The position numbers and the translations under genes are program-made. From Clostridia bacterium (lineage in GTDB: Bacteria; Bacillota; Clostridia; Oscillospirales; CAG-272): 64,000 bases of DNA. Position 1 is the stretch's first letter. Each line of letters opens with the position of its first letter. The notes under the pieces were generated by a model, which was not told where the DNA came from, did no database searches, and saw only the letters and a list, made by a program, of their open reading frames with translations. This document shows positions 1-64,000 of the stretch, in pieces. The stretch is from contig JAFTKN010000010.1 in NCBI GenBank assembly GCA_017453255.1, positions 214,458-278,457 of the forward strand, given 5' to 3'.

Positions 1-1
1 T

Positions 2-703
2 GTTTGTAATGGTATAAAATTATTTGAAGAAGCGGTTAATTGTAAAGTTGAAATTCCATATATTGTTTTGAATAATAATAGTGAATTTTCTGATAATATA
101 ATTCTAAAACTCAAATCTTGCATCAAAAATCATACAAAAATAATTTGTGTAACAGAACAAGTATTTGAGAAGCTCAGTGATGAAAAATCACCTCAAGGAA
201 TAGTGGCTGTATGTAAATTTTTAAATAATATAACAACACGTTTTACATTTGTAGAAAATGAGAAAGTAATGATGCTGGAATCAGTAAGAGACCCTGGAAA
301 TGTTGGTACTATAATTCGAAATGCAGCAGCATTTGGTATAGATAGTCTTGTCATTTCTTCGGATTGCGCAGATGTATATTCTTCCAAGGTGGTTAGAGCT
401 GCCATGGGTGCAATTTTTAAAGTAAAAATTTGTATTGTTGATAATTTGAGTGAAGTTATATTGTACTTCAAAAGTAACAATAGGAGAGTAATGACAGCGG
501 CACTAACCAAAAAATCACGTATTCTTACTAAAAATTCGTTAACTCCAACTGACATAATAATTATTGGAAATGAGGGACACGGAGCAAGTAATGAAGTTAT
601 AAGCCTATGCGATGAAACAATTTTGATTCCAATGGCAGAAAATACTGAATCATTAAATGCGGCGATTGCGGCTGCGATTTTCATGTGGGAACTTAATAAA
701 TAA
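2..703 (+). CDS. TrmH/SpoU-family RNA 2'-O-methyltransferase (5' partial)
   Basis: Transfers a methyl group from SAM to a ribose 2'-OH in rRNA or tRNA. The frame is open to the left edge, so the gene begins upstream of the window; the TTG at 68 is internal and not the start. The visible N-terminal part looks like the end of the substrate-binding domain typical of the RlmB/TrmH group (EAVNCKVEIPYIVLN, then SPQGIVAVC). The SpoU domain follows with its three motifs: VRDPGNVGTIIRNAAAFG, then IIIGNEGHGAS, then the knot-forming IPMAENTESLNAAIAAAI near the C-terminus. The protein ends at 703 with no clear intrinsic terminator, and the next promoter starts at 731. The exact RNA target cannot be read from the sequence. 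The family call is firm and the substrate is unknown. Confidence 0.9.
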   Translation, partial: VCNGIKLFEEAVNCKVEIPYIVLNNNSEFSDNIILKLKSCIKNHTKIICVTEQVFEKLSDEKSPQGIVAVCKFLNNITTRFTFVENEKVMMLESVRDPGNVGTIIRNAAAFGIDSLVISSDCADVYSSKVVRAAMGAIFKVKICIVDNLSEVILYFKSNNRRVMTAALTKKSRILTKNSLTPTDIIIIGNEGHGASNEVISLCDETILIPMAENTESLNAAIAAAIFMWELNK

Positions 704-730
704 TATTATAATATATTTTTTATATTTTAA

Positions 731-762
731 TTGACAATATTAAAACAAAGTGGTATTATAAT
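731..762 (+). promoter_or_regulatory. Sigma-A-type promoter for dprA
   Basis: TTGACA at 731-736 is followed after 17 nt by TATTAT (754-759), which overlaps a TATAAT at 757-762. The dprA start lies about 28 nt downstream and is preceded by AGGAGAAAGG. Confidence 0.75.
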
Positions 763-789
763 ATAAAACTTATATTTAGGAGAAAGGTC

Positions 790-2049
790 ATGGACAAAAA
801 GCTTTTATGGGTATGGCTATCTATTCATTTTAAAGAGGGTACAAACCTTTATAAAAAACTATACGATGCTTTTGGGTCAATTGAAGCGATATATGATTCT
901 GACGATGCTGACATAAATTCGGTTCCATGGTTATTTTCGACGTTTAAAAAGAAATTACTAGATAAAAATTTAAATAATGCAAAAGCAATCATCGAATGGT
1001 GTGAAAAATACGATGTTGATATTATTACGCCTGACGATGAAAATTATCCTAAAGCATTATTAGAAATTGATGATTATCCTGCGGTTTTATATTGCTATGG
1101 TAAATTACCGGATTTTGAAAATAATCTTTGCATAACAGTTGTTGGAAAAAGGGATATGTCGGTTTATGGTAAAGAAAATGCCTTTAATTTGGGGTATGGA
1201 CTTACAAAAGGTGGTGCAGTTGTTATAAGTGGAATGGCAAAGGGAATAGACTGTACAGCACAAAAAGGTGCGCTCTTTGCTGGAGGAACAACTGTAGCAG
1301 TTTTAGGATGTGGAATAAACGTAGTGTATCCGAAAGAAAATTTTGAGTTAATGGTCAAAATAATGAGAGTAGGAGCTGTTATTACTGAATATCCTCCATA
1401 TTCCCCTCCTAATGCATATAATTTTCCTAAACGAAATCGTATTATGAGTGCACTTTCTAATGCTACTGTTGTTGTGGAAGCAGGCAAAAATAGTGGTTCA
1501 CTAATCACAGCCAATATGGCAAAAAGACAAAATAAATTAGTTTTTGCTTATCCATCGTCTGTAAACCACTTCTTTTCTGAAGGAAATAACGATTTAATAT
1601 TTGAAGATATTGCAAAGCTTGTAACTTCTCCTATTGATATTTTGGAACATTTTCTAGATAAATTTAGTCTTGATTTAAAAGCTTCGAAAGAAAAACCTGT
1701 TATCAAAAATGTTATTAGAGACAAAGAAGTTGATTTTTTACCTAAAGGCTTTTGGGCAAATGATCGTAAGCCTGGTAAAATAAGCAAACCTTCAAAAAAT
1801 AAAAAAGAAAAGAGAATAAAAGCAAAAGAAACAAACATTGAACCAGTTATAAATATTGATTTAACACAATTATCAAATGATGAAAAAATCGTATATACTG
1901 CATTTAAAGATGAGGAGAAGATATCTATGGATATATTAATCGATCTTTGCCCATCTTTAGACCTAGGAGCCTTGTCATCAACATTGATGACTTTAGAGCT
2001 TAAAGGTTTTATCTCATGCCTTCCAGGAGGCTTTTACATAAAAAAGTAA
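790..2049 (+). CDS. dprA: DNA-processing protein DprA (Smf)
   Basis: Loads RecA onto incoming single-stranded DNA during natural transformation. The protein has 419 residues. The Rossmann-like DprA core spans about residues 113-300: VVGKRDMSVYG (118-127), ISGMAKGIDCTAQKGAL, VLGCGINVVYP, then FPKRNRIMS and SGSLITANMA. The usual G-S-R of the first motif is G-K-R here, and the family VPG after the last strand is replaced by YPS. A basic, lysine-rich linker (about 305-350) joins it to a C-terminal winged-helix domain (about 355-419). SD AGGAGAAAGG precedes the ATG. It is first in the operon behind its own promoter and is followed 18 nt later by topA, the usual Firmicutes dprA-topA-trmFO order. 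Confidence 0.96.
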   Translation: MDKKLLWVWLSIHFKEGTNLYKKLYDAFGSIEAIYDSDDADINSVPWLFSTFKKKLLDKNLNNAKAIIEWCEKYDVDIITPDDENYPKALLEIDDYPAVLYCYGKLPDFENNLCITVVGKRDMSVYGKENAFNLGYGLTKGGAVVISGMAKGIDCTAQKGALFAGGTTVAVLGCGINVVYPKENFELMVKIMRVGAVITEYPPYSPPNAYNFPKRNRIMSALSNATVVVEAGKNSGSLITANMAKRQNKLVFAYPSSVNHFFSEGNNDLIFEDIAKLVTSPIDILEHFLDKFSLDLKASKEKPVIKNVIRDKEVDFLPKGFWANDRKPGKISKPSKNKKEKRIKAKETNIEPVINIDLTQLSNDEKIVYTAFKDEEKISMDILIDLCPSLDLGALSSTLMTLELKGFISCLPGGFYIKK

Positions 2050-2067
2050 TTTGAAAGGATTTTAACA

Positions 2068-4326
2068 ATGGCACACAACCTTGTAATACTTGAGTCACCG
2101 GGTAAAATCGGTGCCGTAAAGAACTACTTGGGTTCAAACTATAAAGTAATAGCTTCGGTAGGTCATGTAAGAGATCTACCAAAATCTACTCTTGGAATTG
2201 ATATTGATAATCATTTCGAGCCTCATTATATTAATATAAGAGGCAAAGGAGATTTAATAAAAAATTTAAAAAAAGAAGCGAAAAATGCTGATAAGATATT
2301 TTTTGCAACCGACCCTGATCGCGAGGGAGAAGCTATATCATGGCATTTATCTGAAATTTTAGGAGAGGATGCTAAAAAAGCAAAAAGAGTTACTTTTAAT
2401 GAAATTACGAAAAGTGCGATAAAAGAAGCAATTAAGCACCCACGCAATATTAATATGGATTTGGTTAATTCTCAGCAAGCACGCAGGATACTGGATCGAA
2501 TTGTTGGATATCAAATAAGTCCCTTTTTATGGAAAACCATTAAAAGTGGTTTGTCTGCTGGAAGAGTTCAATCTGTAGCGACGAAAATAATAGTTGAGCG
2601 TGAGGAAGAGATTAGATCATTTGTTCCTAACGAATATTGGACAATATCAGCAAAGTTAAAAACATCTAAAAACCGTAATTTTAATGCAAGCTTTTACGGA
2701 AAGAATGGAAAAAAATCTAAGATTTCAAATAAGGTACAAGCAGATAAAATTTTAGCTGATATTCAAAATGGTGAATATGTGGTTTCGTCTATTAAAACCA
2801 ATGTAAGAGCTAGGTCCCCACAGCCACCATTTATTACATCTACGCTTCAACAAGAAGCATCTAAGAAATATGGTTTTCAATCACAAAGAACCATGAAAAT
2901 AGCTCAGGAATTATATGAAGGAATAAATTTAGGTGCTGAATTTGGTGGTACACATGGATTAATTACTTATATGCGTACTGACTCATTAAGAATTTCAAAG
3001 GATGCGCAAGCAGTTGCTAAAGATTTTATAATTTCAAAGTATGGCGAAAATTTTTATCCGGAAACCACCCGACAATATAAAGTTAAATCTAATGCACAAG
3101 ATGCTCACGAGGCTATACGTCCATCTAAAATTGATTTGGAACCATCTATGATAAAAAAATATCTTACTGCAGATCAATATAAGTTATATAAGCTAATCTG
3201 GGAAAGATTTATAGCTAGCCAAATGTCCTCTACACTGATTGATACAGTTGTTGTTGATATTCAAAATAATGGTTACACATTCAAAGCGCATGGATATACC
3301 ATTTCATTCCAAGGATATTTGATAGTATTTGATGATACAACTGAAAATTATGATTCAGAAATTGAAGATCAATACAATTTTGAGAACAATTCAAAAATAC
3401 CAAATATGTCTGTAAACGAAGTTCTTATTAATAAATCTACTGAGGCTTCCCAACATTTTACTGAACCACCATTTAGATATGATGAGGCATCTTTAATCAA
3501 ATTCTTAGAAGAAAAGGGAATTGGTCGTCCTAGCACATACACACCTATAATTACTGTTATTATTTCTCGTGGTTATGTTATGAGAGAAGGCAAGTTTCTC
3601 GCTCCTACACCATTAGGTGAAGTAACGACAAAGGTAATGAGTGAGCATTTTCCTGATATTGTGGATTATGAATTTACTGCAACCATGGAAGAAAATCTTG
3701 ACATCATTGAAAATGGTAAGGTTAGCATAGAAAATGTCTTATCTGAGTTTTATGTTGGATTTGCTAAACAACTTGAGAAGGCAGGAGAACTTTTAAATAA
3801 AGGAGATGTTGAGGTTCCAGTTGAAGAAACCGATATCGTATGTGATCTTTGTGGCAGTAAGATGGTTATAAAAAATGGTAAATTCGGTAAGTTTGCAGCG
3901 TGCCCCAACTATCCAAAATGCAAGAATACAAAGACACTTACCAAGGATGGTAAGGAAGCAAATGCAAACTCAAGTGAAAAAACCGATATCGTTTGTGAAC
4001 TATGTGGAGCAAATATGTTAGTTAAACAAGGCAGATATGGTGATTTTTATGCTTGCTCGAATTATCCAGCCTGCAAGCATACCATGGCAAAGGATACGAA
4101 AACAGATTTAAAATGTCCTGATTGTGGGGCAAATATTGTAACAAAGTTTACTAAAGGAAAGAAACAATTTTATAGTTGCTCTAAATTTCCTACATGTAAA
4201 TTTTCAACATGGGATATACCAACCGATAAGAAATGTCCACAATGTTCAAATATGTTAATCAGACGCAAGACAAAAAATGCGTATTATTGTAGAAATGAAA
4301 AGTGTGGTTATAAAATAGAAGAATGA
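2068..4326 (+). CDS. topA: DNA topoisomerase I (type IA)
   Basis: Relaxes negative supercoils by single-strand passage. The 752-residue protein has an N-terminal Toprim domain (LVILESPGKIGAVKNYLG; acidic DPDREGEAISWHL near residue 80). The catalytic tyrosine is Y301 in GLITYMRTDS. The C-terminal third carries four C4 zinc-ribbon repeats, starting near residue 592 (CDLCGSKM), 642 (CELCGANM), 683 (CPDCGANI) and 723 (CPQCSNML), which bind DNA and RNA polymerase in the family. The Toprim motif reads ESPGK where most homologues have ESPAK. The stop codon overlaps the trmFO start by 4 nt. SD GAAAGGA sits 10-14 nt before the ATG. Confidence 0.97.
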   Translation: MAHNLVILESPGKIGAVKNYLGSNYKVIASVGHVRDLPKSTLGIDIDNHFEPHYINIRGKGDLIKNLKKEAKNADKIFFATDPDREGEAISWHLSEILGEDAKKAKRVTFNEITKSAIKEAIKHPRNINMDLVNSQQARRILDRIVGYQISPFLWKTIKSGLSAGRVQSVATKIIVEREEEIRSFVPNEYWTISAKLKTSKNRNFNASFYGKNGKKSKISNKVQADKILADIQNGEYVVSSIKTNVRARSPQPPFITSTLQQEASKKYGFQSQRTMKIAQELYEGINLGAEFGGTHGLITYMRTDSLRISKDAQAVAKDFIISKYGENFYPETTRQYKVKSNAQDAHEAIRPSKIDLEPSMIKKYLTADQYKLYKLIWERFIASQMSSTLIDTVVVDIQNNGYTFKAHGYTISFQGYLIVFDDTTENYDSEIEDQYNFENNSKIPNMSVNEVLINKSTEASQHFTEPPFRYDEASLIKFLEEKGIGRPSTYTPIITVIISRGYVMREGKFLAPTPLGEVTTKVMSEHFPDIVDYEFTATMEENLDIIENGKVSIENVLSEFYVGFAKQLEKAGELLNKGDVEVPVEETDIVCDLCGSKMVIKNGKFGKFAACPNYPKCKNTKTLTKDGKEANANSSEKTDIVCELCGANMLVKQGRYGDFYACSNYPACKHTMAKDTKTDLKCPDCGANIVTKFTKGKKQFYSCSKFPTCKFSTWDIPTDKKCPQCSNMLIRRKTKNAYYCRNEKCGYKIEE

Positions 4327-5663
4327 TAATGAATAATGATTACATTAATGTAATTGGTGCTGGATTAGCTGGTTGTGAAGCTGCATATCAAGCTGCGAAT
4401 AGAGGAGTTGAGGTTAGACTTTATGAAATGAAGCCTAAAAAATTTACTCCTGCCCATCATAGCAATAATTTTGCAGAGCTTGTTTGTTCAAACTCGTTGA
4501 GATCAGACGATTTGTCAAATGCTATTGGTGTGTTAAAAGCCGAGCTAAGAGCAATGAATTCTCTTGTTATGGAGGCAGCAGATAACACAAAGGTTCCTGC
4601 GGGATCAGCATTAGCTGTTGATAGAGAACTATTCTCTGAATATATTACTAAAAAAGTTAAAAATCATCCAAATATTACTGTTATCGAAAAAGAGATAACT
4701 ACTATTAATGCTGACGAAATAACTATTATTGCAACGGGACCATTAACATCTGATGTTTTTGCTGATTATATACAAAATGAGTTAAAACTTGATGGTCTTC
4801 ATTTCTATGATGCCGCTGCACCGATTGTTGATTTTGAAACAATTGATATGAATAAGGCATTTTTTGCGTCTCGTTACAATAAAGGTGATGCTGATTATAT
4901 TAACTGTCCAATGAACGAGAAACAATACAGATTGTTTTACAATGAATTGATTAATGCGCAAGAGGCTGAGCTTCATGAGTTTGATAAAAATGGGCAAAAA
5001 CTTACCGTATTTGAAGGTTGCATGCCTGTAGAGGTCATGGCTAAAAGAGGGTTTGAAACACTTTTATACGGACCTTTGAAGCCTGTGGGAATTGAAAATC
5101 CTGTATCTAAAGAGACTTATTATGCCGTTGTTCAACTTCGTAAAGAGAACGAACAGGGTACTATGTATAATTTAGTAGGTTTCCAGACACATTTGACATT
5201 TAGTGAACAAAAGCGAGTATTTTCAATGATTCCTGGACTTGAAAATGCAAGTTTTTTAAGATATGGTGTTATGCACAGGAATACATATCTTAATTCACCT
5301 AATTATTTAACGGAATTTTACTCGTTAAGAGATAATAGAAATATTTATTTTGCTGGTCAAATCACAGGAGTTGAAGGATATATTGAGTCCGTTTCTTCTG
5401 GATTTGTTGCTGGAATTAACGCTTCAAGAAGATTAAGACAGTTGGCTGAAATTGATTTTACTAGTGAAACCATAATTGGAGCTTTAGCTCATTATGTGAA
5501 TGATGGGGCGTATTCAGGAAACTTTCAACCGATGAATGCGAATTTTGGAATTGTTTCACCACTTAAACATAAGGTAAAAGGTGGAAAAAAGATTAGAAAT
5601 CAAGAATTAGCCAACAGATCACTCGAAAAAATAGATTTATTGAAAGGTGAAATACTGAGATGA
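4323..5663 (+). CDS. trmFO: Methylenetetrahydrofolate-tRNA-(uracil-54-C5)-methyltransferase TrmFO
   Basis: Flavin- and folate-dependent enzyme that makes ribothymidine 54 in the tRNA T-loop. The 446-residue protein opens with an FAD-binding GxGxxG (VIGAGLAGCEAAYQAANRG) and continues with the family blocks FAELVCSNSLRSD and VPAGSALAVDRE. The conserved C-terminal FAD half has GQITGVEGYIESVSSG. The start is uncertain between ATG 4323, which overlaps the topA stop as ATGA, and ATG 4329 two codons on. The 3' end overlaps plsX by 4 nt. Its position behind topA is the standard Firmicutes arrangement. Confidence 0.96.
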   Translation: MIMNNDYINVIGAGLAGCEAAYQAANRGVEVRLYEMKPKKFTPAHHSNNFAELVCSNSLRSDDLSNAIGVLKAELRAMNSLVMEAADNTKVPAGSALAVDRELFSEYITKKVKNHPNITVIEKEITTINADEITIIATGPLTSDVFADYIQNELKLDGLHFYDAAAPIVDFETIDMNKAFFASRYNKGDADYINCPMNEKQYRLFYNELINAQEAELHEFDKNGQKLTVFEGCMPVEVMAKRGFETLLYGPLKPVGIENPVSKETYYAVVQLRKENEQGTMYNLVGFQTHLTFSEQKRVFSMIPGLENASFLRYGVMHRNTYLNSPNYLTEFYSLRDNRNIYFAGQITGVEGYIESVSSGFVAGINASRRLRQLAEIDFTSETIIGALAHYVNDGAYSGNFQPMNANFGIVSPLKHKVKGGKKIRNQELANRSLEKIDLLKGEILR

Positions 5664-6652
5664 GAATAGCTATTGATGCAATGGGTGGAGATAATGCACC
5701 ATTTGAAATTGTTAAAGGTGTTGATATCGCGGCAAATGAGTTGAAAAATTTAGACGTATTACTTATTGGTGATAAGGCGAAAATTAAGGATTGTTATAAA
5801 CAATTAAATAAAGATATTCCAAGCAACATTACTATTCTTCATACGGATATTGAGGTTACAATGGAAGATGACCCAATGATTGTTATGAAGGAAAAGAATA
5901 ATAGCTCTATGGCTTTAGGCTTAAATGAGTTAAAACAAGGTAATGTTGATGCATTTGTTAGTGCTGGTAGTACCGGTGCATTGCATGTTGCATCTACGTT
6001 AATTGTGAGAAAAATTAAGGGTGTAAGAAGAAGTGCCATAGCTGCAATTTTACCTTTCGAAACTCCAGTTTTACTTCTTGATTCCGGTGCAAATCCTGTA
6101 GTTACTGAGGATATATTAAATCAGTGGGCAGTTGTTGGTTCGGCCTATGTAAATAAGATGTTTGGCGTTGAAAAACCACGAGTTGGGTTGCTAAACAACG
6201 GAACTGAGGAGCATAAGGGTACACCTGTCGCACAAGAAGCATATAAGCTATTAAAAGAAAACCCTGAAATTAATTTCGTAGGTAATATTGAATCCAAGGA
6301 AATTCCAAATTGTCCTTGCGACGTTTTAGTGACAGATGGTTTTACTGGAAATATTTCTCTTAAGTTAATTGAAGGTATGGCTAAATATATGGGTTCAAAA
6401 CTCAAAACGATGTACAAAGCAAACTGTTTAACAAAAATTGCTTATCTTTTAATGAAAAAACAAGTAAAAGATTTTAGAAAAAGCTTTGATACATCTGAAT
6501 ATGGTGGAGCACCATTATTAGGACTTAATAAACCTGTAATCAAAGCTCATGGTAGTTCAAAAGCTGCTGATATTCGTGGTGCTATTAAACAAGCCATACG
6601 TTATTCAGAATCAAATATTATTGAGAAGGTATCACAAGCATTACAAAAATAA
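5660..6652 (+). CDS. plsX: Phosphate acyltransferase PlsX
   Basis: Converts acyl-ACP and phosphate to acyl-phosphate, the first step of phosphatidic acid synthesis through PlsY. The 330-residue protein has the family start IAIDAMGGDNAP, then SAGSTGAL, a LLLDSGANPVV block and VTDGFTGNISLK. The start overlaps the trmFO stop (ATGA). Most Firmicutes place acpP directly after plsX. Here rnc follows after 18 nt and the only carrier protein gene in the window is at 29872. Confidence 0.97.
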   Translation: MRIAIDAMGGDNAPFEIVKGVDIAANELKNLDVLLIGDKAKIKDCYKQLNKDIPSNITILHTDIEVTMEDDPMIVMKEKNNSSMALGLNELKQGNVDAFVSAGSTGALHVASTLIVRKIKGVRRSAIAAILPFETPVLLLDSGANPVVTEDILNQWAVVGSAYVNKMFGVEKPRVGLLNNGTEEHKGTPVAQEAYKLLKENPEINFVGNIESKEIPNCPCDVLVTDGFTGNISLKLIEGMAKYMGSKLKTMYKANCLTKIAYLLMKKQVKDFRKSFDTSEYGGAPLLGLNKPVIKAHGSSKAADIRGAIKQAIRYSESNIIEKVSQALQK

Positions 6653-6670
6653 TTTAAGGAGGTACGAGGA

Positions 6671-7384
6671 ATGAAAGACTTTCCACTTAGTATTGAAGAA
6701 TTAGAGAAAGAAATTAAATATAAATTCAATAACAAGGAGATTCTTAAAAATTCCTTGACACATTCTTCTTATTCTAACGAGCAAAAGGCACATAAAACGC
6801 CATGTGAATCGAATGAACGGTTAGAATTTCTTGGTGATAGCGTACTTTCGATTATTGTAAGTGAATACTTATATAAAAAATTTTCTTGCAAGCCAGAGGG
6901 TGAGCTTACTAAATTAAGAGCTTCTGTCGTTTGCACCAGAACATTATCTAAGCTTGCATCAAATATTGGCTTAGGGAATTATCTTTACTTAGGAAAGGGC
7001 GAAGAAGAAACTGGTAGAACTAATCCTAAAATATTAGAAAATGCCTTCGAGTCTTTACTTGCTGCAATATTTTTGGATTCTGGAAATGATATTGAGATTG
7101 TTAGCGATTTTTTATTACCATTAATGATACCAGAGATCGAAATTGCTTCTCACGATGAGATTGGACAAGATTATAAAACCTTATTACAGCAATTTATCCA
7201 AGCATCATCGACAGATCGCATTTTATATATATGTGTGAATGAAACTGGTCCAGATCATGCTAAAATCTTTGAAGTGGAAGCAAGATTAAATTCAAACATC
7301 ATTGGTAAAGGTATTGGAAAAACAAAAAGAGAAGCTGAGCAGAATGCAGCAAAAGAGGCTCTTGTGTTATTTGACGTAAAATGA
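6671..7384 (+). CDS. rnc: Ribonuclease III
   Basis: Double-strand-specific endoribonuclease that processes rRNA precursors and structured mRNAs. The 237-residue protein has the N-terminal RNase III domain with signature NERLEFLGDSVL (about residues 47-58) and the second acidic cluster ENAFESLLAAIFLD. A C-terminal dsRNA-binding domain runs from about residue 163 to the end (DYKTLLQQFIQ ... GKGIGKTKREAEQNAAKEAL). SD AAGGAGG lies 9-10 nt before the ATG. The gene overlaps the next start by 4 nt. Confidence 0.97.
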   Translation: MKDFPLSIEELEKEIKYKFNNKEILKNSLTHSSYSNEQKAHKTPCESNERLEFLGDSVLSIIVSEYLYKKFSCKPEGELTKLRASVVCTRTLSKLASNIGLGNYLYLGKGEEETGRTNPKILENAFESLLAAIFLDSGNDIEIVSDFLLPLMIPEIEIASHDEIGQDYKTLLQQFIQASSTDRILYICVNETGPDHAKIFEVEARLNSNIIGKGIGKTKREAEQNAAKEALVLFDVK

Positions 7385-8418
7385 AGCATATAAATATTCC
7401 AATTTTTATTCCTCATTTAGGTTGCCCCAATCAATGTATTTTCTGTAACCAAAAAATTATTTCAGGGACGCAGGTCTTTTGTGAAGATGAGGTTGAAAGA
7501 AAAATTGATGAGGTTCTAGCATTCGTTAATAAGCAAGATGAGTGCGAAATTGCTTTTTTTGGTGGTTCTTTCACAGGAATTGATGTGAATTTAATGATTA
7601 GGCTGTTAGACAAGGCACAGGAATATGTGGATAAAAAGCTAGTTAAGTCGATTCGCATGTCAACTCGTCCTGACTATATTACCAAGGAAATAATTACAAT
7701 ACTTAAAAATTATACAATTAGTTATGTTGAACTCGGTATTCAAACTATGAATGATGAGGTTTTAAAATTATTAAAACGTGGTCATACAGTAGCCGATACA
7801 GTAAGAGCAACTGAGCTTTTAAATGAAGCTAAAATTAAATTTGTTGGTCAAATGATGGTGGGATTGCCAGGTTCTAATAATGAAGACGAGAAGCATTGTG
7901 CAGAGCAAATATGCAAATTAGGAGCAAAGGCTTCACGTATATATCCAACAATTGTTTTTAAAAACACCGAATTAGAGGAATTAATGCGCATAGGTCAATA
8001 TGCTCCACTTTCCTTGGAAGATGCTGTTGAACGGAGCGCTAATCTGTTAGAAATTTTTGAAAAAAACAATGTAAAATGTATTCGTATAGGATTATGTGAA
8101 AGTGATAATTTACATTCAATAGAAACATATGTAGCAGGTCCTAACAGTCCTTCGATTGGTGAGATGGTAAAAGGCAAATTGTTTTATAATATTATTTGTG
8201 AAAAATTAAAAAATAACACTATTAACACCAAAAAGTTATATATATATTGTCCAATCGGTAAAAGTTCACAGATAATTGGACATAAAAAAACAAATATAAT
8301 TTCATTAAAAAAATTGTTTCTTTTTGATGAAATTGTTGTATTGGAAAATAATAAATTAGAAAAATATGATATATTTTTAAGTGAAAAGGAGGAAAATCAT
8401 GCGTTTAAAATCTCTTGA
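7381..8418 (+). CDS. Elp3/MiaB-like radical SAM protein (rnc-smc linked)
   Basis: Radical SAM enzyme of unknown substrate. The N-terminus has a CX3CX2C cluster (GCPNQCIFC, residues about 14-22) that would bind the SAM-cleaving 4Fe-4S cluster, followed by EIAFFGGSFTGI and YVELGIQTMNDEVL. These blocks match the radical SAM half of Elp3-like proteins, but no GNAT acetyltransferase domain follows. A gene of this type between rnc and smc is common in Clostridia. The start overlaps rnc (ATGA). The last 20 nt overlap the true smc start at 8399 and contain the smc ribosome site. The family call is firm; the reaction is unknown. Confidence 0.85.
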   Translation: MKHINIPIFIPHLGCPNQCIFCNQKIISGTQVFCEDEVERKIDEVLAFVNKQDECEIAFFGGSFTGIDVNLMIRLLDKAQEYVDKKLVKSIRMSTRPDYITKEIITILKNYTISYVELGIQTMNDEVLKLLKRGHTVADTVRATELLNEAKIKFVGQMMVGLPGSNNEDEKHCAEQICKLGAKASRIYPTIVFKNTELEELMRIGQYAPLSLEDAVERSANLLEIFEKNNVKCIRIGLCESDNLHSIETYVAGPNSPSIGEMVKGKLFYNIICEKLKNNTINTKKLYIYCPIGKSSQIIGHKKTNIISLKKLFLFDEIVVLENNKLEKYDIFLSEKEENHAFKIS

Positions 8419-11400
8419 ATTACAAGGCTTCAAGTCATTCCCAGACAAGACAACACTATATTTTGACGATGGTGCTACTGTAATTGTAGGACCTAACGGA
8501 AGCGGAAAGTCAAATGTAACCGATGCTATGCGCTGGGTACTTGGTGAAATTTCCTCAAAAAATATTCGTGGTTCCAAGATGGAAGATGTAATCTTTATAG
8601 GAACTGAAATAAGAAAGCCAATGAGCTTTGCTGAAGTATCTGTTACCTTTGATAACGCAACTGGCGAAGGAAGACTTGATAGTCCTTATGACACAGTAAC
8701 CGTTACAAGAAGATATTATCGTGCTGGCGAAGGTGAATATTTTATTAACAGAAATCAAGTTAGACGTAAAGATATTGAATTATTATTCAAGGATACAGGT
8801 GTAGGCCGTGAAGGATATTCGATTATCGGTCAAGGAAGAATTGCAGAAATTATTTCTAAAAAAAGCGAAGATAGACGTAATATCTTCGAAGAAGCTGCTG
8901 GTATAGCAAAATTTAGAGATAGAAAAGAAGAATCTGAAAAGAAGCTTAAGCAAACTGAAGACAATATGGAGCGAGTTTATGATATTTTTAACGAACTTGC
9001 TATGCGTGTTGGTCCTTTGGAGAAGGATGCTGAAAAAGCTAAGAAGTACCATGAGCTTTATGAGAAAAAGAAAGTTGCCGATGTTTCACTTTGGATTTAT
9101 GATTCTCAAAAGACAAAAAATGAAATTATAGATACGACTAATAATTTCAATCTTTCTAAGCATGAGCTTGAAATTACTGAAAATTCTATTAGACAAATTG
9201 AATCACAGGATAGCGCTTTATATGAAAAATTACTCGAAACACGTAAAGAGTCTGAAAGAATTTATTACGAAATAAAGAATTGCAATGCAACTTTATCTGA
9301 TCTTAATAGTGAAATTAAAGTTATGGAAACTAACGTTCAGAACGCTAAATTCACTTCTAATGCTCAAATTGAAGAATTAGAAAAAATACTTGCTAAAAAA
9401 GAAATGTGCGAGAAAGAGATCAAGGATAAAGAGCTAACATATGATCAGGTTAATGAGCAACTTTCAAATGCATTAAAACATGAAGATGAATTGAAAGATC
9501 AGCTTGCACAGTTAGAAAAACGAAGAATAGAGTCTGAGGTTGAACTTGAGGAATTATTAGAGAAACAAAAGGCACTTGAACTTGAAAAAGCAGATATAAT
9601 TGTGAGAATTTCGGTTCTTGAAAATTCACAATCAACTGGTGATGAAAGGATTGAGAGTCTTAAATCTGATATTTCAAAGTATCAAGTAACTTTAGATGAG
9701 CTTTATGATAAATTAGAATCATTAACTAAAACTGTTGGTGCGTATGAAAATTCATTAAGTCAAACTGAAGAGTCTATATCAAAGCTTAATAATGAGATTG
9801 ATACAAAGACCATAAGATACGATGAGCTTAAAGAAGAAATGAATATTTTAAATTCAAAAAAGCTTGCTTTAAGAGAGCGTATTAATGCTTTGTCTGCAAT
9901 GGAAGAATTGTTTGATGGTTATGCAAAGAGTGTCGGTTATATAATGAATGCATACAATTCAAACGAAATATCTAACTGTGGTGTAGTATATGGTCCTGTT
10001 TCTACATTGTTGTCTGTATCGGAAAAATACATAACTGCAATTGAAACTGCTCTTGGTGCAGGTTTACAACATATAGTTGTTGACAATGAAAACACCGCAA
10101 AAGCATGTATTTTAGCTTTAAAAGCGAATAAAGCAGGCAGAGCAACCTTTTATCCTATTAGCTCTGTAAGTGGACAGGCTCCAACTCAGGAAATGCTTAA
10201 TGCAAAAAAATATAAAGGGTATATCGGAGTAGCTGACGAACTAATTTCGTTTAATTCTCAGTTTGAAAAAATATTTTCCTCTCTTCTTGGAAGAACTGTT
10301 ATTTTTGACAACATTGATAATGCTACTGAAATGGCAAAAGAACAAAATTATAAGATAAAGGTTGTTACTTTGGATGGACAACAAATTAACGTCGGTGGTT
10401 CTTTTACTGGTGGTTCTGTTAAGCACGAAAGTACAGTTTTGTCAAGAAGTAATGATATTAAAAAGATGGAACAAGAGGAATCCGAAATAAGTGAAAAGCT
10501 TGATGCAATAAAGTCAGAAGGGCAGAAGCTTGGTGAAACCCTTAGAAATTTAACATCAAAGCGACAGGGCGAAAAGCAACAATATGATTTAACAGATGCA
10601 TTATATCGTGCAGAAAAAACTGATTACGATACGTTAGTTGCTCAAATCGAGATTAATAAGAATATAATTGAAAGTCTTGAATTCGATACTAACAAGTTAA
10701 ATAAAGAGGATGAACGAAATCAAACAGAAACTTTTAATTTAAAACGTAGGCGTTCTGAGTTGGAAGAAAATATACAATCTATTTCTAACACGCGAAAAGA
10801 TCTTGATACGAAAAAATATGAATTAATCGAATCATCTGAAAGTGTTCAAGAGGAGATTAACCAATCACAAATTAAAATAGCGGTTATTAAAAAGGATATT
10901 GAGGCTGCTGTTGCATCAATATTGGATTCAAAAGCTCGATTTGACGAAATTGTTGAGGATATTGAATCAAGAAAAGAAAAGATGGAGCTACTAAATCAAA
11001 CGGTTTCTAATTCTGCAGTAAAGACCGCTGAAAATAGAACTTTGCTTGCTGAAGCAGAAAATCGCCTTGAAAAGCTTGATAACGAGCGTATTAGACTTTC
11101 TAACCTTGAAACCGAGTATGAGGCTAAGAGAAATCAATTAAGCCAAAAAACAAAGGAAATAACGGCTAAAAAAGAAGTTGTGCTACGTTCATACACTATG
11201 AGTGAAGGAAAACTCGAGCAATTGAATTCAGATTTTGATAAAATGGTTGAAAAACTTGAGGCAGATTATGGTTTGACATACACAACCGCTATTGAGTTAG
11301 GATATCCAGAGGTAACGAGTGAAAATAGAAAAGAGATTGCTACCATTGCAACAGAATGTCGTAATAAGCTTAGAAATCTTGGTCATGTTAATCCCAATGC

Positions 11401-12013
11401 TATAGAAGAATATAAAGAGGTTAAGGAGAGATATGACTACTACAATACTCAATTAACTGATTTGAACAAGTCAAAAGAGGATTTGCTTGCAATTATTCAA
11501 GAGCTTGAAACAGATATGACTAAAATATTCATTAACGCATTTAATGCGATAAATGAGAATTTTAATAGCGTCTTTAAAGAACTTTTCGGTGGTGGTCATG
11601 CTGAACTCTCACTTACTGATGAGAACGATGTATTAAATTGTGGTATTGAGATCAAAGCTGCCCCTCCTGGTAAGGTGATTAAAAGCCTTATGCTTCTTTC
11701 TGGTGGAGAACAGTCCTTTGTTGCGATAGCGTTACTATTTGCAATTTTAAAGGTAAATCCTACACCATTCTGTATATTTGATGAGGTTGAGGCTGCTCTT
11801 GACGAGGTTAACGTAAATAGATTTGGCCAATATATTAAAAGATATTCTGATCAAACTCAATTTATTGTTATTACGCACCGTAGAGGAACTATGGAAATAG
11901 CAGACAGACTTTATGGTGTTACAATGCCTCAAAAGGGTATATCTAAGGTATTAACCATGGATATTAATGATGTAGGCAAAGACAGAATATTAAAGGAAAA
12001 CAATCAAAAATAA
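8399..12013 (+). CDS. smc: Chromosome segregation protein SMC
   Basis: Core ATPase of the bacterial condensin complex, working with ScpA and ScpB, which are not in this window. The start is ATG 8399, not the upstream in-frame GTG 8381: AAGGAGG (8386-8392) lies just before 8399 and is part of the longer reading. That gives 1204 residues. Walker A is GPNGSGKSN (about 31-39). Two long coiled-coil arms flank a hinge (about 500-690, with GGSFTGGSV at its end). The signature is LSGGEQSFVAIALLFA (about 1100) and Walker B is FCIFDEVEAALDE (about 1124). Length and domain order fit the family. It is followed after 11 nt by ftsY. Confidence 0.97.
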   Translation: MRLKSLELQGFKSFPDKTTLYFDDGATVIVGPNGSGKSNVTDAMRWVLGEISSKNIRGSKMEDVIFIGTEIRKPMSFAEVSVTFDNATGEGRLDSPYDTVTVTRRYYRAGEGEYFINRNQVRRKDIELLFKDTGVGREGYSIIGQGRIAEIISKKSEDRRNIFEEAAGIAKFRDRKEESEKKLKQTEDNMERVYDIFNELAMRVGPLEKDAEKAKKYHELYEKKKVADVSLWIYDSQKTKNEIIDTTNNFNLSKHELEITENSIRQIESQDSALYEKLLETRKESERIYYEIKNCNATLSDLNSEIKVMETNVQNAKFTSNAQIEELEKILAKKEMCEKEIKDKELTYDQVNEQLSNALKHEDELKDQLAQLEKRRIESEVELEELLEKQKALELEKADIIVRISVLENSQSTGDERIESLKSDISKYQVTLDELYDKLESLTKTVGAYENSLSQTEESISKLNNEIDTKTIRYDELKEEMNILNSKKLALRERINALSAMEELFDGYAKSVGYIMNAYNSNEISNCGVVYGPVSTLLSVSEKYITAIETALGAGLQHIVVDNENTAKACILALKANKAGRATFYPISSVSGQAPTQEMLNAKKYKGYIGVADELISFNSQFEKIFSSLLGRTVIFDNIDNATEMAKEQNYKIKVVTLDGQQINVGGSFTGGSVKHESTVLSRSNDIKKMEQEESEISEKLDAIKSEGQKLGETLRNLTSKRQGEKQQYDLTDALYRAEKTDYDTLVAQIEINKNIIESLEFDTNKLNKEDERNQTETFNLKRRRSELEENIQSISNTRKDLDTKKYELIESSESVQEEINQSQIKIAVIKKDIEAAVASILDSKARFDEIVEDIESRKEKMELLNQTVSNSAVKTAENRTLLAEAENRLEKLDNERIRLSNLETEYEAKRNQLSQKTKEITAKKEVVLRSYTMSEGKLEQLNSDFDKMVEKLEADYGLTYTTAIELGYPEVTSENRKEIATIATECRNKLRNLGHVNPNAIEEYKEVKERYDYYNTQLTDLNKSKEDLLAIIQELETDMTKIFINAFNAINENFNSVFKELFGGGHAELSLTDENDVLNCGIEIKAAPPGKVIKSLMLLSGGEQSFVAIALLFAILKVNPTPFCIFDEVEAALDEVNVNRFGQYIKRYSDQTQFIVITHRRGTMEIADRLYGVTMPQKGISKVLTMDINDVGKDRILKENNQK

Positions 12014-12024
12014 GGAGAAAGTTA

Positions 12025-12930
12025 ATGTCCTTTTTCGAAAAATTAAAAAGAGGTTTACAAAAAACAAAAAATGCGATAATTAAACCTTTTTCAGAATTAT
12101 TCAAAAAATTGCGTGGTGTTGATGAGGATCTTTTGGAAGAATTAGAAGAGATTCTTGTATGCGCTGACGTTGGTGCTGTCACAACAGATGAGATTTTAAC
12201 CAAGCTTCGTGCTGAAATTAAAGAGAATAAAATTAAGGACTCAGAAGATGTTAAATTGGCTCTTAAATCTATCATGCGTGATATAGTTGGCGAAGGAGCC
12301 GAAATCAAATTTGGCGATGAAATGACAGTTATTTTGATAATTGGAGTTAATGGCGTAGGAAAAACGACTTCAATAGGAAAAATATCTTCATCTTTGAAGC
12401 GTCAGCACAAAAAAGTTGTTGTTGCAGCTGCAGATACATTTAGAGCAGCTGCTATTGATCAACTAGCCGTTTGGACTGATAGAGCAGGTGTTGATCTTAT
12501 TAAACACTCAGAGGGATCAGATCCAGCTGCTGTTGTATTTGATGCCATCAGTGCAGCAAAAAAACGTAATGCTGATGCATTGATTATTGATACAGCTGGC
12601 CGTTTGCATAATAAAAAGAATTTAATGAACGAACTCGCTAAGATTGACAGAGTTATTTCTAGAGAACTTCCAAATTCCAATAGAGAAACATTGTTAGTTT
12701 TAGATTCTACAACCGGACAAAATGCGGTAAATCAAGCAAAAGAGTTTAAAAATGCAGCTGATATTACAGGTATAGTTTTAACAAAACTTGATGGTACTGC
12801 TAAAGGTGGAATAATTTTCTCAATTAAAAATGAATTAAATATTCCTGTTAAATTTGTTGGTGTTGGTGAAAAAATTGATGATATGGAGAAATTTGACGCT
12901 GAAGAATTTGTAAATGCGTTGTTTGAATGA
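12025..12930 (+). CDS. ftsY: Signal recognition particle receptor FtsY
   Basis: GTPase that docks ribosome-SRP complexes at the membrane and partners Ffh (52491-53825). The 301-residue protein has a short basic N-terminus instead of the long acidic A-domain of enterobacteria. The N-domain follows, then the G-domain with GVNGVGKTTSIGK (about 107), DTAGRLHNK (about 189) and TKLDGTAKGG (about 253). The smc-ftsY order is conserved in Firmicutes. SD AAGGAGAAAG precedes the ATG. The stop overlaps the rdgB start (ATGA). Confidence 0.97.
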   Translation: MSFFEKLKRGLQKTKNAIIKPFSELFKKLRGVDEDLLEELEEILVCADVGAVTTDEILTKLRAEIKENKIKDSEDVKLALKSIMRDIVGEGAEIKFGDEMTVILIIGVNGVGKTTSIGKISSSLKRQHKKVVVAAADTFRAAAIDQLAVWTDRAGVDLIKHSEGSDPAAVVFDAISAAKKRNADALIIDTAGRLHNKKNLMNELAKIDRVISRELPNSNRETLLVLDSTTGQNAVNQAKEFKNAADITGIVLTKLDGTAKGGIIFSIKNELNIPVKFVGVGEKIDDMEKFDAEEFVNALFE

Positions 12931-13526
12931 TTATGATAAAAGTAGTACTTGCAACTCGTAATAAAAACAAAATTAATGAGTTAAAGACATTTTTTAATGA
13001 GTTATCTGACTTGGATATTACTGTATTATCATTAAATGATATTGGTTATTATGCTGAAATAGAAGAAAATGGAAGGACATTTGAAGAGAATGCTTTTTTA
13101 AAGGCATCTGTTCCAGCAAAGCTTGGTTATATAGGTATTGCTGACGACTCTGGCTTGTGTGTTGAAGCCTTAGGTGGTGCTCCTGGTGTATTTTCTGCTC
13201 GTTTTTCAGGCGGAGATGACGAGGAAAACAATGACTATTTACTTCAAAAGCTCCATGGAGAACCTATTCGTGATGCAAAATATGTTTGTGCAATGGCATG
13301 CGTTTTCCCAGACCATTCAAAGGATTTTACGGTTAGAGGAGAATGTTATGGTAAGATTTTGACACACAGGCAAGGAGATGGAGGATTCGGTTATGATCCT
13401 TTGTTTTACTATGAACCATTTGGAAAAACATTCGCAGAGGTGGATATGGCAGAAAAGAATAAAGTAAGCCATCGTGGTGTGGCTATGCGTTCCCTTATTA
13501 AAAAATTAACAAAGGTGCTATCATGA
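12927..13526 (+). CDS. rdgB: XTP/dITP diphosphatase (HAM1/RdgB)
   Basis: House-cleaning nucleotide pyrophosphatase that hydrolyses dITP and XTP to monophosphates. The 199-residue protein begins with VLATRNKNKINEL and has the catalytic ADDSGLCVEALGGAPGVFSA and the C-terminal GDGGFGYDPLF plus SHRGVA blocks of the family. The start may be ATG 12927, overlapping ftsY, or ATG 12933 two codons later. The 3' end overlaps the next gene by 4 nt. Confidence 0.95.
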   Translation: MIMIKVVLATRNKNKINELKTFFNELSDLDITVLSLNDIGYYAEIEENGRTFEENAFLKASVPAKLGYIGIADDSGLCVEALGGAPGVFSARFSGGDDEENNDYLLQKLHGEPIRDAKYVCAMACVFPDHSKDFTVRGECYGKILTHRQGDGGFGYDPLFYYEPFGKTFAEVDMAEKNKVSHRGVAMRSLIKKLTKVLS

Positions 13527-13825
13527 CAAGTAAACAAAGATCGTATTTAAAGAGTTTATCAGTGAATTTGGATACTATTTTTCAAATTGGTAAAGGTGGA
13601 ATTTCCGCAGAATTATGTACTCAATTATTAAATGCACTTAATGCCAAAGAATTGATTAAAATTAAAATTTTAGAAACATCTCCTGTTTCTGTTAAAGAGG
13701 CGGCTGAATTGATTTCTAAAGAAATTGGTGCTGACGTTGTACAAACAATTGGAAATAAAATAGTACTATTTAGACAATCTGATAACGAAAAGAATAGAAG
13801 AATTGAGTTGAAGAAGATTAGATGA
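13523..13825 (+). CDS. yhbY: YhbY-type CRM-domain RNA-binding protein
   Basis: Small protein of the CRM family associated with 50S ribosomal subunit assembly. The 100-residue protein begins MTSKQRSYLKSLSVNLD and has the glycine-rich IFQIGKGGIS block and the C-terminal VQTIGNKIVLFR strand typical of the CRM fold. It sits between rdgB and nadD with 4-nt overlaps at both ends. The yhbY-nadD-yqeK-rsfS order is conserved in Firmicutes and links ribosome assembly genes to NAD synthesis only by position. Confidence 0.92.
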   Translation: MTSKQRSYLKSLSVNLDTIFQIGKGGISAELCTQLLNALNAKELIKIKILETSPVSVKEAAELISKEIGADVVQTIGNKIVLFRQSDNEKNRRIELKKIR

Positions 13826-14442
13826 GAGTAGGAATTTATGGTGGAACATTTGACCCACCTCATAATGGACATGTCAATATTTGTAAAAACTTTCTTTCTC
13901 AATTGAATTTAGATAAGGTTTATGTTATGCCGTCATTTATACCTCCACATAAGCTTGTATATGATAATGATCCATATACTCGGTATGAAATGGCAAAAAT
14001 CGCTTTTGGAGGGATTTCTGATAAAATTGAAGTATCAGATTTAGAATTAAAGCGAAAAGGAAGAAGTTATACGGCAGAAACTATCAGTTATTTCGCTGAA
14101 TATGGCGACTACGATGTTTATTTACTTTGTGGTACTGATATGTTTTTAACATTAGACGAGTGGTATAAGGCAGAATATATTTTTAAACATTCTACAATAG
14201 TACATGCAATTCGAAACAACGATGCCGATATTGAACTTATTCAGTATAAAAGTAAGTGTTATAAAGAAAAATATAATGCAAAGATTTACACATTGAATAG
14301 TTCTGTAATTGAGCTTTCATCGTCAGAAATTAGAGATAAAATTTTTTCTAATATTGATGTATCTAAATTGTTAAATGAAGATGTATATGCTTATATTAAA
14401 AAAAGGGGCTTATATATAAATAAACTTAAATATGAAATATAG
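13822..14442 (+). CDS. nadD: Nicotinate-nucleotide adenylyltransferase
   Basis: Adenylylates nicotinate mononucleotide in NAD synthesis. The 206-residue protein has the nucleotidyltransferase GGTFDPPHNGHVN (about residues 6-18, containing the HxGH motif) and the C-terminal LSSSEIRDKI (ISSTxIR type) ATP-binding block. The start overlaps yhbY (ATGA). The end overlaps the next gene by 11 nt, which suggests translational coupling. Confidence 0.96.
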   Translation: MRVGIYGGTFDPPHNGHVNICKNFLSQLNLDKVYVMPSFIPPHKLVYDNDPYTRYEMAKIAFGGISDKIEVSDLELKRKGRSYTAETISYFAEYGDYDVYLLCGTDMFLTLDEWYKAEYIFKHSTIVHAIRNNDADIELIQYKSKCYKEKYNAKIYTLNSSVIELSSSEIRDKIFSNIDVSKLLNEDVYAYIKKRGLYINKLKYEI

Positions 14443-15052
14443 CTTTGATTTTTTGAAAAATAAAATAAATGAGCTTCAGGACGAAAAAAGATTTAAACAC
14501 ACAATAGGTGTTGCAAATGAAGCTTTTGAATTGGGTAAGATTTTTTTGCCTGAAAAAAAAGAAAAACTTATGGTTGCTGGATTGCTACATGATATAACTA
14601 AATGCTTCACAATTGAGAAGCAAATTGAATTGTGCAAGATCTTCAATATTTCATATAACAAAGAAACGTTAGCACCCAAATTGTTTCATGCTAAAACAGG
14701 TTGTGAATTTTCAAGAGAAATTTTTGGTATCGAGATAGTTGATGATGAAATTTATAATTCGATATTATATCATACAACTGGTCGAGCAGATATGACATTA
14801 TTTGAAACAATAATATATCTTGCTGATTACATTGAGGCAGGGAGAACTTTTTTTGATTGTGTTGAATTAAGAAAGTTTTTTTATGATAACATTGTGAAAA
14901 CAAAAGACACAAATGAAAAGCTTGAAGTATTGAGGCAAACTATGTTGCTTTCATTTGATATGACAATTAAAAATTTAATCAACGAGCAGAAGGCAATTGA
15001 TTATGACACTATAAATGCAAGGAATTTCTTCTTGCAAAACACACCAAAATAA
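14432..15052 (+). CDS. yqeK: HD-domain hydrolase YqeK (symmetrical Ap4A hydrolase)
   Basis: The YqeK family splits diadenosine tetraphosphate into two ADP. The 206-residue protein has the metal-binding HD pattern: a first histidine in FKHTIGVANEA (H near residue 24), then AGLLHDITKC, and later histidines in LFHAKTGCEF and SILYHTTG. The gene overlaps nadD and is followed by rsfS after 9 nt. No membrane segment is seen. Confidence 0.92.
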   Translation: MKYSFDFLKNKINELQDEKRFKHTIGVANEAFELGKIFLPEKKEKLMVAGLLHDITKCFTIEKQIELCKIFNISYNKETLAPKLFHAKTGCEFSREIFGIEIVDDEIYNSILYHTTGRADMTLFETIIYLADYIEAGRTFFDCVELRKFFYDNIVKTKDTNEKLEVLRQTMLLSFDMTIKNLINEQKAIDYDTINARNFFLQNTPK

Positions 15053-15061
15053 GGAGCAAAA

Positions 15062-15460
15062 ATGGAAGTATTATTTGAGGTTGAAGAGGGCTCACTTTCT
15101 AATGTTGAGTCTAATAAGATTGTAGAGGCAATAATTAAAACTCTTGATTCAAAAAAAGCTAAAAATATCAAGGCTTTAAAAATAGGTGACAAAACAATTA
15201 TAGCTGACTATTTTGTTATTTGCACTGGAACATCAACAACACAAATCAGGTCATTAACAGATGAGGTTGAATATCAATTAAAAAAAGGTGCTGTACCTTT
15301 CGTAAGGATAGAAGGTAATGATTGCATTGATTGGAAAGTAGTTGACGTTCATGATGTAATAGTTCATATTTTTACTGAAGAAGCAAGGGACTTTTATAAG
15401 CTTGAAAAGCTATGGTCTGATGCAGAAGAAGTAGATATTAATTCAATAATTAATTTATAA
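15062..15460 (+). CDS. rsfS: Ribosomal silencing factor RsfS
   Basis: Binds uL14 and blocks joining of ribosomal subunits in nutrient-poor conditions. The 132-residue protein has the conserved core [19 protein letters not shown], then [20 protein letters not shown] and the C-terminal [12 protein letters not shown]. It carries about 17 acidic residues ([17 protein letters not shown]) ahead of the usual family start. The ATG has a good AAGGAG 6 nt upstream, so the extension appears real. Confidence 0.94.
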
Positions 15461-15476
15461 TAGCAAAGGAGAATAT

Positions 15477-17879
15477 ATGAAATACGAATTTTCAAATATA
15501 GACAAAAAATGGCAGGATGCCTGGGATGCTAATAGCACATTCAAGGTTGAAAATGATTATTCAAAACCTAAATATTATACATTAATTGAGTTCCCTTATC
15601 CTTCAGGACAAGGACTTCACATTGGACATCCTAGACCTTATACAGCTATGGATATCGTTTCCAGAAAAAAGAGAATGGAAGGATACAACGTTTTATTTCC
15701 AATGGGATGGGACGCATTTGGCTTACCTACTGAAAATTATGCAATAAAAAATCATATCCATCCAAGTATAGTTACAGAAAATAATATTAAACATTTTAAG
15801 GAACAGTTAAAGTCGATTGGATATAGCTTCGACTGGTCGAGGGAGATAAATACAACCGATCCAGATTATTTTAAATGGACTCAATGGATATTCTTACAGC
15901 TCTATAAAAAAGGTTTAGCATATAAAAAAGAAATGAATGTTAATTTTTGCACATCTTGTAAGTGCGTTTTAGCAAACGAAGAGGTTGTTAATGGCGTTTG
16001 TGAAAGATGTGGAAGTGAGGTTATCCATAAAGTAAAAAGCCAATGGATGCTTAAAATCACAGAATATGCTCAAAGACTAATTGATGACCTTGAAGATTTG
16101 GATTTCTTAGAAAGAATCAAAACGCAAGAAATCAATTGGATCGGCAGAAGTGAAGGTGCAGAGGTTAATTTTAATACTTCTGCTGGTGATGAGGTAACTG
16201 TATATACTACACGCCCTGATACATTGTTTGGTGCTACATACATGGTCATGTCTCCTGAGCATTCACTTATTGAAAAGTGGAAAGAACAAATTCAAAACAT
16301 TGATGAGGTAACAAAATATCAAGTTGAGGCATCAAAAAAATCAGATTTTGAGAGAACTGAATTGGTTAAAGACAAAACGGGTGTTTGTTTAGATGGCATA
16401 AGGGCAATAAATCCAGTAAATGGAAAAGAAATTCCAATATTTATATCTGACTACGTATTAGCAACATATGGAACTGGTGCAATTATGGCTGTTCCTGCAC
16501 ACGATGAAAGAGACTGGGATTTTGCAAAAGTCTTTTCATTGCCTATTGTTGAGGTAGTTGCTGGTGGAAATGTTCAGGAAGCTGCATATACTGATGTCGC
16601 AACTGGTATTATGTGTAATTCTGACTTTTTAAATGGCTTAGAGGTTTCTGAAGCAAAAAAAACAATTATTAGTTGGTTAGAAACAAATGGAAAAGGACAT
16701 TCAAAGGTTAATTACAAATTAAGGGACTGGGTATTTTCACGTCAAAGATATTGGGGAGAACCCGTTCCTATGGTTTGGTGTGACAATTGTGGTTGGGTAC
16801 CTGTTCCTGAAGAAGAACTTCCTGTAAGATTGCCTGAGGTTGAACATTATGAACCAACTGATACAGGTGAATCGCCACTTTCAAAAATTCATGATTGGGT
16901 GAATACTACTTGTCCAAAATGTAAAGCTCCTGCAAAACGCGAAACTGATACTATGCCTCAATGGGCGGGATCATCGTGGTATTTCTTGCGCTATTGTGAT
17001 CCAAACAACAAGAATGAACTTGCTTCGAGAGAGGCTCTAGATTATTGGATGCCTGTTGACTGGTATAATGGTGGAATGGAACATGTTACATTACATTTGC
17101 TATATTCACGTTTCTGGGCAAAATTCTTGTATGATATTGATATTTTAGGTTGTAAAGAGCCTTATAAAAAGAGAACAGCGCATGGTATGATTCTAGGAGA
17201 AAATGGCGAAAAAATGTCAAAATCTCGTGGAAATGTAATTAATCCAGATGATGTAATTGCAGAATTTGGAGCAGATACTCTTCGTTTGTATGAAATGTTT
17301 ATTGGCGATTTTGAAAAGGCTGCACCATGGAATCCATCTAGCATTAGGGGATGCAAGCGTTTCCTTGATAGAACTGCAGGATTGCTTGATTTCGTGAATG
17401 GAAATGGAATAACTTCTAAGCTCGAAGCGCCACTTCACAAGCTTATTAAGAAAGTTACAGAAGATATAGATACTATGAAATTCAATACTGCGATTGCTGC
17501 TATGATGTCGTTTTTAAACGATGTATACGATAATGGTAGTATTACAATTGATGAATTGGTAATATTTATTAAGCTTCTTAATCCTTTTGCGCCTCACTTA
17601 ACTGAGGAAATGTGGCAAATTTTAGGCAATAATAGTTTCTTATCAGTTGAAGCTTGGCCAAAATACGATGAATCAAAAACAGTAGAAAACACTGTTGAAA
17701 TTGCTGTTCAAGTTAATGGTAAGCTTCGTGCTACTATACGAATTTCTAAGGATGCAAGTAAAGAAGAAGCGATTTCAATTGCGAAAAATGAAAGTAAGGT
17801 TATTGAGTCTCTAACCGAAAAAACTATTGTTAAAGAAATCTATGTACCTGGTAAAATTGTTAACATTGTAGTTAAATAA
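15477..17879 (+). CDS. leuS: Leucyl-tRNA synthetase
   Basis: Class Ia synthetase that charges tRNA-Leu. The 800-residue protein has the HIGH motif in [14 protein letters not shown] (about residue 44) and KMSKS in [18 protein letters not shown] zinc-binding CTSC...CERCG insert lies near residues 160-180. The editing (CP1) domain has [14 protein letters not shown]. There is no T-box leader because the gene is 16 nt behind rsfS. It ends the long operon that begins at dprA. Confidence 0.97.
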
Positions 17880-17906
17880 ATTTTTTAAAAATTTAACATT
17901 TTACTA

Positions 17907-17936
17907 TTGACAAAACTACTTTGTATGTACTATAAT
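17907..17936 (+). promoter_or_regulatory. Sigma-A-type promoter for rpsU
   Basis: TTGACA (17907-17912), an 18-nt spacer and TATAAT (17931-17936). It gives rpsU its own transcript directly after leuS. Confidence 0.8.
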
Positions 17937-17939
17937 ATC

Positions 17940-17958
17940 AAGGAGATTTAATCTCTTT
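17940..17958 (+). other. Small hairpin at the start of the rpsU leader
   Basis: AAGGAGAT and ATCTCTTT pair around a 3-nt loop, with one G-U pair, at or near the expected transcript start. The 5' arm contains a GGAG that could mimic a ribosome site. The true ribosome site is the GGGGGGAGGG at about 17968-17978. It could stabilise the 5' end or be an autoregulatory element; no function is shown. Confidence 0.45.
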
Positions 17959-17985
17959 GCTACACGCGGGGGGAGGGATATAATA

Positions 17986-18162
17986 ATGGCAGAAATCAGA
18001 GTTAAAGAAAATGAATCACTCGACAGTGCACTTCGCAGATTCAAGCGTCAATGTGCTAGATCCGGAGTTTTAATGGAACTTCGCAAGAGAGAGCATTATG
18101 AAAAACCAAGTGTAAAAAGAAAGAAAAAATCTGAAGCAGCAAGAAAACGTAAATTTAAGTAA
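17986..18162 (+). CDS. rpsU: 30S ribosomal protein S21 (bS21)
   Basis: Small-subunit protein near the mRNA exit that aids initiation. The reading gives 58 residues starting [20 protein letters not shown] and ending in a basic tail [11 protein letters not shown], the usual length and composition for bS21. It lies in what looks like an intergenic gap because it is shorter than 60 codons. A very strong purine-rich ribosome site precedes the ATG. It has its own promoter (17907) and terminator (18190). Confidence 0.96.
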
Positions 18163-18189
18163 TTAGATTTATCTACTTGTAAACAATTA

Positions 18190-18218
18190 AAGGAATTCGA
18201 TTACCGAATTCCTTTTTT
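18190..18218 (+). terminator. Intrinsic terminator of rpsU
   Basis: Perfect 10-bp stem AAGGAATTCG/CGAATTCCTT around ATTAC, followed by a six-T run. Confidence 0.92.
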
Positions 18219-18261
18219 GTATATTATTTACTTATTCTATTAGAAAATTTATATTTTACTA

Positions 18262-18290
18262 TTTACAAATTAAGAAAAATATAGTATTAT
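18262..18290 (+). promoter_or_regulatory. Promoter for pyrH operon
   Basis: TTTACA (18262-18267), a 17-nt spacer and TATTAT (18285-18290). It is 38 nt before the pyrH start region and follows the rpsU terminator, so it is the likely origin of the pyrH-to-polC transcript. Confidence 0.65.
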
Positions 18291-18327
18291 ATATATATGA
18301 TATTAGATGAATGTGAGGACTGTTGTT

Positions 18328-19047
18328 TTGAGTAGTCAAAAGCCTGTTTATAAACGCGTTTTGCTCAAGCTTTCTGGTGAAGCAATTTCTAATGGAGCAA
18401 ATGGTATATTAAATTTCGATTATATCGAACAAATATCGCAGGTTATAAAAAAATGCCTTGTTAATAATGTTCAAATAGCTGTTTTGGTGGGCGCTGGTAA
18501 TATTTGGCGTGGAAGAAGTGGTGGCAATATGGATAGAGTAAAAGCTGATCATATGGGCATGCTTGCTACTTGTATAAATTCTATTGCGTTACAAGAATGT
18601 TTTATTCGTAATGGTATGGATGCAGAGGTCATGACTTCGGTAGAAATGAATTCATTTGCGAAGCCTTTTGTACGTGACACTGCTATTGAATATTTAGATT
18701 CAGGAAAAGTAGTTATTTTCGGTGGTGGGCTAGGCATTCCGTTTGTATCGACCGATACAGCATCAGTAGTTAGAGCAGCTGAAATTAATGCAGATGTTGT
18801 TTTAATGGCTAAAAATATTGATGCTATATATACAGCCGATCCAAGAAAAGATAAGAATGCTACAAAAATAAAAAGCATTACGTATAAAGAAATTTTAGCA
18901 AGAGGTTTACAGGCGATGGATTCTACTGCTACCTCGTTTGCTATGGATAACAACATTGCTATTCATGTATTTGGTTTAAACCAATGCGAAAATATTTATA
19001 ATGTAATAATGGGTGCCGACATGGGTACTATTGTAAAAGGAGAATAA
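18328..19047 (+). CDS. pyrH: UMP kinase
   Basis: Phosphorylates UMP to UDP. I place the start at TTG 18328 because GTGAGGA (18313-18319) lies 8 nt before it. An in-frame ATG at 18307 would make that ribosome site part of the protein and has no SD of its own. The result is 239 residues, a normal length. Motifs are RVLLKLSGEAISNG, VLVGAGNIWRGR, FGGGLGIPFVSTDTAS and MAKNIDAIYTADP of the amino-acid-kinase fold. rpsB and tsf, often upstream, are not here. Confidence 0.95.
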   Translation: MSSQKPVYKRVLLKLSGEAISNGANGILNFDYIEQISQVIKKCLVNNVQIAVLVGAGNIWRGRSGGNMDRVKADHMGMLATCINSIALQECFIRNGMDAEVMTSVEMNSFAKPFVRDTAIEYLDSGKVVIFGGGLGIPFVSTDTASVVRAAEINADVVLMAKNIDAIYTADPRKDKNATKIKSITYKEILARGLQAMDSTATSFAMDNNIAIHVFGLNQCENIYNVIMGADMGTIVKGE

Positions 19048-19049
19048 TT

Positions 19050-19604
19050 ATGAAACTTGATACTAAAGAATTTGAAGCAAAAATGAACAAGTCTATTGAT
19101 GCGTATCATAATGAACTTGATACAGTTAGAGCTGGTAGAGCAAATCCTAATGTTCTTTCACGAATTAATGTCGATTATTATGGTTCACCTACTCCTATAA
19201 ATCAAATAGGAACAATTTCTGTTCCTGATGCTCGCACTATCGTTATTCAGCCATGGGATTCAACAACTTTGAAGGGTATAGAAAAGGCAATTTTGGCATC
19301 TGACGTTGGAATTACTCCAGCAAATGATGGTAAAGTGATTAGACTAGTATTTCCACAATTGACTGAAGATAGAAGAAAAGAACTCAAGAAGCAAGTAGCC
19401 AAAATGGGAGAAGATGCAAAGGTTGCAATTCGTAATATTAGACGTGATGCAATGGATAAAGCCAAAGACATGAAGAAAAATTCTGAAATGACTGAGGATG
19501 AACAGAAGGCTTCTGAAAAAAGTGTTCAAGATTTAACTGATAAGTACATCAAAGAAATTGATGTAATCACAGCTAATAAAGAAAAAGAAATAATGGAAAT
19601 ATAG
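19050..19604 (+). CDS. frr: Ribosome recycling factor
   Basis: Splits post-termination ribosomes with EF-G. The 184-residue protein has DTVRAGRANPNVL, then INQIGTISVPDARTIVIQPW and DGKVIRLVFPQLTEDRRKEL, the invariant blocks of the family. It starts 2 nt after the pyrH stop, using the AAAGGAG at the end of pyrH. Confidence 0.97.
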   Translation: MKLDTKEFEAKMNKSIDAYHNELDTVRAGRANPNVLSRINVDYYGSPTPINQIGTISVPDARTIVIQPWDSTTLKGIEKAILASDVGITPANDGKVIRLVFPQLTEDRRKELKKQVAKMGEDAKVAIRNIRRDAMDKAKDMKKNSEMTEDEQKASEKSVQDLTDKYIKEIDVITANKEKEIMEI

Positions 19605-19612
19605 CAGTTGAT

Positions 19613-19642
19613 GGGTTGTCTGATAGAAATAACAGGCAGCCC
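19613..19642 (+). other. Hairpin between frr and uppS
   Basis: GGGTTGTCTG (19613-19622) pairs with CAGGCAGCCC (19633-19642) over 10 bp with two G-U pairs and a 10-nt loop. The T-run comes 9 nt later (CTTTTT), so it is at best an imperfect terminator. It may attenuate or process the mRNA between frr and uppS. Confidence 0.5.
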
Positions 19643-19670
19643 TTATTCGACTTTTTAGTAGGTGTAATTT

Positions 19671-20387
19671 ATGTTTTTTAATAAGAAAACTGAAATTTCT
19701 ATTGATGATAGATTAAAGCATATTGCTTTCATAATGGATGGTAATGGCAGGTGGGCTAAACGTCGTGCTTTACCTCGTTCTGCTGGTCATAAATTTGGTG
19801 TTAATTCATTAGAAAAAATTGCCCGCATTTGCTTTGAATGTGGTATAAAATATGTAACTGTTTATGCTTTTTCCACTGAAAATTGGAGTAGACCAAAAAA
19901 TGAGATTGATTCAATAATTGATCTTTTAAGGTCATATATTAAAAGAGCAAAAGAAGATAATACTTTAAGGTATATTTTTTTAGGTGATAAAACTGTTTTA
20001 GATGAAAAACTTCAAGATATGATGAATGAACTTGAAGAAATAACTAAAAACAATGATAAAATTCTTAATATTGCTTTCAATTATGGTGGTAGAGCTGAAA
20101 TAGTTAATGCATGTAATACGCTTATAGCTTCTGGAAAAAATAAAATAACTGAGGCTGATATAACTAACAATTTATATACTGCTCATATGCCTGATCCAGA
20201 TTTAATTGTAAGAACAGCTGGTGAATTTCGAATTTCTAATTTTTTGTTATGGCAATGTGCTTATTCAGAATTTTACATTACAAAGAAACTATGGCCTGAT
20301 TTTGATAAGGCGGAACTTAAAAAGGCGATTGATAGTTTTTATAAGCGAACCAGACGTTTTGGTGGCTTGAATAAAGGGGAGGAGTAA
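19671..20387 (+). CDS. uppS: Isoprenyl transferase (undecaprenyl diphosphate synthase)
   Basis: Cis-prenyltransferase that builds the C55 carrier for peptidoglycan and teichoic acid. The 238-residue protein has the substrate-binding HIAFIMDGNGRWAKRR and GHKFG block (residues about 17-42), AFSTENWSRP, and the C-terminal DLIVRTAGEFRISNFLLWQ (TSGE-type motif written TAGE here). It starts 66 nt after frr with a GTAGGTG ribosome site and is followed by cdsA after 3 nt. Confidence 0.96.
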   Translation: MFFNKKTEISIDDRLKHIAFIMDGNGRWAKRRALPRSAGHKFGVNSLEKIARICFECGIKYVTVYAFSTENWSRPKNEIDSIIDLLRSYIKRAKEDNTLRYIFLGDKTVLDEKLQDMMNELEEITKNNDKILNIAFNYGGRAEIVNACNTLIASGKNKITEADITNNLYTAHMPDPDLIVRTAGEFRISNFLLWQCAYSEFYITKKLWPDFDKAELKKAIDSFYKRTRRFGGLNKGEE

Positions 20388-20390
20388 TTT

Positions 20391-21242
20391 ATGAAAACAA
20401 GAATAATTACTGCAATTTTTGCTATAGCTTTATTTGTTCCTGTTTGTGTTTTTTCAGAATACATAATATTTCCAATATCAATTTCCCTTATATGTGCTGT
20501 TGGTATTTTTGAAATTTCAAAATGCGTTGGATTACACAAAAATTTAATATTAACCATTCCTATGTATTTAATCGCATTAATATTACCTTTTATTCGTTAT
20601 CCATGGTTTGTTTCAAGTGACAAAAGCTTTGCTTTGATTGGTTTGTGTGTTGCTTTTTTTATGTTAATCTACTCATTAACATATACCATGTTTTGCAAAA
20701 ACAAGCTAAAAGTAAGTGATGTTATGTCCTTGTATGCGTTGTTTATTTATGTGGTTGGATGTTTTTCATCAATCGTTATGGTTAGATACTCAAATGATGG
20801 CATTGGTGTTTATATTTATTTGTTAATTTTCCTTGGAGCATGGGTTTCAGATACATTTGCATATTTTACAGGTAGACTTATCGGTAAGCATAAGCTTATT
20901 CCAGAGATTAGTCCTAAAAAAACAGTAGAAGGTGCTATCGGAGGAGTTTTATTTACATTAGTAACATTTATCGTATATGGATTTGTAGTAAAAAATAATT
21001 ATGGAGTTAATTTGCCAATTTATCAATATTGTATTTTAGGCATACTTTTGCCAATAATTTCTCAAATTGGAGATCTAATTGCTTCTTGCGTAAAAAGACA
21101 ATATAATGTAAAGGATTTTGGAAATATTTTCCCTGGACATGGTGGTGTGTTAGATAGATTTGATAGTGTTATGTTAGTTGCTCCGACCTTATGCATGATA
21201 AATGCAATTATAAATTTGTGCAATGGAGTTTACATTTTATGA
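20391..21242 (+). CDS. cdsA: Phosphatidate cytidylyltransferase
   Basis: Membrane enzyme that makes CDP-diacylglycerol. The 283-residue protein has about eight hydrophobic segments from residue 4 on. The C-terminal CDP-alcohol signature is present: PGHGGVLDRFDSVMLVAP (about 243-260), preceded by ISPKKTVEGAIGG and ISQIGDLIASCVKR. SD GGGGAGGAG lies 8-9 nt before the ATG. The end overlaps the dxr start (ATGA). Confidence 0.95.
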   Translation: MKTRIITAIFAIALFVPVCVFSEYIIFPISISLICAVGIFEISKCVGLHKNLILTIPMYLIALILPFIRYPWFVSSDKSFALIGLCVAFFMLIYSLTYTMFCKNKLKVSDVMSLYALFIYVVGCFSSIVMVRYSNDGIGVYIYLLIFLGAWVSDTFAYFTGRLIGKHKLIPEISPKKTVEGAIGGVLFTLVTFIVYGFVVKNNYGVNLPIYQYCILGILLPIISQIGDLIASCVKRQYNVKDFGNIFPGHGGVLDRFDSVMLVAPTLCMINAIINLCNGVYIL

Positions 21243-22396
21243 TAGATAGAAATTTAGCAATTTTGGGCTCTACTGGTTCGGTAGGAAAACAGGCTGTAGA
21301 AATTGCAGAGCATTTAAACATCAAGGTTGATTTATTAACTGCGCGTTCATCAGTAGATACAATAGAGTCTCAGGCGAGAAAACTTAGGCCTAAGTGTTGT
21401 GTATTAGCTGATAAGAGGAGTGCTGATATTCTTAAATATCGTCTATCTGATACTGAAATAAAAGTATATTCCGGCGAACAAAGTTGTTTAAGCGCAATAG
21501 AAGAATCGCATGCAAATATTGCTGTTAATGCTGTAAGTGGGTTTTCAGGTTTACTGCCTGCAATGTCTTGTGCTAAAAGTGGAAAACGCATTGCGATGTC
21601 TAATAAGGAAGCGATTGTTATTGCTTATAAATTTCTCAAAGAAGAGATTTTAAAAAACAAATCTGAACTAATTCCAGTTGACAGCGAGCACAGTGCAATT
21701 TTCCAGTGTTTACAAGGGAAAAAAGAAAATCCAATCAAGCGCATTGTTTTAACTTCATCAGGAGGACCATTTAGAGGTAAAAAAATCAACGAAATTGCTA
21801 AATTCAATGCAAATGATGCTCTTGCACATCCAACTTGGAAAATGGGGGCTAAAATAACTATAGATAGTGCAACACTTATGAACAAAGGCTTTGAAGTTAT
21901 TGAAGCAGTGAGACTATTTGAAGTGAAACCAGAGCAGGTTGATGTTGTTGTTCATCCTGAGAGCATAATGCATTCTGCCGTTGAATACAATGATAATAGC
22001 GTTATAGCACAGCTTGGAGCACCTGATATGCGTACATGCATTCAATATGCAATAACATATCCGTCGCGAGAAAAATCACTTGCTAAATCCCTTGATTTTG
22101 CTACCATTTCAAAATTATCTTTCGAAAAGCCAGATTATGATACCTTTAAATTGCTGTCACTTGCATATTTTGCTATTAAAGAAGATGGTTTGATACCAGC
22201 AGTTTTAAACGCATCAGATGAAGTAGCAGTAAGGAGCTTTCTAAATAATGAAATATCCCTACTTCAGTTATTTGATATAGTCGAGAATGTTGTAAAAGGC
22301 TTTAAAAACATTATAAATCCTTCACTTGATGAAATTATTGCCTCTGATCACGAAGCAAGAATATTAACTGAAAAGGCTATAGCTAAAGTTAAGTAG
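21239..22396 (+). CDS. dxr: 1-deoxy-D-xylulose 5-phosphate reductoisomerase
   Basis: First committed step of the MEP isoprenoid pathway. The start is ATG 21239, which overlaps the cdsA stop; an upstream in-frame ATG at 21191 lies inside cdsA and adds an unrelated 16 residues. The protein has 385 residues, with NADPH-binding ILGSTGSVGKQA, NKEAIVIA, the metal-site IPVDSEHSAIFQCLQG, and ATLMNKGFEVIEA plus HPESIMHSAVEY. It sits in the conserved uppS-cdsA-dxr-rseP-ispG series. Confidence 0.97.
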   Translation: MIDRNLAILGSTGSVGKQAVEIAEHLNIKVDLLTARSSVDTIESQARKLRPKCCVLADKRSADILKYRLSDTEIKVYSGEQSCLSAIEESHANIAVNAVSGFSGLLPAMSCAKSGKRIAMSNKEAIVIAYKFLKEEILKNKSELIPVDSEHSAIFQCLQGKKENPIKRIVLTSSGGPFRGKKINEIAKFNANDALAHPTWKMGAKITIDSATLMNKGFEVIEAVRLFEVKPEQVDVVVHPESIMHSAVEYNDNSVIAQLGAPDMRTCIQYAITYPSREKSLAKSLDFATISKLSFEKPDYDTFKLLSLAYFAIKEDGLIPAVLNASDEVAVRSFLNNEISLLQLFDIVENVVKGFKNIINPSLDEIIASDHEARILTEKAIAKVK

Positions 22397-22430
22397 ATTC
22401 ATTATCTATCATTCTCAGTGAGGAGAAGAA

Positions 22431-23459
22431 ATGATTATTTTATATATTTTACTTGCATTATTTATTTTTGGATGTATGATTTTATTTCATGAACTTGGTC
22501 ATTTCATATGTGCAAAAATATTTAAAGTTAAAATTAATGAATTTTCTATCGGTATGGGTCCTATTCTTTTTTATATATTAGGAAAGGATGGGGTAAAATA
22601 TTCATTACGTTTGTTGCCTATAGGTGGATATGTTGCTATGGACGGAGAAGATGAAGATAGCGACAATCCTAATGCATATAACAAAAAACCTGCGTGGCAA
22701 AGATTTATTATAGTTATAGCAGGAGCAACAGTTAATTTGCTTGTAGGATCAATAATAATGATTTGTTTAACTATATCTTCATCCCATTTTGGAACTACAA
22801 CTGTAAGTGGATTTGGACAGAACTCAACTAGTGATGACTTCGGTTTGCAGGTTAATGATGAAATAATAAAAATTAATAACACTAATGTTTACACTTATGA
22901 TGATTTAAGTTATGAAATAATGCATAATGGACATGAACCTGTATCAATAACATTGAATAGGAATGGAGAAGTAATTACGATTGATAATGTTTCTTTTCCT
23001 ACAATTGAATCTCAGGGTGTTATGTTCGGTAAAATGGATTTTGGTGTTTATTTTGAAGAAAAAAGTTTTGGAACCGTAATTAAAAATTCCTTTGTATCTA
23101 TAAAATCATCGATTAAAATGGTTTGGGACTCCTTTTTAGGCTTATTTAGTGGAAGATACGGAATAGACCAAATATCAGGCCCAATTGGGGTAACTGGGGC
23201 TATTGGTGATGCAGCACAATTTGGTTCTTATGCACTATTTTATATGGTAGTTGTAATTTCGATGAATTTAGGTATATTTAATCTACTGCCTATACCTGCT
23301 CTTGACGGAGGAACGTTAGTATTTTTATTGATTGAGATGATATTCAAAAAACCTGTTCATCCAAAAGTAGAAAAAGCAATTAAAGCAGTTGGGTTGATTT
23401 TACTTTTATCACTAGTTTTGATTGTTACAATCAAGGATGTTGTTCATATTTTTATTTAA
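22431..23459 (+). CDS. rseP: Site-2 intramembrane metalloprotease RseP/RasP
   Basis: M50-family protease that cleaves membrane proteins such as anti-sigma factors and signal peptides. The 342-residue protein has the zinc motif FHELGHF (about residues 19-25) in the first membrane segment. A single PDZ domain lies near residues 125-185, and the second catalytic block NLLPIPALDGGTLVF is near 288. There are four hydrophobic segments. SD GTGAGGAG precedes the ATG. One PDZ domain is usual for Firmicutes, while E. coli RseP has two. Confidence 0.95.
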   Translation: MIILYILLALFIFGCMILFHELGHFICAKIFKVKINEFSIGMGPILFYILGKDGVKYSLRLLPIGGYVAMDGEDEDSDNPNAYNKKPAWQRFIIVIAGATVNLLVGSIIMICLTISSSHFGTTTVSGFGQNSTSDDFGLQVNDEIIKINNTNVYTYDDLSYEIMHNGHEPVSITLNRNGEVITIDNVSFPTIESQGVMFGKMDFGVYFEEKSFGTVIKNSFVSIKSSIKMVWDSFLGLFSGRYGIDQISGPIGVTGAIGDAAQFGSYALFYMVVVISMNLGIFNLLPIPALDGGTLVFLLIEMIFKKPVHPKVEKAIKAVGLILLLSLVLIVTIKDVVHIFI

Positions 23460-23468
23460 GAGGTAAAA

Positions 23469-24560
23469 ATGGAATTTAATCAAATTAGAAGACAAACAAA
23501 GAAAATAAGAGTTAAAGATATTTTCATAGGTGGAGATTCTCCAATTTCTATTCAATCTATGACTAATGCCGATACGTGTGATTCTGTATCAACTATAAAG
23601 CAAATAAAAGATTTGGAGATGGCTGGATGTAATATTGTTAGAATTACAGTACCGACTATTGATGCAACAAAAACTATAAGTGATATAAAAAAAAGTGATA
23701 TTAGTATTCCCATTGTTGCAGACATTCATTTTGACTATAAGATTGCGTTAGAATGCGTACGGTTGGGAATTGATAAAATTCGCATAAATCCTGGAAATAT
23801 TGGAGCAGAATGGAAAGTAAAAGAGGTTGTCAGCGCGTGTAAAAGCGAAGGAATTCCAATAAGGATTGGAGTAAATGGTGGTTCTTTGGAAAAACATATT
23901 CTAGAGAAATATGGAAACCCATGTGCCGATGCATTAGCTGAAAGCGCTTTTTATCACTTGGATTTACTTGAAAAAAATGGATTTTCAAATTCAATTGTTT
24001 CTGTTAAATCATCACAAGTGCGAGAAATGATAAATGCAAATAGAATAATTGCTAAAAGCTGTAACTATCCCATACATCTTGGTGTAACTGAAGCAGGAGA
24101 CAATTATACTGGATTAATTAAAAGTAGCATCGGTATTGGTTCGCTATTGTGTGATGGTATTGGTGATACAATTCGCGTTTCCTTGACTGCAGATCCGTTA
24201 GAAGAAATAAGTGCTGCTAAGGAATTACTTACGTCAGTAGATTGTTACAATGATGGTTCAATACAAGTTGTTTCTTGCCCGACTTGTGGAAGGACCAAAA
24301 TAGATTTGATTACTTTATCGAAAAGTTTTAAACAAAAAATTAAAACCTTAGATACCAAAGGAAAAAATATTAAGGTTGCATTGATGGGGTGTGTTGTCAA
24401 TGGTCCTGGCGAAGCCAAAGAGTGTGATATTGGTGTTGCTGGTGGAATTGGTGAAGCAGTTTTATTTAAGCATGGCCAAATAATACGTAAGATTGAAGAA
24501 AATATGATTATATCTGTTTTATATGAAGAAATAGAAAGAATGATAAACGAAAATGAGTAA
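23469..24560 (+). CDS. ispG: 4-hydroxy-3-methylbut-2-en-1-yl diphosphate synthase IspG
   Basis: 4Fe-4S enzyme of the MEP pathway. The 363-residue protein has a TIM-barrel N-terminal part (PISIQSMTNADTCD, VADIHFDYKIA, IRINPGNIG). The cluster ligands are in SCPTCGRTKIDL and MGCVVNGPGEAKECD. Short bacterial form without the insert seen in plants. Starts 9 nt after rseP with AAGAGGT. The end overlaps polC by 8 nt. Confidence 0.97.
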   Translation: MEFNQIRRQTKKIRVKDIFIGGDSPISIQSMTNADTCDSVSTIKQIKDLEMAGCNIVRITVPTIDATKTISDIKKSDISIPIVADIHFDYKIALECVRLGIDKIRINPGNIGAEWKVKEVVSACKSEGIPIRIGVNGGSLEKHILEKYGNPCADALAESAFYHLDLLEKNGFSNSIVSVKSSQVREMINANRIIAKSCNYPIHLGVTEAGDNYTGLIKSSIGIGSLLCDGIGDTIRVSLTADPLEEISAAKELLTSVDCYNDGSIQVVSCPTCGRTKIDLITLSKSFKQKIKTLDTKGKNIKVALMGCVVNGPGEAKECDIGVAGGIGEAVLFKHGQIIRKIEENMIISVLYEEIERMINENE

Positions 24561-27500
24561 AATGACATTAGCGGCTCGATTTCCTAAGTATTCAGCATCT
24601 GATGAATTGATTAATTTTATGTCTAATGTTGTAACTGCTACAAGAGTAGACAAAGAACTACGAATAATAGAAGTCGATATTTTATCAGAAAGTCTTATTC
24701 CTAAGGCAATTTTATATAGAATCGAGCAAGAAATATTAGTAGCATATGATCTTAATCGCATGCGAATTTACCCTCAATATCCATCAAATCTGTTTAACAG
24801 TAGTTATGTAGATGAGATAATTAAAGAAACTTGTAGAGAAGCTTCAATCGGGAAAGGTTTTTTTGAGGATTATTCATTAGAATGTACTCGTGAAAAGATT
24901 TTAATCAAGGTGCCATTTATTCAGGGTGGAATTGATTTACTTGGAGTTGGGAATACCGCGAAAATAATTGAAAAAATTATTCAACGAGAGTTTGATTTAA
25001 ATATCCCTGTTTCAATAGTTCAGAGAGAAGATTACGCACGAAACATTAAAATGTTTGAGGAGGAGAAATTAAGTTTTCTCAAAAAAGCATTAGATCTTCA
25101 AAGTAGCGCCAAAAAAGAAAAAATAAAAGAAGAATCAAAAGAAGATATCCATCTAAATGATTATAAAAAAACTAACTCTTTTGTTGAAGCAGAAGCTGTT
25201 GTAGAGCGAAATGGAGACATTATACATTGTGGAAATACTTATTTCGATGTATCCGTAAAAGAATATGTAACAGGTGGAGAATTTGAAATTGACAAGGTTG
25301 TGCCCATAAGAAACATTACATATGAAATGCATGATATTGTTGTTTTAGGTTCAGTTTTTGATGTTTCTGACAGAAGTTTTAGAGGCAAAAATGGCTCGAT
25401 GACAACAATTAATATTGGGTTAACTGATAAAGATTCATCAATATTTGTAAAGTCGATAGTTAAGGAAGAATTAGCCAAGGAGGTTTTGAGTTGTTTTAAG
25501 ATTGGCGAATCTTACGCAATTAGGGGCAATGTTAAAATTAACGAAAAAGACGGAGAAACATATATTGATTATCTTGACGTATATAAAATAAACTCTTTAA
25601 AAAGAATCGACAACGCACCGGAAAAACGTGTTGAATTGCATTTACATACGATGATGTCCGAAATGGATTCTACAATAGATCCTACAGAAATTGTAAAATT
25701 AGCAAAGTCATGGGGGCATAAAGCAGTGGCAATTACTGATCATGGAAACGTTCAAGCTTTTCCACCTGTAATGTTAGCTGCTGAAAAAGCTGGAATGAAT
25801 ATCATCTATGGAATGGAAGCTTATTTTGTAAATGATATTGAAGCGCGAAGTGGTGGAAGCAATACTTCAAAAGTAGTATATGGAAATTTAAATTGCGATT
25901 TGACCGATGAGTTTTGTGTATTTGATATAGAAACTACAGGACTATCAGCAGAAGAGGATAGGATAACTGAAATCGGTGCCATTATTATTAAAGATGGACA
26001 AGTTGTTGACAGATACAATACATTTGTGAATCCTGAAAAAACTATACCAAAAAACATAATCGAATTAACAGGTATTACTAACGAAATGGTTAAGGATGCA
26101 AGGCTAATAAATGAGGTTTTACCAGAATTTTTATCATTTATAAATGGTAGAATACTTGTTGCCCATAATGCAAATTTTGATATTGGCTTCATAAGAGCTG
26201 CTTCAAGACGCTTAGCTATTGATTTTAATCCTACATATATAGATACGTTGGCTCTTTCTCGTTATATCAATCCTGATTTGAAAAAGCACAAATTAAATGT
26301 ACTTGCTGATTATTATAAACTTGGTAATTTTAATCACCATAGAGCATGCGATGATGCTGAAATGCTCGGGCAAATCCTTTCTTGCATGTTTAATAAGCTT
26401 GAATATGAAGGAATATCGAGTGTCAAGGAGTTACTGAGCGCGACTTTACATGAGTCTGATAAAATTGATCTAAAAAAACTTGAAACCTACCATCAGATAA
26501 TTTTGGTAAAGAACAGAATTGGGCTTAAAAATTTATATAAGCTTGTTTCTGAAGGATTTATAAAAAAAGAAAATTTTTACAAAAAGCCTCGTGTATTAAA
26601 ATCACGTCTAAATGAACTTAGAGAAGGATTAATAATTGGGTCAGCCTGTGAAGCAGGTGAATTGTTCAAAGGAATTATAGATGGATTAGACGATGAACAA
26701 CTGGAAGAGATCGCAAGCTTCTATGATTACTTAGAAATTCAACCTATATGTAACAATATGTTTCTTGTTCACGAAGGACAAGCAACCGTTGAGGACTTGA
26801 AACGATACAACAAAAAAATCATTGAAATAGGCGAGAAGCTAAACAAATTAGTTGTTGCTACTTGTGATGCACATTTCATTAATAAAGAGGATGAAATAGG
26901 AAGAAAGATTCTATTGTCATATAAAAAGATGAAGGATGCAGACAAGGATACAGGTATTTATTTTAGAACTACCGATGAAATGCTTAAAGAATTTGAATAT
27001 TTAGGTAAAGAAAAAGCATATGAGATAGTAGTGACTAACACCAATTTAATTGCGGATATGATACAATATGATGATATTCGTCCTTTTCCTAAAGGTACAT
27101 TTACTCCAAAAATGGATGGTGCAGAGGAAAAGCTACAAAAAATGTGTTGGGAACGAGCAAAAAAGATGTATGAATTCAACGGCGAGGTTCCTAATGTTGT
27201 ATCTGAGAGGCTAAGTAAAGAACTTTCCTCCATTATTCAAAATGGTTTTGCTGTGTTATATGTTATTGCACAAATGCTTGTTGAATATAGTGAAAGTTTA
27301 GGGTATCTTGTTGGATCAAGAGGTTCTGTAGGATCATCTTTTGTAGCGACTATGGCAGGTATTTCCGAAGTAAATCCGTTACAACCACATTATAGATGTC
27401 CAAATTGTTGCTATAGTGAATTTATAACCGATGGTAGTGTGGGTTCGGGATTTGACCTTCCAGATAAAAATTGTCCACATTGTAACACCAAAATGTATCA

Positions 27501-28992
27501 AGATGGACACGATATACCTTTTGAAACATTTCTTGGTTTCAAGGGAGATAAATCTCCTGATATTGATTTGAACTTCTCTGGTGTAGTTCAAGGCGAAGTT
27601 CATAAATACACTGAAAAGCTGTTTGGCAAAGAAAATGTATTTAGAGCTGGTACTGTTGGTGCAATTGCAACAAAAACTGCGATTGGATATATACTTAAAT
27701 ATCGTGATGAACACAAATATAATGTTAATCAAGCTGAAATTCAACGTATTGCTGGAATGTGTACAGGTGTTAAAAGAACAACAGGACAGCATCCAGGTGG
27801 AATTGTTGTTGTTCCAAAAGAATATGAAATATACGATTTTTGTCCTGTTCAGCACCCAGCTAATGATGCAAGTACAGGAATAATAACAACTCATTTCACG
27901 TTTGAATACTTGCATGATACATTATTGAAACTTGATGAGCTCGGTCATGATATGCCTACAAAGTATAAAATGATTGAAAAATATACCAATACATCTGTAC
28001 TAGATGTTCCAATGAATGACCCTCAGGTATATGAATTGTTTTTATCAACAAAACCTCTTGGGTCGGAAGATCTACTAAAGGATTTGAAATGCAAAGTTGG
28101 TACATACGGATTACCTGAGTTTGGAACGAAGTTTGTTCAACAAATGCTAGTTGATTCAAAACCACGGAATTTTTCAGACCTTTTGCAAATATCTGGATTG
28201 TCGCACGGAACAGATGTTTGGTTAGGTAATGCTCAGGATTTAATTAAAGCTGGTACTTGTACAATTTCAAACGTTGTTGGTACGCGCGATAGCATAATGC
28301 TTTATCTTATTTATAATGGTCTTGAAAAGGGAATAGCTTTTAAAATTATGGAAGATGTGCGAAAAGGAAAAGGCCTTACCGCAGAGTTTGAAAAAACAAT
28401 GCGTGATAATAAAATTCCAGATTGGTACATTTCTTCGTGCAAAAAAATTAAATATATGTTCCCAAAAGCGCATGCAGCCGCATATGTTATTTCAGCAATT
28501 AGACTTGGTTGGTACAAGGTCCATAGACCACTCGAATTTTATGCCGCATATTTAAGCGTTGCTCCTGGTGGCTTTGAGGCTTCTATGGTTGCTAATGGCA
28601 AAAGTGGTATTTTATTTAGAATTGATGAAATAGAAAAGAAGGGAAACGACGCAACTGCAAAAGAAAAAGAAACAGTTGTTGCGCTACAAATTGCATATGA
28701 ATGCTTAGCAAGAGGAATAGAGTTTCTTCCTGTTGATTTTACTAAATCAGATTCATTCAATTTTTTACCTGAAAATGGAAAAATTAGATTACCATTTTCT
28801 TCTATAGAAGGAATAGGAGAAAATGCCGCAATTAAAATTAAAGAAGCGCGCGAAAGTAATGAGGTATTTTCCGTTGAAGATTTTCAACAAAAAACCATGT
28901 TGACAAAGGCTGTTATGGAAATACTTGAGAATAATCATGTATTTGATAATCTTGCAAAGACAAATCAAATTTCGCTATTTGACATGTTATAA
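24553..28992 (+). CDS. polC: DNA polymerase III PolC-type alpha subunit
   Basis: Replicative polymerase of low-GC Gram-positives, with built-in proofreading. The 1479-residue protein has, in order, an N-terminal domain, an OB fold (about 230-345), a PHP domain split by the exonuclease (ELHLHTMMSEMDSTIDP near 360; ITDHGNVQA), and the DEDDh exonuclease with FDIETTGL near 457 and VAHNANFDIGF. The polymerase follows with LVGSRGSVGSSFVATMAG, the CX2C...CX2C zinc site CPNCCYS/CPHCN, GDKSPDIDLNFSG and GQHPGGIVVVP. Position after ispG is common in Clostridia. Ends at a strong terminator. Confidence 0.98.
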   Translation: MSKMTLAARFPKYSASDELINFMSNVVTATRVDKELRIIEVDILSESLIPKAILYRIEQEILVAYDLNRMRIYPQYPSNLFNSSYVDEIIKETCREASIGKGFFEDYSLECTREKILIKVPFIQGGIDLLGVGNTAKIIEKIIQREFDLNIPVSIVQREDYARNIKMFEEEKLSFLKKALDLQSSAKKEKIKEESKEDIHLNDYKKTNSFVEAEAVVERNGDIIHCGNTYFDVSVKEYVTGGEFEIDKVVPIRNITYEMHDIVVLGSVFDVSDRSFRGKNGSMTTINIGLTDKDSSIFVKSIVKEELAKEVLSCFKIGESYAIRGNVKINEKDGETYIDYLDVYKINSLKRIDNAPEKRVELHLHTMMSEMDSTIDPTEIVKLAKSWGHKAVAITDHGNVQAFPPVMLAAEKAGMNIIYGMEAYFVNDIEARSGGSNTSKVVYGNLNCDLTDEFCVFDIETTGLSAEEDRITEIGAIIIKDGQVVDRYNTFVNPEKTIPKNIIELTGITNEMVKDARLINEVLPEFLSFINGRILVAHNANFDIGFIRAASRRLAIDFNPTYIDTLALSRYINPDLKKHKLNVLADYYKLGNFNHHRACDDAEMLGQILSCMFNKLEYEGISSVKELLSATLHESDKIDLKKLETYHQIILVKNRIGLKNLYKLVSEGFIKKENFYKKPRVLKSRLNELREGLIIGSACEAGELFKGIIDGLDDEQLEEIASFYDYLEIQPICNNMFLVHEGQATVEDLKRYNKKIIEIGEKLNKLVVATCDAHFINKEDEIGRKILLSYKKMKDADKDTGIYFRTTDEMLKEFEYLGKEKAYEIVVTNTNLIADMIQYDDIRPFPKGTFTPKMDGAEEKLQKMCWERAKKMYEFNGEVPNVVSERLSKELSSIIQNGFAVLYVIAQMLVEYSESLGYLVGSRGSVGSSFVATMAGISEVNPLQPHYRCPNCCYSEFITDGSVGSGFDLPDKNCPHCNTKMYQDGHDIPFETFLGFKGDKSPDIDLNFSGVVQGEVHKYTEKLFGKENVFRAGTVGAIATKTAIGYILKYRDEHKYNVNQAEIQRIAGMCTGVKRTTGQHPGGIVVVPKEYEIYDFCPVQHPANDASTGIITTHFTFEYLHDTLLKLDELGHDMPTKYKMIEKYTNTSVLDVPMNDPQVYELFLSTKPLGSEDLLKDLKCKVGTYGLPEFGTKFVQQMLVDSKPRNFSDLLQISGLSHGTDVWLGNAQDLIKAGTCTISNVVGTRDSIMLYLIYNGLEKGIAFKIMEDVRKGKGLTAEFEKTMRDNKIPDWYISSCKKIKYMFPKAHAAAYVISAIRLGWYKVHRPLEFYAAYLSVAPGGFEASMVANGKSGILFRIDEIEKKGNDATAKEKETVVALQIAYECLARGIEFLPVDFTKSDSFNFLPENGKIRLPFSSIEGIGENAAIKIKEARESNEVFSVEDFQQKTMLTKAVMEILENNHVFDNLAKTNQISLFDML

Positions 28993-28994
28993 AA

Positions 28995-29025
28995 AATAAC
29001 CTTGCATTTTGCAAGGTTATTTTTA
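28995..29025 (+). terminator. Bidirectional intrinsic terminator after polC
   Basis: A 12-bp stem AATAACCTTGCA/TGCAAGGTTATT around TTT with T-rich flank on the plus strand and A-rich flank (T-rich on minus) on the other side. It separates polC from the convergent gene ending at 29027. Confidence 0.92.
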
Positions 29026-29026
29026 T

Positions 29027-29749
29027 TTACTTTTTTGAAATATTATAGATATCGTTCTTAACAGAATTTGATGAAATGCAGGTTAGTGAATTAAATATAA
29101 AGTCATATTTTTTATTTTCATCAAAAACAATGTGATTATCTATTTTGAGTATTTTAGATATGTCACTATATTTTGCTTCCGTGAAATGAATATGAGAGTA
29201 TAAAATCAATACTTTCTTATCGTTATATTCTATAAAATTAATTTCAGAATCATTAGAGAATTGTTCTAATAACATGTTAAATGTATCTATAATTTTTATG
29301 TCGTGATCAAATATAGTTACATCTTCTAAATTAATGTCAGAAATATATATACCTTTACAATTAATATATTCATCGTCTTTTTTCAATACTTTTATAATAT
29401 ATTCAAGTGAATATGAGGGATTGAGGTAATTATATTCGATTGGGAATTTAAAATCTTTAATTGCCTCCCCATAGGGAGATATATAAATGAAATGAAAATA
29501 TTTTCCTCTTTTTTCAATATAGATTATATACACATCAGAATTAATTGAATATTGAAAATATGCGTTTCTAAGGTTTGGTTTCGACTCGGAAATAATCAAT
29601 CCTTGGGCTATTAGCTCGTTTAAAATTTGGCTGACTGTGCCTGAAGCAAGTCCTGTTTTTTCGATAATTGATGAGGCAGTACGACAATTGTTTTGTATCG
29701 CATCAAAAACACTAATACAGTTTTTATGATGAAGATCTAATAAATTCAT
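29027..29749 (-). CDS. Winged-helix regulator with a reduced ROK-like domain
   Basis: The 240-residue protein starts like ROK/NagC-XylR repressors: NCISVFDAIQNNCRTASSIIE, then SGTVSQILNELIAQGLI, a winged helix over about residues 8-65. After that it follows the ROK layout (Y-I-I-Y-I-E-K at the first strand, ISPYGEAIKDF, then an IKGIYISD-like KGIYISDIN strand). However, the phosphate-binding DxGxT, the second half of the sugar kinase fold and the zinc cysteine motif are all absent, so no kinase activity is expected. Family placement is an inference from pattern. SD GGAGG precedes the ATG and the gene has its own promoter. It is divergent from the carrier protein gene at 29872. Confidence 0.6.
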   Translation of the reverse strand: MNLLDLHHKNCISVFDAIQNNCRTASSIIEKTGLASGTVSQILNELIAQGLIISESKPNLRNAYFQYSINSDVYIIYIEKRGKYFHFIYISPYGEAIKDFKFPIEYNYLNPSYSLEYIIKVLKKDDEYINCKGIYISDINLEDVTIFDHDIKIIDTFNMLLEQFSNDSEINFIEYNDKKVLILYSHIHFTEAKYSDISKILKIDNHIVFDENKKYDFIFNSLTCISSNSVKNDIYNISKK

Positions 29750-29769
29750 TACAACACCTCCTTTTTTGA

Positions 29770-29798
29770 ATTATAAATAATAATTAAATAAAAGTCAA
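29770..29798 (-). promoter_or_regulatory. Promoter of the ROK-like regulator
   Basis: On the minus strand TTGACT (29798-29793), 17 nt, TATAAT (29775-29770). Confidence 0.8.
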
Positions 29799-29814
29799 TA
29801 AAATTAACAAAAAA

Positions 29815-29845
29815 TCTTGAAAACACAAGAGAATTCGATTATAAT
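29815..29845 (+). promoter_or_regulatory. Promoter of the acyl carrier protein gene with an inverted repeat on the -35
   Basis: TTGAAA (29817-29822), 17 nt, TATAAT (29840-29845). The -35 lies inside TCTTG-N6-CAAGA (29815-29830), a possible operator for the divergent regulator. Confidence 0.75.
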
Positions 29846-29871
29846 GTAATCAAGGCAATCTTTGGAGGTTT

Positions 29872-30099
29872 ATGATGTTAGAAAAAATTATTGAAATTAT
29901 TTCAAGCTATGCCAAAATAGAAGTTTCGCTTATAAATGATGAGACAAATATTTTAGAGTTAGATGTTGATTCTTTAACAATACTTAAAATTATAATGGAT
30001 GTTGAACAAACCTTTAGCATAAGATTTGAAGATGAAGAAATAGTTGACATAAGAACTGCTAAAGATATTGAAAATATTGTATTTAGAAAAATTGTTTAA
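29872..30099 (+). CDS. acpP: Acyl carrier protein
   Basis: Carries acyl chains on a 4'-phosphopantetheine arm. The 75-residue protein has the attachment serine in LELDVDSLTILKIIMDVEQ (S39-type DSL), and the acidic helix 2-3 region FSIRFEDEEIVDIRTAKDIE. Length is typical. Two starts are possible, ATG 29872 or ATG 29875, after SD TTTGGAGG. It stands alone with its own promoter and terminator, away from plsX and from any fab genes in the window. It could be the main fatty-acid ACP or a specialised carrier; sequence alone does not decide. Confidence 0.9.
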   Translation: MMLEKIIEIISSYAKIEVSLINDETNILELDVDSLTILKIIMDVEQTFSIRFEDEEIVDIRTAKDIENIVFRKIV

Positions 30100-30105
30100 A
30101 AATGG

Positions 30106-30132
30106 GCACTATTTATAAAATAGTGCTTTTTT
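30106..30132 (+). terminator. Intrinsic terminator of acpP
   Basis: GCACTATTT/AAATAGTGC 9-bp stem with ATA loop, followed by six T. Confidence 0.9.
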
Positions 30133-30143
30133 ATTTAATTTTT

Positions 30144-30185
30144 TTGTCAAATAATGTTGACAAACATATTAGACAAGTGTATAAT
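30144..30185 (+). promoter_or_regulatory. Promoter of the BlaI-like gene with an overlapping palindrome
   Basis: TTGACA (30157-30162), 17 nt, TATAAT (30180-30185). TTGTCAA (30144-30150) and TTGACAA (30157-30163) form an inverted repeat with a 6-nt spacer that covers the -35. A further TAGACAA (30170-30176) repeats part of the arm. This is a plausible auto-operator. Confidence 0.75.
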
Positions 30186-30219
30186 ATAAAAGCGTCACAA
30201 ATTAAAAGGGGAATATGAT

Positions 30220-30597
30220 ATGGACATTATAAGAAAGTTGCCGGAAGCAGAGTTCGATGTGATGGTCGCTCTTTGGGATTGTAAGCAATCGCCGGTTAAT
30301 ACAGCTTATCTTATGGAAAATATCGGAAAGCAAAAAGGTTGGAAAGCTCCTACACTTTTATCATTTCTATCACGACTTGAAGAAAGAGGCTTTATCCATT
30401 CTGAAAAAAAGGGAAAAGAGCGTTATTATTATACAGATGCAAATAAAGATGAGTATATTCGTAATGTAACCTTTGATTTTTTGGAAAGATATCATTCTGG
30501 TTCATTTGTAAAAATGATGGATTTACTTTATGGCAAGAATTCACTTTCCTCAAAGGAGTTAGATGAAATGCTTAAGTGGCTGCAACAACAATACTAA
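30220..30597 (+). CDS. BlaI/MecI/CopY-family transcriptional repressor
   Basis: Winged-helix repressor of 125 residues: LPEAEFDVMVALWDC at the start, TAYLMENIGKQKGWKAPTLLS recognition region, and FLSRLEERGFIHSEKKGKERYYY wing, followed by a helical dimerisation tail ending SSKELDEMLKWLQQQ. In the family, induction comes by cleavage through a BlaR1/MecR1 sensor or by copper (CopY). No M56 sensor protease, beta-lactamase or copper ATPase gene is adjacent, and no CxC copper motif is seen at the C-terminus. Its targets are unknown. The gene is monocistronic, with its own promoter and terminator. Confidence 0.88.
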   Translation: MDIIRKLPEAEFDVMVALWDCKQSPVNTAYLMENIGKQKGWKAPTLLSFLSRLEERGFIHSEKKGKERYYYTDANKDEYIRNVTFDFLERYHSGSFVKMMDLLYGKNSLSSKELDEMLKWLQQQY

Positions 30598-30650
30598 GAT
30601 GATCCGATATATAAATTCGTAGGGTAACCTAAATACGAGTTTAATAATTT

Positions 30651-30676
30651 AGAACCTTAAATTAGGTTCTTTTTTA
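30651..30676 (+). terminator. Intrinsic terminator of the BlaI-like gene
   Basis: AGAACCT/AGGTTCT 7-bp stem with 6-nt loop, followed by TTTTTA. Confidence 0.85.
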
Positions 30677-30684
30677 TTTTTCTA

Positions 30685-30713
30685 TTTAATTTTTTATAAG
30701 AATATGTTATAAT
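30685..30713 (+). promoter_or_regulatory. Probable promoter for ispD-ispF
   Basis: TATAAT (30708-30713) with a weak TTTAAT -35 (30685-30690) at 17-nt spacing, 29 nt before ispD. Confidence 0.55.
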
Positions 30714-30741
30714 ATAAAAAAACACAAAAGGATTTATTTAT

Positions 30742-31491
30742 ATGTTCAATCTATTTGCGAAAATAAGTGGTTTATTTAAGCCTAAAAAAAGTGGAGATGT
30801 TTCCGCCGTCATTCTTTGTGCTGGTAATTCAACAAGATTTTCAAATGAGAAAGAGAACAAACAATTATATAATATTAATGGTAAATGTGTTATTTCTCAT
30901 ACTATTGAAGCGTTTCAAAATTGTCCAGCAATAAGAGAGATAATTTTAGTAGTACGTAGAGAAGATGCAGAGGAATATAATAAATTAGTATGCTTGAATA
31001 ACTATTTTAAGGTTGAATGTATTGTTATAGGTGGTGAGACACGCCAAATATCAGCAATGCGAGGCTTTAAGCATATTTCTGATAAATGTAAATATGTTGC
31101 TATACATGATGGAGCACGTTGCTTGGTTACTCCTGAAATTATTGATAGTGTGATATATGAAGCAAAGATTCATGATGCTGCATCAGCTGCAACCTTGGTT
31201 AATGATACAGTTAAAATAACTGATGAGGACGGAATTGTGTCAAAAACAATTAGTCGTGAAAATATGTGGAATGTTCAAACACCACAAATATTCAACAAAG
31301 ATTTATATACATTATGTATTGAAAACGCAAAAGAAAAATCTATTACTGTAACTGATGATTGTATGTTGATCGAGGCATATGGCCATAAAGTTAAGCTTGT
31401 TGAAACAAGTAAAACAAATATTAAAATTACTTTTAAAGAGGATGTATATTTAGCTGAGGCAATTTTAAAATCGAGGGAGATAAAGAAATGA
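30742..31491 (+). CDS. ispD: 2-C-methyl-D-erythritol 4-phosphate cytidylyltransferase
   Basis: Third MEP pathway enzyme. The 249-residue protein has the nucleotide-binding [11 protein letters not shown] and the following [10 protein letters not shown] block, [10 protein letters not shown], and [10 protein letters not shown] plus [14 protein letters not shown]. The glycine-rich loop is less regular than the family GxGxR. About 18 extra residues ([18 protein letters not shown]) come before the first strand; the AAGGA ribosome site supports this ATG. The stop overlaps ispF (ATGA). Confidence 0.94.
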
Positions 31492-31961
31492 GAATAGGTC
31501 ATGGATATGATGTTCATCGTTTGATTAACGGAAACAGCATTACTATAGGTGGAGTTAGTATTCCTTATACCAAAACTTTACTTGCTCACTCTGATGGTGA
31601 TGTGCTTCTTCATGCTATTTGTGATGCGCTTTTAGGAGCAGCAGGTCTTCATGATATTGGATATCATTTTCCTGACACTGATAACAAATATAAAAATATA
31701 AGCAGTATAGAGCTTCTCAAATCTGTTAACTCACTTTTATACAATAAAAACTATTCGATTGTTAATATTGACTGTACAATAATTGCACAAGCACCTAAAA
31801 TGATGAATTATATTAACCAGATGATTACTAACATAGCGCACGCATTAAATTTAGCTGAGGATTGCATAAATATAAAGGCTACCACAGAAGAAAAGCTTGG
31901 ATTTACAGGTCGCTATGAAGGAATTAGTGCTCATGCAGTTTGTTTAATTTCGAAAAAGTAG
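31488..31961 (+). CDS. ispF: 2-C-methyl-D-erythritol 2,4-cyclodiphosphate synthase
   Basis: Fifth MEP pathway enzyme, zinc dependent. The 157-residue protein has metal ligands in [10 protein letters not shown], and [21 protein letters not shown]. Also [13 protein letters not shown] and the C-terminal [17 protein letters not shown]. It is translationally coupled to ispD. IspE is not in the window. Confidence 0.97.
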
Positions 31962-32015
31962 TAAGATACAATCATATACTGCTATTATTTTAAATGTCTT
32001 TTCTTACTACCTTTT
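31958..32015 (+). other. Long-loop stem after ispF
   Basis: GTAGTAAGA (31958-31966) at the ispF stop can pair with TCTTACTAC (32002-32010), followed by CTTTT. The loop is 35 nt, so it is a weak terminator candidate at best. Confidence 0.35.
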
Positions 32016-32077
32016 CGCTTTCTTTATTTACATAATATACAATTTTTTAATAAATGTCACTGTTTTACGAGGTAATT

Positions 32078-32725
32078 ATGAAAACTATATCTCCTTCTAT
32101 ATTAGCAGCAGATATGCTGAATTTAGGCGAAGAAATTAAAAAAATTGAACTTTCAGGTGCGAAATATGTTCATATTGATGTGATGGACGGCATTTTTGTA
32201 CCGAATATTAGTTATGGCATGCCGATTGTAACGGCTGTAAGAAAAGCTACTGAATTAGTTTTAGATGTCCATTTGATGATTACTCAGCCTGAACGTTATA
32301 TCGAACAATTTATTCAATGCGGTGCAGATATAATTACATTTCATGTTGAATCAACAACACATGATGAGATTTTAAAATCAATAGATATAATACACAAACG
32401 CGGTAAAAAGGTAGGTCTTTCGATAAAGCCAAATACTGAAGTTGACACAATATTACCGTATATTAATTTGATTGACCAGGTACTAGTAATGACTGTTGAA
32501 CCTGGATTTGGAGGACAAAGCTTTATTTTTGATACAATGAAAAAAGTTTCTAAAATTAAAGATATTATTATTTCAAAAGATTATTCGATTGATATTGAAG
32601 TTGATGGGGGTGTAAATTCTAATACATTATTGGTTGCGCAGGAGAGTGGAGCTAATATTTTTGTGCTTGGTACTGCTTTCTTTAAATGTGATAATCCATG
32701 CGAATTTACTAACTTATTGAAATGA
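32078..32725 (+). CDS. rpe: Ribulose-phosphate 3-epimerase
   Basis: Interconverts ribulose 5-phosphate and xylulose 5-phosphate. I place the start at ATG 32078, which follows GAGG at about 32069; the in-frame ATG at 32054 would add eight atypical residues with no ribosome site. The 215-residue TIM barrel has ISPSILAADMLNLGEEI, HIDVMDGIFVPNIS (metal site), DVHLMITQPERYI, MTVEPGFGGQSFI and EVDGGVNSNT. The vanZ-like gene overlaps its end by 4 nt. Confidence 0.96.
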   Translation: MKTISPSILAADMLNLGEEIKKIELSGAKYVHIDVMDGIFVPNISYGMPIVTAVRKATELVLDVHLMITQPERYIEQFIQCGADIITFHVESTTHDEILKSIDIIHKRGKKVGLSIKPNTEVDTILPYINLIDQVLVMTVEPGFGGQSFIFDTMKKVSKIKDIIISKDYSIDIEVDGGVNSNTLLVAQESGANIFVLGTAFFKCDNPCEFTNLLK

Positions 32726-33204
32726 GTAAAAACAAAAAAATAATTGTCGTTTTATCTTGGCTCACAGTCGTTATTTCTATGCTTATGATTTTTTCATTAT
32801 CAATGCAAAATGCTGAAACTTCTGGAGAAACAAGCAAATCGCAAGTTGAGAGTATTTTAAATGCTTTTTTAGGAAAAGAAAATGTTACCGAAGAAATGGT
32901 TCAATCATTTCAGTTGCCAATGAGAAAAATTGCTCATTTTGGCATATACATGCTTTTGGGATATGCTTTATCAAACGCTATCTCCTTAACCTTTAGTATT
33001 AAATATAGTGCCATGTCAATTTTTGGAGCTTTTGTCTATGCAAATTTTGACGAATACATTGTACAAAATATTTCTGATGGGCGTGGTCCAAGCTTTATTG
33101 ATGTACTGATTGATACAAGTGGTGCTATTGTTGGTTTCTTATTGTATTTAACTCTAATTTTCTTAAATAACAGAATAAAAGCACGAAAAAAGCAACAGGT
33201 TTAA
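32722..33204 (+). CDS. VanZ-family membrane protein
   Basis: Small integral membrane protein of 160 residues with about four hydrophobic segments. The conserved family blocks are MRKIAHFGIYMLLGYAL (about residues 68-84) and DEYIVQNISDGRGPSFIDVLIDT. The first segment, followed by SLSMQNAETSGETS, is also typical. VanZ gives low-level teicoplanin resistance in enterococci, but most family members have no known role and resistance cannot be inferred here. It overlaps rpe and ends inside a strong terminator. Confidence 0.9.
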   Translation: MSKNKKIIVVLSWLTVVISMLMIFSLSMQNAETSGETSKSQVESILNAFLGKENVTEEMVQSFQLPMRKIAHFGIYMLLGYALSNAISLTFSIKYSAMSIFGAFVYANFDEYIVQNISDGRGPSFIDVLIDTSGAIVGFLLYLTLIFLNNRIKARKKQQV

Positions 33205-33221
33205 ATTCCTGTTGCTTTTAT
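33190..33221 (+). terminator. Terminator at the end of the vanZ-like gene
   Basis: AAGCAACAGG/CCTGTTGCTT 10-bp stem with an 8-nt loop, followed by TTTTAT. The stem overlaps the stop codon. The A-run on the left allows it to work for the convergent minus-strand gene too. Confidence 0.9.
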
Positions 33222-34357
33222 ATTTTGTTTGAAATAATTATCTCCATTAAAGCATCATACAATGAATATATATCAAGCTTTGTGTTAAATATGCTAATGC
33301 CAACTCTTATCGCCCCATTTTTACCTGTTGAAAGTTTTCTGTGTGCAAGAGGAGAGCAATGAAATCCATCTCTAACGCAAATATTTAAGTTATCAAGCTG
33401 TGATGCAACCTTTTGTGAAGAAATATTATTAATATTAAACATTAAAGTGTTTCCGTTGTAGTCATTCATAGCATAGATTTTAATTTTTTCATTAGTTTTT
33501 AAGAGATCTAACAGCAATTTATATAATGTCTCTTCATGGTTGCGAATTTTATCAATTGTTAGTGTATTTATCCATTTCAAAGAAGCAGAAAGGCCAACAA
33601 TTGAAGGTGTAGGCATTGTACCTGCTTCGTGCATTTCTGGTAAATATTCAGGCATATTTTGGTTAAATGAGTCGATTCCTGTACCACCTTCTATAATTGT
33701 TTTCTTTGGAATTATTTCATTAAATAAAATAAATCCAACACCTTGAGGTCCATACAAGCCTTTGTGCCCAGGGACACAAAGTGCGTTAATTCCCATTTGT
33801 TTTACGTCAATATCATATATACCAGCACTTTGAGCAGCATCAACAATAAAAATTATTTGATTTTCTCGGCAAAAACTACCAATTTCTTTAATTGGTAATT
33901 TTCTACAACCAACATTAGATGCATGTGTACAAACAAGCATTTTTGTATTTTTTTTGATCTTTTTCTTGATGTTGTTTATAATTTGCTCATTGGTACCATC
34001 ACTATCAAATGTGTCATAAATGCAGTTATTGTTTTTGCACAACGAATATATTGGACGAAGCACAGAATTGTGTTCTATATCACTTAAGAGAATATGAGAA
34101 TTATCTATTGCTAGCGATTTTATTGCAAAATTTAATGCATAGGTTGTGTTTAAAGTGAAAACAACGTTTTCCATATCACCATTGAAAAAATTTGCTATTA
34201 ATTCGCGAGTTTCGAATATTTTTTCTGAACTTATAGCAGATAACTTGTGAGAACTTCTGCCAGCGTTACCACATTCATGTTTAACAAAATTATACATAGC
34301 TTCATTAACGCAATTTGGCTTTGGAAAAGTAGTTGCGGCATTGTCTAAATAAATCAT
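33218..34357 (-). CDS. Cysteine desulfurase-family aminotransferase (class V)
   Basis: PLP enzyme expected to release sulfur or selenium from cysteine or selenocysteine. The 379-residue protein has the N-terminal IYLDNAATTFPKP, the PLP aspartate and lysine in IFIVDAAQSAG and VPGHKGLYGPQGVGF, and the catalytic cysteine in VRDGFHCSPLAH. The RDGFHCSPLAH form points to the EF2568-like subgroup rather than IscS or SufS, and no iron-sulfur scaffold gene is nearby. Upstream at 12 nt is a DUF3343 gene, the usual partner of this subgroup. The likely role is sulfur or selenium delivery; the acceptor is unknown. Confidence 0.88.
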   Translation of the reverse strand: MIYLDNAATTFPKPNCVNEAMYNFVKHECGNAGRSSHKLSAISSEKIFETRELIANFFNGDMENVVFTLNTTYALNFAIKSLAIDNSHILLSDIEHNSVLRPIYSLCKNNNCIYDTFDSDGTNEQIINNIKKKIKKNTKMLVCTHASNVGCRKLPIKEIGSFCRENQIIFIVDAAQSAGIYDIDVKQMGINALCVPGHKGLYGPQGVGFILFNEIIPKKTIIEGGTGIDSFNQNMPEYLPEMHEAGTMPTPSIVGLSASLKWINTLTIDKIRNHEETLYKLLLDLLKTNEKIKIYAMNDYNGNTLMFNINNISSQKVASQLDNLNICVRDGFHCSPLAHRKLSTGKNGAIRVGISIFNTKLDIYSLYDALMEIIISNKI

Positions 34358-34368
34358 TTCGAATATAC

Positions 34369-34575
34369 CTATATTTCGACATAGTCAATATTATTTTGAT
34401 TTAATATGGTTTTAACATAATATAGTCTTTCGCACTGAAAGCTTATACCATAAGAGCATCCATGCTTTGTTTTTTGAGGCTCTAATCTTATAATTTCAAC
34501 GTTCATTCCATAATTGCGTAATATGTTGCGTACTTTTTGAGCATAAGTGTTTGATTTTAATGAAATAATGCACAT
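34369..34575 (-). CDS. DUF3343 protein (putative Se/S carrier)
   Basis: A 68-residue protein of the DUF3343 family. The start MCIISLKSNTYAQKVRNIL and the glycine-cysteine loop TKHGCSYGISF with one conserved cysteine (about residue 41) resemble proteins named putative Se/S carriers. SD AAGGAGG precedes the ATG. It is directly upstream of the cysteine desulfurase on the same strand, so a persulfide or selenide relay from one to the other is a reasonable inference. Confidence 0.8.
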   Translation of the reverse strand: MCIISLKSNTYAQKVRNILRNYGMNVEIIRLEPQKTKHGCSYGISFQCERLYYVKTILNQNNIDYVEI

Positions 34576-34606
34576 TTTTCCTCCTTATACACTAATATTA
34601 TAATAT

Positions 34607-34637
34607 GCAAAAAGACCGTTTTTGCAAACGGTCTTTA
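34607..34637 (-). terminator. Intrinsic terminator of mgtE
   Basis: Stem AAAGACCGTTT/AAACGGTCTTT (34611-34621 and 34626-34636) with a 4-nt loop; the plus-strand A-run on the left is the T-run on minus. Confidence 0.9.
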
Positions 34638-36047
34638 GATTAATAAAAATAGAGAAGCAGTGCCGATATAAATTAATAAAGATAGCACATCGACAACAGT
34701 AGTGATTAAAGGGCTTGCCATAACGGCAGGATCAAGTTTGACTTTTTTTGCAAAGATCGGTAGCAAGCAACCAATTAATTTTGCAGAAATTATAGTTAAC
34801 AGAATTGTCAAACTAACAACGCAAGCTATTCTAATCACATTAGGATCAAAATAAAGAATATCTACGTTATTAGGGTAAAAAGGCGTAAAAATATTTAATA
34901 ATTTGTAATCAATAAACAAAATTTTTACGAATGTAGCTAAGGCAAGTGTAGTCCCACACAAAAACGAAACACGTGCCTCTTTTAAAATAATTTTAAATAC
35001 ATCCGAAACACGTATTTCATCAATTGCTAAACCACGTATTATTGTAACTGATGTTTGACCACCTGCATTACCTCCCGAACCCATAATCATTGGAATAAAG
35101 GCATTAAGAACTATGCATGCAGCTAATTTATCATCAAATGAAGAAATTATTGTACTGGTAAATGTTGCAGAAAGCATAAGAATTATCAGCCATGGGATAC
35201 GATTTCTCCATATATCAAAGACACTTGTTTGAAGATATGGTTTATCGGAAGGTGTCATAGCAGCCATTTTTTCAATATCCTCGGTTGCTTCTTCTTCCAT
35301 TACATCTATTGCATCGTCAACAGTTACAATACCAACTAATCTGTTTTCGTTATCAACAACAGGAAGAGCTAAAAGGTCATACTTGCTCATTTCGAGCGCA
35401 ACAAATTCTTTATCTTCGTGCGTATGAACAAAAATAATATTTTTGTCCATTATATCAGATATAATAGTTTCGTCATCAGCAAGCAGAAGTTGCTTGGCGG
35501 TTACATATCCGAGAAGGGTTCTATCCTGAGAAGTGACATAGCAGGTGTAAATGGTTTCCTTATCAAGACCTGTACGTCTAATACGCTTTAGAGCATCTTC
35601 AACAGTAATATTCTCATCAAGATGCACATATTCTGTTGTCATGATACTTCCAGCAGATTCATCAGGATACTTTAAAATTTCATTAATTATTTTTCTTGTT
35701 TCGGGATCAGAATTGTAAAGAATACGCTTAACGACATTTGCGGGCATTTCTTCAATTATATCAACAGTATCGTCAATATATAATTCGTCCATTACCTCTT
35801 TAATCTCATTATCGGTAAACGAGGAAAGTAGCTCTTCCTGGTTTTCTGATTCCATTTCAACAAAGCATTCTGCAGCAAGATCTTTAGGTAAAAGCCTAAA
35901 TAATGTACCAATTTTTTTGGGAAATTCCTCTAAGATAATAGAAAGATCAGCTGGTTCTAAATCCTTTAACAGAAGCTTTATAGCATAATAATCATGATTT
36001 TCGATTAAAATATCTAATTCTTCAATGATTTCTTTTAATTCATCCAT
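34635..36047 (-). CDS. mgtE: Magnesium transporter MgtE
   Basis: Mg2+-gated Mg2+ channel. The 470-residue protein has a helical N domain (about 1-130), two CBS domains (about 135-255; MTTEYVHLDENITVEDAL and MDKNIIFVHTHEDKEFVA), a connecting helix and five C-terminal membrane segments. The pore signature is MGSGGNAGGQTSVTIIRG. In the family, the N and CBS domains sense cytosolic Mg2+ and close the pore. SD AAAGGAGG precedes the ATG. A structured leader and a short leader ORF lie upstream (36048-36188), and a clear promoter at 36195-36222. Confidence 0.97.
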   Translation of the reverse strand: MDELKEIIEELDILIENHDYYAIKLLLKDLEPADLSIILEEFPKKIGTLFRLLPKDLAAECFVEMESENQEELLSSFTDNEIKEVMDELYIDDTVDIIEEMPANVVKRILYNSDPETRKIINEILKYPDESAGSIMTTEYVHLDENITVEDALKRIRRTGLDKETIYTCYVTSQDRTLLGYVTAKQLLLADDETIISDIMDKNIIFVHTHEDKEFVALEMSKYDLLALPVVDNENRLVGIVTVDDAIDVMEEEATEDIEKMAAMTPSDKPYLQTSVFDIWRNRIPWLIILMLSATFTSTIISSFDDKLAACIVLNAFIPMIMGSGGNAGGQTSVTIIRGLAIDEIRVSDVFKIILKEARVSFLCGTTLALATFVKILFIDYKLLNIFTPFYPNNVDILYFDPNVIRIACVVSLTILLTIISAKLIGCLLPIFAKKVKLDPAVMASPLITTVVDVLSLLIYIGTASLFLLI

Positions 36048-36188
36048 GTTTATACCTCCTTTAAATTAGAAGGGAAAACATAATATTATAAATGCTTGTC
36101 TTGTAACACAAGCAAATTCAATATTATGCACCCTCGTGGAACAGTATTATTGCTTGTGTCCATAAACATTTCCTCCAAAACAATTTCA
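36048..36188 (-). promoter_or_regulatory. mgtE leader RNA with mutually exclusive hairpins
   Basis: In minus-strand order, ACACAAGCAA (36159-36150) can pair over 10 perfect bp with TTGCTTGTGT (36115-36106). The same later segment can instead pair through TGCTTGT (36114-36108) with ACAAGCA (36099-36093), in a hairpin extended by CATAATATT (36128-36120) with AATATTATG (36087-36079). The two folds cannot coexist. I do not recognise the conserved M-box (ykoK) core. Only a short TTTT follows the second hairpin, so transcription termination is uncertain. Confidence 0.65.
36086..36163 (-). CDS. 25-residue leader ORF upstream of mgtE
   Basis: ATG at 36163 (minus) is preceded by GGAGG (36176-36172) at an ideal 8-nt distance. 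It encodes MDTSNNTVPRGCIILNLLVL plus QDKHL, then TAA. The start codons cover the 5' arm of the first hairpin and the stop lies within the second, so ribosome movement would decide which fold forms. The stop is 38 nt before the mgtE start. It could be a regulatory leader peptide like MgtL of Salmonella mgtA, with which I see no sequence similarity beyond a proline. Coding is inferred from the ribosome site and position only. Confidence 0.5.
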   Translation of the reverse strand: MDTSNNTVPRGCIILNLLVLQDKHL

Positions 36189-36194
36189 TATTAT

Positions 36195-36222
36195 ATTATA
36201 ACACTTTTTTAAAAAAAATCAA
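36195..36222 (-). promoter_or_regulatory. Promoter of mgtE
   Basis: On the minus strand TTGATT (36222-36217), 16 nt, TATAAT (36200-36195), about 12 nt before the leader described here. Confidence 0.75.
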
Positions 36223-36340
36223 TAGTTTTAATTGAGCTTAATTTATATGCTTAAAATAAAATTAATTATTCAGCAAAACATGAATAAATTCGTCTTATTT
36301 TAAAGGAATTTTCATAAAATATTGTAAGTGAGGTGTATAT

Positions 36341-36613
36341 ATGAAAAAAAGTTTTGGACATATGATTGCAGACAAATTTGATATACCAATTGAAGGGATA
36401 AAAACGATGCCGTGCGCACAATTTATTGGGAATACAATGCTTAATATTGATGGCTGTATGGGAATAAAAAAATACGAAAACGAAGAAATTATTATTCGCA
36501 CACAAACTTATTTGTTAACGATAGTAGGTCAGTCGCTTTCTATGCTTATGTTTTCCGAAGGAAGAGTTTCTATAAGAGGAGAAATATTCTGTTATAGAAT
36601 AAGCGAGTTATAA
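36341..36613 (+). CDS. yqfC: Sporulation protein YqfC
   Basis: A 90-residue YabP/YqfC-family protein (SFGHMIADKFDIPIEGIKTMP at the start; VSIRGEIFCYRISEL at the end). In Bacillus it is made in the mother cell under sigma-E and is linked to the SpoIIIA-SpoIIQ channel period together with YqfD. SD GTGAGGTG precedes the ATG. yqfD follows with no gap. The 5' region 36223-36340 is AT-rich, and I do not find a convincing sigma-E promoter by eye. Confidence 0.92.
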   Translation: MKKSFGHMIADKFDIPIEGIKTMPCAQFIGNTMLNIDGCMGIKKYENEEIIIRTQTYLLTIVGQSLSMLMFSEGRVSIRGEIFCYRISEL

Positions 36614-37786
36614 ATGAAAAAAATACTAAGAAATCATGCAATTATTGAAATATATTTTTTAAACAAGGCTGTTTTACTTTCAATTTTGCTCGAGAATAAA
36701 TTTTCATATTATAAGATCGAGTTTAATGAAAATAACATAAATCTATTTGTTCCTTTGAATAAAGCAGATAAACTGGTAAAATGCTTAAAAAACAATGGTA
36801 TAGAAGCTAAAATTATCGAAAGAAAGGGAATGATTGCTCAGTTAAACAAAATAAAAAAAAGACCTGGTATTTTAGTTGGGTTATTATTAATGTTGGTTTT
36901 AACCTTTTTTTCTTCAAATATTGTATGGTCAATAGAGATTAGTGGAAATGAAAAAATTCCTAAAGAGAAAATTTTAGAAGCATTAAATGAGGCGGGATTA
37001 GAATTAGGTTCATTTATTCCAAATATTGATTATGATAAGTTACATAATAATGTTTTAATAAATCTAAAGGAAATTTCTTGGTTATCGGTAAATATTGATG
37101 GGAATAAAGCGAAAGTAATAGTTGAAGAAACAAAAAAATCGGAAAATAATAGTTTACCAACATATTCAAATATTATTGCTTCTTCAGATGCTCAAATTTA
37201 CTCAGTAATAGTGTCAAATGGTGAAAAAATTGTTAACATTGGTGATACAGTAAAAAAAGGAGATTTGTTAGTTTCGGGTGTTTTAGATTCACAGTCATTA
37301 GGTGTGAGATACGTTGAATCAGAAGCCAAGATAATAGGTTATGTTAATAAAAAAATCGAGGTTAAGCTACCCATTAAAACTATCAAAAAAAAATATACTG
37401 GTAATGAAAGAATTGAAATTGTATATAAATTATTTAATAATATAAGCTTTTTTTCATTTAACTATGGAAATTTACCATCAAATTATGATACAATAATTAA
37501 AGAAGAAAACACAGGTTTTTTCGGGATAACAAATATACCTTATAAAAAAACAATTACTAAATATTTAGAGTATTGTGAAGAAGAGTATGAATACTCCATA
37601 AAAGAAGCGGTTGATGTGGCATTTTTAGAATTACGCGAAAAACTCGATATTTGTTTGGAGAATGCAGAATTAATAACTAAAAACGTTGAAACACACTATG
37701 ATGGAGAGAACTTTTATATTTTTTGTGACATTTATTGCCTTGAGGATATTTGCGAGAATAAAACAATACAAGTTAATTCTGATTAG
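36614..37786 (+). CDS. yqfD: Sporulation protein YqfD
   Basis: A 390-residue membrane protein of the YqfD (SpoIV-type) family. One strong hydrophobic segment at about residues 87-110 (PGILVGLLLMLVLTFFSS) is followed by WSIEISGNEKIPKEKILEAL, a POTRA-like fold as in the family. Then WLSVNIDGNKAKVIVEE and a late mostly beta region. It starts right after yqfC, whose stop (36611-36613) leads directly into its ATG. The phoH gene follows after 8 nt, the standard Firmicutes order. Confidence 0.92.
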   Translation: MKKILRNHAIIEIYFLNKAVLLSILLENKFSYYKIEFNENNINLFVPLNKADKLVKCLKNNGIEAKIIERKGMIAQLNKIKKRPGILVGLLLMLVLTFFSSNIVWSIEISGNEKIPKEKILEALNEAGLELGSFIPNIDYDKLHNNVLINLKEISWLSVNIDGNKAKVIVEETKKSENNSLPTYSNIIASSDAQIYSVIVSNGEKIVNIGDTVKKGDLLVSGVLDSQSLGVRYVESEAKIIGYVNKKIEVKLPIKTIKKKYTGNERIEIVYKLFNNISFFSFNYGNLPSNYDTIIKEENTGFFGITNIPYKKTITKYLEYCEEEYEYSIKEAVDVAFLELREKLDICLENAELITKNVETHYDGENFYIFCDIYCLEDICENKTIQVNSD

Positions 37787-37794
37787 GAGCTACT

Positions 37795-38799
37795 ATGTTT
37801 GAAAAGACTTTGAGCACTTCATCACCGAGTGTTACTAGTTTAATTTTTGGTGCATTTGATGCAAATACAGTTTCTTTGGAAAATGCTTATTCAGTTAAAA
37901 TTGTAAATCGTCCCCTAAATAACGAATTAGGTGACTTGATTACAATTTCTGGAGAAGAAGATAACGTTAACAAAGTGTATGAAGCACTTGTGTACTTGAA
38001 GAAAATGGCTGAAATGAATAGCGTTATTTCTGAGCAAACTGTTGACTATGTGATTTCAATGGTTAATGAGAGCAGAACTAATGAATTAAACGAAATAGAC
38101 GATAATTGTTTTTGCGTTACTTTTAAAGGAAAACCAATTAAATCTAAAACAATTGGGCAACAAAAATATATCAATTCAATAAAAAATAACACAGTAACGT
38201 TTGGGGCTGGACCAGCTGGAACAGGAAAAACATTTTTGGCAGTAGCGATGGCAGTCAAATGCTTACGTGATAAGAAAGTTAATAGAATTGTACTTACGAG
38301 ACCCGCTGTTGAAGCTGGTGAAAGATTAGGTTTTTTACCTGGCGACTTACAGAGTAAAATTGATCCATATTTAAGGCCACTATACGACTCGCTTTATGAA
38401 ATGTTAGGGCCAGAAAACTGTGCAAGATACATGGAAAAACAAATAATTGAAATTGCGCCACTTGCATATATGCGAGGAAGGACATTGGATGATTCATTTA
38501 TTATTTTAGACGAAGCTCAAAACACAACCTCTGAACAGATGAAAATGTTCTTAACAAGAATTGGTTTTAATTCAAAGGTTGTTGTTACTGGTGATTTATC
38601 ACAAATCGACTTACCTGAAGGAAAGAAAAGTGGTCTTGTTGAAGCAGTTGAAATATTGAAAAATATTGATGATATTGCTATTCATAGATTTACTGAAAAA
38701 GATGTTGTTCGTCATAGATTAGTTCAAAAAATAATAGTTGCATATGACGATTATGAACAAAATAAAAACAAAAGATATGAAAAGGAAAGAAGAAAATGA
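37795..38799 (+). CDS. phoH: PhoH-family P-loop ATPase
   Basis: Cytoplasmic ATPase of 334 residues with an N-terminal KH-like part and the PhoH domain: FGAGPAGTGKTFLAVAMA Walker A (about 139-156), LTRPAVEAGERLGFLPGDL, and Walker B FIILDEAQNTTSEQ. The family is tied to RNA metabolism by its constant neighbour ybeY, whose start overlaps here by 4 nt. The exact function is not settled in any organism. yqfF (an HD hydrolase), often between phoH and ybeY, is absent. Confidence 0.94.
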   Translation: MFEKTLSTSSPSVTSLIFGAFDANTVSLENAYSVKIVNRPLNNELGDLITISGEEDNVNKVYEALVYLKKMAEMNSVISEQTVDYVISMVNESRTNELNEIDDNCFCVTFKGKPIKSKTIGQQKYINSIKNNTVTFGAGPAGTGKTFLAVAMAVKCLRDKKVNRIVLTRPAVEAGERLGFLPGDLQSKIDPYLRPLYDSLYEMLGPENCARYMEKQIIEIAPLAYMRGRTLDDSFIILDEAQNTTSEQMKMFLTRIGFNSKVVVTGDLSQIDLPEGKKSGLVEAVEILKNIDDIAIHRFTEKDVVRHRLVQKIIVAYDDYEQNKNKRYEKERRK

Positions 38800-39260
38800 G
38801 ATTGACTGTTGAATTTAATAATGATCAAAATGATCTTCCAATTAGAGTAGCAATGAAAGCCGTAATTAGAAAGGCAATTTTTAATACTTTAGTTTATGAA
38901 GGATTTGATCTCGATACAGAGGTTTCAGTTACATTTACTGATAATGAAAAAATTAAAGAATTAAATAATAAGTATAGAAACAAAAACTCATCAACCGATG
39001 TTTTGTCATTTCCAATGTATGAAAACGCAAATGACTTAGATTCTGTAATTGAACCTGTGTTACTTGGTGATATAGTAATTTCGCTTGAGAGAGCAATCAC
39101 GCAAGGCTATCATATAGGTCACAGTATCTATCATGAGTTAGCATTTCTCGCTATTCATTCCACTTTGCATTTGCTTGGATATGATCATGAAACTTCAAAT
39201 GAAGATGAAAAAGATATGTTTAGACGTCAAAAAGAAATTATGGAGATAATAGGATTCTAA
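38796..39260 (+). CDS. ybeY: Endoribonuclease YbeY (rRNA maturation factor)
   Basis: Zinc endoribonuclease needed for 16S rRNA 3' end processing. The 154-residue protein has the metal motif HSTLHLLGYDHE (HxxxHxxGxDH type, about residues 118-131) and NSSTDVLSFPM before it. It overlaps phoH by 4 nt and its last base is the first base of the era start, so the three genes are translationally coupled. dgkA and cdd, usual between ybeY and era, are missing. Confidence 0.96.
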   Translation: MRLTVEFNNDQNDLPIRVAMKAVIRKAIFNTLVYEGFDLDTEVSVTFTDNEKIKELNNKYRNKNSSTDVLSFPMYENANDLDSVIEPVLLGDIVISLERAITQGYHIGHSIYHELAFLAIHSTLHLLGYDHETSNEDEKDMFRRQKEIMEIIGF

Positions 39261-40153
39261 TGAGTAAAACTGCATTTATAGCTATCGTGGGACGACCAAA
39301 CGTTGGTAAAAGCACTTTGCTTAATTCCATATTAGGGGAAAAGGTTGCTATAGTTTCGTCCAAACCTCAAACAACCAGAAACAGAATAACTGGAATATAT
39401 ACATCTGGTGAAATACAATTTGTATTTCTTGATACGCCTGGTTTTCAAAAACCGAGAACAAAACTTGGTGAATATATGCTTGCTGCTTCCGGGTCATCTA
39501 TAGGCAATTCTGACGCAGTTATTTTGATTGCTGATGTTAATTATCCACTGGGCGAAATTGAAAAAAACATTCTTGACAGAGTTAAAAATTCTGGGCTTCC
39601 TTGTATCCTTGTATTAAATAAAACCGACATGTCAAATCCAGAAGAAATTGCAATAAGGATAAAGGAATACGATGATTACTATAAGTTTGATGCTGTTATT
39701 CCAGCATCAGCTTCGAAGGGACAAGGCATCAGTGATTTGTTGAATGAATGTAAAAATTTTCTTGTTGAAAGCGAATGGTTTTTCCCTGATGATATTATAA
39801 CTGATCAGCCAGAAAGAAACATTGTAGCTGAAACAATTCGCGAAAAAATTCTTCGTACGTTGTCTGATGAAATACCTCATGGAACCGCAGTTTCTGTCGA
39901 AGAGTTTATTGATGAAGGAGATATAATTAAAGTAAGAGCAGATATATATTGCGAAAAAGCGTCGCACAAGGGAATTATTATTGGGAAAAATGGTGCCACT
40001 CTAAAACGAATAGGTACTTACGCAAGAGAAGATTTAGAGCGGTTTTTTGGCGTAAAGATTTACCTTAATCTTTGGATTAAGATCAAAGAAAAGTGGAGGG
40101 ATAATACCGTAAACTTAAACAATCTTGGCTATAATCTCAAGGAGCTCCAATGA
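39260..40153 (+). CDS. era: GTPase Era
   Basis: Ras-like GTPase that binds the 3' end of 16S rRNA during 30S assembly. The 297-residue protein has G1 IVGRPNVGKSTLLNSILG, switch KPQTTRNRITGIY, G3 LDTPGFQ, G4 LNKTDMSN, and a C-terminal KH domain with GIIIGKNGATLKRIG. It is a usual length. Its end overlaps recO by 4 nt. Confidence 0.97.
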   Translation: MSKTAFIAIVGRPNVGKSTLLNSILGEKVAIVSSKPQTTRNRITGIYTSGEIQFVFLDTPGFQKPRTKLGEYMLAASGSSIGNSDAVILIADVNYPLGEIEKNILDRVKNSGLPCILVLNKTDMSNPEEIAIRIKEYDDYYKFDAVIPASASKGQGISDLLNECKNFLVESEWFFPDDIITDQPERNIVAETIREKILRTLSDEIPHGTAVSVEEFIDEGDIIKVRADIYCEKASHKGIIIGKNGATLKRIGTYAREDLERFFGVKIYLNLWIKIKEKWRDNTVNLNNLGYNLKELQ

Positions 40154-40932
40154 TTGATTTTAAAAAAAATGGACTTGTAATTCAAGAATCTGATTTTGGT
40201 GAAAATGACAAGCTATTAATTATTCTAACGGAACGATATGGAAAAGTACCTGTTATTGCGAAGGGTGCAAAAAGTGTTAGGAATCGACATATGGCTTGCA
40301 GTCAGCTCTTTACATATGCTTCTTTCAACCTTCGAAAAAAAGGGAATTATTACTATATTACAGAAAGCGATCTGATAGAGAGTTACTATGAGATACGTAA
40401 TGATATCGCCAAGGTAGCACTTGCTTCGTTTATTTGTGATGTTGTGAATGATGTTTGTCAAGAGGAAAGTTGTGAGGATGTAATATTAAAATTAACTCTA
40501 AATACACTTTTTGCGATTGCTAAAGACATAAAACCTCTCGAATTTATTCGAGCGTGCTTTGAGATGAGAATAGCATCCGAGCTTGGATTTGCACCGAATA
40601 TTGAACGATGCAAAAAATGTGGAAATAAGTTAACTGACAATATTAGTCTAGACATAATTGACGGTGTTGCAGAATGTGAAAAATGTAGAGATGCCATTAA
40701 ATTAACAATAGATCCTTTTTTAGAAAGAGGTCTTGAAAAGCCTATTGCAATACTAAGCGAATCTGTATCATTAGCTATTCAATATATTTCATCTTGTAAG
40801 CAAGAACGATATTTATCGTTTACGCTAGATGAAAGCGAATGTGATTCATTTTATAATGTTTGCGAAAGGTTTTTACTTCATCAGCTCGAAAGAGGTTTTT
40901 ATTCATTAGATTTTTATAAAACTTTATTGTGA
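40150..40932 (+). CDS. recO: DNA repair protein RecO
   Basis: Helps load RecA on gapped DNA in the RecFOR pathway. The 260-residue protein has an N-terminal OB fold (GLVIQESDFGENDKLLIILT) and a C-terminal helical domain. A four-cysteine zinc site is in CKKCGNKL and CEKC (about residues 156-180). The gene overlaps both era and mutS2. Confidence 0.93.
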   Translation: MIDFKKNGLVIQESDFGENDKLLIILTERYGKVPVIAKGAKSVRNRHMACSQLFTYASFNLRKKGNYYYITESDLIESYYEIRNDIAKVALASFICDVVNDVCQEESCEDVILKLTLNTLFAIAKDIKPLEFIRACFEMRIASELGFAPNIERCKKCGNKLTDNISLDIIDGVAECEKCRDAIKLTIDPFLERGLEKPIAILSESVSLAIQYISSCKQERYLSFTLDESECDSFYNVCERFLLHQLERGFYSLDFYKTLL

Positions 40933-40937
40933 GAAAT

Positions 40938-43322
40938 ATGTTTAATTTAGATAAATCAATAAGAATTTTAGAATTTGATAAAATTAAAGGGATGCTTGCT
41001 GATTTGGCATTGACAATTGGAGCTAAAAATAGAGCTCTGTCGTTAGTGCCTTCTTCATCTTTTACAGTTGTCGAAAAAAGACAAATGCTGACAGATTGTG
41101 CTAAAGCATTATCAGCTATTAAGGGTACTCCTTCATTCAATTCTTTACCAGAAATATTGGATATAATTGAAAAAGCTGAAAAGAATTCTATATTGTCTCC
41201 ACGCGAGATTTTAGATATTGCTAGTTCTTTGCGAACAGCGAGACAATTGTTAGAATATATTCATTCTGACAGTGTTGGAGAATCTGCTTTAACAGAGATG
41301 TTTGAAAAGCTTACTCCAAATAAAAAGCTTGAGGATGAAATATATAAATCAATATTAGGCGATGATCTAATTGCCGATGAAGCTAGTCCTCGACTTTCTG
41401 ATATCAGACGTAAAATTCGCTACCAGTCAAACAGAATACGTGAGATACTTCAAAACTATTTGGTTGGTGAGAAGTCTAAGCACTTGCGTGAAAATTTAAT
41501 TACTGTTAGAAATGGACGATTTGTTTTACCAGTTAAAAATGAGGCAAAAAATGAGGTAAAAGGTTTAATTCATGATTCGTCAGGAACAGGTGCAACACTT
41601 TTTATTGAACCTCTCGCTGTTGTTGAAGCAAATAATGAGTTAAGAACGCTATTTAATGAGGAATCGGAAGAAATTGAAAGAATTCTTTCCGAATTTTCAC
41701 AAAAAATAGCTGATTTTGCGTTACAATTAAAGAACAATTACTACAATATTACCGAAATTGCATTCTATTTTGCCTGTAGTGATTTGGCATATAAAATGAA
41801 CGCTGTGCGACCCAAAATAACTAATAAAAGAGAAGTTTCATTTATCAAAGCGAGGCATCCACTTTTAAATACAAGTGCAGTAGTTCCAATAACTGTTTCT
41901 TTAGGTATTGAATATAACATGATTGTTATAACTGGTCCTAACACCGGTGGTAAGACTGTTACCCTCAAAACATTGGGTTTGTTTGCGTTAATGGCACAGG
42001 CTGGCTTGCAACTTCCATGTGATGATGCAGAAATATGTGTTTTTGATGGAGTGTTCGCTGATATTGGTGACGAACAAAGCATAGAACAATCATTATCTAC
42101 ATTCTCATCACATATGGTGAACATAGTAAGAATTTTAGATGAATCTACAAGAAATTCGCTAGTGCTTTTTGATGAATTGGGAGCCGGTACAGATCCTATA
42201 GAAGGTGCAGCACTTGCACAATCTATACTTGAAAGGGTGCTTGAAAATGGCACGCTATGTGCTTCGACTACTCACTATGCAGAATTAAAAGCCTTTGCAC
42301 TTAATACAAAGGGAGTAGTTAATGCCTCGTGTGAATTTGACGTTGAGACTTTTAAACCAACTTATAGACTAATCATAGGATCACCAGGAAAATCGAACGC
42401 TTTTTTAATTTCTGAAAAGCTTGGAATTTCCAAAGATATTATAAATCGTGCAAATTTATTAATTTCTGATGATTCTAAAAGCTTTGAAAATGTTATCGAA
42501 AAACTTGAAATTTCAAGAATTCAACTTGAGAAAGAAAAAAATGAAGCAAAAAGGTTAAAAGTTGAATTTGAAGCATTCAAAGAAAGCGCGGAAAACGAAC
42601 TTAATTCAAAGTTAAAGAATGCAACGCAAGAAAGTGAAGCACTTCTTGAAAAAGCAAGACAAATGATTACAGGTGCTAAGGTTAGTGCTGAATTTGTTTT
42701 TGATAAATTAGACAAGCTTCAAAAAGAAAAGGATTCTAAGGATTTTTCTAAAAAATATAATGATGTTAAAAAAGAACTACGAAACAGACTTAATGAAGCT
42801 GATAGTGTTTATAATCCAGTTGAAGAAATTCCTGATGATTATGTGTTGCCCAGACCACTAAAAAAAGGGGATAAAGTAATTCTAAAAAACCTTGGTTCTG
42901 ATGCTGTTTTACTTGATAATCCTGATAAAAATGGTTCTGTATTAGTTCAATCTGGAATTGCTAAAACAAAAACAAATATATCAAATCTAATTTTAGTAAC
43001 TGATAAAATCACTAATAAAATTGATACTCAAAATAAAAATGATACACCTACTCCTAAGAGGCATCTAATTACAAAAGAATTTTCTCCATCTTATGATGTT
43101 CGAGGAAAAAATGTCGAAGATGCATGGTTTGAAATCGATAAATATATTGATGAAGCATGTATTTTTGGTGTCAAGCAAGTAACTATTGTACATGGGAAAG
43201 GAACTGGTGCATTAAGATCTGGATTATGGGAATTTTTTAGAAAAGATAAGAGAATTGCCAACTATCGTAATGGAGAATATGGTGAAGGTGATTTCGGAGT
43301 TACTGTCTTACTTTTAAAATAA
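40938..43322 (+). CDS. mutS2: MutS2 (Smr-domain MutS homologue)
   Basis: MutS2 acts in anti-recombination and, in Bacillus, as a ribosome-collision factor (RqcU). The protein has 794 residues from ATG 40938; GTG 40929, overlapping the recO stop, would add three residues and cannot be ruled out. The ATPase domain has VITGPNTGGKTVTLKTLG and FDELGAGTDPIEGAAL. A long coiled coil (about 510-620) leads to a KOW-like segment and the C-terminal Smr domain with YDVRGKNVEDAW and VTIVHGKGTGAL. It ends the yqfC operon. Confidence 0.96.
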   Translation: MFNLDKSIRILEFDKIKGMLADLALTIGAKNRALSLVPSSSFTVVEKRQMLTDCAKALSAIKGTPSFNSLPEILDIIEKAEKNSILSPREILDIASSLRTARQLLEYIHSDSVGESALTEMFEKLTPNKKLEDEIYKSILGDDLIADEASPRLSDIRRKIRYQSNRIREILQNYLVGEKSKHLRENLITVRNGRFVLPVKNEAKNEVKGLIHDSSGTGATLFIEPLAVVEANNELRTLFNEESEEIERILSEFSQKIADFALQLKNNYYNITEIAFYFACSDLAYKMNAVRPKITNKREVSFIKARHPLLNTSAVVPITVSLGIEYNMIVITGPNTGGKTVTLKTLGLFALMAQAGLQLPCDDAEICVFDGVFADIGDEQSIEQSLSTFSSHMVNIVRILDESTRNSLVLFDELGAGTDPIEGAALAQSILERVLENGTLCASTTHYAELKAFALNTKGVVNASCEFDVETFKPTYRLIIGSPGKSNAFLISEKLGISKDIINRANLLISDDSKSFENVIEKLEISRIQLEKEKNEAKRLKVEFEAFKESAENELNSKLKNATQESEALLEKARQMITGAKVSAEFVFDKLDKLQKEKDSKDFSKKYNDVKKELRNRLNEADSVYNPVEEIPDDYVLPRPLKKGDKVILKNLGSDAVLLDNPDKNGSVLVQSGIAKTKTNISNLILVTDKITNKIDTQNKNDTPTPKRHLITKEFSPSYDVRGKNVEDAWFEIDKYIDEACIFGVKQVTIVHGKGTGALRSGLWEFFRKDKRIANYRNGEYGEGDFGVTVLLLK

Positions 43323-43336
43323 TTATATTATAATAC

Positions 43337-43391
43337 TTGAATTTTATTATTAAGACTGTTATAATTATATCGGTATGTCTATTTGCATACG
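43337..43391 (+). promoter_or_regulatory. Promoter and inverted repeat upstream of rhaB
   Basis: TTGAAT (43337-43342), 17 nt, TATAAT (43360-43365). Just downstream, GTATG (43373-43377) and CATAC (43386-43390) form a short inverted repeat at the expected transcript start, a possible operator. No regulator of rhamnose genes is seen in the window. Confidence 0.65.
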
Positions 43392-43418
43392 CATAGTTAA
43401 ATATTTGTGAGGTATTTT

Positions 43419-44906
43419 ATGGCTAAGTTAAAGATGTTAGCAATTGACCTTGGTGCTTCAAGTGGTCGTGGAATTATTGGTTCTTTTGATGGTAATAAAT
43501 TGTCAATTAATGAAAATCATCGTTTTCCAAATGAACCAGTTAACACAAATGGAAACTTTTCTTGGGATATTTTAAGAATTTTCCACGAAATTAAAGCATC
43601 AATTTCAAAATGTATTCTTTCGGAGGATAAAGATATTAAAAGTATCGGTATTGATACTTGGGGTGTTGACTATGGTTATATTGATAAAAATGGAGCCTTA
43701 ATGGCCAATCCATATCATTACCGTGATATGCGAACTGACAATATTCAACCATATGCTTTTAAGACAGTTCCTTTTGAGAAGCTATATGGTATCACTGGTA
43801 TTCAAACTATGAATTTCAATACAATCTATCAGCTTGTCGCCGACATGAGGGATAGACCATATATTGTCGAAAATGCTGAAAGATTGTTATTTACGCCAGA
43901 TTTACTTAATTATTTTTTAACTGGTGAAAAGCTGACTGAATATACTATTGCTTCTACTGGAGCAGTATTAGACGCAAAAAACAGATCAATATCTAAGGAA
44001 TTATTAACTAACTTTGGAATTAAAGAAAGTCTTTTTTCGAAGGTTGTAATGCCTGGAAATAAGGTTGGAAAGCTTACTTCTGAGTTAATCTCTGAGCTTG
44101 GTAGTACAAATGCAGATGTTGTTAATATTGCTGCACATGATACTGCAAGTGCTGTTATTGCTGTTCCTGCGCGCTATGGTGATGACTTTGTTTACATAAG
44201 TAGTGGTACTTGGTCCTTGATGGGTGTTGAGTCAGATGAACCTGTAATTAACGAATTATCGTTAAAGTATAACTTTACAAACGAAGGTGGAGCAGGTGGA
44301 AAGATTCGTTTCCTAAAAAATATAATGGGTCTATGGCTTGAACAAGAGTCGAGAAGACAATGGAAAAGAGAAGGCAAAAGCTACACATTTGATGAGCTTA
44401 CTGATCTTGCATTAAACTCCAAACCATTTGCTTGTTTTATTGATCCAAACAATGTTTTGTTTTCACCTGCTGGCGATATGCCTGGAAGAATAAGGGAATT
44501 TTGCAAATTAACAGGTCAATACGTTCCTCAAACTGTTGGTGAAATTGTTAGATGTATTTTTGAAAGCTTAGCTTTATGTTATCGTCAAACGATTGAAACT
44601 ATTGAAAATATAACAGGAAAAAAATATTCTTCAATCAATATTGTTGGTGGTGGAACTAAAGAAGCTACACTTTGTCAATGGGCAGCAGATGCTTCTAATC
44701 GTGTTGTTTATGCTGGACCAGTTGAAGCAACCGCGATTGGTAATATTTCAATGCAAGCAATTGCTGCTGGTGAAATTAAAGACATATGGCAAGCACGTGA
44801 TCTTATAAGAAATTCATTCGATGTGAAAATATATGAACCAAAGCATAACGATGCATGGGAAAATGCTTATCAAAGATTTTTATCTATTTGTGGAAAGGAC
44901 TTATAA
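43419..44906 (+). CDS. rhaB: Rhamnulokinase
   Basis: Phosphorylates L-rhamnulose to rhamnulose 1-phosphate. The start is ATG 43419, with GTGAGG 7-12 nt upstream; the in-frame GTG 43407 is part of that ribosome site. The 495-residue FGGY-family kinase has LAIDLGASSGRGIIGSF, IDTWGVDYGYIDKNG, YHYRDMRT, ISSGTWSLMGVE, and the C-terminal INIVGGGTKEATLCQWAADA. The next gene is rhaA after 2 nt. A rhamnulose-1-phosphate aldolase (rhaD) is not present nearby. Confidence 0.93.
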   Translation: MAKLKMLAIDLGASSGRGIIGSFDGNKLSINENHRFPNEPVNTNGNFSWDILRIFHEIKASISKCILSEDKDIKSIGIDTWGVDYGYIDKNGALMANPYHYRDMRTDNIQPYAFKTVPFEKLYGITGIQTMNFNTIYQLVADMRDRPYIVENAERLLFTPDLLNYFLTGEKLTEYTIASTGAVLDAKNRSISKELLTNFGIKESLFSKVVMPGNKVGKLTSELISELGSTNADVVNIAAHDTASAVIAVPARYGDDFVYISSGTWSLMGVESDEPVINELSLKYNFTNEGGAGGKIRFLKNIMGLWLEQESRRQWKREGKSYTFDELTDLALNSKPFACFIDPNNVLFSPAGDMPGRIREFCKLTGQYVPQTVGEIVRCIFESLALCYRQTIETIENITGKKYSSINIVGGGTKEATLCQWAADASNRVVYAGPVEATAIGNISMQAIAAGEIKDIWQARDLIRNSFDVKIYEPKHNDAWENAYQRFLSICGKDL

Positions 44907-44908
44907 TT

Positions 44909-46168
44909 ATGAATAAAAATAGAGAAAAGATGTACGAGCTTGCTCGTGAAGCATATAAAGAATGTGGAATCGATACAGACGCAGTTATTGAAAGGTTAAA
45001 AAACGTTCCAATTTCCATTCAATGCTGGCAAGGCGACGATGTTAAGGGATTTGAAAACAGTGGACCATTGACAGGTGGAATTCAGACCACAGGAAATTAC
45101 CCAGGCGCTGCAAGAAACATCGAAGAACTTCAAAAAGACTTTGAAAAAGCAGCATCTTTAATTCCTGGTAGAAAAAAACTCTGCTTACACGCGATTTATC
45201 TTGATAATAAGGGAGAAAGCGTTCCACGTGACCAAATTAAACCTGAACATTACGATTCATGGATTAAATGGGCTAAGAAAAATGGTTTTGGTTTGAATAT
45301 TGACCCAACGTGTTTTTCTCATCCATATTCTGAAGATGGCTTTACCCTTTCTCATCACGATGATAAAATTCGTAAATTTTGGATAGACCATGTAATCGCT
45401 ACTCGTAAAATTGCTGAATACATAGGAAAAGAAATGGGTGAGGTATGCACAAGTAATTATTGGATTCCTGACGGATTTAAGGATATTCCTGTAGATAGAA
45501 AAGGTTATAGAGAGCGTCTTGAGGATTCTCTTGACCAAATATTTGCTGTTGAGGTTGATCCAAAGTACAACGTTGCTGGTCTTGAAGGTAAGGTTTTTGG
45601 TATTGGAGCTGAGAGCTGTACCATTGGATCTAACGATTTTTATCTTGGATATTGTGCTAAAAAGAACCAATTTTTAACACTTGATTCTGGTCACTTCCAT
45701 CCAACCGAAGTTATTTCAGATAAAATTTCGACTGCTTTACAGTTTACTCCTGGTTTACTTTTACATGTTTCTCGTCCAGTTAGATGGGATAGTGACCACG
45801 TAGTAATTTTTGATGATGAACTCAAGGCTATAGCACAAGAAATTGTAAGAAGTAATGCAATGGATAGAATACATATTGGTCTTGACTTCTTTGACGCAAG
45901 CATTAATAGAATAGCTGCATGGGCTATTGGTGCGAGAAATATTCAAAAAGCACTTTTGTTTGCTATGCTTGAACCTACACAACTACTTAAAAACCTTGAA
46001 TTGAACATGAATTACACTCATCGTTTAGCATTACTTGAAGAATTAAAAACCATGCCATTTGAAGCTGTATGGGACAAATATTGTGATGTTTGTGGTGTTC
46101 CTTGTGGCATTGAATGGTTGAATGAAGTTGACAAGTATGAGCAAGAAGTTCTTTCTAAGCGTAAATGA
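44909..46168 (+). CDS. rhaA: L-rhamnose isomerase
   Basis: Converts L-rhamnose to L-rhamnulose with Mn2+. I place the start at ATG 44909, 2 nt after rhaB; a longer reading from 44855 runs inside rhaB. The 419-residue TIM barrel has VPISIQCWQGDDVKGFE, NIDPTCFSHPYSEDG, LTLDSGHFHPTEVISDK and HVSRPVRWDSDHVV, all family blocks. Together with rhaB it would take rhamnose to rhamnulose 1-phosphate. Confidence 0.96.
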   Translation: MNKNREKMYELAREAYKECGIDTDAVIERLKNVPISIQCWQGDDVKGFENSGPLTGGIQTTGNYPGAARNIEELQKDFEKAASLIPGRKKLCLHAIYLDNKGESVPRDQIKPEHYDSWIKWAKKNGFGLNIDPTCFSHPYSEDGFTLSHHDDKIRKFWIDHVIATRKIAEYIGKEMGEVCTSNYWIPDGFKDIPVDRKGYRERLEDSLDQIFAVEVDPKYNVAGLEGKVFGIGAESCTIGSNDFYLGYCAKKNQFLTLDSGHFHPTEVISDKISTALQFTPGLLLHVSRPVRWDSDHVVIFDDELKAIAQEIVRSNAMDRIHIGLDFFDASINRIAAWAIGARNIQKALLFAMLEPTQLLKNLELNMNYTHRLALLEELKTMPFEAVWDKYCDVCGVPCGIEWLNEVDKYEQEVLSKRK

Positions 46169-46177
46169 GGTGAGAAT

Positions 46178-47212
46178 ATGATTAATCTTGAAAAAGAAAT
46201 TAGAGAACAACCAGAGGTTTTGGCTAGACTTAAAGAGATTAACGCATGTACGATTGTAAATTTAGTCAAAGAGATTAAGGAAAAAAATATTACAAATATT
46301 TATTTCGCTGCTAGAGGTACATCTGATCATGCGTGTGTTTTTGCTCAGTATTTATTTGGATCTGTGTTAGGTATACAATGCACATTAGGAACTCCATCAT
46401 TATTTACGCAGTATAATACACAAATCAATTTTTCCAACTCGCTCGTAGTTGGCGTTTCTCAATCTGGAAGGGCAGAAGATGTAAATGCTGTTTTAGAAAG
46501 TGCGAATAAACAAGGTATGATCACAGTATCTATTACCAATAATGTTGATTCTTTGCTCGCAAAAACATCAAAATATCATTTATTTTGTGGTGCTGGTGAG
46601 GAAAAGAGCATTGCGGCTACAAAAACATTTACAGCACAAATGTATTTACTTGCTCTTTTATGTGCGGAATGGAGCCAAAATTTTGAATTAATCAACGCGT
46701 TAGAAATTTTACCTTCTCAAGTAAAAGATGCTCTTGAATATATTCCTGATCAAATGGAATGTGTTGCGAAAACTCTTTTAAATTATAACGAAGCAGTTGT
46801 ATTGGCAAGAGGTCTTTCATATCCTATTGCATTAGAAGGTGCACTTAAAATTTTAGAAACGAACAAAATGAAAGTAAAAGGATATCCAATTTCTGACTTT
46901 TATCATGGACCAGTAGCACAGTTGCATGATAATGATTTAGCTGTTGTTCTTGCACAAAGCGGAATTATGTATGATGATTCTATTAAAATGATAGACAAGC
47001 TCAATTCCGTTAATGCAAATACAGTTATAATAAGTGATCTCGAAGGATTAAACACAAAGAATTCAATTAAAATTAAAAATACTAATAGTGATTTTACTAT
47101 GCCTTTTATTTTTGCTATTTCTATGCAGTTAATGGCGCTAAAGTTAGTTTTATTAAAAGGTATTGACCCTGATAAGTCAAACGTTATTGCTAAAATTACT
47201 GTTACAAAATAA
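46178..47212 (+). CDS. SIS-domain sugar isomerase/deaminase (GlmS C-terminal-like)
   Basis: A 344-residue protein with two SIS domains. The first has IYFAARGTSDHACVFAQYLF and GVSQSGRAEDVNAVLESA; the middle has EKSIAATKTFTAQMYLLALL; the second has VVLARGLSYPIALEGALK and GYPISDFYHGPVAQL. It lacks the glutaminase half of GlmS, so a free-ammonia isomerase or deaminase, such as the NagB-II type, is most likely. It lies 9 nt after rhaA with SD GAGGTGAG, so it is co-transcribed with the rhamnose genes, but no direct link to rhamnose is known. The substrate is undetermined. Confidence 0.8.
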   Translation: MINLEKEIREQPEVLARLKEINACTIVNLVKEIKEKNITNIYFAARGTSDHACVFAQYLFGSVLGIQCTLGTPSLFTQYNTQINFSNSLVVGVSQSGRAEDVNAVLESANKQGMITVSITNNVDSLLAKTSKYHLFCGAGEEKSIAATKTFTAQMYLLALLCAEWSQNFELINALEILPSQVKDALEYIPDQMECVAKTLLNYNEAVVLARGLSYPIALEGALKILETNKMKVKGYPISDFYHGPVAQLHDNDLAVVLAQSGIMYDDSIKMIDKLNSVNANTVIISDLEGLNTKNSIKIKNTNSDFTMPFIFAISMQLMALKLVLLKGIDPDKSNVIAKITVTK

Positions 47213-47236
47213 AAGACATATAAAATGGGGGAAATT

Positions 47237-48340
47237 ATGAACGGACACTTGAACGGAGAGTTAAAGGTAATTGGCATGAGAGGCTGTGAGGAGTTTACCA
47301 AACAGGTTGATCATTACTTAAAACAATTAAGAGGCACTGATAAGACATTTATTGTAGATGCTCAATGTCCAAGATTTGGCTCAGGTGAAGCTAAGGCGCT
47401 TATTAGTGAGTCTATGAGAGGAATTGATCTTTACATTATTTCCGATTGCTTTAACTATGGTGTTACATATAAAATGTATGGTATGCAGGTACCAATGAGT
47501 CCTGATGACCATTTCCAAGATTTAAAAAGAGTTATTGCTGCAACTGGTGGTAAGCCAAGAAGAATTAGCGTTATTATGCCTATGCTTTATGAAGGAAGAC
47601 AACACAAGCGTTCAGCAAGAGAGTCACTTGACTGTGCATTAGCTTTGCAGGAGCTTACTTCTATGGGTGTTACAAATATCATTACTTTTGATGCTCATGA
47701 TCCTAGAGTTCAAAATGCTATTCCATTAAGTGGTTTTGATAATGTAAGACCTGCATATCAAATGCTTAAAGCACTTGTTAGAAATGTTCCTGAAGTAAAG
47801 CTTGATAAGGAAAACATAATGGTTGTTTCACCAGACGAAGGTGCTATTGGTCGTTCAATGTATATAGCTTCTGTGCTTGGCATTGAGCTCGGTATGTTCT
47901 ATAAAAGACGTAATTATTCAATAATTATTGATGGTAAAAATCCTATTGAAGCACACGAATATTTAGGAAACGATTTAACTGGCAAAGATGTTATAGTTGT
48001 TGATGATATGATTTCTTCAGGTGACTCAATGATTGATGTTGCTATGCAACTTAAGGAAAGAGGCGCAAAGAGAGTCTTTGTATTTGCGACATTTGCTCTT
48101 TTCTGCAATGGTCTTGAAAAATTCGATAAGGCATATGAAGAGGGAATTTTTGACAAAATATTTGCGACTAATCTTACATATCATACAAAGGAAATCCTTT
48201 CAAGAGAGTGGTATTGTGATGTTAATATGAGCAAATATGTATCATATCTTATTGACACCATCAACCTTGATGAGTCAATTAGTAGCTTGTTAAATCCTGT
48301 TCAAAAAATTCACGCTTTACTTGATAAGCATAACGATTGA
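47237..48340 (+). CDS. prs: Ribose-phosphate diphosphokinase, divergent long form
   Basis: Makes PRPP from ribose 5-phosphate and ATP. I start at ATG 47237, because GGGGG (47227-47231) is a fitting ribosome site; ATG 47225 would absorb it. The 367-residue protein is longer than the usual 310-320. It has SGEAKALISESMRG, MPMLYEGRQHKRSARES (the flexible loop, KRSARES), and FDAHDPRVQNAIP. The PRPP loop reads VIVVDDMISSGDSMIDVA instead of the common DDxxDTxGT. The C-terminal extension is about 40 residues. Synthase activity is likely but the differences allow a specialised role. Confidence 0.85.
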   Translation: MNGHLNGELKVIGMRGCEEFTKQVDHYLKQLRGTDKTFIVDAQCPRFGSGEAKALISESMRGIDLYIISDCFNYGVTYKMYGMQVPMSPDDHFQDLKRVIAATGGKPRRISVIMPMLYEGRQHKRSARESLDCALALQELTSMGVTNIITFDAHDPRVQNAIPLSGFDNVRPAYQMLKALVRNVPEVKLDKENIMVVSPDEGAIGRSMYIASVLGIELGMFYKRRNYSIIIDGKNPIEAHEYLGNDLTGKDVIVVDDMISSGDSMIDVAMQLKERGAKRVFVFATFALFCNGLEKFDKAYEEGIFDKIFATNLTYHTKEILSREWYCDVNMSKYVSYLIDTINLDESISSLLNPVQKIHALLDKHND

Positions 48341-48359
48341 TTCACAAAGAAGGTAAAAA

Positions 48360-50075
48360 ATGTTTAATTTTAAATTGTCAGTTGCTAAAGACTTATATAA
48401 ATGTCTTCTTAAGCTTTCATCTGATATTCAGTTAACAGAAAATGATTTATTAAGTATGTTTGAATATCCACCAGACTCTTCGTTAGGAGATATTGCATTT
48501 CCTTGCTTTAAATTAAGCAAAATATTAAGGAAAGCTCCACCAGTCATTGCTAAAGAACTAAGTGAAGTTTTTTCATCTGATGTTATTTCTAAAGCAGAGG
48601 CGGTAAATGGTTATTTAAATATCTTTGTATCAAATGAATATTTAATTAAAAATGTTTTATTTGAAATAGAAAATAAAAAAGATAAATATGGCTCCGATCT
48701 ATCTGGAAAAGGGAAGGTCGCCGTATTTGATTACTCGTCTCCAAATGTTGCTAAACCATTCCATATTGGACATTTAGGTACAACTGTTATTGGACACTCG
48801 TTAAAAAAGCTACATGAATTTCAAGGTTATGATTGTGTAGGAATAAACTACTTAGGCGACTGGGGAACACAATTTGGTAAGCTTATCGTTGCTTATAATA
48901 TGTGGGGAAATAAAGAAAGAATCGAAAAGAATGGCGTAGATGAGTTAGTTTCTCTTTATGTAAAATTTCATAATGAAGCAGAGCTTGATAATGAATTGAA
49001 TCAAAAGGCTAGAAATGAATTTACAAAGCTTGAGCATGGTGATGAAACAAATATTGCACTTTGGAAATGGTTCGTTGATATTAGTTTAAAGGAATATCAA
49101 AAAACATATAAACAGTTAGGAATTGAATTTGATAGTTATAAGGGCGAAAGCTTTTATACCGATAAAATGCCTGAGCAAGTACAAAAACTTCGTGATTTGG
49201 GCCTTTTGAAGCTCGACGAGGGTGCTTCCATAGTTGACTTATCTAAATATAATATGCCACCGTGCTTAATTTTGAAAAAGGATGGCTCAACACTTTATCC
49301 AACTAGAGATATTGCTGCTGCAGTTTATAGAAAAAATACTTATGATTTTGATAAATGTATTTACGTTACTGCTGCAGGGCAAAGCTTGCATTTTGCTCAA
49401 TGGTTTAAGGTTGTTGAATTGATGGGCTATGATTGGTATGATAAGCTTGTCCATGTTCCTTATGGAACCGTTAGTATAAATGGTGAAAAACTTGCAACTA
49501 GAACTGGAAATGTTATCCTTTTGAAAGATTTGTTTTCTACTGCTATTGAAAAAGTTAATGAGATTATTAGTGAAAAGAATCCTAATCTTGAAAACAAAGA
49601 AGATGTTGCTGAAGCGGTTGGTGTTGGCTCTGTTGTGTTTTATTACTTATATAATAATAGAATTAAAGACATCAATTTTGTTATGAGTGATGCACTTAGC
49701 TTTGAAGGTAATACTGGTCCATATGCTCAATATACTTATGCCAGAACTTGTGGTATATTAGAAAAAGCAAAAGATGTTAATTGGCAAAATTCCGAACCTA
49801 TTATCACAACTAACGATGAAGCTGAACTTTTAAAGGTACTTTCAAAATTTAACGAGGCAGTAAATGGTGCAATAAAAGATTACGAACCATCTATTATTAC
49901 TCGTTATATCATAGACATTTGTTCAATATTTAATAAATTTTATCATAATTGCAATATCATAACTGCAGATGATGATAAAATCAAATGTTCACGTATTAGG
50001 CTTGTAAACGCCACAAAAATAGTTTTAGGCACGGCGTTCGGTCTAATTTGCATGAAAAAAACAGAAAAGATTTAA
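48360..50075 (+). CDS. argS: Arginyl-tRNA synthetase
   Basis: Class I synthetase charging tRNA-Arg. The 571-residue protein has an N-terminal Add1 domain, the HIGH motif FDYSSPNVAKPFHIGHLGTT (about 124-143), and an ILKKDGSTLYPTRDIAAAVY block. The C-terminal DALR domain has GPYAQYTYARTCGIL. The KMSKS loop is degenerate (VSINGEKLATRTGNVILL), as is usual for ArgRS. It starts 19 nt after prs with AAGAAGG and leads into yebC after 12 nt. Confidence 0.97.
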   Translation: MFNFKLSVAKDLYKCLLKLSSDIQLTENDLLSMFEYPPDSSLGDIAFPCFKLSKILRKAPPVIAKELSEVFSSDVISKAEAVNGYLNIFVSNEYLIKNVLFEIENKKDKYGSDLSGKGKVAVFDYSSPNVAKPFHIGHLGTTVIGHSLKKLHEFQGYDCVGINYLGDWGTQFGKLIVAYNMWGNKERIEKNGVDELVSLYVKFHNEAELDNELNQKARNEFTKLEHGDETNIALWKWFVDISLKEYQKTYKQLGIEFDSYKGESFYTDKMPEQVQKLRDLGLLKLDEGASIVDLSKYNMPPCLILKKDGSTLYPTRDIAAAVYRKNTYDFDKCIYVTAAGQSLHFAQWFKVVELMGYDWYDKLVHVPYGTVSINGEKLATRTGNVILLKDLFSTAIEKVNEIISEKNPNLENKEDVAEAVGVGSVVFYYLYNNRIKDINFVMSDALSFEGNTGPYAQYTYARTCGILEKAKDVNWQNSEPIITTNDEAELLKVLSKFNEAVNGAIKDYEPSIITRYIIDICSIFNKFYHNCNIITADDDKIKCSRIRLVNATKIVLGTAFGLICMKKTEKI

Positions 50076-50087
50076 ACGAGGTTTTAT

Positions 50088-50816
50088 ATGTCAGGACACA
50101 GTAAATGGAAAAATATTATGCATAAAAAGGAGAAGACTGATGCTCAAAGAGCAAAGATCTTCACAAAAATAGGTAAAGAGATAGCTATTGCGGTTAAATC
50201 AGGAGGTCCAGACCCCGTTTCAAACTCTAAGCTTGCTCAATTAATTCAAAAGGCAAAGTCAAACAATGTTCCTAATGATAACATTGAAAGAACAATTAAA
50301 AAAGCAAGCTCATCTGATGCTACAACGCTAGAAGAAATGAGATATGAGGGATATGGTCCTGGTGGAGTAGCGGTTATTGTTGAAGCAGCAACCGATAACA
50401 CTAATAGAACAACTCCCGAAATCCGCTCTTATTTCAGCAAATATAAAGGAAATCTTGGTACAACAGGTTGTGTTGGATATCTCTTTGAGGATAAAGGCGT
50501 TATTATGTTTTCTAAAGGAGATGGATATGACGAGGATGCCCTTATGGAAGCATCATTAGAAGCCGGTGCAGTTGATTTTATATCTGATGATGACGCTTAT
50601 ATTGTTTACACCGAAACTGCCGATCTTATAGAAATAGCTAATGCATTAGAAGCAAATGGTTTTAAATATGTTTCTGCAGAGCAAGATAAGATTCCATCAA
50701 ATTACGTTACATTAACCTCAGATGACGATATAAAATATATGAACCTCTTAATTGAGCATCTCGAAGATAATGATGATGTAACAGAGGTTTATCATAACTG
50801 GGAAAATTGCGATTAA
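50088..50816 (+). CDS. yebC: YebC/PmpR-family protein
   Basis: A 242-residue protein starting SGHSKWKNIMHKKEKTDAQR, with EMRYEGYGPGGVAVIVEAAT and NVPNDNIERTIKKA, the fixed blocks of YebC. It was first called a transcriptional regulator; Bacillus YebC proteins have since been linked to translation of polyproline stretches. The N-terminal form with MHKK and KNP-type pattern could be either YebC or YeeI group. Ends at a strong terminator. Confidence 0.93.
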   Translation: MSGHSKWKNIMHKKEKTDAQRAKIFTKIGKEIAIAVKSGGPDPVSNSKLAQLIQKAKSNNVPNDNIERTIKKASSSDATTLEEMRYEGYGPGGVAVIVEAATDNTNRTTPEIRSYFSKYKGNLGTTGCVGYLFEDKGVIMFSKGDGYDEDALMEASLEAGAVDFISDDDAYIVYTETADLIEIANALEANGFKYVSAEQDKIPSNYVTLTSDDDIKYMNLLIEHLEDNDDVTEVYHNWENCD

Positions 50817-50818
50817 AT

Positions 50819-50850
50819 AAAAAGCAACCACATTCGTGGTTGCTTTTTAT
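50819..50850 (+). terminator. Bidirectional terminator between yebC and manA
   Basis: 11-bp stem AAAGCAACCAC/GTGGTTGCTTT with ATTC loop; T-run right, A-run left. Confidence 0.93.
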
Positions 50851-51804
50851 TTAATTTATTTTGCTAATAATAATTTCTAATTTTCCATTTACTGTATAAC
50901 TACCTAACTTAGCTGGAATAAAATAACTATCTCCCTTTGAAATTTCAAAAACTTCATTATTATATATAATTTTTCCATTTCCATCTAAGCAGAGAATAGA
51001 GTTGAAACTTTCGGCATTTGTAGAAAACTGTAACATGCCGTCAATATTGAATTTGTCAACTTTAAAATATTGACAATTTGCTAATGTTGTATTGTTTTTT
51101 ACACTTGTAGAATATTGGATTTTTTTGATTTCTTCTTCAGATCGATTAACAATTACGTTTAATGCATCATTTACGTGAAGCTCTCTTGGTTTTCCATCTT
51201 TTCCTATTCTGTTATAGTCGTAAACTCTATACGTAATATTTGAATTTTGCTGAATTTCAGCTAATAAAATTCCACTGCCTATCGCATGTACTAATCCTGA
51301 AGGAATGAAATAAACATCTCCCTTTTTTACATCTACGTAGTTAAGCATATCCTCAACATTTCCATGTTTAATAGCGTTAGCAAACATCTCATTAGTGCAA
51401 CCTGCTTTTAAACCATAGACCAATTTTGCACCAGGTTTAGCATCAATTATATACCACATTTCAGTTTTTCCTAAGCTATTAGCGTGCTTAAGACCATATT
51501 CATCGTCTGGATGAACTTGAACTGAAAGATTATCTTGTGCATCAATAAATTTAATCAGAAGAGGAAATCTATCAAGTGATTTATTTGTAACAACATCAAA
51601 TCCGTTGATTTCGATAAATTTTTCAAGTGTAATTCCATCAAATTCACCACCTATAATTGTGTTCATCCCATCAGAACGAACAGTCAATTCCCAACTTTCA
51701 GCAATGTTATTTAAGTTTGATTTTTTGTTGTATTCGGTTTTTAGTCTATTTCCACCCCAAATAATTTCTTTAAATTCAGGTTGTAATTTTAACGGTTTTA
51801 TCAT
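50851..51804 (-). CDS. manA: Mannose-6-phosphate isomerase, class I
   Basis: Zinc enzyme that interconverts mannose 6-phosphate and fructose 6-phosphate. The 317-residue protein has the short Firmicutes form with KEIIWGGNRL, AESWELTVRSD, and metal ligands in LSVQVHPDDEYGLKHAN and KTEMWYIIDA. The catalytic block is IPSGLVHAIGSGILLAEIQQ. The reading ends inside the terminator zone. It has its own promoter at 51833-51861 and SD AGGAG. Confidence 0.96.
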   Translation of the reverse strand: MIKPLKLQPEFKEIIWGGNRLKTEYNKKSNLNNIAESWELTVRSDGMNTIIGGEFDGITLEKFIEINGFDVVTNKSLDRFPLLIKFIDAQDNLSVQVHPDDEYGLKHANSLGKTEMWYIIDAKPGAKLVYGLKAGCTNEMFANAIKHGNVEDMLNYVDVKKGDVYFIPSGLVHAIGSGILLAEIQQNSNITYRVYDYNRIGKDGKPRELHVNDALNVIVNRSEEEIKKIQYSTSVKNNTTLANCQYFKVDKFNIDGMLQFSTNAESFNSILCLDGNGKIIYNNEVFEISKGDSYFIPAKLGSYTVNGKLEIIISKIN

Positions 51805-51832
51805 GTTTTTTCTCCTATACTTTTATAATACA

Positions 51833-51861
51833 ATTATATATCATTTAAATTGTTTTTTCAA
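51833..51861 (-). promoter_or_regulatory. Promoter of manA
   Basis: On minus, TTGAAA (51861-51856), 17 nt, TATAAT (51838-51833). Confidence 0.8.
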
Positions 51862-51880
51862 TAGAAAAGAGAGAAGTAAC

Positions 51881-51911
51881 AAAAAAATATGGGTTGCAAA
51901 ACCCATATTTC
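51881..51911 (-). terminator. Terminator of the ylxM-ffh-rpsP-khpA operon
   Basis: 11-bp stem AAATATGGGTT/AACCCATATTT (51885-51895 and 51900-51910) with a 4-nt loop; the A-run at 51881 is the T-run on minus. Confidence 0.92.
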
Positions 51912-52147
51912 TATTTAATTTCAACTGTAACCTTTTTGTCGTCAATTTTTGCAACAGTTTTCATTACAGTACGGATTGCTTTGGCAATTTTACCACGCTT
52001 TCCAATAATCATGCCCATATCTTCTTCGGCAACACTGAGTGTCATAAGTATTTCGTTTCCTTCAGCATGCTCAGTAACTTGAACTTGATCAGGATGGTCA
52101 ACTATTGACTTTGCTATGTTTCCAAGAACTGTGCTAAGATCAATCAT
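51911..52147 (-). CDS. khpA: KH-domain RNA-binding protein KhpA (YlqC)
   Basis: Small KH protein that pairs with KhpB/Jag and affects cell division and sRNA regulation in streptococci. I start at ATG 52147, since the upstream GTG 52156 overlaps the AAGGTG ribosome site. The 78 residues have the KH GxxG-type loop MGMIIGKRGKIAKAIRTV and a final KKVTVEIK strand. It lies 46 nt after rpsP, its usual neighbour. rimM, trmD and rplS, normally next, do not follow. Confidence 0.93.
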   Translation of the reverse strand: MIDLSTVLGNIAKSIVDHPDQVQVTEHAEGNEILMTLSVAEEDMGMIIGKRGKIAKAIRTVMKTVAKIDDKKVTVEIK

Positions 52148-52193
52148 TTTGCACACCTTGATTATTCGTAAATAATCCCTTTCTATATATTGA

Positions 52194-52439
52194 TTATTTT
52201 ACGATGCCGCTTTTCTTAAGAAGAGATTTAACTGTTTCAGTAGGTTGTGCACCGTTCTTCAACCAATTTTCTGCCTTTTCAGCATCGATTTTTACCTCTG
52301 CTGGATTTGTAAGAGGATTGTAATAACCGATCTCATCGATAAACTTTCCATCTCTTGGTGATCTTTCGTCTGCTACAACTACACGATAGAAAGGAGCCTT
52401 TTTAGCACCCATTCTTCTAAGTCTCATTTTTACTGCCAT
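52194..52439 (-). CDS. rpsP: 30S ribosomal protein S16 (bS16)
   Basis: The 81-residue protein starts [20 protein letters not shown] with [20 protein letters not shown], the bS16 signature. SD GGAGG precedes the ATG. It follows ffh after 51 nt in the conserved ffh-rpsP order. Confidence 0.97.
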
Positions 52440-52490
52440 TGTTTGTTTCCTCCATATATTTATATTATTTTTCTAATTTATAAAAAGCCA

Positions 52491-53825
52491 TTACATTTTA
52501 AATGGCATTTTCATCTTTTTACCAAATCCAAAACCATTGAATTTGCCAGAAGAGAATTGCTTCATCATCTTTTTCATCTGATCGAATTGTTTTAAAAGCT
52601 TATTTATATCTTCAACTGTTGTACCACTACCACGTGCTATACGCTTTTTTCTTGAAGAAGAGATGATTTCAGGATTTGTACGCTCTTTTACAGTCATTGA
52701 AAGAATAATTGCTTCCGTTTTTACAAGCATATTTTCATCGACTTTAAGATCAGAAGGAGCCCCCGGAATCATTGATAAAACTGATTCTAAGTTGCCCATT
52801 CGTTTTAATTGATCAAGCTGACTAAGATAATCAACAAGAGTAAATGTATTTGCTCTCATTTTCTTTTCTAATTCTTCAGCTTGTTTTTTGTCGAATGCTT
52901 CTTCAGCCTTTTCAATCAAAGAAAGAACATCACCCATTCCAAGAATTCTTGATGCCATTCTATCAGGATAAAATGGTTCTATTGTATCAAGCTTTTCACC
53001 AGTACCGACAAATTTAATAGGTTTACCAGTAACATATCGAACTGAAAGAGCAGCACCACCTCTTGTATCACCATCAAGCTTTGTTAAAACAACACCTGTA
53101 ATATCAAGTAGACTGTTAAATGTATCTGCAACGTTAACTGCATCTTGTCCGAGCATCGCATCAACAACTAAAAGAATTTCAGTAGGATCGGTAACTTTTT
53201 TGATATCTTGAAGTTCTTTCATAAGAATTTCATCAACATGTAAACGACCAGCTGTGTCAATGAAAACCATGTCATGACCATTCTTTTTTGCAAAATCAAT
53301 AGCATTTTTTGCGATTGAAACAGGATTTTTTGATTTTTCATCAGCATATACAGGTATATTAAGTTGCGAACCAACAACCTGTAGTTGTTTGATAGCAGCA
53401 GGTCGATAAACGTCACACGCAACCAAAAGTGGATTTTTACCTTGTTTTTTATATAAGCCAGCAATTTTTCCAGAATGTGTAGTTTTACCAGCTCCTTGCA
53501 ACCCTACCATCATGATAATTGTAGGTGGTTTAGAAGAAATTTCTAATTTTGCTTGAGATTTACCCATTAAATTAATTAATTCTTCATTTACTATTTTAAC
53601 AACCTGTTGAGCAGGCAAGAGGCTTTCTAAAACCTCTGAACCAATTGCACGTTCAGTGACATTTTTTATAAAATCTTTAACGACCTTAAAGCTTACATCA
53701 GCCTCAAGAAGAGCAAGTTTAATTTCGCGCATACCCTCTTTAACATCGTTAGCAGATAATTTTCCCTTATTTCTAAACCTTTTGAATGCATTTTTTAATT
53801 TTTCAGTCAAGCTTTGAAATGCCAT
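52491..53825 (-). CDS. ffh: Signal recognition particle protein Ffh
   Basis: GTPase that binds signal peptides and 4.5S/scRNA. The 444-residue protein has the N domain (AFQSLTEKLKNAFKRFRNKG), G domain MVGLQGAGKTTHSGKIAG, then DTAGRLHVDEIL and TKLDGDTRGGAALS. The C-terminal methionine-rich M domain has SGKFNGFGFGKKMKMPFKM at its end and RIARGSGTTVEDIN. SD AAGGAGG precedes the ATG. Partner FtsY is at 12025. No SRP RNA gene was found in the window. Confidence 0.98.
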   Translation of the reverse strand: MAFQSLTEKLKNAFKRFRNKGKLSANDVKEGMREIKLALLEADVSFKVVKDFIKNVTERAIGSEVLESLLPAQQVVKIVNEELINLMGKSQAKLEISSKPPTIIMMVGLQGAGKTTHSGKIAGLYKKQGKNPLLVACDVYRPAAIKQLQVVGSQLNIPVYADEKSKNPVSIAKNAIDFAKKNGHDMVFIDTAGRLHVDEILMKELQDIKKVTDPTEILLVVDAMLGQDAVNVADTFNSLLDITGVVLTKLDGDTRGGAALSVRYVTGKPIKFVGTGEKLDTIEPFYPDRMASRILGMGDVLSLIEKAEEAFDKKQAEELEKKMRANTFTLVDYLSQLDQLKRMGNLESVLSMIPGAPSDLKVDENMLVKTEAIILSMTVKERTNPEIISSSRKKRIARGSGTTVEDINKLLKQFDQMKKMMKQFSSGKFNGFGFGKKMKMPFKM

Positions 53826-53840
53826 ATAAGTACCTCCTTA

Positions 53841-54197
53841 TCAATAATCTACCATATCCTTAATTTCTTTAATTAAGTTATGTATTTTAGTAGAAACATC
53901 TTTATTATTTATAGTGGAGTTTATTGATTCTAATTCACTGGCGATTATAGATGATTTTTCGCGCATTTTAATGAATCGAGCAGCTAAACCAAGCTTATTT
54001 TCCATTTCAATCAAAATATTTTCACATTTTTTGAGTACGCTACGAACGCCCTGTCTTGAAATAGAGAAGTTTTCAGCAACCTCAGCAAGAGAACAGTCTT
54101 CATTGTAATACATATTTATCATTTCGTTTTGTCTCTCGTTTAAGATGTCACCATAAAAATCTAACAGTAGGGAAATGCTCAAATTTTTCTCAAACAT
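53841..54197 (-). CDS. ylxM: YlxM/UPF0122 helix-turn-helix protein
   Basis: A 118-residue sigma-70 region-4-like HTH protein always found next to ffh, thought to be part of the SRP system. Start ATG 54197 (MFEKNLSISLLLDFYGDIL) follows GGAGGG; the longer TTG reading at 54209 would include it. The HTH runs through CSLAEVAENFSISRQGVRSV. The stop is 15 nt before ffh. A well-formed promoter with repeats at 54214-54263 drives the operon. Confidence 0.93.
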   Translation of the reverse strand: MFEKNLSISLLLDFYGDILNERQNEMINMYYNEDCSLAEVAENFSISRQGVRSVLKKCENILIEMENKLGLAARFIKMREKSSIIASELESINSTINNKDVSTKIHNLIKEIKDMVDY

Positions 54198-54213
54198 ATT
54201 ACCCTCCAAATAC

Positions 54214-54263
54214 TGTAAACCAAATTACTTTACAAGTATAACATGTAAATGATTATTTGTCAA
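54214..54263 (-). promoter_or_regulatory. Promoter of ylxM-ffh-rpsP-khpA with three regularly spaced half-sites
   Basis: On minus, TTGACA (54263-54258), 17 nt, TATACT (54240-54235). TGTAAA (54214-54219), TTTACA (54229-54234) and TGTAAA (54244-54249) alternate in direction with two exact 9-nt spacers, bracketing the -10 and the transcript start. They resemble overlapping operators. Confidence 0.75.
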
Positions 54264-54618
54264 TACAAAATTATATTTTATTTTAATTTTTTAATTATAT
54301 AAAATATTAGTTGTAATTATATCATAATCATACTATTAAAATATTTTTTAATAAATTAGTAGTTTGTAGTTATATATAAAAAATTTATAAATTAAATTTT
54401 TTTTGCTTTATAATCCATTAAAAATAAGTTCATTTTAAATAAAAATTCATTATAAAGGATTATTTATATTGATCCAAACACATGATCATAACGAATAAAT
54501 AATAATTGCAGATAATTTAAAAAATATTATAAAATACATAAATTATGGTTTTTCTTATTCCCTAAATTATATAAAATTTGTATTTTGTATAATTAACAAA
54601 ATTATGATTTTCTTAACT
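54264..54618 (+). other. Very AT-rich intergenic stretch, no gene seen
   Basis: Between the ylxM promoter and the spoIIID terminator there are about 350 nt of strongly AT-rich DNA. I find no ORF with a ribosome site, no GC-rich hairpin, no tRNA or SRP RNA shape. A short TGATC...GATCA repeat near 54470-54486 is the only pattern. It may be decayed sequence or a spacer between operons of the same strand. Confidence 0.6.
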
Positions 54619-54652
54619 AAAATAAAACAAGAGATAAATTAATTACCTCTTG
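54619..54652 (-). terminator. Terminator of spoIIID
   Basis: CAAGAG (54628-54633) pairs with CTCTTG (54647-54652), with an extra TAA/TTA inside. On minus it is followed by TTTTATTTT. The stem overlaps the stop codon. Confidence 0.65.
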
Positions 54653-54902
54653 CCTTCTTATATTTTAATTTCGTTGCCTCTCCGCCACGAAGATGTCTTT
54701 CAAGTTTATTAAATTGTAAAACTTCTTCAACTTTTAAAAATAAATCATAATTAATTTTTTGTAATTTTTCTGTTATGTCTTTATGTACTGTTGATTTGCT
54801 TATATTAAAAGCTTTAGCTGTTTCTCTAACTGTTGATTTATTTTCAACCAAATATTTTGCTAAATATTCACATCTTTCACTGATAGTACTAAAATAATTC
54901 AT
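54639..54902 (-). CDS. spoIIID: Sporulation transcription factor SpoIIID
   Basis: Mother-cell DNA-binding regulator that acts between sigma-E and sigma-K. I start at ATG 54902 with CGGAGA upstream; longer readings run through the galM terminator. The 87 residues are typical: ERCEYLAKYLVENKSTVRET, HTH AKAFNISKSTVHKDI, and ending GGEATKLKYKKARGN. It lies behind galM on the same strand but is separated by a strong terminator. It supports a spore-forming host. Confidence 0.94.
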   Translation of the reverse strand: MNYFSTISERCEYLAKYLVENKSTVRETAKAFNISKSTVHKDITEKLQKINYDLFLKVEEVLQFNKLERHLRGGEATKLKYKKARGN

Positions 54903-54940
54903 AAATTCTCCGTTTATAATTATATTTAGTAATAAATATG

Positions 54941-54964
54941 AAAAAAACCGCATTTTTATGCGGC
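54941..54964 (-). terminator. Terminator of galE-galM
   Basis: CCGCAT/ATGCGG stem (54948-54953 and 54958-54963) with a 4-nt loop; the seven-A run at 54941 is the T-run on minus. Confidence 0.9.
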
Positions 54965-54969
54965 TTTTA

Positions 54970-56022
54970 TCAATTTTCAAATTTAAATACTGTTGTATAG
55001 TCATAGAGTTCACCAACATTTAATTCACTGGTTTCAAAATTTACATGATTAGGTGAATCTGGTGCATGTTGAGTTTCTAAACAAACTGCACACCTAATTT
55101 TTTGAGGATAATTTGACTTAAACGCACTTTCCTCTTCATTAATGCAATTTGCAGTATATACTTGAACACAAGGTTGATTAGTATATACTTTCATGACTCT
55201 TTCAGACTTAGTATCTTTCAATGTTGCTACGTGTTTGATTTTTCCATAATTGTTTAAAATGAAATTATGATCATAACCTTTGCCTAATCTTAACAACTCA
55301 TTATCATTGTCGATTTCTTTACCAATTAACTTTTCGGTTCTAAAATCAAAAGGCGTATTTTCTACAGATATTTCGTTGCCAGTTGGAATAAGTTCAGAAT
55401 TTACCTCTGTAATTCTATCACTATCTATCCAAAGGCTATGGTTTTCTATACGACCAGAATTGTAGCCACCTAAATTAAAATATGCATGATTTGTGAGATT
55501 TAAAATCGTTTTTCTGTCAGTTGTTGCTTTGTAATTAATTGAAAGCTTGTTATCATTATCAAAGGTATATAAAACCTTTACTGATAAATTACCAGGATAA
55601 CCTTCTTCCATATCCTTAGATAAATATGAAAGTTCTAAAAACATGGTATTGCCAATTTCCCAAGAAGTTGCATCCCATATTTTTTTATCAAAGCCTTCTT
55701 TTCCACCATGTAGATGGTTATTTTTCTCATTATTAAACAGTTTGTATTCTATGTTATCTAATACAAATTTAGAATTTCCTATTCTATTACCAAATCTGCC
55801 AATTAATGCACCTTGATAACCACTATTTTTTAAATACGAATTTACATTATCATAACCACAAATTACATCAGCTAATTCTCCGTTTTTATCTGGAACATTA
55901 ATTGATACAATTATTCCCCCAAGAGTAATAATTTTAACGCTTGCATTTTGTGAATTTGTCATTGTATAAGAATAAACCTCGCAACCGCAAGGTTTATTAC
56001 CAAAAAGCTCTTTAGTTATCAT
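54970..56022 (-). CDS. galM: Aldose 1-epimerase (galactose mutarotase)
   Basis: Interconverts alpha and beta sugar anomers before the Leloir pathway. The 350-residue beta-sandwich protein has GRFGNRIGNSKFVLD, NNHLHGGKEGFDKKIWD (first catalytic His), LTNHAYFNLGG (second), GYDHNFIL and LETQHAPDSPNH (near the catalytic Glu). It begins 2 nt after the galE stop. No galK or galT is present in the window. Confidence 0.95.
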   Translation of the reverse strand: MITKELFGNKPCGCEVYSYTMTNSQNASVKIITLGGIIVSINVPDKNGELADVICGYDNVNSYLKNSGYQGALIGRFGNRIGNSKFVLDNIEYKLFNNEKNNHLHGGKEGFDKKIWDATSWEIGNTMFLELSYLSKDMEEGYPGNLSVKVLYTFDNDNKLSINYKATTDRKTILNLTNHAYFNLGGYNSGRIENHSLWIDSDRITEVNSELIPTGNEISVENTPFDFRTEKLIGKEIDNDNELLRLGKGYDHNFILNNYGKIKHVATLKDTKSERVMKVYTNQPCVQVYTANCINEEESAFKSNYPQKIRCAVCLETQHAPDSPNHVNFETSELNVGELYDYTTVFKFEN

Positions 56023-56024
56023 AA

Positions 56025-57044
56025 TTACTCTTCCTCATCATAGCCATTTGGATTCTTTTTTTGCCAATTTGCGGCATCTAAGCACATTTTATCAATGTCA
56101 TAGTTTGCCTTCCAACCAAGAATATGTAATGCTTTCTCAGGATTTGCATAGCATTCATCAATATCTCCAGGTCTTCTCTCACAAATCTCGTATTTAATCT
56201 CATGACCAACGGCTTTTTCATAGGCACGAATGATATCAAGCACAGAATATCCAACCCCTGTTCCAATGTTAAAATGTTCAACACCAGAAACAATATTAGT
56301 TCTATCAATCGCCTTTAAATGAGCATTAGCTAAATCAACAACATGAATATAGTCTCGAACACCTGTTCCATCATGTGTTGCATAGTCGTTACCGAAAACA
56401 TTAACGTGATCATAGTGACCAAACGCTACACGAGAAACATATGGTAAGAGGTTATTAGGTATTCCTTTGGGATCTTCACCCATCATGCCACTTTCATGAG
56501 CACCAATAGGGTTGAAATATCTTAATATACATACGCTCCACTCTTTATCTGAATTGTAAATATCAGAAAGTATTCTTTCAATCATCAACTTTGTTTCACC
56601 ATAAGGATTGGTAGTTGATAACGGAAAATCTTCACTAATTGGAACTGATTTTGGTTTACCATAAACTGTAGCAGATGAGGAGAAAACAATCTTTTTGCAA
56701 CCATATTTAGCCATAATTGAACAAAGATTTAATGTTCCAGTTATATTATTATGATAATAAAGCATTGGCTTAGCTACACTTTCACCAACAGCTTTTAAAC
56801 CTGCAAAGTGAACAACACAGTCTATTTGGTTTTCAACAAAAACTTGCTCTAAATCGTTAATATTTAATAAATCTACTTGATAAAACTTAACAGTTTTACC
56901 AGTAATATTTTCTATTCTATTAATGACGCAGCGCTTTGAATTAGAAAGATTATCAAGAATAATAACCTCTCTATTATCGTTTAAAAGTTGAACAACGGTA
57001 TGAGAGCCGATATATCCAGTTCCGCCGGTTACAAGAATTGCCAT
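56025..57044 (-). CDS. galE: UDP-glucose 4-epimerase
   Basis: NAD-dependent SDR enzyme interconverting UDP-glucose and UDP-galactose. The 339-residue protein has ILVTGGTGYIGSHTVVQLL, the HFAGLKAVGESV block, and the catalytic SSATVYG and YGETK (YxxxK). The C-terminus has RRPGDIDECYANPEKA. SD AAAGGAGA precedes the ATG. A clear promoter lies at 57075-57103. It is divergent from the Crp/Fnr gene. Confidence 0.97.
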   Translation of the reverse strand: MAILVTGGTGYIGSHTVVQLLNDNREVIILDNLSNSKRCVINRIENITGKTVKFYQVDLLNINDLEQVFVENQIDCVVHFAGLKAVGESVAKPMLYYHNNITGTLNLCSIMAKYGCKKIVFSSSATVYGKPKSVPISEDFPLSTTNPYGETKLMIERILSDIYNSDKEWSVCILRYFNPIGAHESGMMGEDPKGIPNNLLPYVSRVAFGHYDHVNVFGNDYATHDGTGVRDYIHVVDLANAHLKAIDRTNIVSGVEHFNIGTGVGYSVLDIIRAYEKAVGHEIKYEICERRPGDIDECYANPEKALHILGWKANYDIDKMCLDAANWQKKNPNGYDEEE

Positions 57045-57074
57045 GATTAATCTCCTTTTTGCTTACTAAATAAT

Positions 57075-57103
57075 ATGATAAACTATTTAAAATAAAAAAT
57101 CAA
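57075..57103 (-). promoter_or_regulatory. Promoter of galE-galM
   Basis: On minus, TTGATT (57103-57098), 17 nt, TATCAT (57080-57075). Confidence 0.75.
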
Positions 57104-57122
57104 GATATTTTCAAAAATTATA

Positions 57123-57172
57123 TTGACTTTTTTATTTTAAAATGATAAAATTAGTGTATCAAATGATACACT
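57123..57172 (+). promoter_or_regulatory. Promoter and 20-bp palindrome of the Crp/Fnr gene
   Basis: TTGACT (57123-57128), 17 nt, TAAAAT (57146-57151). Immediately after it comes AGTGTATCA-AA-TGATACACT (57153-57172), a perfect 9-bp-arm palindrome over the transcript start, with the TGTATCA form expected for Crp/Fnr-type sites. It would suit autorepression. Confidence 0.85.
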
Positions 57173-57192
57173 TTTAAAAGGATAGTGTTTTT

Positions 57193-57831
57193 ATGGATAT
57201 AAAAAAATTTTTACATGAAAATTTTTTTCTTTTTAACGAGCTAAATGACGCTGATTTTAATTCACTTGTGAAGGATGAAAATTTTAAATTAGAATTATTT
57301 AATTGTGGTGATATTTTACACAATAATAAAAATTCGCAAAAAATTGGACTTATAACAAAAGGAAAAGCTGCAATAAGATCAGGCGAAGAAGGAGTAATCA
57401 TTAGACGTCTCTCTCCTAATGATATTTTTGGTGTCGCTTCTCTATTTGATTCTCCTTCTTATTTTACCTCCGTTGTCGCACTTTCCGATGTTGAGTTGAT
57501 TACTTTAAGTAAAGAATTTATCGTTAAATGTTTAGATACTTTTCCTAATTTGTCATTGCGATACATTAAATTTCTATCGAAAAAAATAAACTTTTTAAAT
57601 ACAAAAATAAACGCATATACTGCAAAATCTGCTGAAAATAAGCTTTATACTTATCTTTTGCAATTACCACGCAACAAAGATTCAGTAACACTAAGCATAA
57701 ATATGGCTACATTAGCAAAAATGTTAGGTGTAGGTAGAGCTACTATCTATCGTTCATTCGATAAATTAATTTCTCAAGGATTAATTATAAAAAATGAAAA
57801 AAATATTATTTTAAAAGAGGTACAATCATGA
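57193..57831 (+). CDS. Crp/Fnr-family transcriptional regulator
   Basis: A 212-residue protein with an N-terminal cyclic-nucleotide-type beta-barrel (about 15-115; KIGLITKGKAAIRSGEEG, LSPNDIFGVASLFDS), a dimerisation helix (about 120-150) and a C-terminal HTH (LSINMATLAKMLGVGRATIY). No FNR-type N-terminal cysteine set is seen, so an oxygen-sensing cluster is unlikely; the effector is unknown. Stop overlaps the next gene (ATGA), so it is the first gene of the transporter operon and likely its regulator. The palindrome at 57153 is its likely site. SD AAAAGGATAG precedes the ATG. Confidence 0.92.
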   Translation: MDIKKFLHENFFLFNELNDADFNSLVKDENFKLELFNCGDILHNNKNSQKIGLITKGKAAIRSGEEGVIIRRLSPNDIFGVASLFDSPSYFTSVVALSDVELITLSKEFIVKCLDTFPNLSLRYIKFLSKKINFLNTKINAYTAKSAENKLYTYLLQLPRNKDSVTLSINMATLAKMLGVGRATIYRSFDKLISQGLIIKNEKNIILKEVQS

Positions 57832-58832
57832 AAAAAATCATTTCAATCTTATTAGTTACAGCAATGATGCTTACAAGCTTATTGTTAATTTCATGCAACA
57901 ATAATCAGCCTGTGACAAACGAACAAGGCTACAAAGTCGCCTTAAATTTAACTGACGAATGGAATAAAATTTCAAACGGAACACAGTTGGTTCAGGGCTG
58001 TGTTGTTGTTAGAAAAGATTTTGCGGAGAAAAACCCAGATACTATAAGCAAGTTTTTAGATGAATATAAAGCTTCAATAGAGTTTACAAATGCTAATCCT
58101 GCTGAAGCAGGAAAATATATAAAGGAATTTGGAATTTTTGATAACTCGGATGTAGCCGCTACAGCAATTCCAAGTTGTAATATTGCATTTATGGAGGGTG
58201 AAAGTATGAAAAGCTCCATGGAGGCTTTTCTTACTGCCATGTTCTCTGTTGCACCTGCTAGCATAGGCAATGTTATCCCACAAGATGACTTCTACTATTT
58301 CAGAAACGAAAACAAAAATGCCGAAACATCAAATGTTCGAATTACCACATTAAATGGAACAACTGGTTTTGGAATGGCGAAGCTTATGTCAGACAATAAA
58401 AACGGGACAACAAGCAATAGTTATACATTTAATGTTGCTACCGATGCTACAAAAATTATTGCAGGATTAGTAAACGGTTCAATAGATATTGCAGCTTTGC
58501 CTACTAATGCCGCATCAAACGTTTACAATAAAACAAACGGAAATGTACAGGTTTTATCTATAAATACACTCGGAGTTCTATATACACTTGATAAAACTGG
58601 CGAGATTAACTCCATTAATGATTTAGAAGGAAAAACTATATATTGTCCAGCTCAAAATCCTACTTTTATTTTAGAGTATATTCTTAAAGCAAACAATATT
58701 AATGCAACTATTAACTCAACTGAGTATAGCACTCCAGCTGCATTAAGAACTGCTGTTATTGCTGGAAGAGTTGATATTGCAGTATTACCAGAGCCTATGG
58801 TTTCCATAGTAATGGCTAGTGCAAATCAATGA
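57828..58832 (+). CDS. ABC substrate-binding lipoprotein (NitT/TauT, NMT1-like), circularly permuted
   Basis: Extracytoplasmic receptor of 334 residues. A lipoprotein signal peptide ends in LLLISC with Cys23. Residues 34-158 read like the C-terminal half of the family (VALNLTDEWNKISNGTQ, then GCVVVRKDFAEKNPDTI, AIPSCNIAFMEG, and the usual end DDFYYF). After a short linker (159-168), residues 169-334 read like the N-terminal half (NVRITTLNGTTGFGMAKL, AGLVNGSIDIAALPTN, NTLGVLYTL, INDLEGKTIYCPAQ) and stop just after VDIAVLPEP, where the C-half normally begins. Family members have the opposite order. Both junctions are in frame with no internal stop. The ligand is unknown; sulfonate, nitrate or pyrimidine-type compounds are family options. 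Confidence 0.85.
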   Translation: MKKIISILLVTAMMLTSLLLISCNNNQPVTNEQGYKVALNLTDEWNKISNGTQLVQGCVVVRKDFAEKNPDTISKFLDEYKASIEFTNANPAEAGKYIKEFGIFDNSDVAATAIPSCNIAFMEGESMKSSMEAFLTAMFSVAPASIGNVIPQDDFYYFRNENKNAETSNVRITTLNGTTGFGMAKLMSDNKNGTTSNSYTFNVATDATKIIAGLVNGSIDIAALPTNAASNVYNKTNGNVQVLSINTLGVLYTLDKTGEINSINDLEGKTIYCPAQNPTFILEYILKANNINATINSTEYSTPAALRTAVIAGRVDIAVLPEPMVSIVMASANQ

Positions 58833-59584
58833 AAAAAGTAATCAAGGTTTTTATTATTACCCTATTTTGGATTTTGATATGGTATTTATTTTCATTAATT
58901 ATTAATTTACCATTGCTCTTTCCTGCTCCATGGGATGTAATTAAGAGAATTGGCGAATTAGCGATTACAGGTAGCTTTTATCTCATCGTTCTATCCTCTC
59001 TTGGCAGAATACTATTAGGAATATTAATTGCATTAATTTTAAGTTCTGCTATGGCTTTAATATGTACTCTTTCAAAAACTGTTTATGAGTTTTTTATTCC
59101 TTTGGTTTCAATAATGAAATCAACTCCAATTGTAGCCTTTGTCTATTTAGTAAATTTATTTTTACACAATGAAAATACAGTTATTTTCATTTGTTTTTTA
59201 ATGGTTTTTCCAATTGTTTTTTCAAATGTTTATCAGGGAATAAAAAGTACTGATAAGAATTTAATTGAAGTCTGCAAGGTCTATAAAATACCTTTTAAAA
59301 AGCAATTATTATCTATTTATTTGCCAACTGTTATTCCATATTTTATATCATCTTTAATCTCGTCGATAGGACTAGCTTGGAAGGCTGGAATTGCAGCCGA
59401 AGTATTGTGTACTCCTATTATATCTATTGGTATTAAAATTTCTGATGCAAATATAAATTTGGAGCTTGTTGATCTTTTTGCATGGACTGTTTGTGGCATA
59501 ATTTTATGTATTTTATTAGAATTTTGCACAAAAAAGGTATTAAAATCAATATTGAAGAAAAAGCAACTTGATTTGGAGATATAA
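58829..59584 (+). CDS. ABC transporter permease (SsuC/TauC type)
   Basis: A 251-residue inner membrane protein with about six hydrophobic segments, LILWYLFSLII at the start and the BPD_transp_1 region SKTVYEFFIPLVSIMKSTPI. The EAA-like loop is in LIEVCKVYKIPFKKQLLSIYLP. GLAWKAGIAAEVLCTP matches the SsuC/TauC group. The start overlaps the binding protein stop (ATGA). It pairs with the ATPase 3 nt downstream. Confidence 0.93.
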   Translation: MKKVIKVFIITLFWILIWYLFSLIINLPLLFPAPWDVIKRIGELAITGSFYLIVLSSLGRILLGILIALILSSAMALICTLSKTVYEFFIPLVSIMKSTPIVAFVYLVNLFLHNENTVIFICFLMVFPIVFSNVYQGIKSTDKNLIEVCKVYKIPFKKQLLSIYLPTVIPYFISSLISSIGLAWKAGIAAEVLCTPIISIGIKISDANINLELVDLFAWTVCGIILCILLEFCTKKVLKSILKKKQLDLEI

Positions 59585-59586
59585 AC

Positions 59587-60168
59587 ATGAAAATTAATAA
59601 TCTTTCAAAAAGCTTTGATAACAAATGTGTTTTCAACAATTTTTCATGTGAATTCATAGATAATAAAATAAATTTTATCATTGGTGAGAGTGGTTCTGGT
59701 AAAACCACACTTTTAAGAATTATCGCAGGCTTAGACAAAGACTTTCAAGGGGCTATTGAGGGTAATAATGGTGAAATTTCCATTGTTTTTCAAGAGCCAA
59801 GGCTTATACCATATATTAATGTTCTTGAAAATGTAAACATCGTTAACCAAAATTCAACCATAAAAACCACAACAGAATTACTTAAAATTTTCGAACTGGA
59901 AAACGAGCTTTATAATATGCCTAATTCGCTTTCTGGTGGTATGAAAATGCGTGTCGCGATTGCGAGAGCATTAAATTATGATAGTGATTTAGTTTTAATG
60001 GATGAACCATTTAGCGCTCTTGATGAAGAATTAAAAGCACGTATTTTACCCAAAATATTTGAAAAATTATCAAATAAGACGGTAATTATCGTCTCACATA
60101 ACGAAATCGACTGTCAGCAATATGCCGATAATATAATTAATCTAAATGAAAACATCCTCAAGGATTAA
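59587..60168 (+). CDS. ABC transporter ATP-binding protein (SsuB/TauB type), short form
   Basis: A 193-residue ATPase, shorter than the usual 240-260 because it ends soon after the H-loop. All core motifs are present: Walker A GESGSGKTT (about 33-41), Q-loop IVFQEPRLIPYINV, signature LSGGMKMRVAIARAL, Walker B LVLMDEPFSALDE and H-loop VSHNEIDC. It ends inside a strong terminator. Loss of the C-terminal tail leaves a complete nucleotide-binding domain, so activity is expected. Confidence 0.94.
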   Translation: MKINNLSKSFDNKCVFNNFSCEFIDNKINFIIGESGSGKTTLLRIIAGLDKDFQGAIEGNNGEISIVFQEPRLIPYINVLENVNIVNQNSTIKTTTELLKIFELENELYNMPNSLSGGMKMRVAIARALNYDSDLVLMDEPFSALDEELKARILPKIFEKLSNKTVIIVSHNEIDCQQYADNIINLNENILKD

Positions 60169-60186
60169 ATCCTTGAGGTGTTTTTT
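60156..60186 (+). terminator. Terminator of the Crp/Fnr-transporter operon
   Basis: 10-bp stem CCTCAAGGAT/ATCCTTGAGG with TAA loop (which contains the stop codon), then TG and six T. Confidence 0.92.
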
Positions 60187-61027
60187 ATGAACAGCCACAG
60201 CCACGCGAACCATGTTCTCTCTTTTGTTGTGGTACAGAGCATCCACATGTATTAAATGTTGGTGGAGAAAACTCATTTATTGGAAACGACATAGCTTTAA
60301 ACAAAGTACATGGATCATTTTCAGTTGCTGTAATACACTCTTTATCTGGAATATTATACTCAGTTCCTGATACAACGAGTTGTGTTGGACGTTCAATTTT
60401 TACAACAGAGAAAAATCCAAGTGAAACAACTAGTGTTTTATCTTCTCTATCACATAAATGTCCATTTACTGAGGAATGTATATAATCTGGTAGATCATCT
60501 AAGCAACAGCAACAAAAACATTGACATTCTCTCGGTTCTACAATTTTCCAGTTTAATATAACAGGATCAACTGTTTCTAATACAGCCACAGGAGATGCTG
60601 TTGAATGATTCACTTCACAAGCATTATGACAGAACCCTGTATTGTTTTGAGAGCTTTTAAATACGCTTACATTACCTTCGCTTCCAAACAAAATAACCTT
60701 TTTTTCTACCACGCAAATTCCTTCAAATTCTTGAATATTTCCTTGCGAAATACATGCTTCAAAGCTTAATTTAACATATATTTTTATATTTAGCTGATAA
60801 AATCCACGATTAAATGGCACGTCATTTATATCAATATATGCTGACATAATCTTCGCACATTTTGCTCTTACTATTGATGTACGATCAATGATTTCTTCCC
60901 CTAAATCAGTAAGAAAAACTTTAACATTTTCAAAACAATCCTTATCCCTACATGAATCTAATACTCTATATGTGTCTATACAGATATTTTCTTTTTGGTG
61001 AGAATTAGAACAAATTTTATTATCCAT
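60185..61027 (-). CDS. Cysteine-rich conserved clostridial protein of unknown function
   Basis: A 280-residue protein with 22 cysteines and no signal peptide or membrane segment. It contains RVLDSCRDKDCFENVKVFL, GFYQLNIKIYVKLSFEACI, VVEKKVILFGSEGNVSVFKS, a cysteine knot CQCFCCCC (168-175), DKECITATENDPCTLFKAMS and a CGC tail. I recall similar hypothetical proteins in Clostridia, but no function. The mostly beta pattern and cysteine clusters could mean a coat-like cross-linked protein or metal binding; neither is shown. SD AAGGAGG precedes the ATG. It has its own promoter. Confidence 0.75.
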   Translation of the reverse strand: MDNKICSNSHQKENICIDTYRVLDSCRDKDCFENVKVFLTDLGEEIIDRTSIVRAKCAKIMSAYIDINDVPFNRGFYQLNIKIYVKLSFEACISQGNIQEFEGICVVEKKVILFGSEGNVSVFKSSQNNTGFCHNACEVNHSTASPVAVLETVDPVILNWKIVEPRECQCFCCCCLDDLPDYIHSSVNGHLCDREDKTLVVSLGFFSVVKIERPTQLVVSGTEYNIPDKECITATENDPCTLFKAMSFPINEFSPPTFNTCGCSVPQQKREHGSRGCGCS

Positions 61028-61071
61028 AAGCTACCTCCTTATATATTGAAAACATATTTGTCTTCTATAAT

Positions 61072-61100
61072 ATCTTATGCAGTTTACCGAATAATGTCAA
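61072..61100 (-). promoter_or_regulatory. Promoter of the cysteine-rich protein gene
   Basis: On minus, TTGACA (61100-61095), 17 nt, TAAGAT (61077-61072). The -35 abuts the T-run of the terminator of the upstream unit. Confidence 0.75.
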
Positions 61101-61134
61101 AAAATGAAAAAAGGAATCCAAAAATTGGATTCCC
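61099..61134 (-). terminator. Terminator of the P-loop gene transcript
   Basis: 9-bp stem GGAATCCAA/TTGGATTCC (61113-61121 and 61125-61133) with AAA loop; on minus it is followed by TTTTTTCATTTTTT. Confidence 0.9.
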
Positions 61135-61175
61135 TCTTATATTTAATTTTAAAATCTATATAAACTGCACGAAGA

Positions 61176-61226
61176 TTACTTAAGCTTTAGTTGAACGCGT
61201 GAATTCAAATAAACTAAATCATTCAT
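61176..61226 (-). CDS. Micro-ORF 3 in the P-loop gene tail
   Basis: ATG 61226 with GAGG (61237-61234) 7 nt upstream. It encodes MNDLVYLNSRVQLKLK and stops. Its start resembles micro-ORF 1 (M-x-D-L), and the 7 nt ACCAATG is identical. Coding is unproven. Confidence 0.3.
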   Translation of the reverse strand: MNDLVYLNSRVQLKLK

Positions 61227-61453
61227 TGGTTTTCCTCTTTTTTTATTCAAGTTTCGTGCTTGTTTAAATCAATATTAATTGTACATTGGTTTGCCCTCAC
61301 ATTAATTAATTTTCTTTCAAATGATATTTAAACATAATAAACACCTAATTTACTTTAAAATTTAAATGTGACCTCGTGTAAACTCATAATCTTATACAAT
61401 CATCAACCAAAATTTAACTTTCTGTTATAAAAACAACTGTTGGATTTGCTTAA

Positions 61454-61495
61454 TTAAGAATTTACACCTATAAATTCACTTTCTAAATCGTACAT
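61454..61495 (-). CDS. Micro-ORF 1 in the P-loop gene tail
   Basis: ATG 61495 with GGAGG (61508-61504) 8 nt upstream. It encodes MYDLESEFIGVNS and stops. It has no known match that I recognise. The good ribosome site is the only support. Confidence 0.3.
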   Translation of the reverse strand: MYDLESEFIGVNS

Positions 61496-61540
61496 TGGTC
61501 CATCCTCCAATTTCTTTAAGTTAAACTTCGTCGTATTGGC

Positions 61541-61948
61541 TTAGAGATATTTTTTGATATTCTCAGTTGCGTTTTCTGTTGGCATAGACAAAGTCATCAC
61601 CAAATTAACATCATATTTTGATGCAAGTGCATCTGCTTCTACAACGAACTTGTCGAAAGAATCTAAATCTCTATTACAGATTCTAAATGTTGCATCAATA
61701 AAGAGATCTGTGATATCGTGGTTACTAGCAAGTAATCCCGCAATAAATCCATAGAGTGACTGTGCATCATTAATCATATATTCATCAGAATTAATAAGTC
61801 TGCAGTTGTAATTTAAGGTTAGTCTTAAGTTGCTTCCCTTTTCGATACACACAACCGAACCCTTGGAAGTTTCGAGAGCGGAATTAATCATCTCAATAAG
61901 TGTTTTTGTTTTACCTGTGCCTTTAACACCAATAATAATTTTCATCAT
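61541..61948 (-). CDS. Small P-loop NTPase of unknown function
   Basis: A 135-residue protein with Walker A GVKGTGKTKTLIEMIN (about residues 6-20), an extended strand GSVVCIEKGSNLRLTLNYN, and a Walker-B-like DLFIDATFRI. The start is ATG 61948 (or 61945) behind GGAGG; a GTG at 61963 would include that site. The family occurs widely in Clostridia as an uncharacterised ATPase. It carries no sensor or arginine-finger domain that I can identify. It has its own promoter, and its transcript appears to run on to the terminator at 61099. Confidence 0.8.
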   Translation of the reverse strand: MMKIIIGVKGTGKTKTLIEMINSALETSKGSVVCIEKGSNLRLTLNYNCRLINSDEYMINDAQSLYGFIAGLLASNHDITDLFIDATFRICNRDLDSFDKFVVEADALASKYDVNLVMTLSMPTENATENIKKYL

Positions 61949-61985
61949 TTTATTGTCCTCCACAATATCTATTCTTTCTACTTTG

Positions 61986-62014
61986 ATTATACACTAAGTT
62001 ATAAAAAAAATCAA
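61986..62014 (-). promoter_or_regulatory. Promoter of the small P-loop NTPase gene
   Basis: On minus, TTGATT (62014-62009), 17 nt, TATAAT (61991-61986). Confidence 0.8.
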
Positions 62015-62074
62015 TACCTTTGGTCAAAATATCTAAAAAATTTAATTTTTTTTTAAAAACTTTGCTAATTTTTC

Positions 62075-62108
62075 ATAAATAAAGGCCTACTTTTAAATGT
62101 AGGCCTTT
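62075..62108 (-). terminator. Terminator of pgi
   Basis: 10-bp stem AAAGGCCTAC/GTAGGCCTTT (62081-62090 and 62099-62108) with an 8-nt loop, T-rich on minus. Confidence 0.88.
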
Positions 62109-62111
62109 AAA

Positions 62112-63452
62112 TTAATTCATTCTATTCTTCAATTTGTTTGCTAAATCCTCATATCCCTCTTTACCAAGCAGAGCAAACATATTTTTCTTATAGCTTTCGA
62201 CACCAGGCTGATTAAAGGGATTAACACCTAAAACATAACCAGAAATGGCACAAGCTAATTCAAAGAAATAAACCAAATAACCAAATGAATATTCGCTTCT
62301 ATCAGCAATCTCTAAAACTATATTAGGTACATTACCATCAGAGTGAGCAAATAATGTGCCAAGCATAGCAGTATGATTAACATAGTCTAAATCTTTTCCT
62401 GCAAGGAAATTCAATTTATCAACATTAAATGGATCAAATGGAATTATTAATTCATCAGATGCTTTTTTTATATCTAAAACGGTTTCAAACATTATCCTTT
62501 CACCATCTTGTATATATTGTCCAAGTGAGTGAAGATCTGTGGAAAAAATTACTGAGCTCGGATAAATACCCTTGCCATCCTTGCCCTCACTTTCTCCAAA
62601 AAGCTGCTTCCACCATTCGCAAAGCATTTGAGAAGCAGGTTCGTACGATGCTAAGATTTCAATGTTTTTTCCTTTACGATAAAGGATGTTTCGAATAGCA
62701 ACATATTTCAAGCAATCGTTTTCATTGATATCTTGTGTATTAAATGCTCTAATTGCATCCTGAGCGCCTTGCATAATTTTATCAAGATCGATACCTGTTA
62801 CTGCAATAGGAAGCAAGCCCACTGCTGTTAGTACAGAAAAACGACCACCTACATCGTCAGGAACTACAAATGTTTCATAACCATTATCGTCAGAAAACTT
62901 TTTTAAAGTTCCCTTTTCTTTATCAGTTGTAGCAAAGATTCTTTCTTTTGCTCCTTCTTTTCCATATTTCTTTTCAAGTAATTCTCTAAAAACTCTAAAT
63001 GCAACAGCTGGCTCAGTTGTTGTTCCAGACTTCGAAACTACATTAACGCAAATATCCTTGCCTTCACAAATTTTGAGTAAATCACTTAAGGCTGATGGAC
63101 TAATGGAATTGCCTGTAAAATAAATATCAGGTGTTTTCTTTCCTTTTATGTTATTGTACAAAGGAGATTTAATAAATTCGATAGCTGCTCTTGCACCTAG
63201 ATATGATCCGCCAATACCTATTACAACAAAAATATCACATTGATTTTGAATTCTCTTAGCAGCTTTTTTAATTCTTTCAAATTCCTCTTTATCATAGTCG
63301 AATGGAAGATTTATCCAACCCAAAAAATCGTTACCTAATCCATTGCGATTAAATAATGCACTTTGTGCAGTATATACTTCATTGGAAATTGCATTAACTT
63401 CCTCATTAGTTACATATTTTTTTACAAATTTGTCGTTTAGTGAAAGTACCAT
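62112..63452 (-). CDS. pgi: Glucose-6-phosphate isomerase
   Basis: Interconverts glucose 6-phosphate and fructose 6-phosphate. The 446-residue protein is the Firmicutes-length form, with [52 protein letters not shown] and the C-terminal [25 protein letters not shown] ribosome site (about 63461-63464) precedes the ATG. It is monocistronic, with promoter at 63483-63511. Confidence 0.98.
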
Positions 63453-63482
63453 ATTGTTTTACCCCTTAATTAATCTTATATT

Positions 63483-63511
63483 ATAATACAACAACTTTCA
63501 CAAAATTTCAA
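63483..63511 (-). promoter_or_regulatory. Promoter of pgi
   Basis: On minus, TTGAAA (63511-63506), 17 nt, TATTAT (63488-63483). Confidence 0.8.
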
Positions 63512-63536
63512 CACTTTTTATTATTAAATTTTAAAG

Positions 63537-64000
63537 TTAAAAGAAATTTTTTATTACTTTAACAAGATATTCAAAAAAAGTTATTCTTTCAACCTCATTT
63601 GTGCTCAAAATTTCCACCTCACATAGTATATTACCATCAATTTTGTATACTATTTTCCCAACTACCTCGTTATTTTGTATTGGTGCATTCAAATGCTCTG
63701 ATAGAATAATTTCTTTCGTTATTTTATTTTCATATCCTTTATTTATCAATACTTCATTTTCTACACTTTTTATTGAAACATATTCCTCACATCCACCATA
63801 TACTGTCATTTTGCCGAAATTTTCACTATTTAATTTAACTATCGAGTAGTTAGCAAATCCAAAATCTAGCAGTTTTGTGACCTCTTGAGTTCTTATTGTT
63901 GGAGATTCAGCTCCTAAAACCACTGCTACTAAATGAAGGCCTTCTCTTTTAGCACTTGCACTTAAGCAAAATCCAGCTTTATCTGTGGAGCCAGTTTTTA
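63537..64000 (-). CDS. D-alanyl-D-alanine carboxypeptidase (DacF-like), 5' partial
   Basis: Only the C-terminal part of a low-molecular-weight penicillin-binding protein is in the window; the frame is open to the right edge, and the ATG-like start at 63923 is internal. The PBP KTG box is visible at the edge (KTGSTDKAGFCLSASAKREG), followed by LVAVVLGAESPTIRTQEVT typical of S11 peptidases. The C-terminal PBP5-type beta domain runs to the stop. A hydrophobic stretch near the end (FFEYLVKVIKNFF) fits the amphipathic anchor. It trims pentapeptide side chains of peptidoglycan, or in DacF/DacB acts on spore cortex; which one cannot be told. Confidence 0.9.
   Translation of the reverse strand, partial: KTGSTDKAGFCLSASAKREGLHLVAVVLGAESPTIRTQEVTKLLDFGFANYSIVKLNSENFGKMTVYGGCEEYVSIKSVENEVLINKGYENKITKEIILSEHLNAPIQNNEVVGKIVYKIDGNILCEVEILSTNEVERITFFEYLVKVIKNFF

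Follow-up and report, generated by a model that had tools for sequence, protein, structure and literature searches.

What controls the Mg2+ channel gene mgtE in a clostridial genome where its short leader can adopt two mutually exclusive hairpins? The case comes from a stretch of 64,000 nt (here called the window) of Clostridia bacterium (CAG-272; assembly GCA_017453255.1, contig JAFTKN010000010.1, positions 214,458–278,457), for which the original prediction proposed a compact, switch-like control element in front of mgtE. The compact switch is retained here, but a ligand-sensing RNA is not supported: because the pairing arms lie inside a conserved upstream open reading frame (uORF), sensing probably falls to the translating ribosome. 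The element is quite probably a uORF-driven translational attenuator of mgtE, ribosomes reading the leader peptide probably deciding whether the channel is made.

A leader peptide upstream of mgtE

The following features, all on the minus strand, define the locus and its uORF.

34635–36047, minus strand: mgtE, Mg2+ channel (Pfam: MgtE_N, a pair of CBS domains, MgtE membrane domain)
36055–36060, minus strand: mgtE Shine-Dalgarno (SD) AGGAGG, supported by sequestrator permutation tests within and outside the genus
36086–36163, minus strand: uORF encoding leader peptide MDTSNNTVPRGCIILNLLVLQDKHL; stop TAA at 36088–36086; start, Asp2 and P-R(CGA)-G conserved in the genus
36131–36136, minus strand: CGAGGG (Arg CGA and Gly GGG), SD-like tract pairing with the anti-SD at 36074–36070; supported by codon conservation and a pairing test (32/5000)
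36137–36139, minus strand: conserved Pro codon CCN (CCA, CCC, CCG or CCT, always Pro, among 15 leaders)
36172–36176, minus strand: uORF SD GGAGG, read directly; an SD also precedes every listed same-genus uORF
36195–36222, minus strand: promoter, TTGATT (36222–36217), 16 nt, TATAAT (36200–36195)

With this promoter, the mgtE transcript is expected to start near 36188, and its leader extends to 36048. The region that follows had been treated as a non-coding leader, which overlooked an SD-preceded ORF of 25 codons: the minus strand reads ...GGAGGAAATGTTT-ATG GAC ACA AGC AAT AAT ACT GTT CCA CGA GGG TGC..., so that the peptide begins MDTSNNTVPRG, with an acidic residue at position 2 and no D/E-P repeat of the destabilising EPDP kind. 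The divergent neighbours of mgtE (36341–38799, plus strand) are a YabP-family gene, YqfD and a PhoH-like gene, which places the mgtE promoter in an intergenic region common with a sporulation-related cluster.

Searches for similar leader DNA across the family returned only AT-rich or promoter-like partial matches; since the leader diverges too fast, the comparison was made through mgtE orthologs. Within the genus there are 16 of these, 69–100% identical, and an SD-preceded uORF is found in all 15 leaders with full upstream DNA (for example MDTSSSTKPRGC, MDAGNVTNPRGC and MDASAKSKPRSC). For the sixteenth ortholog (L005), a contig end interrupts the locus, and a different contig from that genome carries the uORF MDASSLSVPRGC at its end. 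A promoter of the form TTG(A/C)-16/17-TATAAT lies 28–37 nt 5' of the uORF start in 14 of the 15. Proline occupies the PR site in 15/15 leaders, with all four synonymous codons in use, and the Arg codon is CGA in 15/15, although CGA makes up 9% of the Arg codons of the window; the Gly codon is GGG in 13/15, against 6% of the Gly codons of the window. Asp2 is present in 12/15 (the exceptions being L003, L011 and L015), and a second acidic residue near position 5–6 is limited to L011, L015 and L016 among the genus leaders. Two leaders (L012 and L014) are ~100 nt longer and have an inserted region before mgtE, and their uORF motif is CGA AGT instead of CGA GGG, like that of other families. Three genus genomes (G009, G007 and G019) yielded only distant MgtE proteins of 27–29% identity (L017, L018 and L019, respectively), and the PR-motif uORF was not found before these paralogs.

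Exclusive helices overlapping the uORF

The arms of the alternative helices, and the tract that links them to the mgtE SD, are as follows.

36150–36159, minus strand: arm A, ACACAAGCAA (uORF codons 2–5), pairs with arm B; permutation test 0/2000 and compensatory pair types
36120–36128, minus strand: outer 5' arm of the long hairpin, CATAATATT; outer-helix permutation test 0/5000
36106–36115, minus strand: arm B, TTGCTTGTGT, common to A:B and B:C; permutation tests
36093–36099, minus strand: arm C, ACAAGCA; long-hairpin test without CGAGGG 0/5000
36079–36087, minus strand: outer 3' arm of the long hairpin, AATATTATG; permutation test and folding against shuffles
36068–36074, minus strand: anti-SD pyrimidine tract CCCTTCT, pairing with GAGGG (open) or the mgtE SD (closed)

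Arms A, B and C are all inside the uORF. The pairings put forward for this leader, in which 36106–36115 joins either 36150–36159 or 36093–36099 and the longer hairpin is closed by 9 bp, all exist on the minus strand and beat shuffled sequence. In A:B, 10 bp form between ACACAAGCAA (36159–36150) and TTGCTTGTGT (36115–36106), and the hairpin reaches −16.8 kcal/mol, compared to −9.0 kcal/mol in shuffles (1/200; all energies from ViennaRNA, which treats neither Mg2+ nor kinetics explicitly). In the alternative, TGCTTGT (36114–36108) pairs with ACAAGCA (36099–36093) inside a 9-bp outer helix of CATAATATT (36128–36120) and AATATTATG (36087–36079), and the long hairpin spanning 36135–36069 attains −26.2 kcal/mol, compared to −9.5 kcal/mol in shuffles (z −6.2, 0/200).

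The mgtE ribosome site, described earlier as not obviously sequestered, can in fact be masked: CCTTCT (36073–36068) can form 6 bp with the SD AGGAGG (36060–36055). At the foot of the long hairpin, the same tract (CCCTTCT, 36074–36068) alternatively pairs with GAGGG of the uORF (36135–36131), and this choice of partners largely resolves a mechanism that had been called unclear. Taken alone, the SD stem of the window leader is weak and no better than shuffled sequence (−5.1 kcal/mol, z −0.44), so that the support for its sequestration is comparative.

Conservation and covariation of the three arms in relatives, proposed in the original prediction as a check, are borne out by permutation tests, in which each leader's own arms were compared with arms swapped between leaders (a design that does not fully remove shared ancestry), and by tables of pair types. 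Within the genus, A:B averages −14.65 kcal/mol, versus −11.94 kcal/mol for swapped arms (0/2000; 2/2000 after removal of near-duplicates), and a control pairing gives 780/2000. The long hairpin averages −24.5 versus −16.2 kcal/mol (0/5000, and still 0/5000 without CGAGGG); the outer helix and the SD sequestrator each give 0/5000, and GAGGG with the anti-SD gives 32/5000. The pair-type tables contain two-sided changes: one A:B position, for example, is C-G, U-G or U-A depending on the leader. Matching of the sequestrator is seen again (0/5000) in 43 leaders from outside the genus, where the initial 57 nt of the uORF also match the segment before the SD (0/5000), compared to 2377/5000 for a control segment.

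Comparison of sequences thus establishes the uORF, the helices and their mutual exclusivity. Two hallmarks of a uORF attenuator are found here: a conserved, SD-preceded leader ORF, and exclusive helices that overlap it, one of which controls the SD of the target gene. A third, dependence of expression on uORF translation, is predicted by modelling.

uORFs and the M-box across Clostridia

Leaders outside the genus were taken from orthologs of the same GTDB-level family and of other Clostridia. About 50 further clostridial mgtE genes carry related uORFs (MD-A/T-G-S...PGGR/PRS), of which MDAGNSGSFKPGGR and MDAGSNGIKPRS are typical. Among 170 usable leaders, the second residue is acidic in 63/135 (47%) of the SD-preceded uORFs before mgtE versus 38/592 (6%) of control small SD-preceded ORFs elsewhere at the same loci, the former count including four false positives of the automatic uORF list (L079, L130, L133 and L210) that were excluded from the pairing tests. 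Two codons are locked to the frame of the outside-genus uORFs, AGT occurring 71 times in frame versus 3 and 3 times in the other frames, and CGA 56 times versus 21 and 18; both are strongly favoured there, AGT, a rare Ser codon in the downstream genes, at 51% versus 7% in mgtE genes, and CGA at 54% versus 4%. This frame-locking implies that the uORF is translated.

Sought genome-wide, the uORF pattern occurred 9 times across 29 genomes of the genus, 7 times across 98 of the family and 4 times across 243 of the class, and a reversed control pattern gave none in the same three sets; 19 of the 20 matches lead into mgtE, and the remaining one runs off its contig. A stricter, order-wide pattern returned a single match that looked unrelated, its SD requirement being so strict that it missed the window's own uORF. 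The 19 matches before mgtE include L230 and L231, which have a second acidic uORF, and L225 (G082 contig C9, position 307), where the same kind of uORF precedes a gene for an MgtE that is devoid of the CBS domains and of most of the N domain.

The M-box (RF00380), which also controls mgtE, is present in 19 ortholog leaders, including those of Oscillibacter relatives (five confirmed by Rfam RF00380, the rest by a profile built from those five), whereas its aptamer is absent from the window leader. M-box and uORF never coincide: no leader has both, with 19 and 70 of the 170 carrying one or the other (hypergeometric P ~2e-5, a value that ignores shared ancestry and counts the same four false positives among the 70).

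Ribosome position, signal and related systems

In the closed state of the proposed switch, arm A would pair with B and the pyrimidine tract with the mgtE SD. A ribosome that lingers on the first ~5 codons would cover A and leave CGAGGG exposed, upon which the long hairpin (GAGGG–outer–B:C–outer–CCCTT) could form, capture the pyrimidine tract and free the mgtE SD; by advancing to the PRG codons, the ribosome would cover GAGGG and the switch would reclose. A terminating ribosome should likewise disfavour the long hairpin, because the uORF stop is near its 3' arm, 9–25 nt 5' of the anti-SD stem. The likely signal would be low Mg2+, felt as elongation that is slowed or destabilised early on, over the acidic N-terminus, in the way shown for Salmonella MgtQ; both the ion and the direction of the response are inferred.

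When the ribosome footprint is blocked and the folding ensemble recomputed, SD opening in the genus leaders is predicted to depend on ribosome position: mean accessibility is 0.37 with the P site five codons before CGA, compared to 0.06 without a ribosome, ~0.05 at PRG and at most ~0.12 further on. The open fraction computed for the window itself is modest (0.29 at codon 5, 0.13 without a ribosome and 0.00 at PRG). Shuffling the middle of the leader flattens accessibility to ~0.07; chimeric leaders between members keep the same profile, which therefore stems from motifs that the leaders have in common and is no evidence specific to any one of them. Leaders from beyond the genus give a mixed rather than uniform profile, so that only the helices and the uORF are generalised to them, not the detailed logic. 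The open-state model does not need the conserved Pro-Arg, and pairing of Pro-Arg(CGA) with the anti-SD tentatively explains part of its role; the frame-locked AGT is also partly explained by such pairing.

The same attenuator might answer to a signal other than Mg2+, such as charged tRNA (Arg, Pro or Asp), EF-P/ABC-F activity or general translation stress, with a pause at PRG/CGA as the sensing step. Proline and the rare CGA at a fixed PR site in all 15 genus leaders would suit this view, as would mgtM and mgtP of the Salmonella mgtCBR leader, which respond to ATP and charged tRNA-Pro; it is nevertheless unlikely, considering that mgtE accompanies the uORF in every match checked, that the uORF replaces the Mg2+-responsive M-box among orthologs, and that the SD is computed to close when the ribosome stands at PRG. 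Transcription attenuation, with the long hairpin as a terminator under the control of uORF translation, appears improbable. Although the B:C hairpin was flagged in a terminator scan and MgtL works at the level of transcription via Rho, downstream of the full hairpin come TTTTCCC and the anti-SD; in view of this missing U-run the terminator reading was rejected, and the fact that the long hairpin and the SD sequestrator compete for one tract fits translational control.

A metal-binding riboswitch with an open frame running across its core by coincidence is very doubtful, despite the strong conserved structure and some conservation at the nucleotide level (CGAGGG, GGHAGT). The original prediction held that the leader does not look like an M-box and suggested a search with Rfam models of this and other metal riboswitches. 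No known riboswitch model matched: no Rfam family, RF00380 included, scores up to its gathering cutoff anywhere in the 64-kb window, and among matches with E<=10 in 35950–36300 RF00380 is absent and the best sub-threshold one is rli31, at 22.9 bits (cutoff 80). Moreover, the transcript 5' of the uORF is only ~25 nt long, the conserved nucleotides are largely accounted for by anti-SD pairing, and the frame-locked AGT and CGA codons, together with synonymous changes in the codons for Pro and Asp, point to translation. That the arms are chance or generic stems and the uORF spurious is hardly credible, for even though the leader is AT-rich, exact helices of this length arise often and the SD stem in isolation does not exceed shuffles, all comparative tests (uORF conservation, codon frame, permutation and pair types) contradict it.

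The favoured translational attenuator of mgtE resembles in its logic those of the ermC type, in which a ribosome held on a leader ORF frees a sequestered SD and the inducer is an antibiotic. A closer parallel is Salmonella mgtQ in the mgtCBRU operon, where regions 1:2 and 3:4, the latter containing the mgtB ribosome-binding site (RBS), alternate with 2:3, which leaves the RBS free; the RBS becomes accessible once a ribosome occupies region 1, and Asp2 and Glu5 are required by experiment (PMC8092293). Both systems have a short uORF with an acidic second codon before a Mg2+ transporter and act on translation, and A:B plus anti-SD:SD versus the long hairpin matches the 1:2 plus 3:4(RBS) versus 2:3 architecture. 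However, mgtQ, reported from Enterobacterales, has 8 codons and lies between mgtC and mgtB (PMC8092293), whereas the uORF described here, likened to it by architecture, has 23–31 codons and an additional PRG/CGA motif that doubles as an SD-like pairing tract. The window element works like mgtQ but is not filed as a member, because it belongs to Clostridia and forms part of the 5' leader of mgtE, an unrelated channel gene; leader peptide, phylum and transporter all differ.

Another structured element before mgtE that involves its SD, the mgtE motif SRC-65-1, is reported only from Thioalkalivibrio and is set apart by its description as a riboswitch candidate rather than a uORF (PMC11109978). No earlier report of a clostridial mgtE uORF was found in the open-access literature, most subscription papers being outside the scope of the search. 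We consider it reasonably likely that a hitherto undescribed family of leader peptides that respond to Mg2+ (MD-A/T-G-S...P-G/R-R-S/G, with AGU and CGA locked in frame) controls mgtE across several clostridial families, substitutes for the M-box among orthologs and is convergent with Salmonella mgtQ. Sensing of Mg2+ by a ribosome on a leader peptide is already known from Enterobacteria; if confirmed, it would also have arisen in Gram-positive Clostridia, on a different transporter family, with leader peptide and M-box replacing each other on the same gene. This swap would make riboswitch- and ribosome-based sensing of one ion directly testable against each other, and the element could serve as a simple RNA-based readout of Mg2+ or of the state of translation. 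For work on ribosome pausing, the frame-locked CGA and AGU codons pose a concrete puzzle.

MgtL, the leader of mgtA in E. coli and Salmonella, senses Mg2+ by ribosome drop-off on its acidic N-terminus and acts through Rho-dependent termination (PMC11282234). The peptides described here share with it an acidic N-terminus before a Mg2+ importer, destabilisation of the ribosome at low Mg2+ being the MgtL feature (PMC11282234), but they mostly carry one acidic residue in place of the EPDP-type motif of MgtL, which the window peptide lacks. Other acidic leader ORFs were also observed before mgtE. Within the 0–550 nt 5' of the gene, L230 and L231 each have two acidic uORFs, the first beginning MESGSS(N/S)ID... 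and the second, directly before the mgtE SD, reading MDSGPLPGYFSAKK... and MDPVPLPVNFGKN..., respectively. The mgtE leaders L116, L119 and L122 contain uORFs that are both acidic and Pro-rich (MEPGSTCSPEPDGRRRYILKY, MESRSRKTEADAHPEP... and MEGRSRKMEADAHPEP...), the first of which resembles enterobacterial MgtL in style.
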